The notes under the pieces are model-generated. The model had not been told where the DNA came from and did not search any database. It saw nothing but the letters and a program-made list of their open reading frames with translations. Shown one piece after another: positions 1-56,043 of a stretch of DNA of 56,043 nt; the first letter of the stretch is position 1, and each line of letters opens with the position of its first letter. This stretch comes from DHVE2 group archaeon (lineage in GTDB: Archaea > Thermoplasmatota > Thermoplasmata > Thermoplasmatales > Aciduliprofundaceae), in assembly GCA_015523125.1 (NCBI GenBank), contig WAKX01000013.1, positions 1 to 56,043 on the forward strand, written 5' to 3'. The translations under genes and the position numbers were made by a program.

Positions 1-147
1 CTATTTTTTCTTCTTTCCATGTTGGATAATAACAAATCATGATATAAAACAGTTTGCATTATTTGCTTTGAAAAATTCTTTTTAAATATTTAATTTAGAA
101 ATTTTACGGCAGAAAAGATAATAATGAGCAATGATATACACCGCTAA

Positions 148-221
148 GGGCCCGTAGGCTAGTCTGGATAGACTGTAGGTCTTCGGAATCTACGACCCGG
201 GTTCGAATCCCGGCGGGCCCA
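148..221 (+). tRNA. tRNA-Arg (anticodon TCG)
   Basis: The 7-bp acceptor stem GGGCCCG/CGGGCCC closes a full cloverleaf with a T-arm containing GGTTCGAATCC and an anticodon arm TAGGT-CTTCGGA-ATCTA. The anticodon TCG at 183-185 reads the Arg codon CGA. The discriminator is A221 and no CCA is encoded. No intron is seen. A strong hairpin starts three bases downstream. Confidence 0.93.
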
Positions 222-223
222 CT

Positions 224-252
224 AAGCCCCTTTCTTAGAAAGAAAGGTGCTT
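224..252. other. Hairpin directly after tRNA-Arg
   Basis: The arms 224-236 and 240-252 pair with one mismatch around a three-base AGA loop: AAGC with GCTT, CC with GG, TTTCTT with AAGAAA. It could fold in the tRNA precursor as a processing or termination element. Archaeal termination normally needs only a T-run, so a terminator role is not assumed. Confidence 0.5.
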
Positions 253-253
253 T

Positions 254-416
254 ACCCCCAAAGAAATATTTTATGGCGGCAGGAGGTTATAGGAACTCGC
301 AGGTGGTTCCTAAGTTGCAACTTATCCCATCAATGAAAATCGACAATTTAGAAATTGATTCACAATATCAATCGACTATGTATCCAATCAAAGGAGAATA
401 AAAATTAAACTAATGA
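254..416. other. Noncoding stretch with stacked inverted repeats
   Basis: There is no convincing gene here. AGGAAC (291-296) pairs with GTTCCT (306-311), followed at once by the perfect 14-base palindrome TAAGTTGCAACTTA (311-324). Further on, ATTGAT and ATCAAT flank a 7-base loop near 354-372. A 22-codon reading frame (333-401) is present but has no clear binding site or recognisable product. A small RNA, an operator, or the remnant of an element inserted next to the tRNA are all possible. Confidence 0.3.
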
Positions 417-524
417 TTAGCGCTTATTCGCCCTTCTCTGCCTCTTCAGGCGGCGCATTTTCTTCTTTCTCCATTTCCATCGCATTTTTCCACGTTTTTT
501 CCAATCTCTTGAACTACGCTTCAT
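417..524 (-). CDS. rpl41e: 50S ribosomal protein eL41
   Basis: This is a 35-residue, extremely basic protein. Its second half (Arg-Trp-Lys-Trp-Arg-Lys-Lys-Lys-Met-Arg-Arg-Leu-Lys-Arg) matches the near-invariant eL41 peptide of archaea and eukaryotes, a single helix at the ribosomal subunit interface. The ATG at 524 was chosen because a TATA-like box at 553-563 lies about 34 bases upstream, giving a nearly leaderless mRNA. An internal ATG at 485 would give a 22-residue form closer to the 25-residue eukaryotic protein. Genes this short are usually missed by automatic annotation. The gene stands alone between two tRNA genes. Confidence 0.78.
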   Translation of the reverse strand: MKRSSRDWKKRGKMRWKWRKKKMRRLKRQRRANKR

Positions 525-552
525 CGTAACACCAGAGTTCCGTAAATACAAC

Positions 553-563
553 ATAAATATAAA
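553..563 (-). promoter_or_regulatory. TATA-like box for the eL41 gene
   Basis: On the minus strand this reads TTTATATTTAT. Its centre is about 34 bases before the ATG at 524, so transcription would start within about ten bases of the start codon. Confidence 0.5.
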
Positions 564-653
564 GATTACTAAAAATGAGAAGTCCATCATGAAAAATCTA
601 TTCGAGTTTTGGGAAAATTTTAAATATTGGCGCAATATAACGCATTGAAGAAT

Positions 654-728
654 AGCGGGGTGGGGTAGCTAGGAAATCCCGCCGGGCTCATAACCCGGAG
701 ATCGGTGGTTCAAATCCACCCCCCGCTA
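654..728 (+). tRNA. Initiator tRNA-Met (anticodon CAT)
   Basis: The acceptor stem AGCGGGG/CCCCGCT begins with an A1-U72 pair. The anticodon stem CCGGG/CCCGG supplies the three G-C pairs next to the loop that mark archaeal and eukaryotic initiator tRNAs. The anticodon CAT is at 689-691 and the discriminator is A728. A TATA-like TTTAAATA at 619-626 lies about 30 bases upstream. These features separate it from elongator Met and from the CAT-anticodon Ile tRNA. Confidence 0.95.
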
Positions 729-742
729 CTACTCTTAGCATA

Positions 743-1099
743 CTACTTTTTGCTGTTTTCTATATTTTCCCTAATTACGCGTTCCAGGGATTTTATCGCG
801 ATTGATACCACTATTCCTGTTAAAATCATCCCGAAAATTGGGAGAACGAATGCACATAGAATTTTCCCGAGAGCTGTGTGAGGGGTCACATCTCCGAAGC
901 CCACGGTGAACGCGGAGATGAATCCCAAGTATATTCCTTCCCATACACCGATTCCTTCCGTGTATCCCAACATTATGCCAAAGATGAGAATTATTAAGAA
1001 AAGAGAAAACAGAACTTTCTTTGCATAGTATGAAACTTTCACGAACTCCACGAAGAACTCTCGAAATCCGATTGGTCCGATGTCCAAATCATCGTCCAT
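743..1099 (-). CDS. Small two-TM potassium channel subunit
   Basis: The 118-residue protein has a first membrane helix at about residues 27-46, a re-entrant pore loop with the potassium selectivity filter Thr-Val-Gly-Phe-Gly-Asp at 65-70, and a second helix at about 80-103. This is the minimal KcsA-type (Ion_trans_2) fold, which forms a tetrameric K+ pore. No voltage-sensor helices and no cytoplasmic RCK/TrkA-N nucleotide-binding domain follow, and the tail ends after about 15 charged residues. Gating cannot be read from the sequence. The gene stands alone, downstream of and in the same direction as the radical SAM gene, 41 bases away. Confidence 0.85.
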   Translation of the reverse strand: MDDDLDIGPIGFREFFVEFVKVSYYAKKVLFSLFLIILIFGIMLGYTEGIGVWEGIYLGFISAFTVGFGDVTPHTALGKILCAFVLPIFGMILTGIVVSIAIKSLERVIRENIENSKK

Positions 1100-1140
1100 T
1101 ACTTATGCAATAACGCACATAGTATATTTTATTTTTGAAT

Positions 1141-2076
1141 TTACCTTTTCATACTCTTCCTGCTAGCTAACTCTCGCATGTAGTATTTTTCCCCGTTGTA
1201 CTCGACCACCATTATTTTTCCCTCTCTCACCATTTCCTCCAGTTTTTCGATTTTTTCGCCGGTTCTATGCAACAATTCCATCACCGCATCTTCTCGCATT
1301 GGGTGCACCGCGGTTATGTTTAGCAAATCCTCCTCGAAGTTTCCGGTGGATGAGAATTCATTCCCTTCGTACTCTGTAAGAAATTCCACCTTTGCATACT
1401 TTGAAAATTCGGAGTAAGCGTAGTTGAGGGTGTAGTTATCCACCTCCTTTACCCATTTTTCCGCTGGAGGTCTCGTGGGCGTGCCGATGTATGCAACCTG
1501 CGGTTTTAATTTCCCTATGAACTTTGCAATTTCTTTAATCTCCATTTCGTAATCCACCATGTTTACCAGCATGGTCTCCGTAACTAGCTTTCCTTTGAAT
1601 TCTTCTCGGAATTTCAGCATTCCTTCTAGTATTTCATCGAGTTTCAAAGATTTGTGGGGTCTATCTACGAATTTCCAAATCATTTCAGTGACGGCATCGA
1701 GCTTGAGGGACACTGCATCGAATTTCATCATATCGGCACGAACGTCCTCACGATTAATGAGAGAGGCATTGGTGATCAGAGCGAGGGGAATTCCGAAGTC
1801 TTTCAGCATATCCACTTCTCTTCCCAGATTTATGTCCAAAGTTGGCTCTCCATCGGGCACGAAGGTTATGTAATCCACATCTTCTTTTTTCACTATTTTT
1901 CCCACATCCTCGTAGATTTTTTCTGGTGGGTAGAATTCCCGCCGTTCAATTTCCATCCTCAATGTGTTTCCTATTTGGCAGTAAACGCAGGCGTAAGTGC
2001 ATACTTTGTCGGGTATATTGTTCACTCCCAAGCTCCTTCCGAATCTCCTTGATGGCACGGGGCCGAATGCGAGCAT
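1141..2076 (-). CDS. Radical SAM protein (COG0731 family)
   Basis: This is a 311-residue radical SAM enzyme. Near the N-terminus it has the family signature Gly-Pro-Val-Pro-Ser-Arg-Arg and a CX3CX2C cluster motif (Cys-Thr-Tyr-Ala-Cys-Val-Tyr-Cys-Gln) for the 4Fe-4S cluster that cleaves S-adenosylmethionine. A Gly-Glu-Pro-Thr loop (here Asp-Gly-Glu-Pro-Thr) follows, as in SAM-binding motif 2. COG0731 is related to wyosine-base enzymes, but the substrate of this subgroup is not known to me. The ATG at 2076 was chosen over a longer frame from 2172 because it starts at the conserved signature and sits 25 bases from a minus-strand TATA-like box at 2096-2104. It is divergent from the SAH hydrolase gene. 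Confidence 0.82.
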   Translation of the reverse strand: MLAFGPVPSRRFGRSLGVNNIPDKVCTYACVYCQIGNTLRMEIERREFYPPEKIYEDVGKIVKKEDVDYITFVPDGEPTLDINLGREVDMLKDFGIPLALITNASLINREDVRADMMKFDAVSLKLDAVTEMIWKFVDRPHKSLKLDEILEGMLKFREEFKGKLVTETMLVNMVDYEMEIKEIAKFIGKLKPQVAYIGTPTRPPAEKWVKEVDNYTLNYAYSEFSKYAKVEFLTEYEGNEFSSTGNFEEDLLNITAVHPMREDAVMELLHRTGEKIEKLEEMVREGKIMVVEYNGEKYYMRELASRKSMKR

Positions 2077-2095
2077 GAGGGGGAATCGCGTTGGA

Positions 2096-2115
2096 GGTAT
2101 AAGAATTGTTATATC
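2096..2115. promoter_or_regulatory. Back-to-back leaderless promoters (radical SAM / ahcY)
   Basis: A minus-strand CTTATACC (2096-2104) lies 25 bases from the radical SAM ATG at 2076. A plus-strand TTATATC (2109-2115) lies 25 bases from the ahcY ATG at 2136. The two boxes are within 20 bases of each other, so divergent transcription of two SAM-cycle genes may compete or be co-regulated. Confidence 0.5.
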
Positions 2116-2135
2116 ACATATCTCCATGTCTCCGC

Positions 2136-3347
2136 ATGGAAGGTCAAAACAGACTCGATTGGGCCTATGCACATATGGACGTAATCCAGAAAATCAGGGA
2201 GAGATTCCTCAAAGAGAAACCGTTTGAAGGTCTGAAAATTGGTATGGCTCTACATGTCGAGGCGAAAACCGGAATTTTAGCTTTGACTCTACGAGACGGA
2301 GGCGCAAACGTACGCTTAGCCTCATGCAATCCCCTGAGCACCGATGATTCCGTTGTTGAAGCTTTGCGAGAAAGAGGTCTAGAGGTGTATGCGAAGAAGG
2401 GAGAAACGAGGGAAGAATATTACGAAAACCTGCACAACGTGCTCGAAATGGAGCCGGATATAATAATTGACGACGGGGGAGATTTGACAACCCTGCTTCA
2501 CACTTCATACTCGCATCTTCCAATCATAGGGGGTAACGAAGAGACAACCACCGGAGTGCTTCGTCTGAATGTCATGGAGAGAAAAGGAGTTCTTAGATTT
2601 CCGATGTTCGATGTGAACGATGCCAAGATGAAACATCTCTTCGACAATCGATACGGCACTGGACAGAGTACTTTAGGTGGAATCATGAGCGCCACTAATC
2701 TCAGCATAGCTGGTAAAATAGCGGTGGTCGCCGGCTACGGCTGGTGCGGTCGGGGAATAGCAATGAGGCTTAGAGGAATGGGTGCAAATGTAATTGTCAC
2801 CGAGATTGATCCTGTGAAGGCCATAGAAGCGCGCATGGATGGTTTTCGAGTAATGCCAATGATTGACGCAATAAAAGAAGCGGAGTTGGTAATAACGGCG
2901 ACGGGAATGAAGGATATCGTTAGAAAAGAACATATTATGGATGCGAAGAACGGATGCATATTCGCAAATGCGGGGCACTTCGACAACGAGATTTCAAAAA
3001 AGGCGTTGGAGGAATTGGCAAAGGGAAAGAGAGAGATAAGAAAATTCGTGGAAGAATACGATTTTGGAAACAAAAAGCTCTATCTGTTGGGCGATGGACG
3101 TCTCATAAATTTAGTGGCCGGGCAGGGGCATCCTGTGGAGATAATGGACATGAGCTTTGCCATTCAGGCGCTTACTGCTGAGTACATTGCGAAAAATCAT
3201 GAAAAGTTAGAGCCGAGGGTTTATGCGGTTCCAGAAAAAATCGATAATGAAGTTGCCTGGCTCAAGCTTCAAGCAATGGGTGTGAAAATAGATGAACTAA
3301 CCGATGAGCAGAAGAGGTACCTGGAAGAGTGGCAGGAGGGCACGTGA
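2136..3347 (+). CDS. ahcY: S-adenosylhomocysteine hydrolase
   Basis: This 403-residue enzyme splits S-adenosylhomocysteine to adenosine and homocysteine, relieving product inhibition of methyltransferases. Visible family blocks are the N-terminal Leu-His-Val-Glu-Ala-Lys-Thr substrate segment, Asp-Gly-Gly-Asp-Leu-Thr, Glu-Glu-Thr-Thr-Thr-Gly, Asn-Asp-Ala-Lys-Met-Lys..Asp-Asn-Arg-Tyr-Gly-Thr-Gly-Gln-Ser, the NAD-binding loop Gly-Tyr-Gly-Trp-Cys-Gly-Arg-Gly, and the closing Ala-Gly-Gln-Gly-His-Pro-Val-Glu-Ile-Met-Asp motif. The start at 2136 gives the usual archaeal length and is leaderless relative to a TATA-like box at 2109-2115. An in-frame ATG-like start 30 bases earlier would add residues not seen in the family. 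Confidence 0.96.
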   Translation: MEGQNRLDWAYAHMDVIQKIRERFLKEKPFEGLKIGMALHVEAKTGILALTLRDGGANVRLASCNPLSTDDSVVEALRERGLEVYAKKGETREEYYENLHNVLEMEPDIIIDDGGDLTTLLHTSYSHLPIIGGNEETTTGVLRLNVMERKGVLRFPMFDVNDAKMKHLFDNRYGTGQSTLGGIMSATNLSIAGKIAVVAGYGWCGRGIAMRLRGMGANVIVTEIDPVKAIEARMDGFRVMPMIDAIKEAELVITATGMKDIVRKEHIMDAKNGCIFANAGHFDNEISKKALEELAKGKREIRKFVEEYDFGNKKLYLLGDGRLINLVAGQGHPVEIMDMSFAIQALTAEYIAKNHEKLEPRVYAVPEKIDNEVAWLKLQAMGVKIDELTDEQKRYLEEWQEGT

Positions 3348-3360
3348 GGAAGTTGCTAAA

Positions 3361-3368
3361 CTTTATAT
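3361..3368 (+). promoter_or_regulatory. TATA-like box for rpoL
   Basis: CTTTATAT at 3361-3368 is centred about 27 bases before the rpoL ATG, predicting a leaderless transcript. Confidence 0.55.
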
Positions 3369-3391
3369 AATAGTGGAAAATAACCTCACCC

Positions 3392-3694
3392 ATGAAGGAA
3401 ATGGAGTTCAAAGTAGTTTCGAAGGAGAAAAATGAAATTGTGGTGGAAGTGCTCAACGCCGACCGCACGCTTCTCATTCCACTGGTAGAAGAGATGAATC
3501 GCGATGATAAGGTGGAGTATGCAATTTACCACTTTGAGCATCCCTATTTGGAGAATCCAACCATAAAGATTAAGGTGAGGGAGGGCAAGCCGCAAGCAGC
3601 AATAAAAAGAGCTGCGAAAAAACTAGAAAAAATATACGAAGAGTTATACGCTAATTACCAGAGAAGTCTCAAAGCTGTGCAATCGAAATCGTAG
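3392..3694 (+). CDS. rpoL: DNA-directed RNA polymerase subunit L (Rpo11)
   Basis: This 100-residue protein has the Rpb11/RpoL fold. An N-terminal beta strand is followed by Asp-Arg-Thr-Leu-Leu-Ile-Pro-Leu-Val in place of the common His-Thr-Leu-Leu-Asn-Leu-Leu, then Tyr-His-Phe-Glu-His-Pro (family: Tyr-xxx-His-Pro), and a long C-terminal dimerisation helix. RpoL pairs with RpoD (Rpo3) to form the assembly platform of archaeal RNA polymerase. The ATG is leaderless behind the TATA-like box at 3361. Its last 26 bases overlap the 3' end of scpA on the opposite strand. Confidence 0.9.
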   Translation: MKEMEFKVVSKEKNEIVVEVLNADRTLLIPLVEEMNRDDKVEYAIYHFEHPYLENPTIKIKVREGKPQAAIKRAAKKLEKIYEELYANYQRSLKAVQSKS

Positions 3695-4532
3695 GTATGG
3701 GCTCGAATTCCACTCCTCTCAGTTCCTCTGGCACCTTTATTTTTATGTATATCTCTCCGTCGTAGGGCACGTATTGTTCCAACTCCACCTTGCCGAATTT
3801 TTCCAGAAAAAGCAACGATATGAACACCTTTATGAAGTCTTCCCGTGTGCCATCGTAAAGAACGCTCAGAGCCACTTCGTCCCCGCGCACCTCGGCGAGG
3901 CGCTCCCACACTTCCATTATCTCCTCTTCTAAATCTTCTTTGTGAACCTTCTCTTCCAGATTGAACTTGAACTTTTCCCTTATTTTTTTCTTCTTTTTCT
4001 TCTTTTCGATTTCCCTTTTGACTTCGTTCATGGCCGATATGAGATCGAACAAGCTCACGGGCGCGCTCTCCTCGCGCCTCACCGGCTCAACCAGCTCCGG
4101 TAATGCGGTGGGCTCTTCCACGTATCCATCATCGTAAGAGTAGAAATCCTCGCTGATATCCATTCCGAAGAAGTCATCGTACTGCTCCTCCTCCACTTCC
4201 ATTTTATCGAGAACCTGCTCGCTCTTTCTCTTCAGTATATCCCAAGCCATGTACACTATTTTTCCGGCGATGATGAAATCTATGTCCTTCTCTTTTTTCA
4301 CTCTTTCCATGTATATCTTCGCGAACTTCTCCAGGTCTATGTTCCACGGGTTGATTTTTTCATTCATCACGAGTTCGAATATGATTGTGATGGCCTTCTC
4401 CACCGGGTCCTTGGCAGCAATATGCGCTCCGTTTTCCAACTCTTCCGCCAACTCGATGTAATGATCAAGTTCAACATCGCTGCCCAGCAACGCTTTGTGG
4501 AACATGAGATGCTCCATTACCTCACTCACCAT
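3669..4532 (-). CDS. scpA: Segregation and condensation protein A (kleisin)
   Basis: This 287-residue kleisin bridges SMC heads. The N-terminal domain (about 1-100) has the ScpA pattern Asp-Pro-Val-Glu-Lys-Ala-Ile-Thr and Asn-Pro-Trp-Asn-Ile-Asp-Leu-Glu-Lys-Phe. The middle is acidic, with a run of seven lysines near residue 185. The C-terminal winged-helix region (about 215-285) would bind the SMC head. The start overlaps the 3' end of smc by 11 bases, indicating translational coupling and a 1:1 operon. No scpB-like gene is visible in this window. The 3' end overlaps rpoL by 26 bases in convergent orientation. Confidence 0.92.
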   Translation of the reverse strand: MVSEVMEHLMFHKALLGSDVELDHYIELAEELENGAHIAAKDPVEKAITIIFELVMNEKINPWNIDLEKFAKIYMERVKKEKDIDFIIAGKIVYMAWDILKRKSEQVLDKMEVEEEQYDDFFGMDISEDFYSYDDGYVEEPTALPELVEPVRREESAPVSLFDLISAMNEVKREIEKKKKKKKIREKFKFNLEEKVHKEDLEEEIMEVWERLAEVRGDEVALSVLYDGTREDFIKVFISLLFLEKFGKVELEQYVPYDGEIYIKIKVPEELRGVEFEPIPTISIAQL

Positions 4533-7500
4533 CTTCGCTCACCTCCCCCGGGATTGGTTGAGGATAAACCCGCGATATACCGTCTCCTCTGTTTGTCACA
4601 CCGATTATGTGGTCCGCAAACTTTATGGTTGCTTTTCTCAGGGATACCACTATGAACTGCGCGGATTTTGAGTTTCTCTTTATTATTCTTCCCAGAATCT
4701 CGGAGTTCACACCGTCCAAGAACATATCCACCTCGTCTAAGAGATATATTGGCGAGGGATCGTATTGCTGCACCGCGAATATGAACGATAGCGCTGTGAG
4801 GCTCTTCTCCCCGCCGCTCAAGCTGTGCAATCTCTTTATCCCCTTGCCCGGGGGCTTGACCTTGATGATCAGACCGCCCTTGAACGGATCCTCCTTGTTC
4901 TCCAGCTCCAAATACGCCTCTCCACCGTTGCTCATCTCTTTGTATATTTTTCCGAAATTCTCGTTGATTGCGTCGAATACTTTGAAAAGCGCGTACTTTT
5001 TCTTGTCGTTTAGCTCTTTCACCAATTTTTCGATTTCTTTCTTCTCCTTCAGGAGCGAGTTGTAATCATCCTTCAGAGATTGATACCTTTCCATCTCCAT
5101 GTCGTACTCTTCCACGCTCTTCAGGTTTACGTTGCCCATGGATGAAAGCTGAATTTGAATATCGTCCTCGTACTTCTTTAGCTTGCTTACCGATTCCACC
5201 TTCTCCACCTTTATTCCGTAAGACTCGTATTCCCTGCGGAACTCTTCGTATCTCTGCGATGCCTCGTTCATCCTGCTCATTGCAGTTATCTTTAACTCCT
5301 CTTTGACTTTTTTATCGCTGTTCATGGTGGTGATTTCCCGATCTAAATCGTTGATCCTCTTTAGCAGGGAATTGCTCTCGTTCACCAGTTCCTGTATTTT
5401 TTCTTCTTCTCTTCGAGCCACTTCCTCGTACTTCTTCTTCTCATTAATCAGCGATTCCATTCTCTTTTTCTCTTCCTCATTTTTCTCTTCGAATCTCTTT
5501 ATCTCGGATTCGAGGCTATTTATCTCTCTCTCCCCTCTTTCCTTGGAAGAATTCAGGCTCTTCAATCTCTCTTCTAACTTGATTACCTCTCCACTTAGCT
5601 CAGAGATTTCTCCTATCAAAGAGGATATCTCTTTTCTCAACGCATCTATTTCCTTTGATATCTTCTCGGGAATCAGGGCTTCCATTTCCCTCTTGAGCGA
5701 GTCCCTCTTGCTTTCCAAATTCTCTATCTCTTTTCCCAGTTTTTCCAGTTCGTCCTTTATGGAGTTCTTCTCTTTAATTATCTCCTCTCTCTCGGCGTTC
5801 TTTCTCTTAAGTTCCATAAGAATCTTCGACAATTTCTCCTGAAGCCTGTTCTTCTCATTTGTCCACACCGCCAAGTCCTCGGTGCTTACACCGCCAACGG
5901 AGTTTATCTCTTGGAGAAGCTCGTCTATTCTCCTCTCCACGCCTTCCAATTCCATCGAAAGCGCGTCGCGCTCTTCTTTCAAATTTCTCAATTTCTCTCC
6001 TATCTCGGTGAGATTGCCCATGCTTATTCTTCTCCTCTTCTCCACGCTGCCGCCCACCATGGCACCGCTTGCCTCTATTAACTGGCCATCGAGGGTTACG
6101 AGGCGAACTCCCCCCATGAGCTTTCTGGCGGTGCTCAAATCGTCCACAACAACGGTGTCTCCGAACACGTACCAGAATGCCGCTTCGAATTTTTTATCGT
6201 ATTTTATCAGGTCTATCGCAAATCCATGGGAACTCGGGTCCTTGGCCGCCAATATGGCCCGTCCTCTCGGTCTGCCGGCCAGCATCTTGTTGAGCGGTAG
6301 AAAAGTAGCTCTCCCCAGATGATTCTTCTTCAGGTACTCGATTGCCTTGGCAGCCGATTCATCGTCTTCGCAAACTATGCTCATCAACCTATTTCCTGCG
6401 GCAATCTGAATTGCGAGCTCGTACTTCTCGTCCACGTTGCCCAGCTCGGCTATTGTCCCATAAATTCCGTGTAATTTCCCGGTATCTCTTGCCGAAAGAA
6501 TCGCGTTAACCACTGTGCTCAACGGATCCGAGCTCTCCATCCTGCCCCTGAGCCTCTGGTACTCCGCGCTCAATGCGTCTATTTCCTTCTGCTTCCCCTG
6601 TATTTCCTTTCTGAGCTGAGCCTGCCTGTTCTTCAACGCTATAAACTCTTCGTTGAGCTTCTTCCTTTTTGATTCGAAGCTCTTGCTCTTGCCCTTTATT
6701 TCTTTGATTCTCCACTCTGCATCCTTTATTCCCTCGTCCACCTCTTTCTTCTCCTCCTCCAACTTTGCGATTTCTCTCTCGATTGATCTTATCTTCTCCC
6801 CTAAGGTGTTGAACTCGATGGTCTTTTTGCTGTACTCTTTTCTTTTCTCTTCTATTTCCCCGCTTATTTTTTCCACTTCTTCGGAAAGCTCCCTGAATTT
6901 TCTATTGGCTTCTCCTATTTTTTCCTCCTTCTCCCTCAGCATTCTTTCCTTTCTCTCTTTCTCATCATTCTTAGCGTTAAGCTTTTCCCTCTTCTCCTTG
7001 AGCTCATTCTCCCCGTTTTTGATCTCTTCTTTCAGAGCTTTCAACTCATTCCTGAGAGCTTTAATCTTCTCCCCATTCTCGCTTATTTTGTCCTCTCTGT
7101 TCTCTATATTCGTCTTTATTTTAGCGATATCTATCTTGAGCGCATCGATTTTCTCCTTCATGTTCTTGAGCTCTTCCCCGCCTAACTCTCCGATTTTCTT
7201 GTCCACCTCTTCCTTCTTCTTTTTCAGTTCTTCAATTTCTCCCTCTTTTTCTTTTATTCTCTCTTCCAATCTCTCCATCTCTGCCTCGTATTCCTCAATC
7301 TGTTTCTTGTACGAGTCCATGTTGTCCCGGGACTGAACCATGCGCGCGTACGCGATTTTTGCCTTCGTTTCTTTCAATTTCTCTTCCAGTTCCCTGTATC
7401 TGAGCGCGATTTTTCTCTCTTCTTCCAAAATATTTAACCTGTTCTTCAACTCGTCCATCAGAACTTCGATTTTCTCCATGTCCTCCTCTACACCCCTCTT

Positions 7501-8055
7501 CTTGTTCTCGGCCTTGGCTATGTTGCGGTCGAATTCAGCAATTCCCGAAATGTCGTCTAGAATTTGCCTTCTCTCCATGGGGGTCATTTCCACGATTCTC
7601 GTGACATCCCCCTGCTTCACGAAATTGTAGCCATCAGCAGAAATCTTGGCGTGCTCCAACAGCGATAGGAAGTCTTGCAATCTGGCCTGCTCGTCGTTTA
7701 TGTAAAAATAGCTATTATAGCCGGCTTCGTTATTTGCCTTCTTAACGTATCTTGTGAGCTTCACCTCGTTGCTGTCGATGGGAAGCATGCGATCCGAGTT
7801 GTCGAAAATGAGGCTTACGCGGCAGTAGTCTGCGGGCTTTCCCTTCTTTCCGCCGTCGTATATTAAATCTGTCAGACGATTGGCCCTTATGACCTTGGAG
7901 CTTTTTGGTCCCAAAACGAAGAGAATTGCATCCCCGATATTGCTCTTTCCGCTCCCGTTGGGGCCGCTTATTGCTGTAAAACCCTCTTTCAGTTCAATTC
8001 TATTCTTGTGAACAAACGATTTGAAATTTTCAAGCTCTAGAGCTTTTAGATACAT
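4522..8055 (-). CDS. smc: Chromosome segregation ATPase SMC
   Basis: This is a complete 1177-residue SMC. Walker A Gly-Pro-Asn-Gly-Ser-Gly-Lys-Ser lies at residues 31-38. The first coiled-coil arm runs from about 165 to 515, the Gly-rich dimerisation hinge from about 520 to 665, and the second arm to about 1010. The ABC signature Leu-Ser-Gly-Gly-Glu-Lys-Ser is near 1080 and Walker B Tyr-Leu-Leu-Asp-Glu-Val-Asp near 1108. SMC with ScpA extrudes and organises DNA loops for chromosome segregation. The start ATG is preceded by a GGTGAT binding site. The promoter is at about 8126-8133 in a divergent region shared with the next membrane protein gene. Confidence 0.97.
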   Translation of the reverse strand: MYLKALELENFKSFVHKNRIELKEGFTAISGPNGSGKSNIGDAILFVLGPKSSKVIRANRLTDLIYDGGKKGKPADYCRVSLIFDNSDRMLPIDSNEVKLTRYVKKANNEAGYNSYFYINDEQARLQDFLSLLEHAKISADGYNFVKQGDVTRIVEMTPMERRQILDDISGIAEFDRNIAKAENKKRGVEEDMEKIEVLMDELKNRLNILEEERKIALRYRELEEKLKETKAKIAYARMVQSRDNMDSYKKQIEEYEAEMERLEERIKEKEGEIEELKKKKEEVDKKIGELGGEELKNMKEKIDALKIDIAKIKTNIENREDKISENGEKIKALRNELKALKEEIKNGENELKEKREKLNAKNDEKERKERMLREKEEKIGEANRKFRELSEEVEKISGEIEEKRKEYSKKTIEFNTLGEKIRSIEREIAKLEEEKKEVDEGIKDAEWRIKEIKGKSKSFESKRKKLNEEFIALKNRQAQLRKEIQGKQKEIDALSAEYQRLRGRMESSDPLSTVVNAILSARDTGKLHGIYGTIAELGNVDEKYELAIQIAAGNRLMSIVCEDDESAAKAIEYLKKNHLGRATFLPLNKMLAGRPRGRAILAAKDPSSHGFAIDLIKYDKKFEAAFWYVFGDTVVVDDLSTARKLMGGVRLVTLDGQLIEASGAMVGGSVEKRRRISMGNLTEIGEKLRNLKEERDALSMELEGVERRIDELLQEINSVGGVSTEDLAVWTNEKNRLQEKLSKILMELKRKNAEREEIIKEKNSIKDELEKLGKEIENLESKRDSLKREMEALIPEKISKEIDALRKEISSLIGEISELSGEVIKLEERLKSLNSSKERGEREINSLESEIKRFEEKNEEEKKRMESLINEKKKYEEVARREEEKIQELVNESNSLLKRINDLDREITTMNSDKKVKEELKITAMSRMNEASQRYEEFRREYESYGIKVEKVESVSKLKKYEDDIQIQLSSMGNVNLKSVEEYDMEMERYQSLKDDYNSLLKEKKEIEKLVKELNDKKKYALFKVFDAINENFGKIYKEMSNGGEAYLELENKEDPFKGGLIIKVKPPGKGIKRLHSLSGGEKSLTALSFIFAVQQYDPSPIYLLDEVDMFLDGVNSEILGRIIKRNSKSAQFIVVSLRKATIKFADHIIGVTNRGDGISRVYPQPIPGEVSEDGE

Positions 8056-8125
8056 ATCCCATCACCTTCATGGCATACTTCGTGTCATATGCATGTCTGA
8101 TACATGGCAGATATAGTTTTCAAAG

Positions 8126-8155
8126 TATTTAAAGCTTTTGCAAAACTCTTAAATA
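8126..8155. promoter_or_regulatory. Divergent TATA-like boxes of smc and the membrane protein gene
   Basis: The minus-strand TTTAAATA (8126-8133) serves smc, and the plus-strand CTTAAATA (8148-8155) serves the gene at 8204. Both mRNAs would have leaders of about 27-50 bases containing GGTGAT binding sites, unlike the leaderless genes elsewhere in the window. Confidence 0.45.
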
Positions 8156-8162
8156 GGATTTC

Positions 8163-8180
8163 GTCATATATTCATATGAC
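8163..8180. promoter_or_regulatory. Perfect inverted repeat at the predicted start site (possible operator)
   Basis: GTCATAT (8163-8169) and ATATGAC (8174-8180) form a perfect 7-base inverted repeat with a 4-base spacer. It covers the predicted transcription start of the plus-strand gene. A third copy of the half-site, GTCATATG, lies at 8084-8091 in the smc leader. The geometry fits a dimeric regulator, but no regulator gene can be linked to it here. Confidence 0.35.
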
Positions 8181-8203
8181 AATAGTCAGACAGAGGTGAT
8201 GAT

Positions 8204-8866
8204 ATGAAATACCCATACAGCTTTGGAAGCGCCGTCGGCTACTCCATAGTTCTCCTTGTATCACTCTGGTGGCTCCCGGTGCTGGGCCCCATAATAATTG
8301 GATACGTTACCGGCCGAAAAGCTGGAGATCCCCTAAAAGGACTTGTGGCAATGGCCATACCCATAGCTCTCTATTTCGTCATTGTGCAGCTTGTGGCCAT
8401 GGGCTGGGTGCATGTGCCCCACTTGATTCAGGGATATTTCAGTGGATACCTATCTTCCAGCGTCGCAGGAGCGGTTTTCGTGCCCTATGTGAAGCAAACC
8501 TTCGCCATGGGAATGGAGGTAGGAACTAATCTTCTATCGTATCTCTACTATGCTCCCTCGGCGTTCTTCATAATGCTCACCTTCGCCTTCATCGGCGGGG
8601 CGATGAGCAGGCAGGTAATCTTAGAGAGGGGAATTTATCCAACGAAGAGCCGCGTGAGGAATATTCCAGCGAAGAAGGAAAAAATTTCAATGTCTCCTCG
8701 TAAGCAGTCGATCAGCTCTAAGCCTGTGAAGGCCACTAAAGTGAAGAAACACAATAAGGGAGAGAAGGTGAAGAATCTGGAAAAAGAAAACAAATTCGTG
8801 GTTCACGAGATGGACACAAAGAAAACAGTTCCCGTGAAGAAGAAGTACGGGATTACATTTCTCTGA
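8204..8866 (+). CDS. Membrane protein with a basic cytoplasmic tail, unknown function
   Basis: This 220-residue protein has membrane helices at roughly residues 10-36, 45-68, 80-100 and 112-135, then a hydrophilic tail of about 75 residues very rich in Lys, Ser and Pro. I do not recognise a family. The Gly-Pro-Ile-Ile-Ile-Gly-Tyr-Val-Thr-Gly-Arg-Lys segment after the first helix resembles small archaeal membrane proteins with a Gly-rich helix hairpin, but this is a weak resemblance. A GAGGTGAT binding site precedes the ATG. It shares a divergent regulatory region with smc. The Lys-rich tail could contact nucleic acid or acidic proteins at the membrane, which is speculation. Confidence 0.75.
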   Translation: MKYPYSFGSAVGYSIVLLVSLWWLPVLGPIIIGYVTGRKAGDPLKGLVAMAIPIALYFVIVQLVAMGWVHVPHLIQGYFSGYLSSSVAGAVFVPYVKQTFAMGMEVGTNLLSYLYYAPSAFFIMLTFAFIGGAMSRQVILERGIYPTKSRVRNIPAKKEKISMSPRKQSISSKPVKATKVKKHNKGEKVKNLEKENKFVVHEMDTKKTVPVKKKYGITFL

Positions 8867-8928
8867 TTCTCTCAAAATTTTTAAATATTGCCTCGTTATT
8901 CCTTTTTTAGCATATCGGAGGTGAAACC

Positions 8929-9909
8929 ATGGAGAAAAAATGGCTTGTCGTGCTCGTGATTTTACTCTTAGTGGGGGTTGCGTTGGGATATTATTACGTC
9001 TCTTTGGGAAATAAACCGGGGATAAGGGTCCTCGCGGCCGGGAGCCTTGCGGTGCCATTCAAAAAGTTAGCCAATGAGTTTGAGGAAAAATACGGGGTGA
9101 ATGTGTACATAGAGACCGCCGGAAGCATCCAAACGGTGAAAAAGGTGAGCGAACTGGGAATAAAGGCGGACGTGGTAGCCGTCGCCGATTACAAAGCGAT
9201 TGTGAATTATCTCATGCCAAAGTACACCGACTGGTACGCTAAATTTGCGGAGAATTCTCTCGTTATTGTGTACACAAATCATAGCAAATACGGCTCGCAA
9301 ATCAACGGGAGCAACTGGATGGACATAATGAAAAAAGATGTGCGCATCGGATTCTCTTCGCCCAACGACGACCCGTGCGGGTATCGCGCGGTGATGATGT
9401 TCTACCTCGCCGAATTGAAATACGGGAACGGAATATTCGAGAGTGTGGTGGAAAATAACACCGCGATCGAGGAGAAGAATGGCACCATTATTGTCCCTCC
9501 CGATTCTTCCCTCCTGAACCACACGGGAAGGGTGTTTATAAAGCAGAAATCAGTGAGTCTCCTTGCGGATTTGGAGACGGGAAACATAGATTACGCGATT
9601 GAATACAGATCCGTGGCGAAGCAGCACGGGCTTCCCTTCATCGAACTTCCAGATGATATCAATCTCTCCAACTCCTCTTTCGATTCTTTCTACGGGAATG
9701 CGGTGGTTAAGCTGGCGGACGGAACGGAAATCAATGGAAGCGCCATAAACTACGGGGTAACGGTGCCCAACAACGCTCCTCATCCTCATGAAGCTTACCA
9801 ATTCGTGAAGATGCTCCTCGGGAAAGAGGGCAAGATAATATTGGAAGATTGCGGACAGATACCCATAACCGAATACTACGGGAACGTGCCACCGGAGGTA
9901 AAGGAATGA
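8929..9909 (+). CDS. wtpA: Tungstate/molybdate ABC transporter, substrate-binding protein
   Basis: This 326-residue lipid- or membrane-anchored binding protein has an N-terminal hydrophobic segment at about 5-28. The mature domain opens with Leu-Ala-Ala-Gly-Ser-Leu-Ala-Val-Pro-Phe, typical of WtpA/ModA. Also visible are Val-Ala-Asp-Tyr, Ser-Ser-Pro-Asn-Asp-Asp-Pro-Cys-Gly-Tyr-Arg-Ala and the late Ala-Ile-Glu-Tyr-Arg-Ser-Val-Ala block of the oxyanion site. WtpA captures tungstate outside the cell for WtpBC. The start follows a GGAGGTGA site and a TATA-like box near 8878-8888. It leads a three-gene operon whose next start overlaps its stop. Confidence 0.92.
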   Translation: MEKKWLVVLVILLLVGVALGYYYVSLGNKPGIRVLAAGSLAVPFKKLANEFEEKYGVNVYIETAGSIQTVKKVSELGIKADVVAVADYKAIVNYLMPKYTDWYAKFAENSLVIVYTNHSKYGSQINGSNWMDIMKKDVRIGFSSPNDDPCGYRAVMMFYLAELKYGNGIFESVVENNTAIEEKNGTIIVPPDSSLLNHTGRVFIKQKSVSLLADLETGNIDYAIEYRSVAKQHGLPFIELPDDINLSNSSFDSFYGNAVVKLADGTEINGSAINYGVTVPNNAPHPHEAYQFVKMLLGKEGKIILEDCGQIPITEYYGNVPPEVKE

Positions 9910-10883
9910 AGAATCTTCTTATTTATTCTCTTTTTCTTCTCTTAGCTTTTCCCTTCGGTGCTTGGCCTTTCATTAGCGCGTCTTTTATTGTGTTTTTCCA
10001 CTATTTTTATGTCTCTCATGATAAGAGAGCATTCGTCTTTCTCATTTCTTCCATTTTTTCCCTTCTCTATCTGCCATTGGCGATAATATCCATAATCATT
10101 CTCGTATTCATCGCCGACGACGAACCATTCATCAAAGTTTCGGTTTTTCTCTCGGCTCTCATTCTCATATTCATACTTTTCCCCATAGTTTATCTCTTCG
10201 TCATTGCGCCTCCAACATCAATTTCCGAGCCTTTGATATCCGTGATTGTAACGAGCATTGTGGCAGCCTCAATATCTACACTTATAGGCATATTCTTCTC
10301 TCTCCCCTTAGGATACATCATGGCCCGGAGGGACTTCGCGGGTAAGGGATTTATCGAAGGACTCATAGATGTTCCCATAGTGATTCCCCACACCGTCGCC
10401 GGTATTCTTATTCTCCTCATATTCGGCTCATCGGGGATAATCGGGGCTCCACTGGAGTCAATTGGGATAAAATTTTACTACGCTTTGCCGGGGATAATCG
10501 TTGCGATGCTATTCGTTAGCATTCCTTTCCTCATAAATCAGGTGAGAAACGGCATAGAAAAAGTAGACGAGAGATACGAGTACGTGGCGATGAACTTGGG
10601 TGCGTCGAGAACACGAGCATTCTTAGACGTGGTGCTTCCGCAGATTAAGAAGAATATACTTTCCGGTTCTATTAATTCTTGGGCCCGAGCAATGAGCGAG
10701 TTCGGCGCAGTTATAATGATTGCCTTCTACCCCATGGTTGCGCCCACCTACATTTATTATCTCTTTTCAAATTTCGGGCTCAAAGCCTCGCTTCCCGCCA
10801 CGTCGTTTCTCCTTGTGGTGACCCTTTCAATATTCGTGATCCTTCGCGTTATATCTGGGAGGTACTCCGATGTTAGAGATTAA
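9906..10883 (+). CDS. wtpB: Tungstate/molybdate ABC transporter, permease
   Basis: This 325-residue permease has the ABC-permease EAA loop (Ala-Met-Asn-Leu-Gly-Ala-Ser-Arg-Thr-Arg-Ala-Phe) at about residues 230-241, which docks on WtpC. Pro-Leu-Gly-Tyr-Ile-Met-Ala-Arg-Arg near residue 140 opens the conserved domain. The start ATG overlaps the wtpA stop (ATGA). Typical WtpB is about 250 residues. This one has roughly 75 extra N-terminal residues forming about three additional membrane helices, of unknown purpose. The 3' end overlaps wtpC by 14 bases. Confidence 0.9.
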   Translation: MKNLLIYSLFLLLAFPFGAWPFISASFIVFFHYFYVSHDKRAFVFLISSIFSLLYLPLAIISIIILVFIADDEPFIKVSVFLSALILIFILFPIVYLFVIAPPTSISEPLISVIVTSIVAASISTLIGIFFSLPLGYIMARRDFAGKGFIEGLIDVPIVIPHTVAGILILLIFGSSGIIGAPLESIGIKFYYALPGIIVAMLFVSIPFLINQVRNGIEKVDERYEYVAMNLGASRTRAFLDVVLPQIKKNILSGSINSWARAMSEFGAVIMIAFYPMVAPTYIYYLFSNFGLKASLPATSFLLVVTLSIFVILRVISGRYSDVRD

Positions 10884-11901
10884 AAATTTGCTGGTGGAAC
10901 TCAAAGACATAAAAATCGAAATCCCGCATCTTTTGGTGGAGAAGGGAGATTATATGGCGCTGATGGGAACCAGCGGCGCCGGCAAAACCGTTTTAGTGGA
11001 GTCCATAGCTGGATTTTACCCTCTCACGAGGGGAGAGATTTATATAAACAACGAAAGAATAGACACGAAACCGCCCAATAAGAGAAACATTGCCATAGTG
11101 TATCAGGATTTCATGCTCTTTCCCCACATGACCGTAGAGGAGAACATAAAATACCCTTTGAAAATCAGAAAAAAAAGAGAGGATATAAGAGAAATTGCCG
11201 AACTTTTGGGAATCGAGAATCTCCTTGATAGATATCCCCGAACCCTAAGTGGGGGCGAGTTGCAGCGCTGCGCCCTCGCCCGGGCGCTTGTTTTGAACCC
11301 GGAGATTCTGCTCTTGGACGAGCCCCTCTCTTCGTTAGACAGAAAAAATCGGGAAAACATGAGAAAATTGGTTAAGGATGTGGTGAGGGAATTAGGGGTG
11401 GAAGTGATTCACATAACCCATGACATAGAGACTGCATGGCTCATGGCTAATAAGGTTGCAATAATGCACAACGGCAAGTTAGTTCAGATTGGTACAATCG
11501 ATGAGGTCTTCTCAAAGCCCAACCCAGAGTTCGTGGCGGATTTTGTGGACGCGAACATTCTACGAGGAGAAGTTATCGGAACCGAGGACTCTCTCACAGC
11601 GGTTAAGGTGGGGAACGAGAGGATATACATATCCGAAATGGCAAAGGGCAAAGTTCTCCTCTCCATACGGCCGGAAAACATAATCGTGGCAAAAAACAAA
11701 ATGGAGAGTTCCATGCGTAATGCTATCAGGGGAAAGATAATCGAGATGGAAAATAGAGGCACCACGGTGAGATTGCGGCTCCAGTTTCAAGGATTCTCCC
11801 TGCTATCAGTCCTCACTCCCAACGCGATTCACGCTCTTTCTCTAAAAGAAGGAGACGAGGTTTTCGTTTATTTCAAGGCCTCCAGCGTGCGGGTGGTTTG
11901 A
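10870..11901 (+). CDS. wtpC: Tungstate/molybdate ABC transporter, ATPase
   Basis: This is a 343-residue ABC ATPase. Walker A Gly-Thr-Ser-Gly-Ala-Gly-Lys-Thr is at 33-40, the Q-loop Tyr-Gln-Asp at 78-80, the signature Leu-Ser-Gly-Gly-Glu at 126-130 and Walker B Ile-Leu-Leu-Leu-Asp-Glu at 146-151. The switch His is near 182. Residues from about 235 form a TOBE/Mop-like domain, which in this family can bind oxyanion and inhibit transport. It is the last gene of wtpABC, and a T-run at about 11920-11926 follows. Confidence 0.93.
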   Translation: MLEIKNLLVELKDIKIEIPHLLVEKGDYMALMGTSGAGKTVLVESIAGFYPLTRGEIYINNERIDTKPPNKRNIAIVYQDFMLFPHMTVEENIKYPLKIRKKREDIREIAELLGIENLLDRYPRTLSGGELQRCALARALVLNPEILLLDEPLSSLDRKNRENMRKLVKDVVRELGVEVIHITHDIETAWLMANKVAIMHNGKLVQIGTIDEVFSKPNPEFVADFVDANILRGEVIGTEDSLTAVKVGNERIYISEMAKGKVLLSIRPENIIVAKNKMESSMRNAIRGKIIEMENRGTTVRLRLQFQGFSLLSVLTPNAIHALSLKEGDEVFVYFKASSVRVV

Positions 11902-11946
11902 TAGAACCAAAACGTATATCTATTTTTTATGAGATACTGAGGTATA

Positions 11947-12390
11947 ATGGAGGTGTGTGATAATAACAGGATTAAAAACAGTGCTTATGATAAATATCTC
12001 TCAACTGTTAGGTGGGGAACTGCAATTATTTTCGCATTGGTGGTATTGTTAATAGTGATTTTTCTAGCGATGGGATATTATTTTATTGCGGCGTTGTTTG
12101 GTACTATAGTTGGTATATTTTTGCCATTACTGTTGATGCCACTGCAAAAAGGGGTGAATACTCTCCCACCCATGTGGATTTGCTACAATGGGGAATACAT
12201 AACCTTCAAATTTCGACACTCAGAGAAAAAAGTGAAAATAAACAGCATTACCTATGTACATGCAATACGTTCCCGAAAGGATTGGATTATTGTTAAGATA
12301 TCTACATCTTCCAAAGAATCATTTGAAATAATCGTGGACAGAAAAACTTACGAATTTCTTGATAAATGCATTTTTGAGAAAATGAATTGA
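11947..12390 (+). CDS. Two-TM protein with a PH-like cytoplasmic domain, unknown function
   Basis: This 147-residue protein has a membrane hairpin at about residues 25-48 and 50-70, then a beta-rich domain (about 78-145) with alternating Trp/Tyr/Ile strands that looks like a bacterial PH-type domain. Its role is unknown. A TATA-like box at about 11912-11919 suggests a leaderless start at 11947; an in-frame GTG at 11953 is an alternative. Its architecture resembles the broken gene at 23133-23766. It is convergent with the next gene, 7 bases apart. Confidence 0.7.
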   Translation: MEVCDNNRIKNSAYDKYLSTVRWGTAIIFALVVLLIVIFLAMGYYFIAALFGTIVGIFLPLLLMPLQKGVNTLPPMWICYNGEYITFKFRHSEKKVKINSITYVHAIRSRKDWIIVKISTSSKESFEIIVDRKTYEFLDKCIFEKMN

Positions 12391-12397
12391 AAAATTG

Positions 12398-13372
12398 TTA
12401 TATCTCGCTTATCACTGCCTCTTTGGAGTGAGAGGAATACATCAGAGCCAAGATTTTGTTCTCATTTCCCATTATCCCCTTTTCGTACCAGCCGGTTGTG
12501 CTCTCGTAAATTTTCTCCTTTGTAATTTCAAGCTTTTCGTTGAGTAGGTAAATTGCAGGATGCTCGTTTATCTCGCCCAGTGCGATTATTCTCTCATCTT
12601 TTGCAAATATATGAATGATAGCGCCCTCTCCCAAAACGATTTCTTTTTTCACTTCTCCCCGCGCATTTATTTTAACAATGCACGCCTTGTTCTTTTTTGA
12701 GCCCCCAATGAAGAAACTTTGGTTGTGTTCGTACATTGAATAGATCAGAAAATCTTCGATTTCTCTAGCCCATATGACCCCCATGTTTTCATCTTTTCTG
12801 ATGATTCTCCCATTCCATTTATTTCCATCCGAGTAAGAATACGATAGAGCGCCTCGAGTTAATGCCCCAGCAAATATGTCATCGTGCGCCCCGTAGAACC
12901 ATCTTTTTTCGATTTCCAAATTCTTATTTACACTGAGAATAAAAACCGACTTCTTCCCTTGTTTTTCAGTTTCTCCGAAGATGTAGAAATTCTCTTTTTC
13001 CTCGAGTATATCGTATATGGCATCGTTCCCTCCGATTTTATAGCTTCTCTCATTTAATTTGTTTCCGTTTTTATCCACCATTAGTACATATCCTTCCCAC
13101 CCCTCTCCTCCATGCGCCGTCGCTTTCCCGTGCGCGTTTCCTCCAATGAGATATCCTTTCTCTGTTTTTAGTATTCTCCGTGCCTCGTATTCATCCTCTC
13201 CGCCATAATTTTTCTGCCATATCACATTCCCATCGGAATCAATCTTGATGAGAACAATTTCGTATTTTCCATCGTTTTTCGTATTTCCAACGAGCACCCA
13301 TGATTTTCCCTCGGGTATCCCATCGCAAAAAATGGTATCTTCGCCAAGAGAGAATATTCTGCGGAATGCCAT
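12398..13372 (-). CDS. Cytoplasmic beta-propeller-like protein, unknown function
   Basis: This 324-residue protein is made of repeated strands of the type Gly-Tyr-Leu-Ile-Gly-Gly, Phe-Tyr-Ile-Phe-Gly-Glu and Phe-Phe-Ile-Gly-Gly-Ser. They alternate with Asp-xx-Gly-Asn-xx-Trp-xx-Asn-Tyr-Gly-Gly segments (Ile-Asp-Ser-Asp-Gly-Asn-Val-Ile-Trp-Gln-Lys at about 45-55), the pattern of PQQ/Kelch-like propellers of roughly six blades. No signal peptide or membrane helix is seen, so it is probably cytoplasmic, unusual for this repeat type. A TATA-like box near 13395-13405 suggests a leaderless ATG at 13372. Ligand and partners are unknown. Confidence 0.78.
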   Translation of the reverse strand: MAFRRIFSLGEDTIFCDGIPEGKSWVLVGNTKNDGKYEIVLIKIDSDGNVIWQKNYGGEDEYEARRILKTEKGYLIGGNAHGKATAHGGEGWEGYVLMVDKNGNKLNERSYKIGGNDAIYDILEEKENFYIFGETEKQGKKSVFILSVNKNLEIEKRWFYGAHDDIFAGALTRGALSYSYSDGNKWNGRIIRKDENMGVIWAREIEDFLIYSMYEHNQSFFIGGSKKNKACIVKINARGEVKKEIVLGEGAIIHIFAKDERIIALGEINEHPAIYLLNEKLEITKEKIYESTTGWYEKGIMGNENKILALMYSSHSKEAVISEI

Positions 13373-13450
13373 TTTTGCTGATTACGTTATTCGGAATAAA
13401 TAATTTTTCCCACCGACATCTTTAAATCGTTATGTTCATTCAGGAATATC

Positions 13451-14383
13451 GTGAAGGACAGATTTGGAAGGCCGGTGAATAGCATTCGAGTTTCCGTGAC
13501 GGAGGATTGCAACCTGCGCTGCTTCTACTGCCATCGCGAGGGGGAATGGCATAGACACACGAAGGAAATGAGTCCCGAGGAAATAGAGAGAATTTTGAGA
13601 ATTGCGAGAAAATTAGATATACGAAAGGTGAAGTTCACGGGCGGAGAGCCGCTGGTACGGGAGGATATCGTGGAAATCGTGGAAAGGGCGGCAAAGATAA
13701 TGGACAGGGATGTCTCGCTCACAACCAACGGCACGCTTCTGAAAAAATATGCAGCGCAACTCAAACAAGCGGGATTGATGAGGGTAAACATAAGCTTCGA
13801 CACTATGAGCGAAGAGAAATACGAGAGAATAACCGGTTTACCGTATCTTCCGAATGTTATCGAAGGAATACGAGAAGCGGTAAAATTCTTCTATCCGGTT
13901 AAGCTCAACATGGTTCTTTTACGCGGGATAAACGACGATGAAATCGAAGATATGATTCGCTTCTCCGCCGAAACGGGAGTGATTCTCCAGATAATCGAAC
14001 TGGAAGCGCCCGTGGAGAAAGAGCAAACGGGATTCTTCCGAAAGTACCATCTTAACCCGAAATTCATTGAGGAGCATCTGGAGAAGATTGCAGAGAAAAT
14101 AGAATACAACGAATTGCATCGCCGTAGACGGTACATATTCAACTTCTCCGGAAAACGAGCTGAGGTGGAGATTGTTAGACCCATGCACAACAGCGAATTC
14201 TGCATGAATTGTACGAGAATACGATTGACCAGCGACGGAAAATTGAAACCCTGTTTACTCAGGGACGATAATTTAGTGGATATTCTCACACCCATGCGCG
14301 AAGGAGCGGGGGACGATGAGCTCTTGGAATTATTCAAAGAGGCCATAATGAAAAGAGAACCGTATTGGAAACCTGAAAGGTAA
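13451..14383 (+). CDS. moaA: GTP 3',8-cyclase (molybdenum/tungsten cofactor synthesis)
   Basis: This 310-residue MoaA makes the first intermediate of molybdopterin from GTP. The N-terminal radical SAM cluster motif is Cys20-x3-Cys24-x2-Cys27. The C-terminal substrate-binding cluster is Cys251-x2-Cys254-x13-Cys268 in Phe-Cys-Met-Asn-Cys-Thr-Arg-Ile-Arg-Leu-Thr-Ser-Asp-Gly. Gly-Gly-Glu-Pro follows the first cluster. The start is GTG, chosen because a TATA-like TTTAAAT at 13422-13428 makes it leaderless and because the family begins Asp-x-Phe-Gly-Arg. The C-terminal Gly-Gly tail common in MoaA is absent: the protein ends Tyr-Trp-Lys-Pro-Glu-Arg. Confidence 0.93.
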   Translation: MKDRFGRPVNSIRVSVTEDCNLRCFYCHREGEWHRHTKEMSPEEIERILRIARKLDIRKVKFTGGEPLVREDIVEIVERAAKIMDRDVSLTTNGTLLKKYAAQLKQAGLMRVNISFDTMSEEKYERITGLPYLPNVIEGIREAVKFFYPVKLNMVLLRGINDDEIEDMIRFSAETGVILQIIELEAPVEKEQTGFFRKYHLNPKFIEEHLEKIAEKIEYNELHRRRRYIFNFSGKRAEVEIVRPMHNSEFCMNCTRIRLTSDGKLKPCLLRDDNLVDILTPMREGAGDDELLELFKEAIMKREPYWKPER

Positions 14384-14411
14384 AATAATACAAAACCATG
14401 CCTTATTCCAC

Positions 14412-15221
14412 ATGCGAATCTCATCTACATCTTCGCTGGTACTACTCCTCATGTTCCTTTTCATCTCAATCGCAATTAGCGTTGGAAACCTGAACTACGA
14501 TTATTCCATCGTTAATTCCCATCCACCCACCGAGGTCGCTCCTCCCGGCGGTGGCAATTTTTACATGGGTCCATATCTTACATGGCTCACCATTGGAGTT
14601 CTTTACACACTCATAATCGTGGCGATAGTGGGCGCGTTGCTGCTCAGAAAAAAACTCGGGAAATCGATTTTGGAGGACATAATTGGCAATTTTATTGCTC
14701 TCATTATACTTTTGGGCGGCGTCTTCGCTCTGCTCTTCTTGGCGAATAAAATCAGCATATCCACCTCATCCAAGCCCGTGCAGCCCGCGGGAGGATTTCC
14801 AATCGGAGTCGTTATTTTCTACGCTTCTTTCATTCTCTTAATTGGCATTTTGTTCTACGCCGTACTGAGAAATCTGAAGAGAAAGGAGAAAGGGGAAAAG
14901 GTGGAAGAGAAGGAGATTAAAAAATACGTGGAGCAGGCCATATACACCGTTCAATTGGGGGACGATGTGCGCAGCGCCATCCTGCGAGCGTACAAAGAGA
15001 TGGAGAACATGATTCATGCAATTCGGGCCTCTGAGAAAAAGCATTACACACCGAGGGAATTCGAAGATTTCGTGCTGAAAAATTTCGAAATATCCGAAGA
15101 TCCTGTTAAGAGACTCGTGTCCCTCTTCGAGACCGCAAGGTACAGCAAGCATGAGATGAGAGAAGAAGATAGAAAGAACGCCATTTCCGCACTGGAGGCG
15201 ATAAGGCATGAACTATCTTGA
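14412..15221 (+). CDS. Membrane protein with C-terminal DUF4129-like domain
   Basis: This 269-residue protein has membrane helices at about 7-25, 55-80, 88-112 and 128-152. The cytoplasmic region has the DUF4129 pattern: Ala-Ile-Leu-Arg-Ala-Tyr-Lys-Glu-Met near 195, Tyr-Thr-Pro-Arg-Glu-Phe near 215 and Leu-Phe-Glu-Thr-Ala-Arg-Tyr-Ser near 242. DUF4129 proteins routinely sit with MoxR and DUF58 genes, as here. The next gene starts inside its last codons (14-base overlap), so it begins a five-gene operon. The function is unknown, probably envelope-related. Confidence 0.82.
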   Translation: MRISSTSSLVLLLMFLFISIAISVGNLNYDYSIVNSHPPTEVAPPGGGNFYMGPYLTWLTIGVLYTLIIVAIVGALLLRKKLGKSILEDIIGNFIALIILLGGVFALLFLANKISISTSSKPVQPAGGFPIGVVIFYASFILLIGILFYAVLRNLKRKEKGEKVEEKEIKKYVEQAIYTVQLGDDVRSAILRAYKEMENMIHAIRASEKKHYTPREFEDFVLKNFEISEDPVKRLVSLFETARYSKHEMREEDRKNAISALEAIRHELS

Positions 15222-15735
15222 GAAAGTCATGGTGAAATTTTTAATTTATTCTCTTTTCCTCGTCATCTTGATATTTTTCATCTCCCGGGCCATGTTCATA
15301 AATTTGGGCGCGGACGTTTATCTCCTCTACGTGTCCATACTCGCAGTCATATACATTCCTGTATCCCTCATAAGCGGGGCTTGGAGAAAAAACAAAAAAG
15401 AAGAGAAAGAGGATAAGGAGGATGTTTTAGTGGTGAATGAGATTCAACATTTCAGGGAGGTTGTGGAAAAGGCGCTCAACGGGAATCCCGTGGCCCAGAG
15501 GAATGTGGAGATGCGCATTCTCACCATGGCCGAGGTGAACCTTAAAATCAGGTACGACTTATCTGATAAAGAGCTCCGTATGAAATTCGGAAATGGGGAA
15601 TTTATGAGGGAGCACATGGGACACGCAGGCGAGATAATCGCCAAATTCTACAGGCGCAGACATGATTTGAACGTTCCCGTTCCAAAGGAAGAGTTCAAGA
15701 GAGATGTGGAAGAAGTATTGGAGGCGATGAGATGA
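15208..15735 (+). CDS. MoxR-cluster membrane protein, unknown function
   Basis: This 175-residue protein has two N-terminal membrane helices (about 9-27 and 33-54), a Lys/Glu-rich linker, and a helical cytoplasmic domain with Asn-Gly-Asn-Pro-Val-Ala-Gln-Arg-Asn-Val-Glu near 95. Small proteins of this layout recur between DUF4129 and MoxR genes. It overlaps both neighbours (14 bases before, 4 after), so its production is coupled to the complex. Confidence 0.8.
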   Translation: MNYLEKVMVKFLIYSLFLVILIFFISRAMFINLGADVYLLYVSILAVIYIPVSLISGAWRKNKKEEKEDKEDVLVVNEIQHFREVVEKALNGNPVAQRNVEMRILTMAEVNLKIRYDLSDKELRMKFGNGEFMREHMGHAGEIIAKFYRRRHDLNVPVPKEEFKRDVEEVLEAMR

Positions 15736-16664
15736 ACGAAAAAATAGAGAGCATAATGAACGAGGTGAAGAAGGTAATAGTTGGAAAAGACGAGGTTCTG
15801 AGGCAGGTGATGTACGCCCTGCTCTCCGGAGGGCATATTCTCTTCGAGGATAACCCCGGGCTTGCAAAGACCCTAATTGCGAGGTCATTCTCTCAGGCAA
15901 TCGGGTTTAAGTTCAAGAGGGTGCAGTTCACTCCGGACCTGCTGCCCAGCGACATAACGGGCACTTATATCTACGACCGAAAAACTGGAGAGTTCAAATT
16001 CATGCAGGGCCCGGTCTTCACGAACTTATTGCTCGCGGACGAAATAAACCGTGCTCCGCCGAAGACTCAGGCCGCGTTGCTGGAAGCGATGCAGGAGAAG
16101 CAGGTGACGGTGGAGGGAGAGACTTATCATCTCGAGGAACCTTTCGTCGTGATAGCCACGCAGAACCCCATCGAGTACGAAGGAACTTATCCACTTCCGG
16201 AAGCCCAGCTTGACAGATTCTTGGTGAAGTTGAGCATCGGATACCCTGATTTTTACGGCGAGATGGAAATACTGAAAAGGAGAATCGAGTGGAAAAAGGA
16301 TGAAATCCAGTTGCAGCAGGTGGCAACGGTGGAGGATATTCTTCAAATGAGAAAAGAAGTGGAAGAGGTGTTCATCGACGACGATGTTTTGGATTATCTT
16401 CTCCGCATAGTTCGGGCAACCCGGGAGAACGTGCAGGTGGAAGTGGGCGCATCCCCGCGAGGCTCAATAGCGGTTATGAAGTTAGCAAGGGCGAGAGCGT
16501 ACGTTTTGGGTAGGGATTACGTCATACCCGACGACGTGAAATCTGTGACGAGAATTGCGTTGGTGCATCGCATAATCCTCAAGCCCGAGCCGTGGATTCG
16601 CGGAGTGCGGCCAAGGGATGTTCTCGAGGATATCCTTAAAAAATTGCCCGTGCCCAAGGTGTAG
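15732..16664 (+). CDS. MoxR-type AAA+ ATPase
   Basis: This is a 310-residue MoxR ATPase. Walker A Asp-Asn-Pro-Gly-Leu-Ala-Lys-Thr is at 40-47, Walker B Leu-Leu-Ala-Asp-Glu-Ile-Asn-Arg-Ala at about 99-107, and sensor I Ala-Thr-Gln-Asn-Pro near 138. The C-terminal lid has the family block Gly-Ala-Ser-Pro-Arg-Gly. MoxR proteins act as chaperone-like ATPases that activate or insert metal into partners carrying VWA or DUF58 domains. Start ATGA overlaps the stop of the preceding gene. Confidence 0.93.
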   Translation: MNEKIESIMNEVKKVIVGKDEVLRQVMYALLSGGHILFEDNPGLAKTLIARSFSQAIGFKFKRVQFTPDLLPSDITGTYIYDRKTGEFKFMQGPVFTNLLLADEINRAPPKTQAALLEAMQEKQVTVEGETYHLEEPFVVIATQNPIEYEGTYPLPEAQLDRFLVKLSIGYPDFYGEMEILKRRIEWKKDEIQLQQVATVEDILQMRKEVEEVFIDDDVLDYLLRIVRATRENVQVEVGASPRGSIAVMKLARARAYVLGRDYVIPDDVKSVTRIALVHRIILKPEPWIRGVRPRDVLEDILKKLPVPKV

Positions 16665-16666
16665 GA

Positions 16667-17842
16667 ATGAGAACCAAGCTCTTCTACTCCTTCCTGCTCT
16701 ACTCTGCGTTTCTCCTCTTCGTAGGGTTGCTATTTCAATCTCCAATCCCGATATTCGTGGCAATCCCGCTCCTCTGGGTGATGCTTCTCTCCACCCTCTT
16801 CAAGTTTGAAAAAGTGAAGGTGAAAAGGAAGTACAAGGAGAGAAGGTACGTGGAAGGCGATACTCTGAGGGTGAATTACAATTTGAGTGGACACGCGTAT
16901 TACAGGATTGAGGACGAATTCGGCTTTCTATCTGGATATGTGGACGAAAAAGAAAAAATCGTTAAGAAGGTGCATCTCCGCGAGTTCGGAAAAATAAAGG
17001 GCAAGGAAATGCTTATAACATCCGAGGACTCTGGGGGAATGGAAATAATCGAGACGAGAAAAAAGATAAACAAAGAGGTGAAGGTGTACCCGAAGATAGA
17101 GTACGTGCGGAAATTCGTTATACGACCCAGAAGGACCAGAAGCCTGTTGGGCGATTACCACTCCCGTCGCAAGGGACTCGGTATGGAGTTCTCGGATATC
17201 CGCGAATATCACCCTGGGGATTCAATGAGGTGGATCAACTGGAAAGCAACCGCGAGGAAGAACGAGTTGATGGTGAACGAGTACGAGAGCGAGAGGTCCG
17301 GGGATGCGGTCATTCTTTTGGATGTGCGCCGTTTCTACAAGGGATCCGAAGAATATATGAAATTTTTGAGGCACTCGGTGCGCGCCGCCGCTACGCTCAC
17401 CACTTATCTATCGAGGACAAAAAATCGCGTGGGCTTTGTGCTTTTGGGGGAAACGGTGGACTGGATTTATCCCACTTACGGAAAGAGAGCTTTGTACCTC
17501 GTTCTCGAGAAATTGCTGCAGACAAAGAGCGAGAAGATAAGCCATATCCCCTTTGAGTACGCCAAGTTCATAGTCTCCAGATTCTTCCCGCCAAATTCCT
17601 TCGTCATTCTCATTTCTCCACTCTTATCGTGGGACATAGACGACGCCATAGTGGAGCTAATGGCCAAGCGCTACGATATACTGGTGATTTCCCCGTCCCT
17701 CATAAGCGAAAGCACCGATTTTGCCTCGAAGATTCTTAAGACGGAGAGAGAAATACGGCTCAGGAGATTGAGACTGTATGCGAATGTGGTGGACTGGAAC
17801 ATCGAATATCCCCTCACAAAAATACTGATGGTGATGAGATGA
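16667..17842 (+). CDS. DUF58 (VWA-like) protein
   Basis: This 391-residue protein has two N-terminal membrane helices (about 5-42), a beta-rich region, and the DUF58 signature Phe-Ser-Asp-Ile-Arg-Glu-Tyr-His-Pro-Gly-Asp-xx-Arg-x-Ile-Asn-Trp at about 177-193. A VWA-like domain follows, starting with Val-Ile-Leu-Leu-Asp-Val-Arg. It is the standard MoxR partner; no transglutaminase gene, often part of this cluster, is seen. It starts two bases after the moxR stop and overlaps the next gene by 4 bases. Confidence 0.92.
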   Translation: MRTKLFYSFLLYSAFLLFVGLLFQSPIPIFVAIPLLWVMLLSTLFKFEKVKVKRKYKERRYVEGDTLRVNYNLSGHAYYRIEDEFGFLSGYVDEKEKIVKKVHLREFGKIKGKEMLITSEDSGGMEIIETRKKINKEVKVYPKIEYVRKFVIRPRRTRSLLGDYHSRRKGLGMEFSDIREYHPGDSMRWINWKATARKNELMVNEYESERSGDAVILLDVRRFYKGSEEYMKFLRHSVRAAATLTTYLSRTKNRVGFVLLGETVDWIYPTYGKRALYLVLEKLLQTKSEKISHIPFEYAKFIVSRFFPPNSFVILISPLLSWDIDDAIVELMAKRYDILVISPSLISESTDFASKILKTEREIRLRRLRLYANVVDWNIEYPLTKILMVMR

Positions 17843-18333
17843 AATTTGAAAAGTACATGAAATGGTCGTACCTCTACCTCGGAATATATTTCGCCGTCTG
17901 CCTAGCCACCACGCCCCCCGCGCTGTTTTTCCTCTCACTAATTCTCATTTCTATCGCGGTGTTTTTCATCTTTCTTTATCTCTATTTGGAGGACGAGGTT
18001 TTATTTTACACGTACATCCTATTTTCCATTTTCCTCGTCGTGCTTCCTTTCGCATCCTTATCGCAATTCACGGCCATGCACCTCGCCATCCTCTACTCTT
18101 TCATGGCACCCCTAATGCTTCATATAATGACCATGCACTTCTCCCCGTACGGAAAAATAACCAAAAACACCTACATCATCTATCTCTCTTCCCTGCCGCT
18201 GTCTTTCTTCTTGGCGTACATGGTTATGTTCGTTCACTCCATAGGCAATGCATATCTAATCGTCGCTCTAAGCTTCGCCGCAGTAATTGTTTATTACCTT
18301 CTCCTGAAAAATAATCTACCTGAAACGGAGTAA
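17839..18333 (+). CDS. Multi-pass membrane protein, last gene of the MoxR cluster
   Basis: This 164-residue protein is almost entirely hydrophobic with five predicted membrane helices (about 10-50 as two, 56-75, 80-97, 108-130, 136-157). No family was recognised. It overlaps the DUF58 gene by 4 bases. Its last 18 bases overlap the 3' end of pelota on the other strand. Confidence 0.75.
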   Translation: MKFEKYMKWSYLYLGIYFAVCLATTPPALFFLSLILISIAVFFIFLYLYLEDEVLFYTYILFSIFLVVLPFASLSQFTAMHLAILYSFMAPLMLHIMTMHFSPYGKITKNTYIIYLSSLPLSFFLAYMVMFVHSIGNAYLIVALSFAAVIVYYLLLKNNLPETE

Positions 18334-19308
18334 CGCAGCTACGCCTCCTAAACTCTCCAATATTTTTCCCTTCTCATGCGAGGTGCTTATTATGTGAACC
18401 TTCGCATTTGTCTCTTGGGCCAATTTCAAAAGTTTTTCGTATTTTCTGTAATTTCTATCTGTCACTAGAAGAATTTCCACGGCTCCCATGTTCAGGTATT
18501 TCTCCACATGACTCGGGCCGTAAGCGTACATTCCTTCCTTTTTTATCTCTTCCAAAAGCTTGTCCACCAATTGCTCCTCCATGGCTATGCGAGAATCCTT
18601 AAGGAGTTTGTGGAGCGAAGACTTCAAAACTTCATGTATGCCTCGCATATCTCCGTGGGAAGCTTGGAGAACGGAGTAATTTTTCAGCTCTTTGCCCGCA
18701 AATTTCACGAAGTTGTCCTTGTAGAACCCCGGACCCAGTATGATTAGCGGGTATTCATCGCTTCTGATGCTCTTCAACGCGGCTAGAACTTCCCCGAAGA
18801 ACTCATCATCTTCGTCTCCCCTTTTTCTTATTGACGCGATTTCCTGAATTCCGTAGGCTCTCAAAGCGGCTATGGTGGCCAGCCCGTGTTCTAACCCCAA
18901 GAAGAACACCTTCGGCCTCTGCGAATTTTCCACCGCCTCTTTTAAAAGCTCTCTCTCCTCCCTCGACCAATTTTCTTTTATTATCGAAATCTCATCCCCT
19001 ATGCTCAGATTTATGGTTTGATACGCGCCTAAAACATCCTCCGGGCCGTGCTCAATCTTCCCCATGATTCTCAGGCGATCTGAGAATTCTTGAAACTCCA
19101 CCTTCTCCACGCGGATTCCTAAGCGCATCCTCTTCCTCGTTGTTTTCTTCGCCCTTTGCATATCCTCACTCCTTTCTTCTTTTCTGAACACCGTTCCGAA
19201 AATTAGGTCACCGCTTCTAATAACATTCTTCAAGTACCACAAATCATCGATGTTGTCCACGTACACGCTTATTTCGTTTTTCTCCTTCTCTTCAATCTTC
19301 ATTCTCAT
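18316..19308 (-). CDS. pelA: mRNA surveillance protein Pelota (Dom34)
   Basis: This 330-residue Pelota binds stalled ribosomes and, with aEF1A/ABCE1, splits them. Domain 1 (about 1-130) is the Sm-like fold with Asp-Asp-Leu-Trp-Tyr-Leu-Lys-Asn and the Arg-Lys-Arg-Met-Arg-Leu-Gly-Ile-Arg-Val-Glu-Lys-Val-Glu-Phe segment. Domain 2 (about 133-265) contains Gly-Pro-Gly-Phe-Tyr-Lys. Domain 3 is eRF1-like, with Tyr-Gly-Pro-xx-Val near 275 and Ser-Thr-Ser-His-Glu-Lys-Gly near 309. The length is normal. The start overlaps the end of the Mut7-C gene by 17 bases. Confidence 0.95.
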   Translation of the reverse strand: MRMKIEEKEKNEISVYVDNIDDLWYLKNVIRSGDLIFGTVFRKEERSEDMQRAKKTTRKRMRLGIRVEKVEFQEFSDRLRIMGKIEHGPEDVLGAYQTINLSIGDEISIIKENWSREERELLKEAVENSQRPKVFFLGLEHGLATIAALRAYGIQEIASIRKRGDEDDEFFGEVLAALKSIRSDEYPLIILGPGFYKDNFVKFAGKELKNYSVLQASHGDMRGIHEVLKSSLHKLLKDSRIAMEEQLVDKLLEEIKKEGMYAYGPSHVEKYLNMGAVEILLVTDRNYRKYEKLLKLAQETNAKVHIISTSHEKGKILESLGGVAALLRFR

Positions 19309-19750
19309 CCCTCATTATTTTCTCTATTTCTTTCTCGATTTTTTCTGTGTGGGTGCCGTACCAGTAGACCCTGTGGCATCGCGGACAGATGTAGAAATCT
19401 TCGTGATTCTCATACACGTAATCCGGCACTTTCCCCTTTATTTTCTCCCTATCCACCTTCTCCAAAGGGGCGTTGCACAGGGAGCATCTGGAGAGCATGT
19501 TTTCCGAGGTGAGATTGAATTTTTTCACAACGAACCTCAATTGTTCTTCGTAGTCATCGCTTTCCACATAAACCCCATTCGCCCTTCTTGCGAGCTCTTT
19601 ATCCCTCGTCAATATTATTCTCTTTTCCCTTTTTGCAATTTCGATTATTTCGTCATCGCTCATATTCCCCTGCGGGTAATATGTGTCGTAGCCCATGAAC
19701 CGCAGGTATTTCGCGAGCTTGCCCAGCATGTGGTCCGCGAGGAACTTCAC
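19292..19750 (-). CDS. Mut7-C RNase-domain protein
   Basis: This 152-residue protein has an N-terminal PIN-like fold, Phe-Leu-Ala-Asp-His-Met-Leu-Gly-Lys-Leu-Ala-Lys-Tyr-Leu-Arg-x-x-Gly (acidic Asp5), and Ile-Leu-Thr-Arg-Asp-Lys-Glu-Leu near 45-52. The C-terminal zinc ribbon has two CxxC pairs (Cys-Ser-Leu-Cys and Cys-Pro-Arg-Cys). This is the Mut7-C (DUF82) family, predicted RNases. The start is GTG, because the only nearby ATG is followed by a stop. It forms an overlapping pair with pelota, which supports an RNA-quality-control role. Confidence 0.88.
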   Translation of the reverse strand: MKFLADHMLGKLAKYLRFMGYDTYYPQGNMSDDEIIEIAKREKRIILTRDKELARRANGVYVESDDYEEQLRFVVKKFNLTSENMLSRCSLCNAPLEKVDREKIKGKVPDYVYENHEDFYICPRCHRVYWYGTHTEKIEKEIEKIMRDENED

Positions 19751-19825
19751 ATGGTGTAATTCATCGTGATGTTTATTTTTTTCCGTTTGCGCAATTCTAA
19801 AATACGTCTCGCATATTGCCTCGCT

Positions 19826-21478
19826 GTGATCATCGAAGTGCGGGATTTTCCCTCAAAGCTTGACGGCTCTCTGTCCGGATATCTGAAAGCATTGAGCAGA
19901 GCGAGGGAGATGGCCCGCGAGGAGCTTTTGGTTAAAAATAGAATTGTGATCGAGCCAATGGCGCATCAGATAGCGGTGGCTAAGAAGGTTATTTACGAGA
20001 TGGGAACCCGAGCGATTTTGGCCGACGAGGTGGGATTGGGGAAAACGATAGAAGCCGGTCTCATATTGAAGGAAAAAATTCTTCGCAATGAAGTTGAAAG
20101 GGCCTTGATTCTCACCCCCGCATCGCTGGTGGAGCAGTGGAGACTCGAGCTCGATGAAAAATTAGGGCTGAAGTTCAAAGCAGCGGGCAGGGGCTACGAT
20201 TTTTCCGATTGTTTCATAATCTCATCCATTCACTTAGCGAAGAGAGAGCCGTACAGGGAGAAAATTATGGAGAAGGAGTGGGATATGCTAATCGTTGATG
20301 AGGCGCATCACGCCAGGAATCCCGGTACCATGAATTATCGACTAATTCGCTCAATCAACTCGAAATTTCTTCTTCTCCTGACGGCGACACCCGTGAGCAA
20401 CTCTCTGAAGGAGCTTTATTACCTCGCAGACCTTGTTTCTCCCGGGATATTTGGTACGTACCGGGAATTCGAGGAGAGATATTTTCAGGACAGAAAGGGG
20501 AGAGAGGTGAAAAACCCGGAAGAGTTGCAGATGAAAATCGAGAAGATAATGGTTCGAAACCGCCGTAGGGACGTCTTCGTGGATTTCACGGACCGGGTTG
20601 TTAGGACGCATATGGCCGAGATGAGCTCACAGGAAGAGGAGCTTTACTCTCTAATTTTGGAATTTCTCAGAAGCGAGGAAAATAAGCTCAGGGTGATATC
20701 CTATGCGAAGGCCGCCACCTCATCGCCGCGGGCCGTTGCGAAGATGGCATGGAATTCGTTGGAGAGAGAGAATAATATACGAAGTAGAAATTATCTCCTT
20801 CAAATATACCGCGCCGCAATGGATTCCGAGTTCAAAAAATTGGAGCTTTTGGGTAAAATATCGGAGAACGTGGAATCTGGAGTCATATTCACCACGTACC
20901 TGCAAACACAAAGGGAAATCCACGAGTATCTCTCTTCGCTGGGATTTTCGGTGCATCTATTCCACGGGGGCATGAGCAGGGACGAAAAAAACGAAATAAT
21001 AAAGAAATTCAGGGAAGAGGGCGGATTTTTGGTGGCCACCGATTCCGGCGGCGAGGGGCTGAATCTGCAATTCGCAAATACGATGATCAATTTCGATTTG
21101 CCGTGGAACCCAATGCGGGTGGAGCAGAGAATCGGGAGAATCCACAGAATCGGGCAGGTGAGGGATGTATATGTGATAAATTTAGCGTACAGGGACACTA
21201 TTGAGGAGCATGTTCTAAACATCTTGGACAAGAAAATCAATCTTTTTAAGAGTGTTGTGGGCGAAGTCGATGCCATTTTGGGCTCTTTGGAGAGAAATTT
21301 CGAGAGCATCATAGCGGATATAATTATGAGGGCCACGTCCCACGAGGATATAAAGCATGGATTCGAAGAATTGGGAGAGGAGATGAGCAGGCTGCGGAGC
21401 AAGTACGAGGCGTCGGAGCGCATAAATGATGCCCTGTTCTCGCAGTTCCAGCTAAACGTGGTTTACGGGGGTGCGTAA
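19826..21478 (+). CDS. SNF2/HepA-family helicase
   Basis: This is a 550-residue SF2 translocase. Motif I Asp-Glu-Val-Gly-Leu-Gly-Lys-Thr is at 67-74, DEAH at 158-161, and motif III Leu-Thr-Ala-Thr-Pro-Val-Ser-Asn near 190. The second RecA domain has Phe-His-Gly-Gly-Met, Asp-Ser-Gly-Gly-Glu-Gly-Leu-Asn-Leu-Gln and the SNF2-type motif VI Gln-Arg-Ile-Gly-Arg-Ile-His-Arg-Ile-Gly-Gln at 433-443. The GTG start at 19826 was chosen because a TATA-like CTAAAATA near 19797-19804 makes it leaderless; a frame from 19766 would add an unlikely hydrophobic tail. Its stop is 8 bases inside the zinc-protein gene. Possible roles are RNA polymerase recycling (RapA-like) or DNA remodelling. Confidence 0.92.
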   Translation: MIIEVRDFPSKLDGSLSGYLKALSRAREMAREELLVKNRIVIEPMAHQIAVAKKVIYEMGTRAILADEVGLGKTIEAGLILKEKILRNEVERALILTPASLVEQWRLELDEKLGLKFKAAGRGYDFSDCFIISSIHLAKREPYREKIMEKEWDMLIVDEAHHARNPGTMNYRLIRSINSKFLLLLTATPVSNSLKELYYLADLVSPGIFGTYREFEERYFQDRKGREVKNPEELQMKIEKIMVRNRRRDVFVDFTDRVVRTHMAEMSSQEEELYSLILEFLRSEENKLRVISYAKAATSSPRAVAKMAWNSLERENNIRSRNYLLQIYRAAMDSEFKKLELLGKISENVESGVIFTTYLQTQREIHEYLSSLGFSVHLFHGGMSRDEKNEIIKKFREEGGFLVATDSGGEGLNLQFANTMINFDLPWNPMRVEQRIGRIHRIGQVRDVYVINLAYRDTIEEHVLNILDKKINLFKSVVGEVDAILGSLERNFESIIADIIMRATSHEDIKHGFEELGEEMSRLRSKYEASERINDALFSQFQLNVVYGGA

Positions 21479-23051
21479 TTTGGACTCTTTCGCGTCTGTG
21501 AAAATGAAGAGAAAAAAGCCAGAGTTCAAGAACTGCAAGCTCGTGAATGATGTTTACGAAGAGGAGCAGGTGCTGTACTCTTTCGCCCTGAAAATCACTT
21601 ACATAGGGTTGGATTCCAAAACCGAAATCGTAGAGGCTCTATGGAAAGACGGAAAAATGAATCCAGAAATACTTAAAGGAGGGGAGTTCGAAGAAGTGCC
21701 CGGAGAGAACGATTTCAAAATTCCGGATGAGATAATGGATGAGATAAAGAAAAAGGGGGAACTTCGAGAGAGAGAATTTCAGAGAAGGGTGGAGGAGGAG
21801 AGAAAAAATGTGGTTGAGCATTTGGAGAGGATGGTGGAAGAGAAGCTTAGGGAGGGGAAAAGCGAAGAGGCAGAGAGGATAAGGGAAGAAGTAGAGAGAA
21901 GAAAGAATATGCCGCTTCCTGAGTTGAGGATCAAGGTGGAGCCCATATCCCTCCTTAGAATCAATGCGCCGGTGGAAATTCACAGAAGTGTATTGGAAAA
22001 TGAATACTCTAAAAAAGAGGTGGTGTGGAAATTCGACAATCTCACGGGAGAACATGATCTGAGGTGCGACGGCTGCGGGAAAAAAGCCAATGAGTTCTAT
22101 CTCACGGTTGATGGCATAGCCTGCGAGAACTGCTATAAAGAGTGCAAAGAGTGCGGTAAGCCCATGATTAACGCTTACGAGTGCAAAGTGTGCCACGAGC
22201 CGCTTTGCGAGGAGCACGTGCATTTCTGCTCCACATGCCATGAGCCAATATGCCAAGAACACGCCACCAAATGCGAATTCTGCTCCAACGAGATGTGCCC
22301 GGAGCACGTGAATCATTGTTCCGTATGCAATGCTCCGCTTTGCGACGAGCACGCGTATTCCTGCGTTGTTTGCGGAAAGACAATCGGGCCAAAGCACACT
22401 CGGATTTGCGAGGTGTGCGGTGGGAATGTATGCCCTGAGCATATCCACACCTGCGAGATTTGCGGCAAGAACGTGTGCGAGAATTGCGCATCGCAGATAG
22501 ATGGGAAATGGTACTGCAAAGATCATCTCGAAGATGGTTATGGAGGTAAATTGGTTCTTCCCGAGATTAGATGCAAAGAGTGCGGAATCGCGGTTGCTAA
22601 GGAGGATGTGGAGTATTGTGAGGTATGCCACGCACCCCTATGCCCGGAGCACACTCATCGTTGCTCCGTTTGCGGTAAGACTCTTTGCGGGGAGCATGTG
22701 AATCGCTGTTCAATCTGCAACGTTGAACTATGCGATGATCATACTTACTTCTCCGAGCTCAGCGGAAAACCGTATTGTGAGAAGCATGTTGGGATTTGCG
22801 AGGTCTGCGGCAGGGTCGTGGGAGAGGACGAAATGCACGATGGGGTATGTGTAGCATGTGAGAGAAAGAAGGAGATAGGCAAAAGGGAGATTCCTAAGGA
22901 GATATTCAAAAAGTTCCCCTACGCGAAGAAGGGCAAAGAGTGGTTCATATCTTCGGGTAAGAATGTGGCGTACATAACGGAAATAAAAGGAATTGTCCTT
23001 TCTTATCGCATCGTGGACGGGGAAATTGTGGAGCACCGGGGAAAAAGGTAA
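21471..23051 (+). CDS. Tandem zinc-binding-unit protein coupled to the SNF2 helicase
   Basis: This 526-residue protein is not a family I recognise. Residues about 20-80 form an N-terminal domain, and 85-140 a strongly charged coiled coil (Glu/Arg rich). From about 195 to 465 it is a string of metal-binding units. At least seven near-identical modules of about 15 residues follow the pattern CxxC-x4-C-x2-H-x3 (for example Cys-Ser-Thr-Cys-His-Glu-Pro-Ile-Cys-Gln-Glu-His). They are interrupted by longer CxxC units, and one module has lost its third Cys (Ile-Gly in place). A C-terminal domain of about 60 residues has Phe-Pro-Tyr-Ala-Lys-Lys-Gly-Lys-Glu-Trp-Phe. The GTG start overlaps the helicase stop by 8 bases, so the two are co-translated. 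Confidence 0.82.
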   Translation: MRNLDSFASVKMKRKKPEFKNCKLVNDVYEEEQVLYSFALKITYIGLDSKTEIVEALWKDGKMNPEILKGGEFEEVPGENDFKIPDEIMDEIKKKGELREREFQRRVEEERKNVVEHLERMVEEKLREGKSEEAERIREEVERRKNMPLPELRIKVEPISLLRINAPVEIHRSVLENEYSKKEVVWKFDNLTGEHDLRCDGCGKKANEFYLTVDGIACENCYKECKECGKPMINAYECKVCHEPLCEEHVHFCSTCHEPICQEHATKCEFCSNEMCPEHVNHCSVCNAPLCDEHAYSCVVCGKTIGPKHTRICEVCGGNVCPEHIHTCEICGKNVCENCASQIDGKWYCKDHLEDGYGGKLVLPEIRCKECGIAVAKEDVEYCEVCHAPLCPEHTHRCSVCGKTLCGEHVNRCSICNVELCDDHTYFSELSGKPYCEKHVGICEVCGRVVGEDEMHDGVCVACERKKEIGKREIPKEIFKKFPYAKKGKEWFISSGKNVAYITEIKGIVLSYRIVDGEIVEHRGKR

Positions 23052-23132
23052 TATAATGCGAAGATATTATAAACATGCCATGATGTTTAATACGCGGCAC
23101 GAGGGGATTTGCGGAAGGAAGGAGGCGACTAA

Positions 23133-23766
23133 ATGAAAAATTTCGGACTATCTATTGGAGAATCCCTTTCGATGGAAATCCCGTACAAAGAGACGTGGGA
23201 CAACTACCGATTGGACATTATGGCATGGATCATCGTGTTTTTTGCGGTAGTTGTTTATGCTTTACTCTCTTTTTTTACTTTAAATGTAGTGGGGGATTTT
23301 TCATATGTATACTGAGACGAATATAACTAAGGCCTATTGGGGAGTAGCAGTGACCGGCAGTGGTGCGGTATTTATAACGATTTGGCTTTACCGTGTAGTA
23401 ATCACTCTTTTGATAGTAAAGGGCGATTATTCTTATGTTCTAACGAATAAAAGAGTAATAAGGCCCAGTGATTTTATATTATATAAAAAGAAGCCTGGGT
23501 ATTTTTTTCATAAGGCTTATAGGGTGGTATATGTTTAGAAGATACCCAAAATGGTTTATCTTCTGATATACCATTGTGATAAGGAAAAACCAAAAAAAGT
23601 ACCTATAGGTTATCTTTCAAAGCTTTCAAAGCATGGGGAGGAGTTTCTGTATAACCTTAAGAATCTGCTTGGGGATAAATTTGAATTGGAACTGTGCTGG
23701 AACAAAGGATATAAAATAGTTGCCAATGATATAAACGCAAAAGCCGAGAAGAAGCGAAAACCTTAA
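23133..23766 (+). pseudogene. Broken two-TM/PH-like membrane protein gene
   Basis: Three consecutive fragments read as one protein of about 210 residues. Fragment one (23133-23315) has a clear GGAAGGAGG binding site and one membrane helix. The frame then shifts by one base around 23290-23305, where G5 and T5 homopolymers lie. Fragment two (to 23535) has a second helix and Tyr-Val-Leu-Thr-Asn-Lys-Arg-Val-Ile, the opening of a bacterial PH-type domain. An in-frame TAG at 23536-23538 then interrupts, and the same frame continues to 23766. The architecture resembles the gene at 11947. A homopolymer sequencing error could explain the shift but not the TAG. The region is AT-rich compared with the genes before it. 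Confidence 0.6.
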
Positions 23767-23781
23767 AATAGAAGGAGGTGA
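23754..23781 (+). repeat. 28-bp direct repeat, copy 1 (gene leader)
   Basis: This copy is identical to 25079-25106, and similarity continues to the following ATG with a few differences. It contains the stop of the preceding frame and an AGAAGGAGGTGA ribosome binding site for the DUF5678 gene. Confidence 0.85.
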
Positions 23782-23791
23782 TGTATAAAAT

Positions 23792-24007
23792 ATGAGCGAA
23801 GTAGAGGAAATAAAAGATAAGAATTACGAGTTCTACATCAACGCAGACCTGAGCGAGTACGCTGGGAAATGGATTGCGATCGTGGATGGAAAGGTGGTGG
23901 CGAGCGGAGACAGGGCGGATGAAGTGATGAAAGAAGCGGAGGAGAAATATCCAAATAAGGAAATAACACTTGCTAAAGTTCCCACAGATGATATACTTGT
24001 TCTTTGA
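23792..24007 (+). CDS. DUF5678-family small protein
   Basis: This 71-residue protein has the DUF5678 core Leu-Ser-Glu-Tyr-Ala-Gly-Lys-Trp-Ile-Ala-Ile-Val-Asp-Gly-Lys-Val-Val-Ala-Ser-Gly near residues 20-39 and a conserved Ala-Lys-Val-Pro end. The role of the family is unknown. It follows an excellent GGAGGTGATG binding site inside the 28-bp repeat and is 9 bases before a retropepsin-like protease gene. That compact pairing suggests a two-component module. Confidence 0.85.
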   Translation: MSEVEEIKDKNYEFYINADLSEYAGKWIAIVDGKVVASGDRADEVMKEAEEKYPNKEITLAKVPTDDILVL

Positions 24008-24016
24008 GGTGAGAGG

Positions 24017-24421
24017 ATGATCACATTTTATTACCGCAAAATGAAATCAAGGGTACTTGGAGAAATATTGAGACCCGTTGCAGACATACGCCTTCAAACC
24101 AGAAAAGGAAAATGGATAAAATACGAGGCATTTATTGATTCTGGTGCAGACATAACCATAATACCTTATAGCGTGGGTAAATATATTGGATTTGAGATGA
24201 AAGAGGAGAATCTGGTGCAGTTTCAAGGTGTGGCTGGAAAAAATGTTCCCACGATATTGACAAAGGTGAGAATGAGAATAGGAGACGTGGAATTAGAGCC
24301 CCGAGTTGCGTGGGCATTGATTGAAGAAGCGCCGCCGCTGCTGGGAAGATTGGACATATTTGACAGGTTTAACATAACATTCAAAGAGAGGGAAGGGAAG
24401 ATAATATTTGAACCTGTATAA
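24017..24421 (+). CDS. Retropepsin-like (clan AA) aspartic protease
   Basis: This 134-residue protein has the catalytic motif Phe-Ile-Asp-Ser-Gly-Ala-Asp at about residues 41-47 (Asp-Ser-Gly in place of the viral Asp-Thr-Gly), a flap-like Gly-Val-Ala-Gly near 74-77 and a Leu-Leu-Gly-Arg-Leu-Asp segment near 112-117 as in clan AA enzymes. With one active-site Asp it should work as a homodimer. A GAGGTGAGAGG binding site precedes the ATG. It pairs with the DUF5678 gene; whether it cleaves that protein is unknown. Confidence 0.82.
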   Translation: MITFYYRKMKSRVLGEILRPVADIRLQTRKGKWIKYEAFIDSGADITIIPYSVGKYIGFEMKEENLVQFQGVAGKNVPTILTKVRMRIGDVELEPRVAWALIEEAPPLLGRLDIFDRFNITFKEREGKIIFEPV

Positions 24422-24443
24422 CCATTTTGATGGAGGAGGGAAT

Positions 24444-24728
24444 GTGAGTATAGGAAACAATTGTTTTATTGCCTACAGCGATGGCGCCGAGGTACATAAT
24501 TTAAGCAGGATGCAGATAAATTCGGCTTTGTGGGGCGCGATTCTCCACACCAAAGATTACGACGGGGATGAACTTGGTGGAATATTTGGCTACATTGATG
24601 AATTCATACTCGGTTTCTTCTTCGCTTCTTCATTGATAACTTTTGGAGAAACAGTATGGGAGCTATTACTTGAATTTTTGAGTATTCTACCTCGCAGAGC
24701 AACATATGTTCAGGGGGTGGTCTTTTAA
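24444..24728 (+). CDS. Small protein with one membrane segment, unknown function
   Basis: This 94-residue frame was given a GTG start at 24444, because a GGAGGAGGG binding site lies at 24432-24440. A longer frame begins at 24408 inside the protease gene. It has a polar N-terminal half (Asp-Gly-Ala-Glu-Val-His-Asn) and a hydrophobic stretch at about 52-75. No family was recognised; it may be a remnant. Its stop overlaps the next ATG by one base. Confidence 0.5.
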   Translation: MSIGNNCFIAYSDGAEVHNLSRMQINSALWGAILHTKDYDGDELGGIFGYIDEFILGFFFASSLITFGETVWELLLEFLSILPRRATYVQGVVF

Positions 24729-25096
24729 TGTCAATAGGCGATTTTTTTGCTTTTTTAGGATTAGCCCTAATAGTTATTGGTGTTATTCTTGGTATTCTCA
24801 TTAATTTAGATGCCTTGAAAAGAAGGTTGAATAGAAGACAAAAATTTATCCTTACATTATTTGCGGAAATTGTAGCTCTATTAATAGCTCTTGATGGGAT
24901 TATCATTGGGATTATTTTTCTGAAATTACCTCTTTCAGATCCAAAAATTTATCCTCTTACTATTGGGGTTTTCGGAATGATAGTTATTGTGATATTAGAA
25001 ATTGTTATGCATCAGAGAAGAAAGAATAAACCGCAGAAAGTAAAGGATAATCTCACAGAAGCGGAGTGGGAAAAGATGGCGAAAACCTTAAAATAG
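24728..25096 (+). CDS. Three-TM membrane protein, unknown function
   Basis: This 122-residue protein has membrane helices at about 5-27, 42-66 and 76-96, then a basic tail Gln-Arg-Arg-Lys-Asn-Lys. No family was recognised. The ATG follows CAGGGGGTGG. Its last codons lie in the second copy of the 28-bp repeat. It is AT-rich (a sample line, 24781-24840, has about 30% G+C). Confidence 0.65.
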   Translation: MSIGDFFAFLGLALIVIGVILGILINLDALKRRLNRRQKFILTLFAEIVALLIALDGIIIGIIFLKLPLSDPKIYPLTIGVFGMIVIVILEIVMHQRRKNKPQKVKDNLTEAEWEKMAKTLK

Positions 25097-25106
25097 AAGG
25101 AGGTGA
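25079..25106 (+). repeat. 28-bp direct repeat, copy 2 (gene leader)
   Basis: This is a perfect copy of 23754-23781. It ends the preceding gene in a different reading frame from copy 1 and supplies the AAGGAGGTGA ribosome binding site of hicB. Confidence 0.85.
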
Positions 25107-25115
25107 CGCATAAAT

Positions 25116-25373
25116 ATGGTTAAGTACAGATACACAGTGGTGGTGGAGAGGGATGAGAGGGGGATGTATATAGCATACTGTCCGGCTTTGCAGGGGTGTT
25201 ACACGCAGGGGGAGACGTATGAGGAAGTTATGGAGAACGTAAGAGAGGCTATAGAGCTGAACATAGAGGCGAGAAAAGAGATGGGCGAGGAAATCCCCAT
25301 AGAGATGGCAATAGAAGAGGTAGAAGTCAATGAGCCAGAAACTAAAGCCCATAAAGCCGGAGCAATTGGTTAG
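25116..25373 (+). CDS. hicB: HicB-family antitoxin
   Basis: This 85-residue protein has the HicB fold. Tyr-Thr-Val-Val-Val-Glu-Arg-Asp-Glu is followed by Tyr-Ile-Ala-Tyr-Cys-Pro-Ala-Leu-Gln-Gly-Cys-Tyr-Thr-Gln-Gly, then Thr-Tyr-Glu-Glu-Val-Met-Glu-Asn-Val-Arg-Glu-Ala-Ile. No C-terminal DNA-binding domain is present. HicB proteins neutralise HicA mRNA interferases. The gene is intact and its 3' end overlaps the interrupted hicA by 44 bases. Confidence 0.9.
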   Translation: MVKYRYTVVVERDERGMYIAYCPALQGCYTQGETYEEVMENVREAIELNIEARKEMGEEIPIEMAIEEVEVNEPETKAHKAGAIG

Positions 25374-25557
25374 AATTGCCGAAAAATTGGGATTTATAAA
25401 GATAAGGTAGAAAGGAAGTGATGCAGTATACAGACACCCCGATGGGAGATGGATAACTATACCCATACATAAAGGCAGAGAGATATCTGTAGGGCTGCTT
25501 AGAAGGATAATAAAAGATTTGGGACTAATCATAGAAGAATTCAACAGATTAAGATGA
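25330..25557 (+). pseudogene. hicA: HicA-family toxin interrupted by one in-frame TAG
   Basis: From ATG 25330 the frame reads a 75-codon HicA protein: Leu-Gly-Phe-Ile-Lys-Ile-Arg, a TAG at 25408-25410 (codon 27), then Lys-Gly-Ser-Asp-Ala-Val-Tyr-Arg-His-Pro-Asp-Gly-Arg...Ile-Pro-Ile-His-Lys-Gly-Arg-Glu-Ile...Leu-Leu-Arg-Arg-Ile-Ile. In the family this position is usually Gln in Arg-Gln-Lys-Gly-Ser, so one CAG-to-TAG change explains the break. The catalytic-His strand of HicA normally contains Gly-Ser-His; here it is Gly-Ser-Asp. No in-frame restart downstream was found. The rest of the frame is undamaged, so the mutation looks recent. Confidence 0.85.
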
Positions 25558-25599
25558 TGGAGAATTTCATATATTTCTTTGGGGCGGTATGTGGTATTT

Positions 25600-25716
25600 A
25601 TGGATGCAATACTACAGGGGGACTCCGACCACGACGGCACATCGGACATTTATGATAATAAGAATACCTTAAAGCTCTTTTCCAAAATTGATAACACGGC
25701 AGAAAATAAGCGATAA
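25600..25716 (+). CDS. Possible 38-residue protein with a calcium-loop motif
   Basis: This short frame starts ATG-GAT and carries Gly-Asp-Ser-Asp-His-Asp-Gly-Thr-Ser-Asp, the DxDxDGxxD loop of thrombospondin-type-3/dockerin-like calcium sites. The frame is open upstream back to the hicA stop, with no good ribosome binding site. It may be the tail of a lost exported protein rather than a gene. Confidence 0.25.
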   Translation: MDAILQGDSDHDGTSDIYDNKNTLKLFSKIDNTAENKR

Positions 25717-25720
25717 AAAT

Positions 25721-25728
25721 TTATATAT
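25721..25728 (+). promoter_or_regulatory. TATA-like box for the TPR operon
   Basis: The TTTATATA-type box here is centred about 28 bases before the ATG at 25753, giving a leaderless first gene. No second promoter is obvious between the overlapping genes downstream, so this may drive all 17 kb. Confidence 0.5.
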
Positions 25729-25752
25729 CTTCATGGCATTTATGATAAGGTA

Positions 25753-26889
25753 ATGTTGTTTGATGAAGATTATGTGGGGGAACTGGTCGTTGTTTCAAGC
25801 ATTGTGCTCGCCCTTTATTTTGTAGTGTTCTTAATTGCGGACCTTTTGAGCACTATTAATGCGATTCAGTACAATTATCTATCGCTCTCGATTTACGACT
25901 CCAGCATCGCCTACGCCATAATCTCTTTGGGGTTCATGTTCATTCTCTTCCTCAAATTCGGCAGGTTCAGCAAGGACTACATGAAGGTTTTCTTCGCTGG
26001 CTTGCCCTTCATAGCCTCCCCTATCCGTGCTCTTTTCATGATAAATTTAGGAGTTTTGTCCCTCGGGGGAATGGCCATAGGGATAAGCGTATTCTACGAT
26101 TTGACCGCCATTTTGATATCTGCGGTGCTTCTTTTCAAATTCTCCAAAGGAGCTCATGTGATCAGCAGGGGCTCCGCCTTATTCTCCCTCTTATTTCTTT
26201 ACATATTCCTCCTCGCTCTGGCGGTGTTCGGAAGGGATGTGAGCGTGGCCACCGGCTCCCTGCTCCCCGTCTCCTACGGCTCGTACCTGCATTACGGGTT
26301 CTACGACTACCTAACCGCATTTTACGGAATTGCGTTGGGATTGTTCGGCGCCAAGGATATGCTATCGTACCTGAAAGAAGTCAGGGGATTTGTAAGGGAC
26401 TTGAAGGACATACAGGTTCATTTCAAGACGGGGAACTACAGGAAGGTCGTGCAGATGGGCGGAAGCGCAATGACCAAGATAAAGAGCCCAAAGCTCGTAG
26501 AGAAGATGAAGATCGTAATGGCTTATTCGCTGTACAAAGATGGAGACTACGAGAAAGCGTATTCCATGATTAAGGATATTGAAGGGCAGCACGGGTTGAA
26601 GGGGGATATCCTTCTCGCATTAGGGAAAAAAGAGGAGGCGGAGAGGGAATACTTGGAAGCCATTGAGAAAAATCCAAAAGATTCCTCCTCCCTCGTTAAT
26701 TTAGGAATGATATACGCAGAACGTGGAGATATGGAGCGCGCCGACGAGATGTTCAAGAAAGCTGTGGAAGTGAATAAAAGCAATCCGGTGGCATGGCAGG
26801 ACGCGGCGGTGATGAAGATCGTCTCAGGTAGGTATGATGAAGCTCTGGGAATGATAAAGGAGGCTGAGAAGCATGTTAAAGCAGAGTAG
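25753..26889 (+). CDS. Six-TM membrane protein with C-terminal TPR domain
   Basis: This 378-residue protein has an N-terminal half with about six membrane helices (roughly 8-35, 50-74, 80-105, 108-128, 138-158 and 175-200). A cytoplasmic part from about 215 has four or more TPR units, such as Tyr-Ser-Leu-Tyr-Lys-Asp-Gly-Asp-Tyr-Glu-Lys-Ala and Asn-Leu-Gly-Met-Ile-Tyr-Ala-Glu-Arg-Gly-Asp-Met-Glu-Arg-Ala. No known family was recognised. It leads a five-gene overlapping operon and would anchor TPR scaffolds at the membrane. The next gene starts 17 bases before its stop, behind AAAGGAGG. Confidence 0.85.
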   Translation: MLFDEDYVGELVVVSSIVLALYFVVFLIADLLSTINAIQYNYLSLSIYDSSIAYAIISLGFMFILFLKFGRFSKDYMKVFFAGLPFIASPIRALFMINLGVLSLGGMAIGISVFYDLTAILISAVLLFKFSKGAHVISRGSALFSLLFLYIFLLALAVFGRDVSVATGSLLPVSYGSYLHYGFYDYLTAFYGIALGLFGAKDMLSYLKEVRGFVRDLKDIQVHFKTGNYRKVVQMGGSAMTKIKSPKLVEKMKIVMAYSLYKDGDYEKAYSMIKDIEGQHGLKGDILLALGKKEEAEREYLEAIEKNPKDSSSLVNLGMIYAERGDMERADEMFKKAVEVNKSNPVAWQDAAVMKIVSGRYDEALGMIKEAEKHVKAE

Positions 26890-29800
26890 CCTCCCGCCGG
26901 AGTTAGAGAACGTGAAGGCCGTGGCGCAATATTTGGCCGGTGAATCAAAAGATGTGAGTATGAATGTCAAATCCCTCGCGCTCATCAACGGGAACAGGAT
27001 GTATCAGGAGGGAAACTACGAAGAAGCTTACAACATCTACAAGGTCATTTTGGAGGAGGAGCCGGATAACGTGGAGGCGAAGATGAACATAGCCTTCGCT
27101 CTAGTGCGGCTCGGGCGCAACGAAGAAGCTCTTAAGCTCTTTCAGGAAATTCCGGAAGAAAAAATAAACGAGTACGTTTTTAACGAGATGGGAAACATAC
27201 ACGCGAGGATGGGGCTTTTGGAAAAAGCGGAGGAGTATTACAGAAGGGCGCTGGAATTGAATCCCAATTTTCACCTTGCGAGGATAAATCAGAGCATAAC
27301 CATGCTGAATCGCGGAGCACCCGAAAGGGCCAAGGAGCTATTGGAAGGGTACGAGGTGGACGAGGAGCACAGGGGCGCTTATCACAAAGCCATGGCGATG
27401 ATCGAATTTGCCCTCGGAAATTTGGAATCGGCTGTGGTGCACATATCCGAATATTTAAGAGAGGAGGAGCGGGATGTGGATGCGCTTCTCTTCAAGGCGG
27501 AATGCGAATCTCGGTTGGGGAGATTTGAAGATGCCGAGGAAAGCGCTAAAAGAGCTTACGAGATCAAGAAGAGCCCTGAGGTGAAAACCGCTTTAGCTGC
27601 CATAGAGCTGGAAAACGGCAAGGTTGATGAGGCGATAAAGTTAGCTGAATCATCGTTAAAGAAAGGGGGAGATGTAAGGACCCTTAGAGTTCTCGCCAAG
27701 GGCTATTTTCTGAAGGGCGATTACGAGAAATCATACGAATACGCGTCTAAATTTTTGGAACAGAGGGAGAGCCTGGAGCTAAGGATGGTCCGGGGAGAGA
27801 GCGCTCGAAAATTGGGGAGGTACGAAATCGCCAAGAACGATGCAGATGTGGTTTTGGAGAACAAGCCAGATTATCCCAAGGCAATGATTCTGAAGGCCCT
27901 CGCCCTTGCAAACTTGGGTGAATTCGACACGGCCATTGAGCTTTTGAATGAAGCAAAAGAGTTGGATGATGATTTCTTAGTTTACACCGCTTACGCGGAA
28001 GTTTATGCCATTCAAGGAAATAAGAGGAAGGTTGCAGAGGCCCTCGAGGGGGCTCTAGAGAGGAAAATGAGCGTGGAGCATCTAAGAAAATTGTGCATCA
28101 TTCTGTACGAATTGAAGGACTACGAGAGGTTGGACAAGTATTTAAAGAGATTGACCGGTGTGACGAACAGCGACTCGTACATATGGTTCCTCAAGGGAGA
28201 GGTGGCCTACGAGACAGATTTGGGTAAGGCTGAGAAGTATTACAAATTAGCTGTGGAATTGGATGACAAATTTTTGGACGCTTATCTACGCCTCGCCATA
28301 ATTTCCGCCGAAAAAGAAAACTTTGAGGAGATGGAGAAATATATAGAGAAGATAATCACCCTCGAAGCCAAGGCTGATGTGTGGAGAACCCTGTTGAGCA
28401 AGCTCATAGAGAAGGAGAGATACGAAAGCGTGCTCGACATAATCGATAAAATAGTGGAAAAGACATCCGACGAATCCCTGAGAATTTATCAATTGGAGGC
28501 GTTGGTGAAACTGGAGAAATACGATGAAGGTGCAAAGTTAGGGGAGAAATTGCATAAAGAGTACAGTGGAGAGAAGCGCATCGCCCTTCTATTAGGAATT
28601 TCTTATTATCACCTATCCCGATTTGCAGACGCCGTTAAATTACTGGAGCCTTTGATGTCGATCTCCGATTTGGAGGTAGATGCCAGTTACTACATGGCCA
28701 GAATCTACTTCGACACCGGCAGACCTAAGGAATCTCTGGAGCTGGTGGAAAAATACGAAGAGTATCCCAAGTTCATGCTTCTCAAAGCGGAAATCCTTCT
28801 GGCAATGGAAGAATACGAGGAAGTTGTGGATTACGTGAACCACATCGCCATGGCCCTCGGAGGTAAAGAACTAACGAAAGCGCTAATTTACAAGATGCAG
28901 GCCCTGTTCAGAATGAATAAAGAGGAGGGATTCGAAGTTGCCGAGGATATTCTTCGCCGTGACCCGGAGAACTTCGAAACTCTGCTGTTGGTGAGTATGG
29001 AGTACGAGAAGAAGGGGATGTACGAAGAGACGCTGAAATATGCATCGCGGGCCGTTGAGATAGAGAAGAATGAGGAGATATTAAGGATATACACATTATC
29101 TCTTTTCAAGACAAACAGGCTCGAAGAAGCTATGAACGCTGCCAATTCTCTGTTGGAAATCGCCGAGAAGCCTGAGTACATAGCACTGAAAGCTAAGATC
29201 ATGCTGGCGAGGAACATGGTTACCGAGTGCTTCAGGTTCTGCACAAAGTTCTCGGAAGATAAGTGGAACGACGAAATAAGATTGCTTTTGGGTAAGGCGC
29301 AGTTCAAGCTCAAAAATTATGAATCCTCCGCAAAATATTTCGAGGAGGTTCTTTCTTCTGACCTCACAAACTACGATGCGCTTTATCATCTTTCGCTCAT
29401 CTATTATCTTTTGGAAGATTACCAGCGGGCTGAGAAGATGTTTCAACTGGCGGTGGGACATTACAGGGCCGAGGTTATGGCAGATTCCGATTTCGTGGAA
29501 AGCTATGCGGACACGGAAATTAAGTTGGGAAAATACGATATCGCCCTACAAATTTTGGATGGTAATATGGGAGAATTAACGGAGAAGATGAATCTTCTGT
29601 ACGGAATTGCAAGCTACAACATGGGCAACTACGAGAAGGCTTTGGCACATCTAACGGCTGTGAGCGAGGATTACGATGATCAGGTGATTTATTACAAGGT
29701 TCTCACCTTAGTGGCTTTGGGGAGATTCGAGGAGGCCAACAAGCTCTTTGGGAATGCCAAGGAGAGAAAGGATTTGCTTTACTATCACGGGTTAGTGCTT

Positions 29801-32416
29801 TATAATTTAGGCAAGTACGAGGGGGCGGTTGAAAAGTTCGAAGATTACATCAAAAATGAAGGAAAAATCAAGGATGTGGAATTCTATTTGGGCGTTTCAT
29901 ATTTCAATTTGAGCAGATACGAGGAGGCTGTGAAGCATCTAAGTAAGGCGGAAACAATTAACGATGAGGCTTACAAGTACGAAGCCCTCTCTTATTACTG
30001 GCTCGAAAACTACGAAAACGCCGTGAGATTCTTCGACATATGCGAGAAGAAAGGGTTTATGAGTGGGGAGATGTGGTATTATTACGGAGACTCTTTAGAC
30101 AAGGTGGGAAAATCCGGGTTCGAATATTACAAGAAAGCGTGGGAGTTCGGCTACAAAAACTCGAAGATTGCTTATCTTCTCCTCAAAGGCCATTACGAGA
30201 AGGGCGAGTTGGAAGAGGCTGAAAAATACATCAACGAAGCATCTTCGCAATCCCTCGAGGCGCTTCTGCTGGGTGCCAAAGTCCTAAGGGATCTGAAAAA
30301 ATATTCTGGGGCTCTGGAACTTTTGAGGGATTCGAGCGAGCCGGAAGCGGTGATAATGCGTGCTCAAATTCTTATAGACATGGGATCAGAGGAAGAGGCG
30401 AAGAAAGAGCTATTGAAGGTCGCGTATGTGCCAGAGGGTGCATATCATTTGGTTAAGCTTCTGGTGGGGGAGGAGAATTACGAAGAAGCCCTCAAATATC
30501 TCTCGGTGGCGGAGAAACACGGGGATGTATCGAGGGAGAAGATGTTCATCTACTTTGGCACAGGTGATTGGGAAAATGCGGTTCAAAATGCGAAAACTCT
30601 GGTGGATAGGGGAGAGCAGGTCAACGACGCCCTGAGAATTCTCGGGCTTTCTCTTTTCGAGTTAGGAAGGTACGAAGAAGCCATCGAGCATTTGGAGAAA
30701 TGCAAGAGTATGGGGATGGACGTGGATAAAGAGTTGGGATTGAGTTATTACAAAGTGGGCAATTACCAGAAGGCGATTCAATATCTTTCCTCTCTTAACG
30801 CTCCTATTTTCGAGTTGGGAATGAGCTATTACAACATGGGCGAATATGAAAAAGCTCTGGAAATCTTAGAAAATGCAGAGGACGAAAAATCGAGAGAGTA
30901 TGCGGGACTTTCTGCCTTCAAGCTGGGCAACTATGAAAAGGCGGTGGAGTATCTGGATGGGATGGAAGGGCACGAGGAAGAGCTGGCGATGGCGCATTAC
31001 ATGCTGGGCAACTACAGGAAGGTTGTGGAAATCCAGCCTGCGGATAAAAAGATTTTAGCCATGTCCTATTACAATCTGGGTGAATTCCAGAAGGCTTTGG
31101 AAGAATTTGAGGGTTTGGAGAAAAAAGACGGCGAGGATTATTACCATATGGCCATAGCGAACCTACGCTTAGGAAAATACGAAGATGCGGAATACTATTT
31201 TGATTTGGCCCAAAAATCCGGATACGAAGGGGACATTGGGGCGTTCAAGGGCATAATCGCATATTCAAAGGGAGATTATTCCACCGCAGCTACGCTCCTC
31301 AAAAATTCCAAAGACAGAGAAACGGAGAAGATGTACGCAATCTCGCTTTATCACATAGGGGATCTTAGGGGTGCGGTCAAGCATCTGAAAGATTTGGACG
31401 ATGAAGAATCGAAGAAGTACTACGCTCTGGCCCTGATGGCCTTAGGGGGTGAGAGGGAATTGAGAGAAGCGAGGGATATATTTTTGCAAATTAAAGATAA
31501 CAAGAATGCGGCAAAATGCAGCATGCTCTTAGGCGATTACGAAGATGCCCTCAAGCTTCTTTCCACATTCGGAGACGAGGAATCCATCGCCATAAAATTC
31601 GAAGCCCTTATCCGTTTGGGAAGGGAAGAAGATGCAAAAGAGCTTTATCCCAAGCTTAGCGAGGAGGAGAAGGAGAAATACGCCAAGGACATGGTGAGAA
31701 TCTACATATCGAATGGAGAATACAAGGAAGCGAAAAATCTTATTGAGAAGTATTTCCAAGAGGATTTCGACTGGTTTTTGTTGCGCTCCAAGCTGCACAT
31801 CGCTGAAGGAAATTATAAAGCTGCTATGGACGATTTGACTCATGCGAAGAGGATAAACCCCAAGAGCAAGGAGATTTCCAAGTATTTGGCTCCTATTTAT
31901 CTTAACATGGGGGAGGTGGATAAGGCTTTGAAAGAGGCGAAGAAATCGGTGAAAGATTTTCCGGAGGATGCGCTCTGCTGGTACAATTTGGGCGTGGCGT
32001 ATCAGAGGAAGGACAATCTGAAGAAGGCCATAGAAGCTCTGAAAAAAGCGGTGGATATAGACGATGGAATGTGGGACGCGTGGCGCCTCATAGGTATGAT
32101 TCAAATCAAGGAGCACGATTTCGAAAATGCTTATGCATCGCTATTGAAAGTCGATAAGAAGATTGAAAATCGCGACATCAAGTTCCTTCTGGCAGTGAGC
32201 GCCTACGAGCTGGAGAAGCACGAGGAGGCTTTGAAATATATAGATGAAGCTCTCACCATGAGAAGAGACCCCATAGGTCTATATTACAAGGCGTTGATTC
32301 TTTCAGATATGGGGCGGAAGGACGAGGCCATATCGATATTGAACGAAGCTTTGAGGCTCAAACCGGATTTCGTGGACGCAAGAAAGCTCCTAGGCTCGCT
32401 TATGGGAGGTGAGTGA
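26873..32416 (+). CDS. Giant TPR protein (1847 residues)
   Basis: This gene encodes 1847 residues with almost no sequence outside helical repeats of TPR type (repeated Gly-Asn/Asp-Tyr-Glu-Lys/Glu-Ala cores) and no membrane segment or signal peptide. N- and C-terminal repeats keep the canonical 34-residue period (for example residues 1720-1840). Between about 1245 and 1430 the spacing shrinks to 24-29 residues. TPR arrays form superhelical scaffolds for protein assembly. Partners are unknown; a link to the adjoining membrane proteins is implied by coupling, since the GTGA overlap joins it to the next gene. It is far longer than ordinary TPR proteins. Confidence 0.93.
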   Translation: MLKQSSLPPELENVKAVAQYLAGESKDVSMNVKSLALINGNRMYQEGNYEEAYNIYKVILEEEPDNVEAKMNIAFALVRLGRNEEALKLFQEIPEEKINEYVFNEMGNIHARMGLLEKAEEYYRRALELNPNFHLARINQSITMLNRGAPERAKELLEGYEVDEEHRGAYHKAMAMIEFALGNLESAVVHISEYLREEERDVDALLFKAECESRLGRFEDAEESAKRAYEIKKSPEVKTALAAIELENGKVDEAIKLAESSLKKGGDVRTLRVLAKGYFLKGDYEKSYEYASKFLEQRESLELRMVRGESARKLGRYEIAKNDADVVLENKPDYPKAMILKALALANLGEFDTAIELLNEAKELDDDFLVYTAYAEVYAIQGNKRKVAEALEGALERKMSVEHLRKLCIILYELKDYERLDKYLKRLTGVTNSDSYIWFLKGEVAYETDLGKAEKYYKLAVELDDKFLDAYLRLAIISAEKENFEEMEKYIEKIITLEAKADVWRTLLSKLIEKERYESVLDIIDKIVEKTSDESLRIYQLEALVKLEKYDEGAKLGEKLHKEYSGEKRIALLLGISYYHLSRFADAVKLLEPLMSISDLEVDASYYMARIYFDTGRPKESLELVEKYEEYPKFMLLKAEILLAMEEYEEVVDYVNHIAMALGGKELTKALIYKMQALFRMNKEEGFEVAEDILRRDPENFETLLLVSMEYEKKGMYEETLKYASRAVEIEKNEEILRIYTLSLFKTNRLEEAMNAANSLLEIAEKPEYIALKAKIMLARNMVTECFRFCTKFSEDKWNDEIRLLLGKAQFKLKNYESSAKYFEEVLSSDLTNYDALYHLSLIYYLLEDYQRAEKMFQLAVGHYRAEVMADSDFVESYADTEIKLGKYDIALQILDGNMGELTEKMNLLYGIASYNMGNYEKALAHLTAVSEDYDDQVIYYKVLTLVALGRFEEANKLFGNAKERKDLLYYHGLVLYNLGKYEGAVEKFEDYIKNEGKIKDVEFYLGVSYFNLSRYEEAVKHLSKAETINDEAYKYEALSYYWLENYENAVRFFDICEKKGFMSGEMWYYYGDSLDKVGKSGFEYYKKAWEFGYKNSKIAYLLLKGHYEKGELEEAEKYINEASSQSLEALLLGAKVLRDLKKYSGALELLRDSSEPEAVIMRAQILIDMGSEEEAKKELLKVAYVPEGAYHLVKLLVGEENYEEALKYLSVAEKHGDVSREKMFIYFGTGDWENAVQNAKTLVDRGEQVNDALRILGLSLFELGRYEEAIEHLEKCKSMGMDVDKELGLSYYKVGNYQKAIQYLSSLNAPIFELGMSYYNMGEYEKALEILENAEDEKSREYAGLSAFKLGNYEKAVEYLDGMEGHEEELAMAHYMLGNYRKVVEIQPADKKILAMSYYNLGEFQKALEEFEGLEKKDGEDYYHMAIANLRLGKYEDAEYYFDLAQKSGYEGDIGAFKGIIAYSKGDYSTAATLLKNSKDRETEKMYAISLYHIGDLRGAVKHLKDLDDEESKKYYALALMALGGERELREARDIFLQIKDNKNAAKCSMLLGDYEDALKLLSTFGDEESIAIKFEALIRLGREEDAKELYPKLSEEEKEKYAKDMVRIYISNGEYKEAKNLIEKYFQEDFDWFLLRSKLHIAEGNYKAAMDDLTHAKRINPKSKEISKYLAPIYLNMGEVDKALKEAKKSVKDFPEDALCWYNLGVAYQRKDNLKKAIEALKKAVDIDDGMWDAWRLIGMIQIKEHDFENAYASLLKVDKKIENRDIKFLLAVSAYELEKHEEALKYIDEALTMRRDPIGLYYKALILSDMGRKDEAISILNEALRLKPDFVDARKLLGSLMGGE

Positions 32417-35178
32417 ATATAGGAAGGAAGAAGAATAAGGGAAGAAGTCGGAAAAATAAGGCGAAAAAGAAAGAAAAAGTTGAAATGGTGGAGCAGGAGT
32501 TAAAGGTGGAGGAAGAGAGGGGAACTGATGAAAAGCTCATGGAAAATGAGGAAATGAAAGGGAAAATCGCGGAGAAAAAGGAAGAAATTGCCGAGGAGAG
32601 AGAGCGGAAAAATGAAATGGGAGAGGAGAATGAGAGCGAAGGGGTTAGCGGTGAGAACGATTTAAAGAATGAGACGATAGCTGAAATCGATGATGCAAAT
32701 AAAGAAAAAACTGATGTGACAGATGAAGGAAATAATGCGGGAGAAGTCACGGGTGAAGATAAAAAGGAGGAGAAAGGGGAGAAGGGAGGACTGGTTTCCT
32801 CGCGGGGCATGGTGAACGGCAGGGGGGCCGTGAACGGAAAAGGGTTAGTGAATGGTAATGGACTAATAAATGGGCACGGGCTAATTAACGGCAAAGGTCT
32901 AATCAACGGAAATGGGTTGATAAATGGAAAGGGATTGATTAACGGTAAGGGCTTAATTAATGGCAAGGGGCTTACAAACGGGTTCAGCGCGGTAAATGGT
33001 AAGTACGTTGACATGAAGAAGATTCTAAAGCGGGGATACGTGAATGGGGAGAAATTGGAGATAGGGGATGTGAAGAGACTCTTCAGCTACGACAGGCGCA
33101 GGAGAATAAGGGAAAACATATACGGGGAGCAAAACAGGCGATTGATAGGAATAATAATTTTGGTGATAATTCTCATAGTTCCCTCATTCGTTTATTTTGT
33201 TATGCCCGGCGGCGGCATAAAGATTGACGGCAATTTCTCGGATTGGAGCGGGAAAAATCCTATTTACGAGTATGGGAACATGATTTATCTCCACCTCCAC
33301 GTTCGAGGAGAAATTTCGCCCACGAATCACTATTACTACATATTGCCCGCAAACGGCACCGAGGCTGTTTCGACGGATAACATCACTGGTTATCAATTCA
33401 GGCGGGGAGATATTCTCATATCGATAGGGGGCAACGGTGACCCGAAAAACGCCGTTTACAGCGTGTTTAAGGGGGGAAACGTGAAGGACCCGGCCAACTG
33501 GGAAGGTCCAATAGATATGAGATACGCGTTCAGCGGCAATCAGGCGGAGCTCGCGATTTACAAGCCTCAGAATTTTGGCAATGTGCATTACTCCGTGTCC
33601 TTCGGATTCCAGCGCGGGCCTCTGGGGGAAAATGTGGCTCCTCCTATATCCTCCACTTCTAAGGGATCTTTGATAGCTAAGGAGCAGTGGCTGGCTCCGG
33701 AAATAATAAACCACACCGAAGAGATAATTATGAACATCACCCTTCGGGCATACGGCTCGGGGGTGGAAGTGAAAGGGCTGAGGTTCAAAAGCCCCGATTA
33801 CGCGAAATTCGAAGGAATTATAAATAGTACTCTCGGAGGCAGGTATTTCCCAGAGAATATGACATACATTTTCACCAAACCCGTTTTCGTGAAAAATAAT
33901 GGCGAAGTTGCAATTCCCCTCTACGCGAAGTTTTCGGAGTTGAACGGAAGCACGGTTTCCCTCGTTCTTAGTTCTGTAATCTCTGATTCGCCGGCGGCCG
34001 TGGATTTCACCCCGGTGCATGTCTCTTATTTAGGTTCTCCCCCATCTCAACCGCGGGTAGATGGAGGATTCGAAGAGTGGAAAATTCTGAACGCAGATGG
34101 GAAAAATGACACGTTGATGCCCCAGAATCTCAATCCTGAAGAAATCCGCTCAATTGCGGAGAACGCGGACATCACTAAATTTGGGAGAATAGTGAGTAAC
34201 AAGACCTATTTCTACGTGGAATCCATGGGCCAGATTCTCAGGGGCACTTACATCGGAGATGACAGCGGGTTGGAAAAAATAGAAGAGGGGAATAGAACTC
34301 CCTCGGGGTCTCCGGGGGCGAGGGAAGCGCCCATAAGGAACGACACCGACGTGGTTTATATTGGCATAGATGAAGATAATAACCTAAACACTGGTTACAG
34401 GTGGATGGGAATAGGTGCAGATTATCTAATCGAAGTTCAGGGCAAGATGCAGGAGGCCACGAAGGCAATTTTAGAGAAATACTCGCAGGGCGCATGGAAG
34501 CCCGTGGGGCCGGTGAAGGTGGCAATATCAAATCATGGCTTAGAGCTCTCCGCCAATTTGCGCCTCGGCGGGAAATATGTGATTTACGTGAATAACTGGC
34601 TCAACGTGTGGGACACAACTGAAAATATATTAATTTCTCGGAGTAGTCCGTCTTTTGAAATAAATGAGATAAACATAGATAGTAATGGAAATATGGATTG
34701 GATAGAAATGTATGGTACTCCTGGAACGAGTCTGTCTGGCTATGAGTTAGATGTATATGGTTATTTTGAATCAGAAAAAAAATATGATACTGTGCAGGTA
34801 TATGTATTTTCGAACACCGATGAATTAGACTCTAGTGGATACTTTGTTACTCCCTCTTTAGAACAATATATAAATGTTTCAGGAAAATCCGTGCAATTAA
34901 TCGATACAAGTACTCATGATATAGTAGAATCTGAGGCAGTTCCCTCAGTTAGCTCTACTGATGGCTACCATCTAGGGAAATCATATGCTAGATATTATCA
35001 AAATGGAGAGCCAACAAATACATGGGGCTGGCAAACACCGAGTGAGGATGGTCCTAATGAGGAAGTCCCTGAATTTTCAGATTTCACGTTTGTCATATTT
35101 GCTTTGATTATGGTAGGTGGTGCGAATGCCGTTGTTCGGAGGAAAAAAGGCAAAAAAAGAGAAGGCGAAATTGAGTGA
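32413..35178 (+). CDS. Single-pass surface protein with cytoplasmic Asn-Gly hexapeptide repeat
   Basis: This is a 921-residue multidomain protein. Residues 1-130 are Lys/Glu-rich. Residues 134-199 are eleven hexapeptides of the type Ile-Asn-Gly-Lys-Gly-Leu. A membrane helix lies at about 240-262 after a basic stretch. Outside are two Asp-Gly-Asn-Phe-Ser-Asp-Trp-type modules (about 273 and 548) with many Asn-x-Ser/Thr sites, then a lamin-tail-like segment (about 750-880, Glu-Ile-Asn-xx-Asp-Ser-Asn-Gly-Asn-x-Asp-Trp-Ile-Glu). It ends in Val-Pro-Glu-Phe-Ser, a hydrophobic helix and Arg-Arg-Lys-Lys, like an archaeosortase (PEF-CTERM) tail. The GTG start overlaps the preceding stop behind GGGAGGTGA. 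The 3' part is clearly AT-richer. Confidence 0.88.
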   Translation: MNIGRKKNKGRSRKNKAKKKEKVEMVEQELKVEEERGTDEKLMENEEMKGKIAEKKEEIAEERERKNEMGEENESEGVSGENDLKNETIAEIDDANKEKTDVTDEGNNAGEVTGEDKKEEKGEKGGLVSSRGMVNGRGAVNGKGLVNGNGLINGHGLINGKGLINGNGLINGKGLINGKGLINGKGLTNGFSAVNGKYVDMKKILKRGYVNGEKLEIGDVKRLFSYDRRRRIRENIYGEQNRRLIGIIILVIILIVPSFVYFVMPGGGIKIDGNFSDWSGKNPIYEYGNMIYLHLHVRGEISPTNHYYYILPANGTEAVSTDNITGYQFRRGDILISIGGNGDPKNAVYSVFKGGNVKDPANWEGPIDMRYAFSGNQAELAIYKPQNFGNVHYSVSFGFQRGPLGENVAPPISSTSKGSLIAKEQWLAPEIINHTEEIIMNITLRAYGSGVEVKGLRFKSPDYAKFEGIINSTLGGRYFPENMTYIFTKPVFVKNNGEVAIPLYAKFSELNGSTVSLVLSSVISDSPAAVDFTPVHVSYLGSPPSQPRVDGGFEEWKILNADGKNDTLMPQNLNPEEIRSIAENADITKFGRIVSNKTYFYVESMGQILRGTYIGDDSGLEKIEEGNRTPSGSPGAREAPIRNDTDVVYIGIDEDNNLNTGYRWMGIGADYLIEVQGKMQEATKAILEKYSQGAWKPVGPVKVAISNHGLELSANLRLGGKYVIYVNNWLNVWDTTENILISRSSPSFEINEINIDSNGNMDWIEMYGTPGTSLSGYELDVYGYFESEKKYDTVQVYVFSNTDELDSSGYFVTPSLEQYINVSGKSVQLIDTSTHDIVESEAVPSVSSTDGYHLGKSYARYYQNGEPTNTWGWQTPSEDGPNEEVPEFSDFTFVIFALIMVGGANAVVRRKKGKKREGEIE
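32812..33009 (+). repeat. Eleven-unit hexapeptide-coding repeat
   Basis: Eleven 18-base units code for (Val/Ile/Thr)-Asn-Gly-x-Gly-(Leu/Ala), where x is Lys, Asn, Arg or His and the last two units are diverged. Codons vary synonymously from unit to unit (Leu CTA/TTG/TTA, Asn AAT/AAC, Gly in all four forms), so the repeat is held at protein level rather than being a recent DNA expansion. Confidence 0.9.
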
Positions 35179-38100
35179 TATCATTCAGGAGGTTAACAAC
35201 GCCAGCAGCTTCGTTCAGCTCGGGGAGATAGAGTCGAAATTAGAATCTGCGAAATTGAAGTACAACGCTGGCGAGCTGCGAGACGTTTACGTGGCGCTGG
35301 GTAGAAAGTACTATCAATTGGGTGATCTGGAGAGAGCAAAGAAATATGCAGATTTGGGAGGAGATCGCGAGCTTTACATTCAAATTCTGAAAGAAGAAAA
35401 GAATTGCGATGAGATACTGGACTCAATAAACAGATTGGGAGAGACTAAGTATGGAGAAGTCCTACTGGAATGCTATTACGAGAGAGGTAATTACGATAAA
35501 ATACTGGACGGCTACAAGCGCTTTTTCCAAGGCTCTGCAAATTCAAAAGTTTTGTACTACGCCATGAAATCGTCCATATCCATCGGCGACGTGGAGCAGA
35601 TGGAAATAATTAAGAAGAGAGCAGAGGAGATGGAGGAGAAGGACAAGTATTACTATCTCACTTTGGGAGCCTATCACGAGTTCATGGGGCATTACGAAGA
35701 AGCTAAAAAATTGTACAAGGCGGGGTTGAAGGAGAAATCTTCCACTGAAATCCTCTACGCACTGGCTAGGTGCGAGTACTTTCTGGGCAATTACGAGGAA
35801 GCGAAGGATATTCTGTGGCAATTGGAAGATGTGGACCTCGGTGTGAAGGCGATTTTCTCTCTCATTTACGCTAAGGAGGGACGAGTGGATTACGCTCTTC
35901 AGAGGGTCGATGAGATATTGAAGGTGGACCCTAAAAACAGCTACGCTCTCTTGGCGAAAGCGATAATAATGCACGAGCACGGAATCGAGGGCGCCGATGA
36001 AGCAGTGAAAATAGTGTTGGAGAAAGAGCCCTACAATCCCATTGCCCTGGGGATATATGCAGAATCGATGGAATCGAAGAACAAGGAAGAAGCGAAGAAA
36101 ACCTACGAGAAGTTGATAAAACTCAATCCAGAAAACCCCATGGCGTATCTGGGCATGGCCCGGCTCACGGAGGGAGGAGAAAGGGAAGAGTACCTTCAGA
36201 AAGTTCTCGAAATAGATCCCAATATCGTGGAAGCGAGAATCATGCTCTCGGAGCGGGTGATCAATGAAGAGCCGGAAGATGTTCTCAAATTGCTGAAGGG
36301 CGTCGATGATCCGAGAGCTCACTATCTTTTAGCAAAGGTGCATCACAATAAGGGGGAGATGGAAGATGCGGAGAGATTAATCAGAAAGGCTTTGGAGAAG
36401 GACGGAAAGAATCTCAAATATCGATTCCTTCTGGCAAAGATAATATACAGAAACAAGCAGGAAGAGGCGGAGGATATATTGAGGGTTGTTTTGAAGGAGG
36501 AGCCGGATAACGAGGAAGCTAAGAAACTTCTAGCATTTGTCATTGCCAATGTGCATCCCGAGGAGGCGCTATCCCTTTTGGAAGGCTTCAAGGACAAGGA
36601 TTCAATGGTAATAAAGATAAAAATTTACAGAAAACTGGGCAGGATGGAAGAGGCCGAAGAGATGATGGAAGAGCTTTTGAAGAGCAATCTTGCGCCTGAG
36701 GAATATTTGGAGCTTGCCAAGATCAGCAGCGACGAAGATGCGGAACTTCTTTTGGAGAAAGTTCTCTCGCTTGATTCTGAGAACGAAGAGGCAAAGTACA
36801 TGCTGGCCAAAATACTTGTGGGAAAAGATCCCGATAGGGCACTAAAGCTCATGGAAGACTTAGAAGAAGAGAAAGTGGCAAAGCTCCGGGGAATCGCATA
36901 TATGTTCAAGAAAAAGCCCGAAGAGGCGATGGAAGAGTTCCAGAAATGCTCATCCTACGATGTGGAGTGCTTGGAGCATCTAATTGACATGGCCATCGAG
37001 CTTGATCGCGGAAGCGAAGTTATAGCGGAGGGCAAAAAACTCCTGAAGATTAAAGAATCCAAAGAAAATCTGTACAGAGTCGCGAAATTATACGAGGGAA
37101 TCAACGATGAAGAAGCGATGGAAGTATACCGCAGAATCGTGCTATTGTACCCCGAAGAGTTAGAGGCGCTTAAGAAATTGGTTGGATACATGGAGAGGAA
37201 GGGCATAAAGGAGGATATAGACGAGTACTACCAGAAAATCTATGAGCTTACAGGTGATGTTCAAGTACTAATTAAGCTTGCCAACATGCTCAGGGAGAGG
37301 GGTGATTACGAAAGGGCCTACGACACATACACTAAGATTTTGGCGGATCACCCCGAGCTTGAGGACATAGAGGATAAGAGGGATGCGCTTTTGATAGAGA
37401 TGGGGCGGTACACCGATTTAATTCAGCTTGCAGATTACTGGATTTCGAGGAAGGGCGCGAAGGCTGCCAAGGGCTATTATCTCAGGGCCATGGCATATAT
37501 GAACATAGGAGATCTGGAGGAAGCGCTCAAAAACATAGAGAAATGTGTTCAGAAATCGAAGAAATCCAAGTACATGGAGCTTTACGCGGAGATATTGTAC
37601 TCCATAGGGAAATATCAGGAGGCTTACGAGGTCATAGAAAAAATAACGTCGAAGACCTCTCATACTCTCCTTCTGAAAGCAAAAATCCTCAAGGAGATGG
37701 GCAGGTACGAGGATGCTGAGAAAATACTGGTCTCCCTGAAGAAATCCACCGAGAGCCTGGAGATAGCGAAAGAACTATCGGAGATTTACGTGCACACTGA
37801 TAGGAAGGAGGAAGCACTAAGCTATCTGGAAGAAGTTTCAAGGAGCACTGATGATATTGACATATTCGTTTTAGGCACCAAACTGGGCTTTCAGGTGGGC
37901 GATTACAAAAAGGCGCTAAATTTCATAAACAGGGGAATAAAGTATGACCCTCAAAACGAGGAGCTTTGGCTCTACAAAACGCTGGTTCTAGAGCATATGG
38001 GTGAATACAGGGAAGCTCTGGGCTCGGTGAATAATCTCATAAGGATAATCGAGAAGAATGAGTACCTGCTTTTGAAGGCGAAGATACTCAATGAATTGGG

Positions 38101-41100
38101 CGAGCACGAGGGAGCGAAGGACATCCTCATGGATTTGGGAGACATGGAGTTCATGGGAATCTCAGCGAGAGAAGAACTGGCGCGGGCCCATTATGGCCTC
38201 GGCAATTACCGGAAGAGCAAGGAGATTTACCAAGAGCTGGGCATAATGCACATGGTAGCTAAAAATCTCTACATGATGGGCAAGTACAGGGAAATTTTGA
38301 ATATGGAAGGAGATGAGCCAAGGCTTATGGAGGTCAAGGGCGATGCTGCGCTGACCATGGGGAACGGGGAGGAAGCCATGAAATACTACAGGCTCGCCAT
38401 GGAAAGAGGAATAAAAGAAGCGAAAAAGAAGCTGGCCAATCTGTATTACGAATCCGGAAATCTCAACGACGCTTATTCACTTTACGAGGAAATAGGGGAT
38501 GAAGAATCCATTATAAAAATGGCCGAAATCCTTAATACTTGGGGTCAATTCGCCGAAGCGGCCGAGAAATATCAAGAATATTACGCCATGACCGGGGACA
38601 GGGATGCGGGATTGCGCGCCTCCAGGATCTATGTGAAATTGAAAAATTACGATAAAGCGCTGGAAATTCTGAAAGGCATGGGGGGAGAGGAAGCGCTCAA
38701 AATGCAGGCGGAGATACATTACACCCTCGGAGATTACGACAAGGCCATAGATTCTCTTAGAAATATGGAAAAAGACGACTTCGACGTTCTTCTCCTCTTG
38801 GGGAACATATATCTGGCCAAGGGACAGCCCCATAGGGCCAAGGAATATTACCTGAGGGCGTACGAAATTCGCAACGATGATAGGAAGCTCATAAAATCCT
38901 TGGCAAAGACCTACGAGTTGATAGGGGAGCTTTCCACCTCCGCGAGATATTATGAATTGTCAGAAGATAACGAGGGGTACAAGAGGGCCGAGAAGATATA
39001 TCGGGAATTGGGGGATTATACCCGCTTGAAATCTCTGTACCAGAAGAGGTTGAGCAAAGGAGTCGACATCGAGGCCATGAAGAGCCTCGCTGAAATATAC
39101 TTGAGGGAAGGTAACTATGTGGAAGCACTGAAGTTGTACAAAGAGGTGGAGAAGTTAGAGTTCTCGGCGGAGGTTCTAACAAAGATAGGAATAATTTACC
39201 TGAAATTGAAGAGATTCTCCGATGCGGAAAGCTCGCTGAAGAAAGCGCTTGAGATCGGAGGCACGGAGGACACTTACTTCTATTTAGGGGTACTTTACTC
39301 TGAGCAGGGGAAATACAACCTCGCCATGGAGATGCTTTCGAAATCTGGAGGGGGGGAGAGAACAATCAAGGAGCTTTGCAGGGTTTACATAGGCATGGGA
39401 GATTTGGAGAAAGCGATTCAGTATGGAGAAAGAATAGTGGAGGAAATCAACGACGGAGAATCGTGGTATCTCTATGGGCTTGCTCTAATGCACGCAGGTT
39501 TGCTGGAGCAGGCCATAAAGGCGTTCAAGATCGGGGAAGAGAAAGGCTACGGAGGGCAATGGGGGGATCTGGGCAAGATTTACCTGATGCTCCGGCAGTA
39601 CGAAAAAGCTCTGAAAGCGGTGGAGCGGGGCGAGGATGAGGAATCTCAGATGGTGGCCGGGCTTGCTTACGCAAAGTTGGGGGATTTTGCCAATGCAAGC
39701 AACAAGATGGCCAATGTTCATACGGGAGACGCTTTCAGATATTTGGGCGATATACATTTGTTGTCGATAACTAAGGGCGAGATCACCCATTATCCGTACA
39801 ATTACGATAAAGATGGGCTCAAGGATGCTGTTGAGTCGTATAAGATGGCGTTGAAGATGGGTACCAAGTACACCAAGTACGGAAATCTCCACAACAACTT
39901 GGGCGTGGCGTATATTTTGAGAGGAGATGTAGTTAATGGTACGGAGCACATGGAGATAAGCGGAATGGACGCGGTTAACATGATGGGCTCCTATTTGCTA
40001 TTGAAGGAAATGGACAGCGCAAAAAAATGGATTGACCAGGAATTCGCAAGCCTGTCCAAGGATGCTCTTTACTGGAACGCCAGAGGAATATACAACGCGG
40101 AATCTGAAAAATATGACGATGCAATGGACAGTTTCAACAACGCACTGAAGTTCAGCTCCAGCGAGATGGAAAAAGAGGTGATTACATACAATCGCGCTCT
40201 TCTTCTTATAAAATTGGGGATGTACAAAAACGCTTTGGATCTCCTTTCAAAATTATCTCTCAGGGAAGCGTATCTTCTCAGATCAATAGTTTATTACAAC
40301 TTGGGTATGTTCGAAGAGGGCAAGGAGAATATCTCTAAATTTGAGGGCGAAGACAAAGAGGGCGAATTGGCGTACATGAGGGCATACATCGAGCACAAGA
40401 TTGAAAATCACGAATTAGCTTTGAAATACGTGAATCGGGCCATCAACAAAAACTCCAAAAACCCGCAGTTCTGGCTTCTCAAAGGTAATATTTTGATGAA
40501 CATGAATCGTTACAGGGAAGCTGAGCGCGCCTATGGTGTTGCCATGCACTTGGACAAGAAAGATGAGATGAAGGTGAATCTCGCGGGAGTGTTCATAATG
40601 AATGGTCGATTTGACGACGCAATAGAACTTCTTGACGGAATAGAAGACGATAAAGGTATTTTCAATCTGGGCTGTGCATACGCCCGTAAGGGTGAATACG
40701 AGAAGGCAAGTGAGATGTTCAAAGCCTATTACAAAAAGAACAGGGACGAGGTAGGGCGCTTCAATCTCTTTCTTTCGTACCTGCACCGTGGGCTTCCCCC
40801 TGATTTGAATGAAGAGAGGAAGGAATCGCATGGATTCAACCTTGCGGAGTTCTTGCTCACCACGTACAACATGAAACTTGTAATCTCCCCCCGCGTAAAA
40901 AATGGAAAGTTACATTACACCATAACCGTTAAAAACACGTCGGGTAACACAATAAGCCCATTTAAGCTCCTCCCAATTCTTGGATCGGGCGTTAGTATGA
41001 ACAAGGAGATTGGACCAATAAGGCCATACGAGGAGATAACGCTGGAATTCGATACAACATTGTCCGAAAACAGCCTGTACATGGACGAGGGCATGGTGCC

Positions 41101-41572
41101 TGGGCGCCATGTGGATATTGAGTACAGCATATACTCATCGGGAATAGGGCTCGTGGAGGAAATCAAGGTGAAGAATCTAATGAAGTACTCGCTGGAGGGC
41201 ATAGTGATAGAGCCCATTGAGATAAACGGATACGAGTCTTGGACTGATCAGGTGAAAATAGATAAAATTTACCCGGGAGAAGTTAGAGAGATAAAGATAC
41301 CCCTGCTGGTGGAACAGGATATGGATAAGTTGGATGACTTATATGAGAAATATGACGAGTTCAAACCTCTGTTCGTGGATCCGCCATTCAGCGTGTTTAT
41401 TCCTTCGTACAAGATAATGCTTCGCATACATCCTTTCGAATTCGACATAAAAATCAAAAGTGTGGATTACGATTCGAGCAAGGCGGAATCATTGATCAGG
41501 AAGGAAAAGAGGAGAATGTTAGTGAAGAACGTGGGCGAGTACAGCGAGGCGCTCATAAGCATTAGCGATTGA
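35126..41572 (+). CDS. Giant TPR protein (2148 residues) with C-terminal beta domain
   Basis: About 1880 residues are TPR-like helical repeats (many Tyr-xx-Gly-Asp/Asn-Tyr-xx-Ala units). The last 270 or so are different: beta-rich with Tyr-Thr-Ile-Thr-Val-Lys-Asn-Thr-Ser-Gly and Ile-Arg-Pro-Tyr-Glu-Glu-Ile-Thr-Leu-Glu-Phe, as in Ig-like folds. No membrane helix was found. The ATG at 35126 was chosen since it follows GGTAGGTGG, while two GTGs six and nine bases upstream are alternatives. It lies 53 bases inside the surface-protein gene, giving coupled translation. A Lys-rich start (Gly-Gly-Lys-Lys-Ala-Lys-Lys-Glu-Lys) may contact the membrane or the acidic N-terminus of its neighbour. Confidence 0.93.
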   Translation: MPLFGGKKAKKEKAKLSDIIQEVNNASSFVQLGEIESKLESAKLKYNAGELRDVYVALGRKYYQLGDLERAKKYADLGGDRELYIQILKEEKNCDEILDSINRLGETKYGEVLLECYYERGNYDKILDGYKRFFQGSANSKVLYYAMKSSISIGDVEQMEIIKKRAEEMEEKDKYYYLTLGAYHEFMGHYEEAKKLYKAGLKEKSSTEILYALARCEYFLGNYEEAKDILWQLEDVDLGVKAIFSLIYAKEGRVDYALQRVDEILKVDPKNSYALLAKAIIMHEHGIEGADEAVKIVLEKEPYNPIALGIYAESMESKNKEEAKKTYEKLIKLNPENPMAYLGMARLTEGGEREEYLQKVLEIDPNIVEARIMLSERVINEEPEDVLKLLKGVDDPRAHYLLAKVHHNKGEMEDAERLIRKALEKDGKNLKYRFLLAKIIYRNKQEEAEDILRVVLKEEPDNEEAKKLLAFVIANVHPEEALSLLEGFKDKDSMVIKIKIYRKLGRMEEAEEMMEELLKSNLAPEEYLELAKISSDEDAELLLEKVLSLDSENEEAKYMLAKILVGKDPDRALKLMEDLEEEKVAKLRGIAYMFKKKPEEAMEEFQKCSSYDVECLEHLIDMAIELDRGSEVIAEGKKLLKIKESKENLYRVAKLYEGINDEEAMEVYRRIVLLYPEELEALKKLVGYMERKGIKEDIDEYYQKIYELTGDVQVLIKLANMLRERGDYERAYDTYTKILADHPELEDIEDKRDALLIEMGRYTDLIQLADYWISRKGAKAAKGYYLRAMAYMNIGDLEEALKNIEKCVQKSKKSKYMELYAEILYSIGKYQEAYEVIEKITSKTSHTLLLKAKILKEMGRYEDAEKILVSLKKSTESLEIAKELSEIYVHTDRKEEALSYLEEVSRSTDDIDIFVLGTKLGFQVGDYKKALNFINRGIKYDPQNEELWLYKTLVLEHMGEYREALGSVNNLIRIIEKNEYLLLKAKILNELGEHEGAKDILMDLGDMEFMGISAREELARAHYGLGNYRKSKEIYQELGIMHMVAKNLYMMGKYREILNMEGDEPRLMEVKGDAALTMGNGEEAMKYYRLAMERGIKEAKKKLANLYYESGNLNDAYSLYEEIGDEESIIKMAEILNTWGQFAEAAEKYQEYYAMTGDRDAGLRASRIYVKLKNYDKALEILKGMGGEEALKMQAEIHYTLGDYDKAIDSLRNMEKDDFDVLLLLGNIYLAKGQPHRAKEYYLRAYEIRNDDRKLIKSLAKTYELIGELSTSARYYELSEDNEGYKRAEKIYRELGDYTRLKSLYQKRLSKGVDIEAMKSLAEIYLREGNYVEALKLYKEVEKLEFSAEVLTKIGIIYLKLKRFSDAESSLKKALEIGGTEDTYFYLGVLYSEQGKYNLAMEMLSKSGGGERTIKELCRVYIGMGDLEKAIQYGERIVEEINDGESWYLYGLALMHAGLLEQAIKAFKIGEEKGYGGQWGDLGKIYLMLRQYEKALKAVERGEDEESQMVAGLAYAKLGDFANASNKMANVHTGDAFRYLGDIHLLSITKGEITHYPYNYDKDGLKDAVESYKMALKMGTKYTKYGNLHNNLGVAYILRGDVVNGTEHMEISGMDAVNMMGSYLLLKEMDSAKKWIDQEFASLSKDALYWNARGIYNAESEKYDDAMDSFNNALKFSSSEMEKEVITYNRALLLIKLGMYKNALDLLSKLSLREAYLLRSIVYYNLGMFEEGKENISKFEGEDKEGELAYMRAYIEHKIENHELALKYVNRAINKNSKNPQFWLLKGNILMNMNRYREAERAYGVAMHLDKKDEMKVNLAGVFIMNGRFDDAIELLDGIEDDKGIFNLGCAYARKGEYEKASEMFKAYYKKNRDEVGRFNLFLSYLHRGLPPDLNEERKESHGFNLAEFLLTTYNMKLVISPRVKNGKLHYTITVKNTSGNTISPFKLLPILGSGVSMNKEIGPIRPYEEITLEFDTTLSENSLYMDEGMVPGRHVDIEYSIYSSGIGLVEEIKVKNLMKYSLEGIVIEPIEINGYESWTDQVKIDKIYPGEVREIKIPLLVEQDMDKLDDLYEKYDEFKPLFVDPPFSVFIPSYKIMLRIHPFEFDIKIKSVDYDSSKAESLIRKEKRRMLVKNVGEYSEALISISD

Positions 41573-43044
41573 TGGGGATCATTATGAAAGAGGCACCTAT
41601 TGAATTAACAATTCCCGTGGGAGAATATCTGAATAGCGTGGGAATTTCCAACGATAGGGAGATGATAATTGGTTCATTTGAAAATGGCTATGTAATTGTG
41701 AGGGGAAATACAATAATAAAAAGAAGGGAAAGGAACGTAAAATGCAAATTGATACGGGACAAAAAAATAGCCATTGTTTCAAATCAGAGAACCATATCAT
41801 TTTACAACCACTACGGAACCCTCGTTTGGAAAAATACGTACGATAAAAAAATAATGGATATTTCATTCGAGAAAAACAACTTAGTTGTTCTTTTAGTCGA
41901 TGGAACAATCAAAGGGATAATGAACTTCAAGAGTGTGTTGTGGGATAAGGTATACAGACAAACGCATAATAGAATAATTCTGGATTCCCTCGGTAAATAT
42001 TTCGTTGTTTATGGAGATAAGGGTATAGATTTTGGAGTGTTTATGAGTGGAAGTAGGGGATGGGGTATGGATTTCGTGGACGAGGTAAAGGATGTGGCGA
42101 TAAGCAGGAACGGCTCCCGCGTGGCCGTGCTTCTGAACAACGGAGATTTTTATCTAATTAACAGGATGGGCAGAAAAATCTTGGAATACAAGATAAAGGA
42201 CGCCTCTAGGATTGGATTCGATTCATCTGGAAATATCATATTGTCCGAAACCGGTGGGCTGAGGATAATGAACGAGCAGGGAACGTTGCTTAAGAGGCAT
42301 GTTACTGAGGGTACATGCACCAATATAAAATTCTCGGATGTGGGCAATTACAACGTTTGCGTTGATGACTCGGGACATCTTTACTTTTTTAATACCCACG
42401 ACATAATATGGGAATATCGGCATTCCTCGCCACTTTTGGCTGTAGATGTGACACAGCACGGGGAATATGTGCTCGCCGCCAACAATGACATACTACTGTT
42501 CAACAATCTCACATACTACATGCAGATTTTAGATGACACAAAGTCTAAAATTTCTTCTTTGAAAAGCAGTATGGAAAAGAGGAAAAGGCTCGTGGAAATA
42601 TACACAAAGATGAAGATGGCTTATGTGAAGAGAAATTTTGAGGTGATGCTCAATTACAAGAGCCTTTTCGACAACATATACGGTTCAATACCTAAGAAAA
42701 AGATAGAGTACGCGATTCTTTTGGACAGGTTATTTTCTCCAGATAGGGTTTCTAGGCTTATTTTGTACGTGAGGGGAATAACTAATCCGAAAATTCAGGT
42801 TTTCGGCAATGTGAAGTACGGGTTGAAAAAATTCAAAAGCTCAGGAGGCGTGGAAAAATTTTATGTAATGATAAAGCCCTCTGCAAGCGGAAATGTGAAA
42901 ATGAAAATCGTAATCGGAGGAAAAGATGGGCTTCGAATTCCTCTTACAATACCTGCGGATGGGAAGGAGAGAAATGTGAAGATAATTTCCAACACAGATT
43001 ACAGAAAGCTCAGAGGAGAATACTCCCGATCACGTAGTAGGTAA
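41572..43044 (+). CDS. Beta-propeller protein with helical and Ig-like C-terminus
   Basis: This 490-residue protein has WD/PQQ-like strands at about 1-310 in five to seven blades (Val-Ala-Ile-Ser-Arg-Asn-Gly-Ser-Arg-Val-Ala-Val-Leu, Asn-Ile-Lys-Phe-Ser-Asp-Val-Gly-Asn-Tyr). A coiled helical stretch follows at about 320-385, then a beta domain (Leu-Ile-Leu-Tyr-Val-Arg-Gly-Ile-Thr-Asn-Pro-Lys) resembling the end of the preceding TPR protein. No signal peptide is seen. The ATG at 41572 overlaps the previous stop (TGATG); ATG 41584 is a close alternative. It is the last gene of the operon, and its final 35 bases overlap arlJ on the other strand. Confidence 0.85.
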   Translation: MGIIMKEAPIELTIPVGEYLNSVGISNDREMIIGSFENGYVIVRGNTIIKRRERNVKCKLIRDKKIAIVSNQRTISFYNHYGTLVWKNTYDKKIMDISFEKNNLVVLLVDGTIKGIMNFKSVLWDKVYRQTHNRIILDSLGKYFVVYGDKGIDFGVFMSGSRGWGMDFVDEVKDVAISRNGSRVAVLLNNGDFYLINRMGRKILEYKIKDASRIGFDSSGNIILSETGGLRIMNEQGTLLKRHVTEGTCTNIKFSDVGNYNVCVDDSGHLYFFNTHDIIWEYRHSSPLLAVDVTQHGEYVLAANNDILLFNNLTYYMQILDDTKSKISSLKSSMEKRKRLVEIYTKMKMAYVKRNFEVMLNYKSLFDNIYGSIPKKKIEYAILLDRLFSPDRVSRLILYVRGITNPKIQVFGNVKYGLKKFKSSGGVEKFYVMIKPSASGNVKMKIVIGGKDGLRIPLTIPADGKERNVKIISNTDYRKLRGEYSRSRSR

Positions 43045-44665
43045 GCACGGCAGTTATCGCGGCCACCCATGTCATGATGACTATGTCGTAGAGTACTTTT
43101 ATATTGCTTGAAGCGGAAACGACTTTCTTTATGGCTGTTGCAATTACTATGTGAATAAACACTATGGTGTACATCAATATTCTCAGGATATCCACGCCTA
43201 ACATACTTCCGTAAAATAGGGACAAGAAGGTGTACTGCTCGGTTATTGGGGCAATCTCTGCGAACATTCGAGCCATGAGGGTTACAACCCAAATGAGCAC
43301 GTAGAGGGGGAATGTGATGAATATCATTGAGCCGTAAAGAAGGCCCGATGTGGTGGACGCCGCCAAAAACCTCTTTTTTCTAAGGGATATGATTTTTATG
43401 AAGTTGTCACTGATTATCCTGCTTATGCTCTTTGCATCGCCTCCAACTTCCGTGCCGTCCACGTAGAGATCGTTGAACTTTGAAATTAAATCGCTTCCCG
43501 TTTCGGCACCGAATATTTTCCAAGCCAAACGCTTATCTATCCTCAACGCTAATCTCTTGTACAAATCGTTTATGTTCTCAGTTAGCGGCCCGAATTTGTA
43601 GAATCTGAGCTTTTTAAGGGCAAAGGTTGTCTCTTTTCCGGTTCCAGATGCGCTTGTTCCCAGAGAACGTATGAACGGCGAGTAAAACATCTCCTTTCTT
43701 TTGATTATCTCCTCCATTTTGGTTGCGTAGTATCCCGGGATGATAAGCGGGGTTATTGAAAGCGCTATTTTTATCTCAACTGGGATTGGAAGGAATATGG
43801 CCACGATGGCGGTTGGGATACAAAGTAAAATTCCTTGAAGAAGCTTCTTTCTGAGCTCCAATTTGATTTTTGTGTTGAACGAAGAAGTCTCCCAAACGTG
43901 CTCCCACGGAACTGATATATATATGTAGTAAAACACACCAATCTCAATGACCACGAATAGAAGTAAGGATATGTAAAATGGAGTGAAATCTCCACCCATT
44001 AACATCGGAAGGATGGCAGCAACGGTTATAAAAAACAGAGCCGATGATACGCTTGCGAGGTATATTTCGTTCAATATACCTATGGATGATACAGCGTTCT
44101 CATATTTTATCGCGTACTCCTCTATTGCCGCCTTTTGCTCGTTCTTTGAGAAACTCTCCGCCGTTTCCCCCGACTCCACAGCATGGGCCATTCTTATCAG
44201 AAAATCGTTTAGTTGCTCGCTGGGAGTATTTTCTGCTACGAGTCTGCACGCCTCTGGCAGATCAACGTTCCATTTGGAAATGAGTTGGTAAATCTTTTTT
44301 ATCTCTCCCGCTAACTGCCTGTATTCTTTCATCTCGGATAAAATATTGAATAGGTCCTTGCGGGATACGTAGCTTAGAGATAGAACGCCAAGTCTCGTTA
44401 TGAATAGGTGCATATCCGCGTCTATCAATTTTCCGATTCTCACGTACATTATGTACGGGAAAAATAGTACGACTATTGCCGCAAGAAATAGGGCGAAGGT
44501 TATTAAAAACAGGAAGAATGTGGTGAGATATGCTCCGTAGAAATAGAGGAAAATGTAGTAAGAGATGATGAGTGCTGAAAATATGGGTATGAATACCGTG
44601 AGCAAATATGCGGGAAATGGTTTTCCCATGTACTTGTACGCTTTCAGTAACCTCGATTCCAGCAC
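43010..44665 (-). CDS. arlJ: Archaellum platform protein ArlJ (FlaJ)
   Basis: This 551-residue multi-pass membrane protein is related to type IV pilus TadC/GspF platform proteins. It has hydrophobic clusters at the N-terminus, centre and C-terminus (about nine helices) around two cytoplasmic helical domains, with Ser-Arg-Ile-Ile-Ser-Asp-Asn near 410. ArlJ anchors the ArlI motor in the membrane. GTG 44665 was chosen because it lies just after the arlI stop behind GGGGGATG and gives the family-like start. An ATG at 44710 inside arlI is possible and would add 15 residues. It is the last gene of the operon. Confidence 0.92.
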   Translation of the reverse strand: MLESRLLKAYKYMGKPFPAYLLTVFIPIFSALIISYYIFLYFYGAYLTTFFLFLITFALFLAAIVVLFFPYIMYVRIGKLIDADMHLFITRLGVLSLSYVSRKDLFNILSEMKEYRQLAGEIKKIYQLISKWNVDLPEACRLVAENTPSEQLNDFLIRMAHAVESGETAESFSKNEQKAAIEEYAIKYENAVSSIGILNEIYLASVSSALFFITVAAILPMLMGGDFTPFYISLLLFVVIEIGVFYYIYISVPWEHVWETSSFNTKIKLELRKKLLQGILLCIPTAIVAIFLPIPVEIKIALSITPLIIPGYYATKMEEIIKRKEMFYSPFIRSLGTSASGTGKETTFALKKLRFYKFGPLTENINDLYKRLALRIDKRLAWKIFGAETGSDLISKFNDLYVDGTEVGGDAKSISRIISDNFIKIISLRKKRFLAASTTSGLLYGSMIFITFPLYVLIWVVTLMARMFAEIAPITEQYTFLSLFYGSMLGVDILRILMYTIVFIHIVIATAIKKVVSASSNIKVLYDIVIMTWVAAITAVLTYYVIGSILL

Positions 44666-44666
44666 C

Positions 44667-46298
44667 TTACATCCCCCATAGCTCTTTTTTGAGGCTTTCC
44701 GCTCCTTCATCGTAATATATTCTCAAAAGGCGAACCACCTCGTCGTACTCGAAGATCTCCTTTTCTACCATCTTTTGCAGTATTTCAGCGCGAGTATCGA
44801 GGTCTTTGTAAATCCTCTTGAGATTCTGATACTTCAGTTTCGGGGCTATCTTTCCCTCGAGAATGAAGCTGTTGTTAATACCTCGGAAGAAATGCTTATC
44901 CTGCACTGGATCCCACGAGAACATGTTTCTCGTTAGTATTCCTCCTTTTACCTTTGAGTATTTCAGAATTTCGTCGATTGAGGTCACCCTCCTCAAAAGC
45001 CGGCCCTTCTCGTATATAAGTTGCTGGAAAACCACCACGTTGAGGTTATCCATGAACCGCTCTGGGATATTGATAGGATCACCTGTCAATCTCTGAATCA
45101 TCTGACTGACGGAAGGCGCATGGAATGTGCTTATCACATAGTGGCCGGTCTGCATGGCTTGAAACGCCGCAAACCCCTCTTTTCCTCGGATTTCTCCGAT
45201 TATTATGTAGTTTGGCCTGCTCCTCAGGGCCGCACGAACCAAATCGTAGAGTTCCACGCTTGCCTCTCCGGTAACCGTTTCTCTTGTGACAACCCTCTGC
45301 CATATTGGGTGCGGTGCAATAACTTCGGGGGTATCTTCGGCGCTGTATATCTTCCAATGGTGGTTGATGAATGGAATTAGGGAATTAAGAGTGGTTGTCT
45401 TTCCGCTTGCGGTCTCTCCGCAGATGAACAGATTGATTCCGAATTCAACCACTAGCCAGAGGTATGCAGCGAGCTTGGGGCTCATGGTTCCCAAATATAT
45501 TAGATAAGGTAATGTGAGTGGTTTTTCCGAGAATTTTCTTATGGTGAATGAGCTTCCCTCCTTGCTCACATCCTCGCTGTATATTATGTTGATTCTCGAG
45601 CCGTCCGGCAGGGAAGCGTCGATTATTGGGGTTGCATCGTTCACGGGGCTTCCTATCCTCTCGCTCACATTTCTAAGATATTTCTCCAGCATCAATTTGC
45701 TTTCAAATCGAATATTGGTTTCTAAGGTTCCGAATAATTTATGGACTATGTAAATTGGCCTTAGTCCTACGACGTGAACATCTTCTATATACGGATCCCT
45801 AATGAGCGGCTCCAGGGGACCCATCTGTATTATATCCCTATTTAGATAGTACTTAATCGTCTGCAGTTCTTCCTTGGTAACGTACACCTTGTCTATCTCT
45901 CCCTTGAGATATTTTGCCAGAAATCCTGTTTTTTCCTCCTTGTTTCTCGTGGTGACTTTCTTTAGAAGGGTGTTTATCGTCTTTTTTAACTCTTTTGGAT
46001 CATCGGAGATATCCATCTGACTACCTATTTTCAGAATCGATTTCTTTATTTTTTCGTATTTTTCCTCCTCCTCTTTGGTTAATTTCGGCTCTACAGCAAC
46101 GTAATGCAATCCGTTGAGGCGGTACACGTGGATGAATATGGGGTCTCCTACGGGATAAATTATGTTGGGAAAGGCCATCTTGCTTACTTTCCTATCTAAA
46201 CTATCGTACCATATTGGAATAACTCCATGCTTCTTCTGGAATTTATCTATGTATTCTTCCAGATGCGGATTGTTCCTAATCGCCTTTTCGAGGCTCAT
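44667..46298 (-). CDS. arlI: Archaellum motor ATPase ArlI (FlaI)
   Basis: This 543-residue secretion-type ATPase has Walker A Gly-Glu-Thr-Ala-Ser-Gly-Lys-Thr-Thr near residue 292, the Asp box Tyr-Ser-Ala-Glu-Asp-Thr-Pro-Glu near 318, Walker B Ile-Ile-Ile-Gly-Glu-Ile-Arg-Gly-Lys-Glu and a His box with Gln-Thr-Gly-His. The hexamer powers assembly and rotation of the archaellum. The N-terminal domain has the ArlI pattern Tyr-Ile-Glu-Asp-Val-His-Val. It is preceded by a GCGTGAT site just past the arlH stop. Confidence 0.96.
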   Translation of the reverse strand: MSLEKAIRNNPHLEEYIDKFQKKHGVIPIWYDSLDRKVSKMAFPNIIYPVGDPIFIHVYRLNGLHYVAVEPKLTKEEEEKYEKIKKSILKIGSQMDISDDPKELKKTINTLLKKVTTRNKEEKTGFLAKYLKGEIDKVYVTKEELQTIKYYLNRDIIQMGPLEPLIRDPYIEDVHVVGLRPIYIVHKLFGTLETNIRFESKLMLEKYLRNVSERIGSPVNDATPIIDASLPDGSRINIIYSEDVSKEGSSFTIRKFSEKPLTLPYLIYLGTMSPKLAAYLWLVVEFGINLFICGETASGKTTTLNSLIPFINHHWKIYSAEDTPEVIAPHPIWQRVVTRETVTGEASVELYDLVRAALRSRPNYIIIGEIRGKEGFAAFQAMQTGHYVISTFHAPSVSQMIQRLTGDPINIPERFMDNLNVVVFQQLIYEKGRLLRRVTSIDEILKYSKVKGGILTRNMFSWDPVQDKHFFRGINNSFILEGKIAPKLKYQNLKRIYKDLDTRAEILQKMVEKEIFEYDEVVRLLRIYYDEGAESLKKELWGM

Positions 46299-46299
46299 A

Positions 46300-46995
46300 T
46301 CACGCCACCGTTGTGATGTCCACTATTACTCCAACCTGCGGTTCAACTCTAAATCCGGTTACCGAGCTAACGAAATCCACCGCGTAGGAGAATCTTCGCA
46401 CTACGATAATTCTCGATATCTCTCCCTCTGTTACATTTGTTATCAATTGAAGATACACATCCGCCGTGTTCCTGAGATGCTTCAACACCACCGGCGATAT
46501 GTGGTTCTGGTCCACGGTCAATATTATCGCTTTGTTTTTGCTCACTATTTTTTTGAAGAAGTAAATTACCTTCATTATGTCCGCTACGCTCACATCCTCC
46601 GGAGATAATCCCGAGAAGGTGTCGATGATTATTATATCGCTTTGGAATATCTCCTTGGCGGACATTAATCTCTCGAGGAAATCGCTTTTATCTCGTGGCC
46701 TACCAATTAGGGGATAAACGGGCACGAAGAGAAGCTGCCTGCTAATCATGTAATTGAGAACTTCGTAGTTTAAAGAGCGCATCTGATCTAAGAATCCCTT
46801 GGTGGTGAGCTCCGTGGATATGTATGTAACCCTGTAGCCATTCACTAAGAATCCGTAGAGAAGTCTTTGGGATAGTATGCTCTTTCCGCTCCCGTCCTCT
46901 CCTTCCATTAGAGTGATGCTACCCTTAGGTATCCCTCCGTTGAGCCTGTCGTGGAGCGTGTCGCGGTCTATTTTTATGTTGAACACATCCGCCAT
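46300..46995 (-). CDS. arlH: Archaellum regulatory ATPase ArlH (FlaH)
   Basis: This 231-residue RecA/KaiC-like protein has Walker A Gly-Glu-Asp-Gly-Ser-Gly-Lys-Ser at 32-39 and Walker B Ile-Ile-Ile-Ile-Asp-Thr-Phe-Ser-Gly near 100. ArlH binds ATP and forms a ring under ArlI that controls motor assembly. The length is normal for the family. Its start directly follows the arlG stop, and a GGGTGGGAT site precedes it. Confidence 0.95.
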   Translation of the reverse strand: MADVFNIKIDRDTLHDRLNGGIPKGSITLMEGEDGSGKSILSQRLLYGFLVNGYRVTYISTELTTKGFLDQMRSLNYEVLNYMISRQLLFVPVYPLIGRPRDKSDFLERLMSAKEIFQSDIIIIDTFSGLSPEDVSVADIMKVIYFFKKIVSKNKAIILTVDQNHISPVVLKHLRNTADVYLQLITNVTEGEISRIIVVRRFSYAVDFVSSVTGFRVEPQVGVIVDITTVA

Positions 46996-47454
46996 TTATC
47001 CCACCCTAAACTGGATGCTATCCTTCACTCCATAATCGGCCACAACGGTGGCCACGTAATCCCCATTCTGCAGCGGAGAATTCAAATGCACCACGATCTC
47101 AACCACTACCTGCGGGGCCCACGCATCTCCCTTTATGGGTTTTATGCTCTGTGGATACGTTAAAGGGTATATTGTTCCATTCACCACAACCGCCGTGTTG
47201 TTCATGTGCAGTACCGTGACCCCGATGTTCTTCACGTAAAGCTTGAGGGTGTTTTGCGATTTATTGTACGGGTTGTAGCTCAAATCGTTGATTATCTCAA
47301 TTTTAGATTTCAGATAGTTCTCTTCCATCTTTGCCCTGTTTTGCATGGAGTCTCGCATGGATGAAGCGGTCAGATATATGGCCGCACCTACGATTAGAGC
47401 CACGGTTATTGATGCAGAGAGAAGAATTAATGAGGAAACACCTTCACCGGCCAT
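46996..47454 (-). CDS. arlG: Archaellum stator protein ArlG (FlaG)
   Basis: This 152-residue protein has one N-terminal membrane helix (about 7-30) and a beta-sandwich pseudoperiplasmic domain with Tyr-Val-Lys-Asn-Ile-Gly near 74 and several Asn-x-Thr sites. Together with ArlF it forms a stator complex that attaches to the S-layer. Order and size fit the family. Confidence 0.9.
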   Translation of the reverse strand: MAGEGVSSLILLSASITVALIVGAAIYLTASSMRDSMQNRAKMEENYLKSKIEIINDLSYNPYNKSQNTLKLYVKNIGVTVLHMNNTAVVVNGTIYPLTYPQSIKPIKGDAWAPQVVVEIVVHLNSPLQNGDYVATVVADYGVKDSIQFRVG

Positions 47455-47460
47455 AGCTGC

Positions 47461-47877
47461 TCACCCTGTGTAATAGGCGGTGTTCCCGTATTGTGTCACA
47501 ATCATCACTCTTCCTTGGAGTTCTGAATACGGGACCTCTAATGTTGCGTTTTCTCCGGGTAGGAGTATTGTGCTCTCAACCTCGCCGATTTGCACTTTTT
47601 CTGGGATGAGCACGGTTCCGTTAATCAGAACGGAAAAATAGTAGGGGTTCAACACATTCTCTCCGATGTTTTCCACGGTTATGTTTGCATAGTTGCCGTC
47701 GAAGCTCACATTGGTGATTCGTATTTTCGATGAGAAATAGCCCTCTTCTATTTTTTCCCGAATTTCCCTCGCTTTATCCACGTTATGCTGCTCATCTAGC
47801 GATGCAGAGTAAATCATGGTGAAAGCCACGAAGAAGCTAACTGTTATCACCAGCGCAGCCACCGAAACACCGCTCAC
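47461..47877 (-). CDS. arlF: Archaellum stator protein ArlF (FlaF)
   Basis: This 138-residue protein has one N-terminal membrane helix (about 5-26) and a beta-sandwich with Thr-Val-Glu-Asn-Ile-Gly-Glu-Asn near 70 and Val-Leu-Ile-Asn-Gly-Thr. ArlF domains bind S-layer and regulate ArlG filament formation. The start is GTG (47875-47877), with GGGGTGAT 7 bases upstream. Confidence 0.88.
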   Translation of the reverse strand: MSGVSVAALVITVSFFVAFTMIYSASLDEQHNVDKAREIREKIEEGYFSSKIRITNVSFDGNYANITVENIGENVLNPYYFSVLINGTVLIPEKVQIGEVESTILLPGENATLEVPYSELQGRVMIVTQYGNTAYYTG

Positions 47878-47884
47878 TAGTTTA

Positions 47885-48892
47885 TCACCCCTTCTTTATG
47901 TCCTCCGCCAGCTCCTGAACCTCTTCCGCATGTATCGTTCCAACTTCGCCTCCTTTGATTTTTTCTATGAACACCAGAGATTTCATGTGGTCGTCGGTGC
48001 TCATCTTCCACGTATCGTACTCCGATGAGAAGTTGTCGGTTATGAGTCCCATCACCTGATGCATTATTTTTCGCACCACGGCGTCGCTGATCCAGTGCAT
48101 GCTCCTGTAATATTCCAGCAGTTTTCCTATATTTCTCGGACCCACTTTCTCCAGCATGAACTCCGTCCACTTGATTGCCATCATGTTGCTCAGTGAATTG
48201 TCAGGTATCGTGGGGAGGAGATATTCGATTTTCTTCTTCTCAGGAGTCTCTTTCTCCTCAAATTCTTCCTCCAATTCCAGCATCTCCGAAGGCTCTTCCA
48301 TCTCCAGCTCTTCTGCTTCCAGTTCCTCTGCGCTCTCTTCCACCCCAACCTCTTCTACGTTGCTCTCTTCGCTCATTTCATCTTCGATTTCCTTAGGTTT
48401 CAATTCTATGAATGGGTTGTATTGCGCGGAGAGGGCGTCGTATAATGCGGTTAATTCGTGCATATTCGTCTCCAAATCGTTCACATGTTCCTTTATCTCC
48501 TCCACGGAATCGGATACGAGGTTGTAGTTATTCTCCAGATGCTCTATCCTCGCCAGAATATCGTTGAGTACGTTTTCGAATCTCTCCTGCCACGAGCCGC
48601 CGGCGGATTTTGGATAACTCACAGATATTTCCATCTCCTCATGTTTCTCTTCTTTCTTTGGAGGCGCCTGCTTGAACTCGCCGCCGTCTTCCTTCAAAGT
48701 TACGGGTATTTTTTTCTCCTCTCCCTCGGTGGGTGGTGGCGGAGGAGCTTCCTGTGCCTTAGGCTCTTCCTTTTCGCTCTCTCCTCCTTCTTCCACTATT
48801 GTGAATGTCATTGCAGGCTCTTCGACAGTCTTTGCTTTATTCTCTGACTTCTTCTTTTTCTTGGGTTTTTTCTCCTTCTTCTTTTTGACCAT
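47885..48892 (-). CDS. Fused archaellum cytoplasmic ring protein ArlC/D/E
   Basis: This 335-residue protein starts with a striking Lys run, then Pro/Glu-rich low-complexity sequence to about residue 95, a coiled-coil ArlC-like segment (about 100-165) and an acidic linker. It ends in the ArlD/E domain (about 225-335) with Leu-Pro-Thr-Ile-Pro-Asp and Trp-Thr-Glu-Phe-Met-Leu-Glu-Lys-Val-Gly. In euryarchaea, ArlCDE form the ring linking chemotaxis (CheF) to the motor. The ATG at 48892 was chosen over an in-frame GTG because GGTGAT lies just upstream. Confidence 0.85.
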   Translation of the reverse strand: MVKKKKEKKPKKKKKSENKAKTVEEPAMTFTIVEEGGESEKEEPKAQEAPPPPPTEGEEKKIPVTLKEDGGEFKQAPPKKEEKHEEMEISVSYPKSAGGSWQERFENVLNDILARIEHLENNYNLVSDSVEEIKEHVNDLETNMHELTALYDALSAQYNPFIELKPKEIEDEMSEESNVEEVGVEESAEELEAEELEMEEPSEMLELEEEFEEKETPEKKKIEYLLPTIPDNSLSNMMAIKWTEFMLEKVGPRNIGKLLEYYRSMHWISDAVVRKIMHQVMGLITDNFSSEYDTWKMSTDDHMKSLVFIEKIKGGEVGTIHAEEVQELAEDIKKG

Positions 48893-48921
48893 GGCTATCA
48901 CCGTAATTCACTCCGAAGCCC

Positions 48922-49524
48922 TTACAGCTCTATTGCTAAGGCGGTACCGAAATCTGTTGGTGCGGAAATTGTGTGCTGGTAAGGTGCACCCGGCTTGGGG
49001 ATTATTGTGATCATGGCGTTCTGGCCCTGATGGATGGGCAGCCCGGAGAGGTCGAGCGTAATTATCACCAGCTGGCCGGGGGAAGCCCAGTACTTGTGCT
49101 CCGCGGGGTTCCAGCTCTCGGTGTTGTGGTTGAATGCGGATACGTTTGCCGCGAATAGATATCCCGTGTAAACGTTTGTGTGCTGCCAGTTGAGCCTGAA
49201 ATACACAGGCGGGGTGTTGTTGGAAGAGTACTCGATTATCGTGGAATTAATGTCGATGCTATCAGATACCACAGAGAATGTTATCTCTATGCGAGTGATT
49301 GGCTCGTTCCCGCTATTTCTATATCCAACGAATTGAGCGTCCCATATGTTTCCGTTAATCATGTTGTCCGCAGAATTTGCGGCTCCATACGCTTTATCTC
49401 TCATGCTCGACACAGTTCCAACTATAACTGCTGCGGCTATGGCAGCCACAACCATCAAAGCCACGAATATTATTAAAGAGCCAATGCCTATGCTTCCATC
49501 ATCTTTTTTAATTACCTTCTTCAT
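48922..49524 (-). CDS. arlB: Archaellin (downstream copy)
   Basis: This 200-residue filament subunit has a class III signal, Lys-Lys-Asp-Asp-Gly, with predicted prepilin-peptidase cleavage after Gly10. The hydrophobic helix Ile-Gly-Ile-Gly-Ser-Leu-Ile-Ile-Phe-Val-Ala follows. The beta domain carries several Asn-x-Ser/Thr sequons, likely N-glycosylation sites as in other archaellins. The ATG at 49524 was chosen because GAGGTGAT sits at the right distance; the longer frame starts inside that site. Confidence 0.93.
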   Translation of the reverse strand: MKKVIKKDDGSIGIGSLIIFVALMVVAAIAAAVIVGTVSSMRDKAYGAANSADNMINGNIWDAQFVGYRNSGNEPITRIEITFSVVSDSIDINSTIIEYSSNNTPPVYFRLNWQHTNVYTGYLFAANVSAFNHNTESWNPAEHKYWASPGQLVIITLDLSGLPIHQGQNAMITIIPKPGAPYQHTISAPTDFGTALAIEL

Positions 49525-49534
49525 TTGCATCACC

Positions 49535-50197
49535 TCATAGCGGAGGATATATCCTTATCCATTCATCGTCGTTCTCGTAGCCGGCTGGAGTGGTAACAGT
49601 TATCTTGCTGGTTGTTCCCGTGTATGTGTTGGAGAAGTGAATCTGGAACGTTGTGTGCGTGGGCAACTCCTGCTCGGTTGCAGTAAGATTGATTACGAAA
49701 ACAACTACGTCGTTGGGTCCGACGTTGTATGAGCCGTTGTCAGGGTCCCACGGAGAATCAACGGCCCTGTTTGGTAGGTACACGGAGTAAGTCGTGCTTG
49801 ATGTTTTGGATAGCGCTGCATCGTATGTCGTGTCGAGGGTGCTTACAGCGGGCGAGAGGAATAGATGCGACACGGAATCCTCTGTCTGTATGGATATGGC
49901 TATGTGCCTCAGGTCTATCTCGGAGGTGCTCACCACTTTCGTGCTTATAGATATGGCTAATAGATTATGGCTGAGTGATGCGCCTCTATCCCCATACACA
50001 CTTATGACATCGAACATCCCTAAAAATTGCTGGGAGATTCTGTCGGATGTGTGGTCTGCGCTATCCCTTATGTGATTTGCGGTTTGGATAATCACCGCCG
50101 CCGCTATGGCTGCCACCAGCACTAGAGCAATGAAGATTATCAGTGCCCCGATACCCATGCTTCCCTCTTCTTTTTTCATTCTTTTTGTTCTTCTCAT
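49535..50197 (-). CDS. arlB: Archaellin (upstream copy)
   Basis: This 220-residue archaellin has Lys-Lys-Glu-Glu-Gly then Ser-Met-Gly-Ile-Gly-Ala-Leu-Ile-Ile-Phe-Ile-Ala-Leu-Val as the signal and filament core helix. The outer domain differs strongly from the second archaellin, so the filament may be a heteropolymer or have a minor/basal subunit. The ATG at 50197 was chosen since GGGTGATA (50201-50208) lies at 3 bases. That site overlaps the stop of the preceding gene. Confidence 0.93.
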   Translation of the reverse strand: MRRTKRMKKEEGSMGIGALIIFIALVLVAAIAAAVIIQTANHIRDSADHTSDRISQQFLGMFDVISVYGDRGASLSHNLLAISISTKVVSTSEIDLRHIAISIQTEDSVSHLFLSPAVSTLDTTYDAALSKTSSTTYSVYLPNRAVDSPWDPDNGSYNVGPNDVVVFVINLTATEQELPTHTTFQIHFSNTYTGTTSKITVTTPAGYENDDEWIRIYPPL

Positions 50198-50202
50198 ATC
50201 TA

Positions 50203-51018
50203 TCACCCAATTTTTCCTTTTGTGCCACAATATGGACATTGAACGGTTACAGGCAATTTAGACATGTCAACATCAACCTTAAACTCATTGCCGCAATTTG
50301 GACATTTGATAGTGACCTTCTTTATGCGCCCCTCCTCTTCTTTTTTCTCTTCTTTCTTCTCTTCATTGGGCTTTTTCTCTGGGATTTTCTTTTCAACTTT
50401 GCTCTTAGCTTTACTTTCCTCTGGAGTGCTTACGTATATGAAGGATGCGAGAAGAATTAGAATTGTGGAGAGCATAGCCATTCCGAATCCCCAATCTAAC
50501 CCGGAGCTTAGAACTCCGTCCATGGTGAATACCTTCCCTCCGTACATGTCCAAATTGGATATGCCTGCCATCTGCATATCCGCGGTTAGAGCGTCTTGAT
50601 ACATCAGCAAGAAAATGAGAATGCTGCCCACTATAATCATGGCCGCCAAGAAAGATAGAATATATGCTATTTTTTTGGCTCCGAAAGCCATTATTACCCC
50701 CACCGCTACAAACACGGTAAAATTCACTAAGTAGAAGTACCAGATGAAGCTGAAAATTGTGAGGCGGTTACCCACGGGGGGCATGTTTCCAAGGGTGGTG
50801 TTATTCGATGAAAAATTGGAGTTCACCATGAGAAATGATGCGTAACTGCTATTGTCCTCGTAGTTGAACCATGTGCCAAAAGGACTCATGGATTCGGATA
50901 CTCTTAGAGAATCGTTGTATGATGAAAAGTTCAGAGTATGCCATGGCATTATGGAAGAAAGCAAATATACAGCAACCCCCGCGATAAGTAAGAGATGTGC
51001 AATTTTTGAAATTTGCAT
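50203..51018 (-). CDS. Four-TM protein with C-terminal zinc ribbon, first gene of the archaellum operon
   Basis: This 271-residue protein has membrane helices at about 7-24, 85-112, 116-140 and 176-196. An external loop between helices 1 and 2 is rich in Asn-x-Ser/Thr. The Lys/Glu-rich cytoplasmic linker is followed by a zinc ribbon Cys239-x2-Cys242 and Cys261-x2-Cys264. I know no archaellum component of this type. The upstream archaellin's ribosome site overlaps its stop, so it is co-transcribed. A TATA-like box at 51042-51050 makes its ATG nearly leaderless. It might be a membrane-bound regulator or an assembly factor. Confidence 0.82.
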   Translation of the reverse strand: MQISKIAHLLLIAGVAVYLLSSIMPWHTLNFSSYNDSLRVSESMSPFGTWFNYEDNSSYASFLMVNSNFSSNNTTLGNMPPVGNRLTIFSFIWYFYLVNFTVFVAVGVIMAFGAKKIAYILSFLAAMIIVGSILIFLLMYQDALTADMQMAGISNLDMYGGKVFTMDGVLSSGLDWGFGMAMLSTILILLASFIYVSTPEESKAKSKVEKKIPEKKPNEEKKEEKKEEEGRIKKVTIKCPNCGNEFKVDVDMSKLPVTVQCPYCGTKGKIG

Positions 51019-51041
51019 GCTTAAATCCTATATGCCCTCAT

Positions 51042-51050
51042 AATTATAAA
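51042..51050 (-). promoter_or_regulatory. TATA-like box for the archaellum operon
   Basis: The minus-strand reading is TTTATAATT, centred about 28 bases before the ATG at 51018. It is the only good promoter-like signal found upstream of the arl genes. The hef box (51086-51095) faces the other way 40 bases off. Confidence 0.5.
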
Positions 51051-51085
51051 GTTTTTGGTTTTATTCCCTCGGCAGGTATCCAGAA

Positions 51086-51095
51086 ATATTTAAAT
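51086..51095 (+). promoter_or_regulatory. TATA-like box for hef
   Basis: ATATTTAAAT is centred 26 bases before GTG 51117 and supports that GTG as a leaderless start. Confidence 0.55.
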
Positions 51096-51116
51096 CAGTT
51101 TAGCCGATATCTTCCC

Positions 51117-53396
51117 GTGATTTCGCACCCGTTGATAAAGGAGAATGCCATAGACGAGAGGGAGTATCAGGTTAAGATTGCAAAGTCATGCCTGAAGGGA
51201 AACACGTTGGTTGTTCTTCCTACCGGATTGGGGAAAACGATAATTGCTATTCTCCTCATGGCCGAGGTTCTCCACAGAAAAGGTGGAAAGATTCTATTTT
51301 TAGCGCCCACGAAGCCCCTGGTGGAGCAGCACGCGAGAAGCGTAAAATCTCTTATGAATGTGAACCCAGAAGATGTAGCGGTGTTCACAGGGGAGGTGAA
51401 GAAGAAAAACAGAGAGGAGAGGTGGAAGGACGCCAAGATAATAATCTCCACCCCGCAGGTTATTCAGAATGATTTGATATCGGGGAATATAAATTTAGAT
51501 GGGGTGAATTTAGTCATTTTCGACGAAGCCCATCGCGCGGTGGGCAATTACGCTTATGTGTACATTGCAGGGGAATACAGAAAAAAGAAAGACCATTTAA
51601 TTCTCGCAATCACGGCATCACCGGGGGGCAAGGAAGAGAAGATAATGGAAATAATCGAAAATTTAGGCATAGAGAACGTGGAAATCAGAACGGACGACGA
51701 CCCGGATGTGAAGCCCTACATCAAAGAGGTGAAAATAAGGATAATCGAGTTACCAATGCCGAAAGAGTTCAAAGAGCTGTACGCGAAGGTGAAAAGTCTT
51801 TACGAAGATATAATTGCCGAGCTGAGAAAATATGGATTATTCTTAACAATAAAGAGAGTTTCGAGGAAGGACATACTCATGGAGCAAAGAGCCGTGCAGG
51901 ATAAGATAAGCGAGGGAAAGAGCGAGTACTATCAGGCCGCGATGCTTTTGAGCATGGCAATCAAAATAGATTATTCCCTCGAGTACTTGGAGACTCAGGG
52001 CTTCGACGCGTTTTACAATTATCTGATGAAGATAATAGAGGAGGGGAACAGCAAGGGCGGGGGCAAGGCGGCCAGAACGCTCGTTCGGCATGAGAAATTC
52101 GTGGATATCGTGAAAACGGCTCGAACTCTGAAGGAAAATATTGAAAATGTGGAGAACCCGAAGCTAAACGCTTTGGGAACTTTGCTGAGAAAAAAATTCG
52201 CTGATAATCCGGATTTAAAGGTAATCGTGTTCACCCATTACCGCGAAACCGCGAGAATAGTTGAAGAGTATCTAAAAGATTACGAATCCATAAGGGCCGT
52301 GCGCTTCGTGGGACAGGCGAATAAGGGCGAGGATAAGGGCTTGAATCAGAAGCAGCAGGTTGAAATTATAAAGAAATTCAGGGAAGGGGAGTACAATGTG
52401 CTCATTGCCACAAGCGTGGCCGAGGAGGGCTTAGATATTCCCGCAACGGATATGGTTGTGTTCTACGAACCAGTACCCTCTGAGATAAGAACTATACAGA
52501 GGAAAGGAAGAACAGGGAGAACGAATTTCGGAGAGGTGTATATTTTGAGCATCAAAGGCACGAGGGACATCGCGTACCTTTGGTCTTCACGAAATAAAGA
52601 GAAGAAGATGAAATCGGAGATGAAATGGTTGCGCAGATTTCTGTCGGAGAAGATAAGCGGGGAGCAGAGGGAAATATTCGAAGAAGAGGAGAAGAGGGAA
52701 GAAAAGAGGGTGGATGTGAAAGGCCAGCTCACTCTGTTTGAATTTGAAAATGAGGTGAAGAAGGAGAAGATTCACGTGGACACCCGGGAGTTCAGGAGCG
52801 AGGTGGTTAAGATATTAGCAGAAAATTTCAATGTTGTGCCCGTGCAACTTGCAGTGGGAGATTATGTCATCTCGGACAGGGTAGCAATCGAGAGAAAAAC
52901 CACCACCGATTTTTTAGAATCGATAAGGGATGGCAGGCTCTTCGAGCAGATTAAAAATTTGAAGAGCAATTACGAGAACGCGGTTCTTATAATTGAGGGC
53001 GAATCTCTTTTTTCTTCGGGATTCCATGACAACGCGATATACGGAGCTTTGGCTTCCATTTTGGTGGATTTCAATGTGCCGGTGATTTTCACAAAGAATC
53101 CCCGGGAGACAGCGAAGATGATACAAGCTCTATACAATCGTGAGAAGAAGGAAAAAAGAGAGGTATCTCTGAGAAAAGAGAAGAAGGCCATGACAATGGA
53201 TGAAAGGCAGAGGTTCATAGTGGAATCCTTGCCAAATGTTTCCGCAAAGCTATCCCAGAGGCTTTTAGAGCATTTCGGAAGCGTTAAGGATGTCATAAAC
53301 GCAGAGGTCGGGGAGCTCATAATGGTGAAGGGCATCGGGAGAAAAACGGCGGAAGAGATTCACGAAGTGGTGAATAAGAAGTACCGGAAAAAGTGA
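51117..53396 (+). CDS. hef: Hef helicase/XPF-type nuclease
   Basis: This 759-residue enzyme processes stalled forks and branched DNA. The N-terminal SF2 helicase has Pro-Thr-Gly-Leu-Gly-Lys-Thr at 35-41, DEAH at 136-139, Thr-Ala-Ser-Pro-Gly and motif VI Gln-Arg-Lys-Gly-Arg-Thr-Gly-Arg. The XPF nuclease core has Gly-Asp-Tyr-Val-Ile and Glu-Arg-Lys-Thr-Thr-Thr-Asp near 592-598 (the ERKxxxD motif intact). Tandem helix-hairpin-helix motifs end the protein (Val-Lys-Gly-Ile-Gly-Arg-Lys-Thr-Ala). The GTG start at 51117 was chosen because it is leaderless behind a TATA-like box and removes about 40 residues that do not look like the family. Confidence 0.95.
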   Translation: MISHPLIKENAIDEREYQVKIAKSCLKGNTLVVLPTGLGKTIIAILLMAEVLHRKGGKILFLAPTKPLVEQHARSVKSLMNVNPEDVAVFTGEVKKKNREERWKDAKIIISTPQVIQNDLISGNINLDGVNLVIFDEAHRAVGNYAYVYIAGEYRKKKDHLILAITASPGGKEEKIMEIIENLGIENVEIRTDDDPDVKPYIKEVKIRIIELPMPKEFKELYAKVKSLYEDIIAELRKYGLFLTIKRVSRKDILMEQRAVQDKISEGKSEYYQAAMLLSMAIKIDYSLEYLETQGFDAFYNYLMKIIEEGNSKGGGKAARTLVRHEKFVDIVKTARTLKENIENVENPKLNALGTLLRKKFADNPDLKVIVFTHYRETARIVEEYLKDYESIRAVRFVGQANKGEDKGLNQKQQVEIIKKFREGEYNVLIATSVAEEGLDIPATDMVVFYEPVPSEIRTIQRKGRTGRTNFGEVYILSIKGTRDIAYLWSSRNKEKKMKSEMKWLRRFLSEKISGEQREIFEEEEKREEKRVDVKGQLTLFEFENEVKKEKIHVDTREFRSEVVKILAENFNVVPVQLAVGDYVISDRVAIERKTTTDFLESIRDGRLFEQIKNLKSNYENAVLIIEGESLFSSGFHDNAIYGALASILVDFNVPVIFTKNPRETAKMIQALYNREKKEKREVSLRKEKKAMTMDERQRFIVESLPNVSAKLSQRLLEHFGSVKDVINAEVGELIMVKGIGRKTAEEIHEVVNKKYRKK

Positions 53397-53420
53397 TTGT
53401 GGAATTTTGAAGGGAGAAAT

Positions 53421-53430
53421 CATTATATAT
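53421..53430 (+). promoter_or_regulatory. TATA-like box upstream of the riboswitch
   Basis: CATTATATAT is centred about 26 bases before 53452, so the transcript would begin almost exactly at the aptamer's 5' strand (53456). Confidence 0.5.
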
Positions 53431-53455
53431 GAAATTAAAAATTCACCCCTGCTTC

Positions 53456-53521
53456 GGGTGATGGCGTCCACCCAAAAGTGCCGCAAGGCTGATGACGCCT
53501 TTTCGCAAGAGGTGACGCCAG
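53456..53521 (+). promoter_or_regulatory. Fluoride (crcB) riboswitch: aptamer plus ribosome-site expression platform
   Basis: The aptamer is 53456-53499. GGGTG (53456-53460) pairs with CACCC (53469-53473). GGCGTC (53463-53468) pairs with GACGCC (53494-53499). GCC-GCAA-GGC (53480-53489) is the small stem-loop. The conserved GGTGATGG and GGCTGATGAC blocks of the crcB motif are both present. Downstream, GGTGACGCC (53511-53519) repeats the closing-stem strand and overlaps the ribosome binding site GAGGTGA (53509-53515). It can pair with 53463-53472 (nine pairs, one bulged C), which would hide the site when the aptamer is not folded. Predicted behaviour: fluoride turns translation on. Confidence 0.85.
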
Positions 53522-54481
53522 ATGATCTCCGAGATAATAGCAGGTTTAGCGCAGGTATTGACCGTGTTACTCCTTTCTCCGTTAATGGTAGGCATCCTGA
53601 AGAAATGGGAAGCTAAATTTGAGTCCAGAAAGGGTATATCAATTTTCCAGCCGTACTACGACCTCGCCAAGTTCTTCAGAAAGGAGATTGTGGTACCAGA
53701 AGATGTGGGTTCTCTTTTTATCTTGGCTCCCATGCTCTCATTCACCGCGTACCTCATTCTCCCATGGGTTGTGCCCATAGTGTTCGGCGCCCCCTCGTGG
53801 TTCGCCCCGCTGGTCGATTTCCTTGGTGGAGCGTTCTTATTCGGATTTGCCTCCTTCTTCTCCGTAATAGGAACTGAAAAAACTGGCTCGTATTACACGG
53901 GCATAGGCGCCACAAGAGGAGTTACATTCGGCGCCTTCGCCGAGCCCGTGCTTATCACCGTTTTCTTCGGAGTTGCTCTAATCACTGGAACGAATAATCC
54001 ATTCCTGACGAATGAAACGTTGAGGAATAATCTCTCGTGGATGCTCTCCCCAACGCATCTTCTCCTCATAGCTGCGTTCTTCCTTCTTCTTCTCTTCGAT
54101 ACAGGAAAATTGCCCATAGAGAGCCACAGCATGGGGGAACTGGGAATGATCGGGCAGGGAATGGGTTTGGAATACTCAGGGCCCCTGTATGCGCTGAAAT
54201 CATGGGGCTCATACATGAAGCAATTCATTCTTTTTTCCGTGTTCATCAACGTATTCGCGATGCCGTGGTTCATCCCCCTTCAGGTTAATGCACTCACCAT
54301 TCTTTATGGCATCGCTTTGCTCTTTGTGAAAATGCTCGTTGTTATATTCGCCATCGTTTTGGTCGAGGTAACTGTGGCGAAGATTCGGCTGTTCAAAATC
54401 ATTGATTATCTCACCTTCTCGTATCTCACCGCGCTTTTAGCGGTGATATCTTTCTTCCTGGTGGGAGGTGTGCCCCAATGA
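53522..54481 (+). CDS. hyfC: Hydrogenase-4/formate hydrogenlyase membrane subunit (HyfC/NuoH-like)
   Basis: This 319-residue protein has about eight membrane helices. It carries the NuoH/HycD family segments Lys-Gly-Ile-Ser-Ile-Phe-Gln-Pro-Tyr-Tyr-Asp-Leu-Ala-Lys-Phe-Phe-Arg-Lys-Glu near residue 37 and a loop Glu-Ser-His-Ser-Met-Gly-Glu-Leu-Gly-Met near 200 that corresponds to the acidic quinone/hydrogenase-facing loop. This subunit couples a hydrogenase arm to ion-pumping subunits. It is the first gene after the fluoride riboswitch, and its stop overlaps the next start by 4 bases. Confidence 0.88.
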   Translation: MISEIIAGLAQVLTVLLLSPLMVGILKKWEAKFESRKGISIFQPYYDLAKFFRKEIVVPEDVGSLFILAPMLSFTAYLILPWVVPIVFGAPSWFAPLVDFLGGAFLFGFASFFSVIGTEKTGSYYTGIGATRGVTFGAFAEPVLITVFFGVALITGTNNPFLTNETLRNNLSWMLSPTHLLLIAAFFLLLLFDTGKLPIESHSMGELGMIGQGMGLEYSGPLYALKSWGSYMKQFILFSVFINVFAMPWFIPLQVNALTILYGIALLFVKMLVVIFAIVLVEVTVAKIRLFKIIDYLTFSYLTALLAVISFFLVGGVPQ

Positions 54482-55104
54482 TAGCCTACGAGGCCACCAT
54501 CGATTTCCTCGGAGTTCTCATTCTCCTCTACGGATTCGTAATAATTGCGGAGAATTACATTCACAGCGTTATAAGGCATCTTCAGGCGCAAACCATAATT
54601 CTATCGCTCCTCATAGGAATAGTTGGATTCTACCTTGGAATGTGGGAGCTTATAGCTCTGGCAATATTTACATTGATTTTCAGAGCATGGCTCATTCCCG
54701 AGATTCTTCTAAAAGATATAAAAAGAGAGGGGGTGTGGGAGCACAGGGAGTTCGGAGCAAAGGCAAAGTCCTCTCTGATTGCGGGGATAATAACAGCGAT
54801 AGTTGGAATCATAGCGTATCTCGCGATTCACAATGTCATAGGCACGTGGAAGGGCATGATCCCATTCATTCTGCTTCTCTTCGGTCTTTTGATAATAGTT
54901 ATGCGGAGAAACGCACTGGCCCAAATTTCTGGGTACATTGTGGAAGAGAACGCTTTGCTCTACTTGGGAATTGTCCTTTATCCCATCGGGTTTTTGCTGG
55001 AAGTTGGAATTTTGTTAGATGTGATTGGCGCAGTGCTGCTCGGGGTAATTCTCAGCGCGGAGAAAGAGTACGGACCCATGGAAATTGAGGAGCTCGCGGG
55101 GTGA
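54478..55104 (+). CDS. hyfE: Hydrogenase-4 component E-like membrane subunit (NuoK-related)
   Basis: This 208-residue protein has about seven membrane helices, close to the roughly 215 residues of HyfE. It has conserved Gly-Phe-Tyr-Leu-Gly-Met-Trp-Glu near 45 and Arg-Ala-Trp-Leu-Ile-Pro near 70 (the NuoK/MrpC-like half), then Glu-Glu-Asn near 160. It sits between HyfC- and HyfF-like genes as in known hyf clusters. The next ATG lies 5 bases on, behind GGGGTGAT. Confidence 0.85.
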   Translation: MIAYEATIDFLGVLILLYGFVIIAENYIHSVIRHLQAQTIILSLLIGIVGFYLGMWELIALAIFTLIFRAWLIPEILLKDIKREGVWEHREFGAKAKSSLIAGIITAIVGIIAYLAIHNVIGTWKGMIPFILLLFGLLIIVMRRNALAQISGYIVEENALLYLGIVLYPIGFLLEVGILLDVIGAVLLGVILSAEKEYGPMEIEELAG

Positions 55105-55109
55105 TAAAA

Positions 55110-56043
55110 ATGCAGGAAATTGCTATATATGGGATATTTGTCATCGTTTTAGGCGCTTCTCTGATTTCTTTGATTAAGAACAACACTTTGGCCACACTGA
55201 GCAATATCCTCGCTTCTTCTGTGGCTTTTATTCTGTCTCTCTTTCTTCTCATCCAGCCAGATTTCCACAATTCTTGGCTTTACGTGGACTTTGTAACGAA
55301 GGTTATGTTTGTCATCATCACCATGATTTACCTCTTCGCCGCTCTCCACGCCAATGTTTGCATGCGAAACATAAAAAGATTCTTCATCTCGCCCAACTAC
55401 GGCTGGTCCCTTCTGGCCGGTTTCTCTCTAACTATGCTATTGGCAGTAAGCACTCCCTCTTTGGGCTATGCGTGGCTGTGGCTGGAAGCTTCTACGGTGA
55501 TTAGTGCAACTCTAATCCTCATGGAGAAGGAAAAGAGCCATGTTGAGAGTGCATGGCGCTATGTCCTTATTGCCTCATCGGGCCTTGCAATCGGACTATT
55601 TTCAATAATTCTCTACGGGGAAATTGGGGGAGGATTCACTTGGGTAAATGCAACTATTTCAAAAGGTGCTATTCTCATTGGCTCCCTCGCTCTAATTGGG
55701 TTCGGAACCAAAGCAGGGCTGTTTCCCATGCACACTTGGCTCCCCGATGCTCACGGCACCGCGCCTTCGCCAGTGAGCGCACTTCTCTCCGGAGCACTTC
55801 TGCCCTCATCACTTATTGTTTTTTACAGAATTTACGGAGTTATGCATTCTTTGCCGCTCTTTTATCTCACGGCGATTTTGGGAATTCTCACAGTCTGGGT
55901 CGCATCTTTGCTGATGATCTCTCAGAAAAGGACGAAGAGATTATTCGCCTATTCCAGCATGGATGTTATGGGAATAGCCACCGTTGGAATCTCTCTTACA
56001 TATTTCGACCCCAACACCATTTACTTTGTCCTCATTGTATTCA
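55110..56043 (+). CDS. hyfF: Hydrogenase-4 component F/B-like proton-translocating subunit (partial)
   Basis: This is an open frame of 311 codons running off the right edge. It is of the NuoL/M/N-Mrp antiporter family. The signature Phe-Gly-Thr-Lys-Ala-Gly-Leu-Phe-Pro-Met-His-Thr-Trp-Leu-Pro-Asp-Ala-His near residue 210 includes the key Lys, followed by Ser-Pro-Val-Ser-Ala-Leu-Leu-Ser-Gly. A conserved Trp-Leu-Glu near 128 matches the essential Glu of helix 5. It is expected to move H+ or Na+. Hydrogenase large/small subunits, if present, lie beyond the window. Confidence 0.9.
   Translation, partial: MQEIAIYGIFVIVLGASLISLIKNNTLATLSNILASSVAFILSLFLLIQPDFHNSWLYVDFVTKVMFVIITMIYLFAALHANVCMRNIKRFFISPNYGWSLLAGFSLTMLLAVSTPSLGYAWLWLEASTVISATLILMEKEKSHVESAWRYVLIASSGLAIGLFSIILYGEIGGGFTWVNATISKGAILIGSLALIGFGTKAGLFPMHTWLPDAHGTAPSPVSALLSGALLPSSLIVFYRIYGVMHSLPLFYLTAILGILTVWVASLLMISQKRTKRLFAYSSMDVMGIATVGISLTYFDPNTIYFVLIVF

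Follow-up and report, generated by a model that had tools for sequence, protein, structure and literature searches.

A translational fluoride riboswitch that turns expression on probably controls a complex-I-like, ion-translocating complex of the Ehr (energy-converting hydrogenase-related) type in a DHVE2 group archaeon, where the complex would protect the cell under fluoride stress. The riboswitch lies in a contig stretch of 56,043 nucleotides (the window). Our reading builds on the riboswitch itself, the conserved pairing of its switch, the loss of Ni ligands, the clade-wide linkage of riboswitch and complex, the exclusion of CrcB, and the linkage to CrcB and DUF190 in a bacterium, all computed here.

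A fluoride aptamer precedes hyfC

The Rfam model of the fluoride riboswitch (RF01734, crcB motif) matches the leader of hyfC well above its gathering score of 34 bits (E = 1.5e-8 in a search of the window; Table 1), and this match is the only one within the 1.54-Mb assembly. A Hef nuclease gene (50997-53396) lies upstream, and 13 bases separate the 3' end of the aptamer from the hyfC ATG at 53522. The TATA-like box would place the transcript start near the aptamer. Across 25 aptamers located before hyfC genes, five of the six pseudoknot pairs have changed on both sides and 98.7% of the cells of this helix are paired; for the structure as a whole, 99.1% of the cells pair, versus 86.4% in shuffles. 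A preliminary description of the window had recognized a crcB aptamer here and proposed scoring it with the Rfam covariance model; the score and the pseudoknot covariation bear out that recognition. The start that it gave, 53456, is that of a genuine stem, but the aptamer itself begins about 8 nt earlier.

Table 1. Features of the hyfC leader and of the operon start, in window coordinates
Feature	Position	Strand	Basis
TATA-like box TTATATAT, AT-rich, putative	53423..53430	+	read from sequence
Fluoride riboswitch aptamer, RF01734	53448..53508	+	42.8 bits vs cutoff 34
Aptamer stem	53456-53460/53469-53473	+	read from sequence
GGCGTC, 5' pseudoknot strand, also candidate RBS-blocking strand	53463..53468	+	covariation (25 relatives), fold
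Small aptamer hairpin GCC-GCAA-GGC	53480..53489	+	Rfam alignment
GACGCC, 3' pseudoknot strand of the aptamer	53494..53499	+	covariation
Shine-Dalgarno GAGGTGA overlapping repeat TGACGCC; complementary to 53463-53472	53509..53519	+	fold; family leaders
hyfC/NuoH-like membrane subunit, 319 aa	53522..54481	+	PF00146, E 1.2e-31
hyfE-like membrane subunit, 208 aa	54478..55104	+	NCBIfam hydrogenase 4 membrane subunit (best match; E 1.8e-13, score under the cutoff)
hyfF-like antiporter subunit, truncated at the contig end	55101..56043	+	PF00361, E 1.5e-23

Anatomy of the switch at the ribosome binding site

The GGCGTC strand of the aptamer has two partners: the GACGCC that completes the pseudoknot, and a second GACGCC at the ribosome binding site (RBS; 53514-53519). 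The latter is part of a TGACGCC (53513-53519) that overlaps the Shine-Dalgarno AGGTGA. In pseudoknot-free folding, the pairing of RBS and aptamer is the minimum-energy fold of positions 53448-53540 (-29.8 kcal/mol), with a z of -1.8 against shuffles that is modest for the window leader taken alone. Each of the 23 leaders with a fluoride riboswitch in the window's family (18 genomes; leaders taken by coordinates) has complementarity to the RBS, with a mean z of about -2.8. This complementarity occurs in two sequence versions, GGCGUC/GACGCC before hyfC and GGGGCCCACC/GGUGGUCCC before a second gene, and is also visible by eye in a Thermococci-labelled relative (L030) and in a more distant archaeon (L110). 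The repeat over the RBS and its capacity to pair with the aptamer had been pointed out in the preliminary description, and both are present as claimed.

Fluoride-ON translational control, which that description had also proposed, is well supported by the anatomy of the leader, namely the aptamer combined with a conserved RBS pairing, and we infer the direction of switching as follows. Without fluoride, the aptamer strand GGCGUCCACC would pair with GGUGACGCC at the RBS and block translation of hyfC. With fluoride, GGCGUC would be held in the pseudoknot by the upstream GACGCC and the RBS would be freed, so that the six-gene operon hyfC-E-F-large-small-hyfB could be made. Translational forms of the fluoride riboswitch are known from Pseudomonas syringae and Burkholderia pseudomallei (PMC13273304). 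The window RNA resembles the RF01734 family in its sequence, its pseudoknot and a score over the family cutoff; it differs from known RF01734 switches in its platform, a repeat of its own pseudoknot strand placed on the RBS, as well as in its archaeal host and its Ehr operon target.

The operon encodes an Ehr complex

The window stops inside hyfF at the contig end, and most of the operon lies outside it. The large-subunit, small-subunit and hyfB genes of this genome are on another contig (L137 on G000:C3; large subunit, 2230-3276); judging by the gene order in relatives, that large subunit would belong to the window operon. The order hyfC-hyfE-hyfF-large-small-hyfB is kept in all modules of the clade with enough sequence, and the encoded families are PF00346 (large subunit), PF01058, two PF00361 subunits and PF00146. 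No homology to CrcB or CLC was found among the operon proteins: their Pfam matches are all of complex-I type, with no CRCB or Voltage_CLC match, and HyfE has no Pfam match. Likewise, the six-gene operons of the relatives contained no formate dehydrogenase gene. In two relatives of family f1, the operon is followed by radical SAM and UbiA genes.

The large subunit carries a RITGQFS-type sequence at the position of the hydrogenase RxCGxC motif and FTDFPFALDSFG at that of DPCxxC. CxxC is missing from both Ni sites in all 38 distinct modules, the window genome's own included; a CKEC near the N-terminus of one large subunit (L031) is unrelated to these sites. A hydrogenase-type homologue from a related genome (L135 in G001), used as a control, keeps both motifs (CGIC and CMSC) and has no riboswitch. 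The archaeal small subunits retain the N-terminal and proximal 4Fe-4S motifs; an apparent loss of Fe-S cysteines in family f5 was rejected as a trimming artefact, leaving only two bacterial copies (genome G401, below) without cysteines.

The loss of the Ni ligands means that the complex is neither a hydrogenase nor a formate hydrogenlyase. Judged by sequence, it is an Ehr complex under the published definition, since it unites antiporter-like subunits with large and small subunits that resemble those of hydrogenases but have no Ni ligands. The Hyf-type hydrogenase that the preliminary description had named as the target is thus abandoned, since both [NiFe] ligand motifs are missing in every clade homologue examined and the relatives' operons hold no formate dehydrogenase. 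The formate hydrogenlyase association that it mentioned is in print. Weinberg et al. (2010) include "formate hydrogen lyase" in their list of crcB-motif genes (PMC2864571), and a 2024 review repeats the association and gives it a role in fermentation (PMC11139923). The association is therefore already published; the identity as Ehr differs from the published label. The formate hydrogenlyase cases in the Weinberg and Baker lists are likely these operons, and for this operon type the label is wrong.

The clade shares with formate hydrogenlyase and Hyf (group 4 [NiFe]) homologous HyfC, HyfE, HyfF, HyfB and soluble subunits, but lacks RxCGxC, DPCxxC and a formate dehydrogenase gene in the operon. 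Ehr complexes have been described in Sulfobacillus, with unknown function (PMC4378227), and in Margulisbacteria (PMC6349859). The present clade is like them in combining hydrogenase-4-like membrane subunits with soluble subunits that lack Ni ligands. It is unlike the other Ehr clades examined, which have no riboswitch, in that it carries a fluoride riboswitch nearly without exception and excludes CrcB in Thermoplasmatota.

Riboswitch linkage across Thermoplasmatota

We surveyed 390 Thermoplasmatota genomes with RF01734 and a profile built from seven large subunits (A1). The resulting set comprised 49 modules, i.e., 47 profile matches of at least 280 bits and two fragments. In 38 of the 49, an RF01734 match lies 2.8-3.3 kb upstream of the large subunit on the same strand, a spacing that equals the length of hyfC, hyfE and hyfF. 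Five further modules (L120, L121, L124, L125 and L126) are linked by weak Rfam matches or by matches to our own model, R1; L125 was in the R1 training set, and its linkage rests on the weak Rfam match. The window copy is the forty-fourth. Three modules are cut by contig ends (G005, G010:C54 and G224:C23), and the genome-context check that the preliminary description had suggested thus found a riboswitch in 44 of the 46 modules with a readable upstream region.

No riboswitch was detected upstream of the remaining two. One (L122, G221:C3:128500-137000) is a full Ehr module, the second copy beside a riboswitch-linked one in the same genome; for the other (L100/L034), a riboswitch before hyfC seemed possible by eye, but no tool detected one and it was counted as absent. 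The lower-scoring homologues that we tested were free of upstream riboswitches, both at 190-280 bits (0 of 28) and below 190 bits (0 of 32). A weak RF01734 match in G319 coincides with a long open frame and is probably spurious. In a maximum-likelihood tree of 48 large subunits, the riboswitch-linked modules all lie on one side of a branch with 100/98 support, with one loss among them; they form a single clade.

Relation to CrcB and CLC exporters

CrcB (PF02537 above cutoff) occurs in none of the 46 module genomes versus 163 of the 344 others (Fisher 4e-12, uncorrected for kinship). The exclusion is partly driven by lineage, and it loses significance when family f5 is taken by itself (p = 0.12). 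CrcB and the module swap inside two genera, g24 and g1. In g24, the module is found in five species and CrcB in four others, where a riboswitch precedes it in every case (L078, L079, L090 and L182). In the window's genus, two CrcB carriers with incomplete genomes (G006 and G008) show neither module nor riboswitch. Family f1 has no CLC, and its only two CrcB genomes are both without the module.

A CLC-family protein, with the fluoride and chloride types not distinguished, is present in 36 of the 46 module genomes, and most genomes of family f2 keep one. It could be an F-/H+ antiporter, in which case exporters may not be lacking. We therefore rejected the broader statement that module genomes lack all known fluoride exporters; only the absence of CrcB stands. 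The earlier suspicion that membrane modules matter for fluoride tolerance is supported. Antiporters rank second after exporters among fluoride-riboswitch genes (PMC11139923). The complex resembles the Na+/H+ antiporters of fluoride-riboswitch regulons as an ion-moving membrane system tied to pH homeostasis, and differs from these single-protein antiporters in having multiple subunits, including Fe-S subunits in archaea.

Copies outside archaea

A Bacteroidota-labelled genome (G401) carries clusters of several fluoride riboswitches on two contigs. One contig encodes, in order, CrcB, DUF190, hyfC-E-F-large-small-hyfB, PAP2 and MFS, and within one cluster riboswitches precede both CrcB and hyfC. 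Both copies of its small subunit have zero cysteines; as two separately assembled copies agree, we consider the Fe-S sites lost.

In an Alicyclobacillus plasmid of acid mine drainage origin (L161, NZ_CP066785.1 21165-36256), a stretch of about 9 kb holds five fluoride riboswitches, one of them directly before an Ehr large-subunit gene and near CrcB, DUF190 and MutS-like genes. Here the large subunit is accompanied only by a HyfC fragment; we rejected this copy as a full module, and it is probably decayed. The same island holds CrcB-like genes, an MFS gene and a sigma-70 factor gene, the last directly behind one riboswitch. An Ehr operon on a Rhodococcus plasmid has no riboswitch.

Other genes behind fluoride riboswitches

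A second fluoride riboswitch in the window's family controls two small coiled-coil-like proteins without a Pfam match (L003-L007, L010-L012, L019, L020 and L022; L038:3684-5189). In three genomes (L038, L040 and L022), an inorganic-pyrophosphatase-like gene adjoins it on the opposite strand, and on one contig (G009:C11) about 3 kb separates an Ehr large subunit from a second-class riboswitch on the other strand. In family f2 (L176-L181), the second riboswitch precedes a pair of proteins of about 500 aa; the one tested has a MutS domain V, in agreement with the published mutS association. Dynamin-like GTPase genes follow fluoride riboswitches in two archaeal families and in the bacterial genome (L084, L088 and L033:4178-5977), an assignment confirmed by Pfam only in L033. 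Cation/proton-antiporter-like genes do so in another Thermoplasmatota family (L081 and L184).

What the complex may do under fluoride

Which ion is translocated, what donates and accepts electrons, and how the cell would gain under fluoride are matters of inference. Charged residues are conserved across 35-37 modules in HyfF (E115, E135, K190, K265, K307 and E361), HyfB (E109, E137, K182, K308 and E364) and HyfC (D92, E134 and E199; numbering of the aligned region of L042), and from what is known of complex I we take them to form the membrane ion path. Since this path and, in archaea, two Fe-S sites are kept, the complex would most likely extrude H+ or Na+ with electrons from ferredoxin. HF stress is severe for acidophiles, and in acid-living cells such extrusion would counter the acidification, and the fall in proton-motive force, that follow from HF entry. 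The bacterial module lacks the Fe-S cysteines, so not every member can work by ferredoxin-driven pumping. With the Ni ligands gone throughout and the Fe-S ligands kept in archaea and lost in the bacterium, ion movement is the common denominator, which is why we favor an ion-extruding complex. One point against ion extrusion is that a raised internal pH alone would trap more fluoride.

The most interesting rival is direct fluoride export by the complex, or a coupling of F- to the movement of H+ or Na+, as a functional replacement for CrcB/Fluc. The absence of CrcB from module genomes, the swaps under the same riboswitch within one genus, and family f1, with no CLC and with CrcB only in two module-less genomes, all fit direct export, as does the bacterium that lost its redox centres yet keeps the membrane subunits and the riboswitch. 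Moreover, at the inside-positive membrane potential of acidophiles, a CrcB/Fluc channel would hold fluoride in rather than release it. On the other hand, CrcB and the module coexist in the bacterium, a CLC persists in most f2 genomes, and fluoride transport by a complex-I or Mrp subunit is not known to us, so we regard direct export as unlikely.

A plainer rival is that the complex is an oxidoreductase of ferredoxin or another carrier, induced as a respiratory bypass because other energy-metabolism enzymes are inhibited by fluoride; its pumping would then be ordinary energy conservation. The Fe-S motifs retained in archaeal small subunits agree with such a bypass, and Mbx and other Ehr complexes are regarded as redox-driven pumps (PMC6349859). 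The loss of the Fe-S ligands in both bacterial copies speaks against it, and the exclusion of CrcB together with the CrcB/DUF190 clustering points to fluoride handling rather than general metabolism; we find such a bypass rather improbable. That a true formate hydrogenlyase or energy-converting hydrogenase switches cells to fermentative metabolism when fluoride is present, as implied by the published lists, is hardly credible despite those listings (PMC2864571, PMC11139923) and the gene-level similarity to Hyf/Hyc subunits, as it is already contradicted by the absent Ni-ligand motifs in all modules, the operon without formate dehydrogenase, and the riboswitch-free hydrogenase-type homologue of the related genome.

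Going beyond the favored ion-extruding complex, we tentatively raise the less probable idea that this single Ehr clade is a dedicated fluoride-defence machine that replaces Fluc in acid-living archaea, possibly moves fluoride, and works independently of redox chemistry in its bacterial branch. The published reading took the riboswitch-linked "formate hydrogenlyase" as a sign of a metabolic shift, and the present results correct it, as the enzyme in the modules seen cannot be a hydrogenase. The literature that we found assigns no function to Ehr complexes, and a fluoride riboswitch fixed before one of their clades would give that clade a concrete and testable one.
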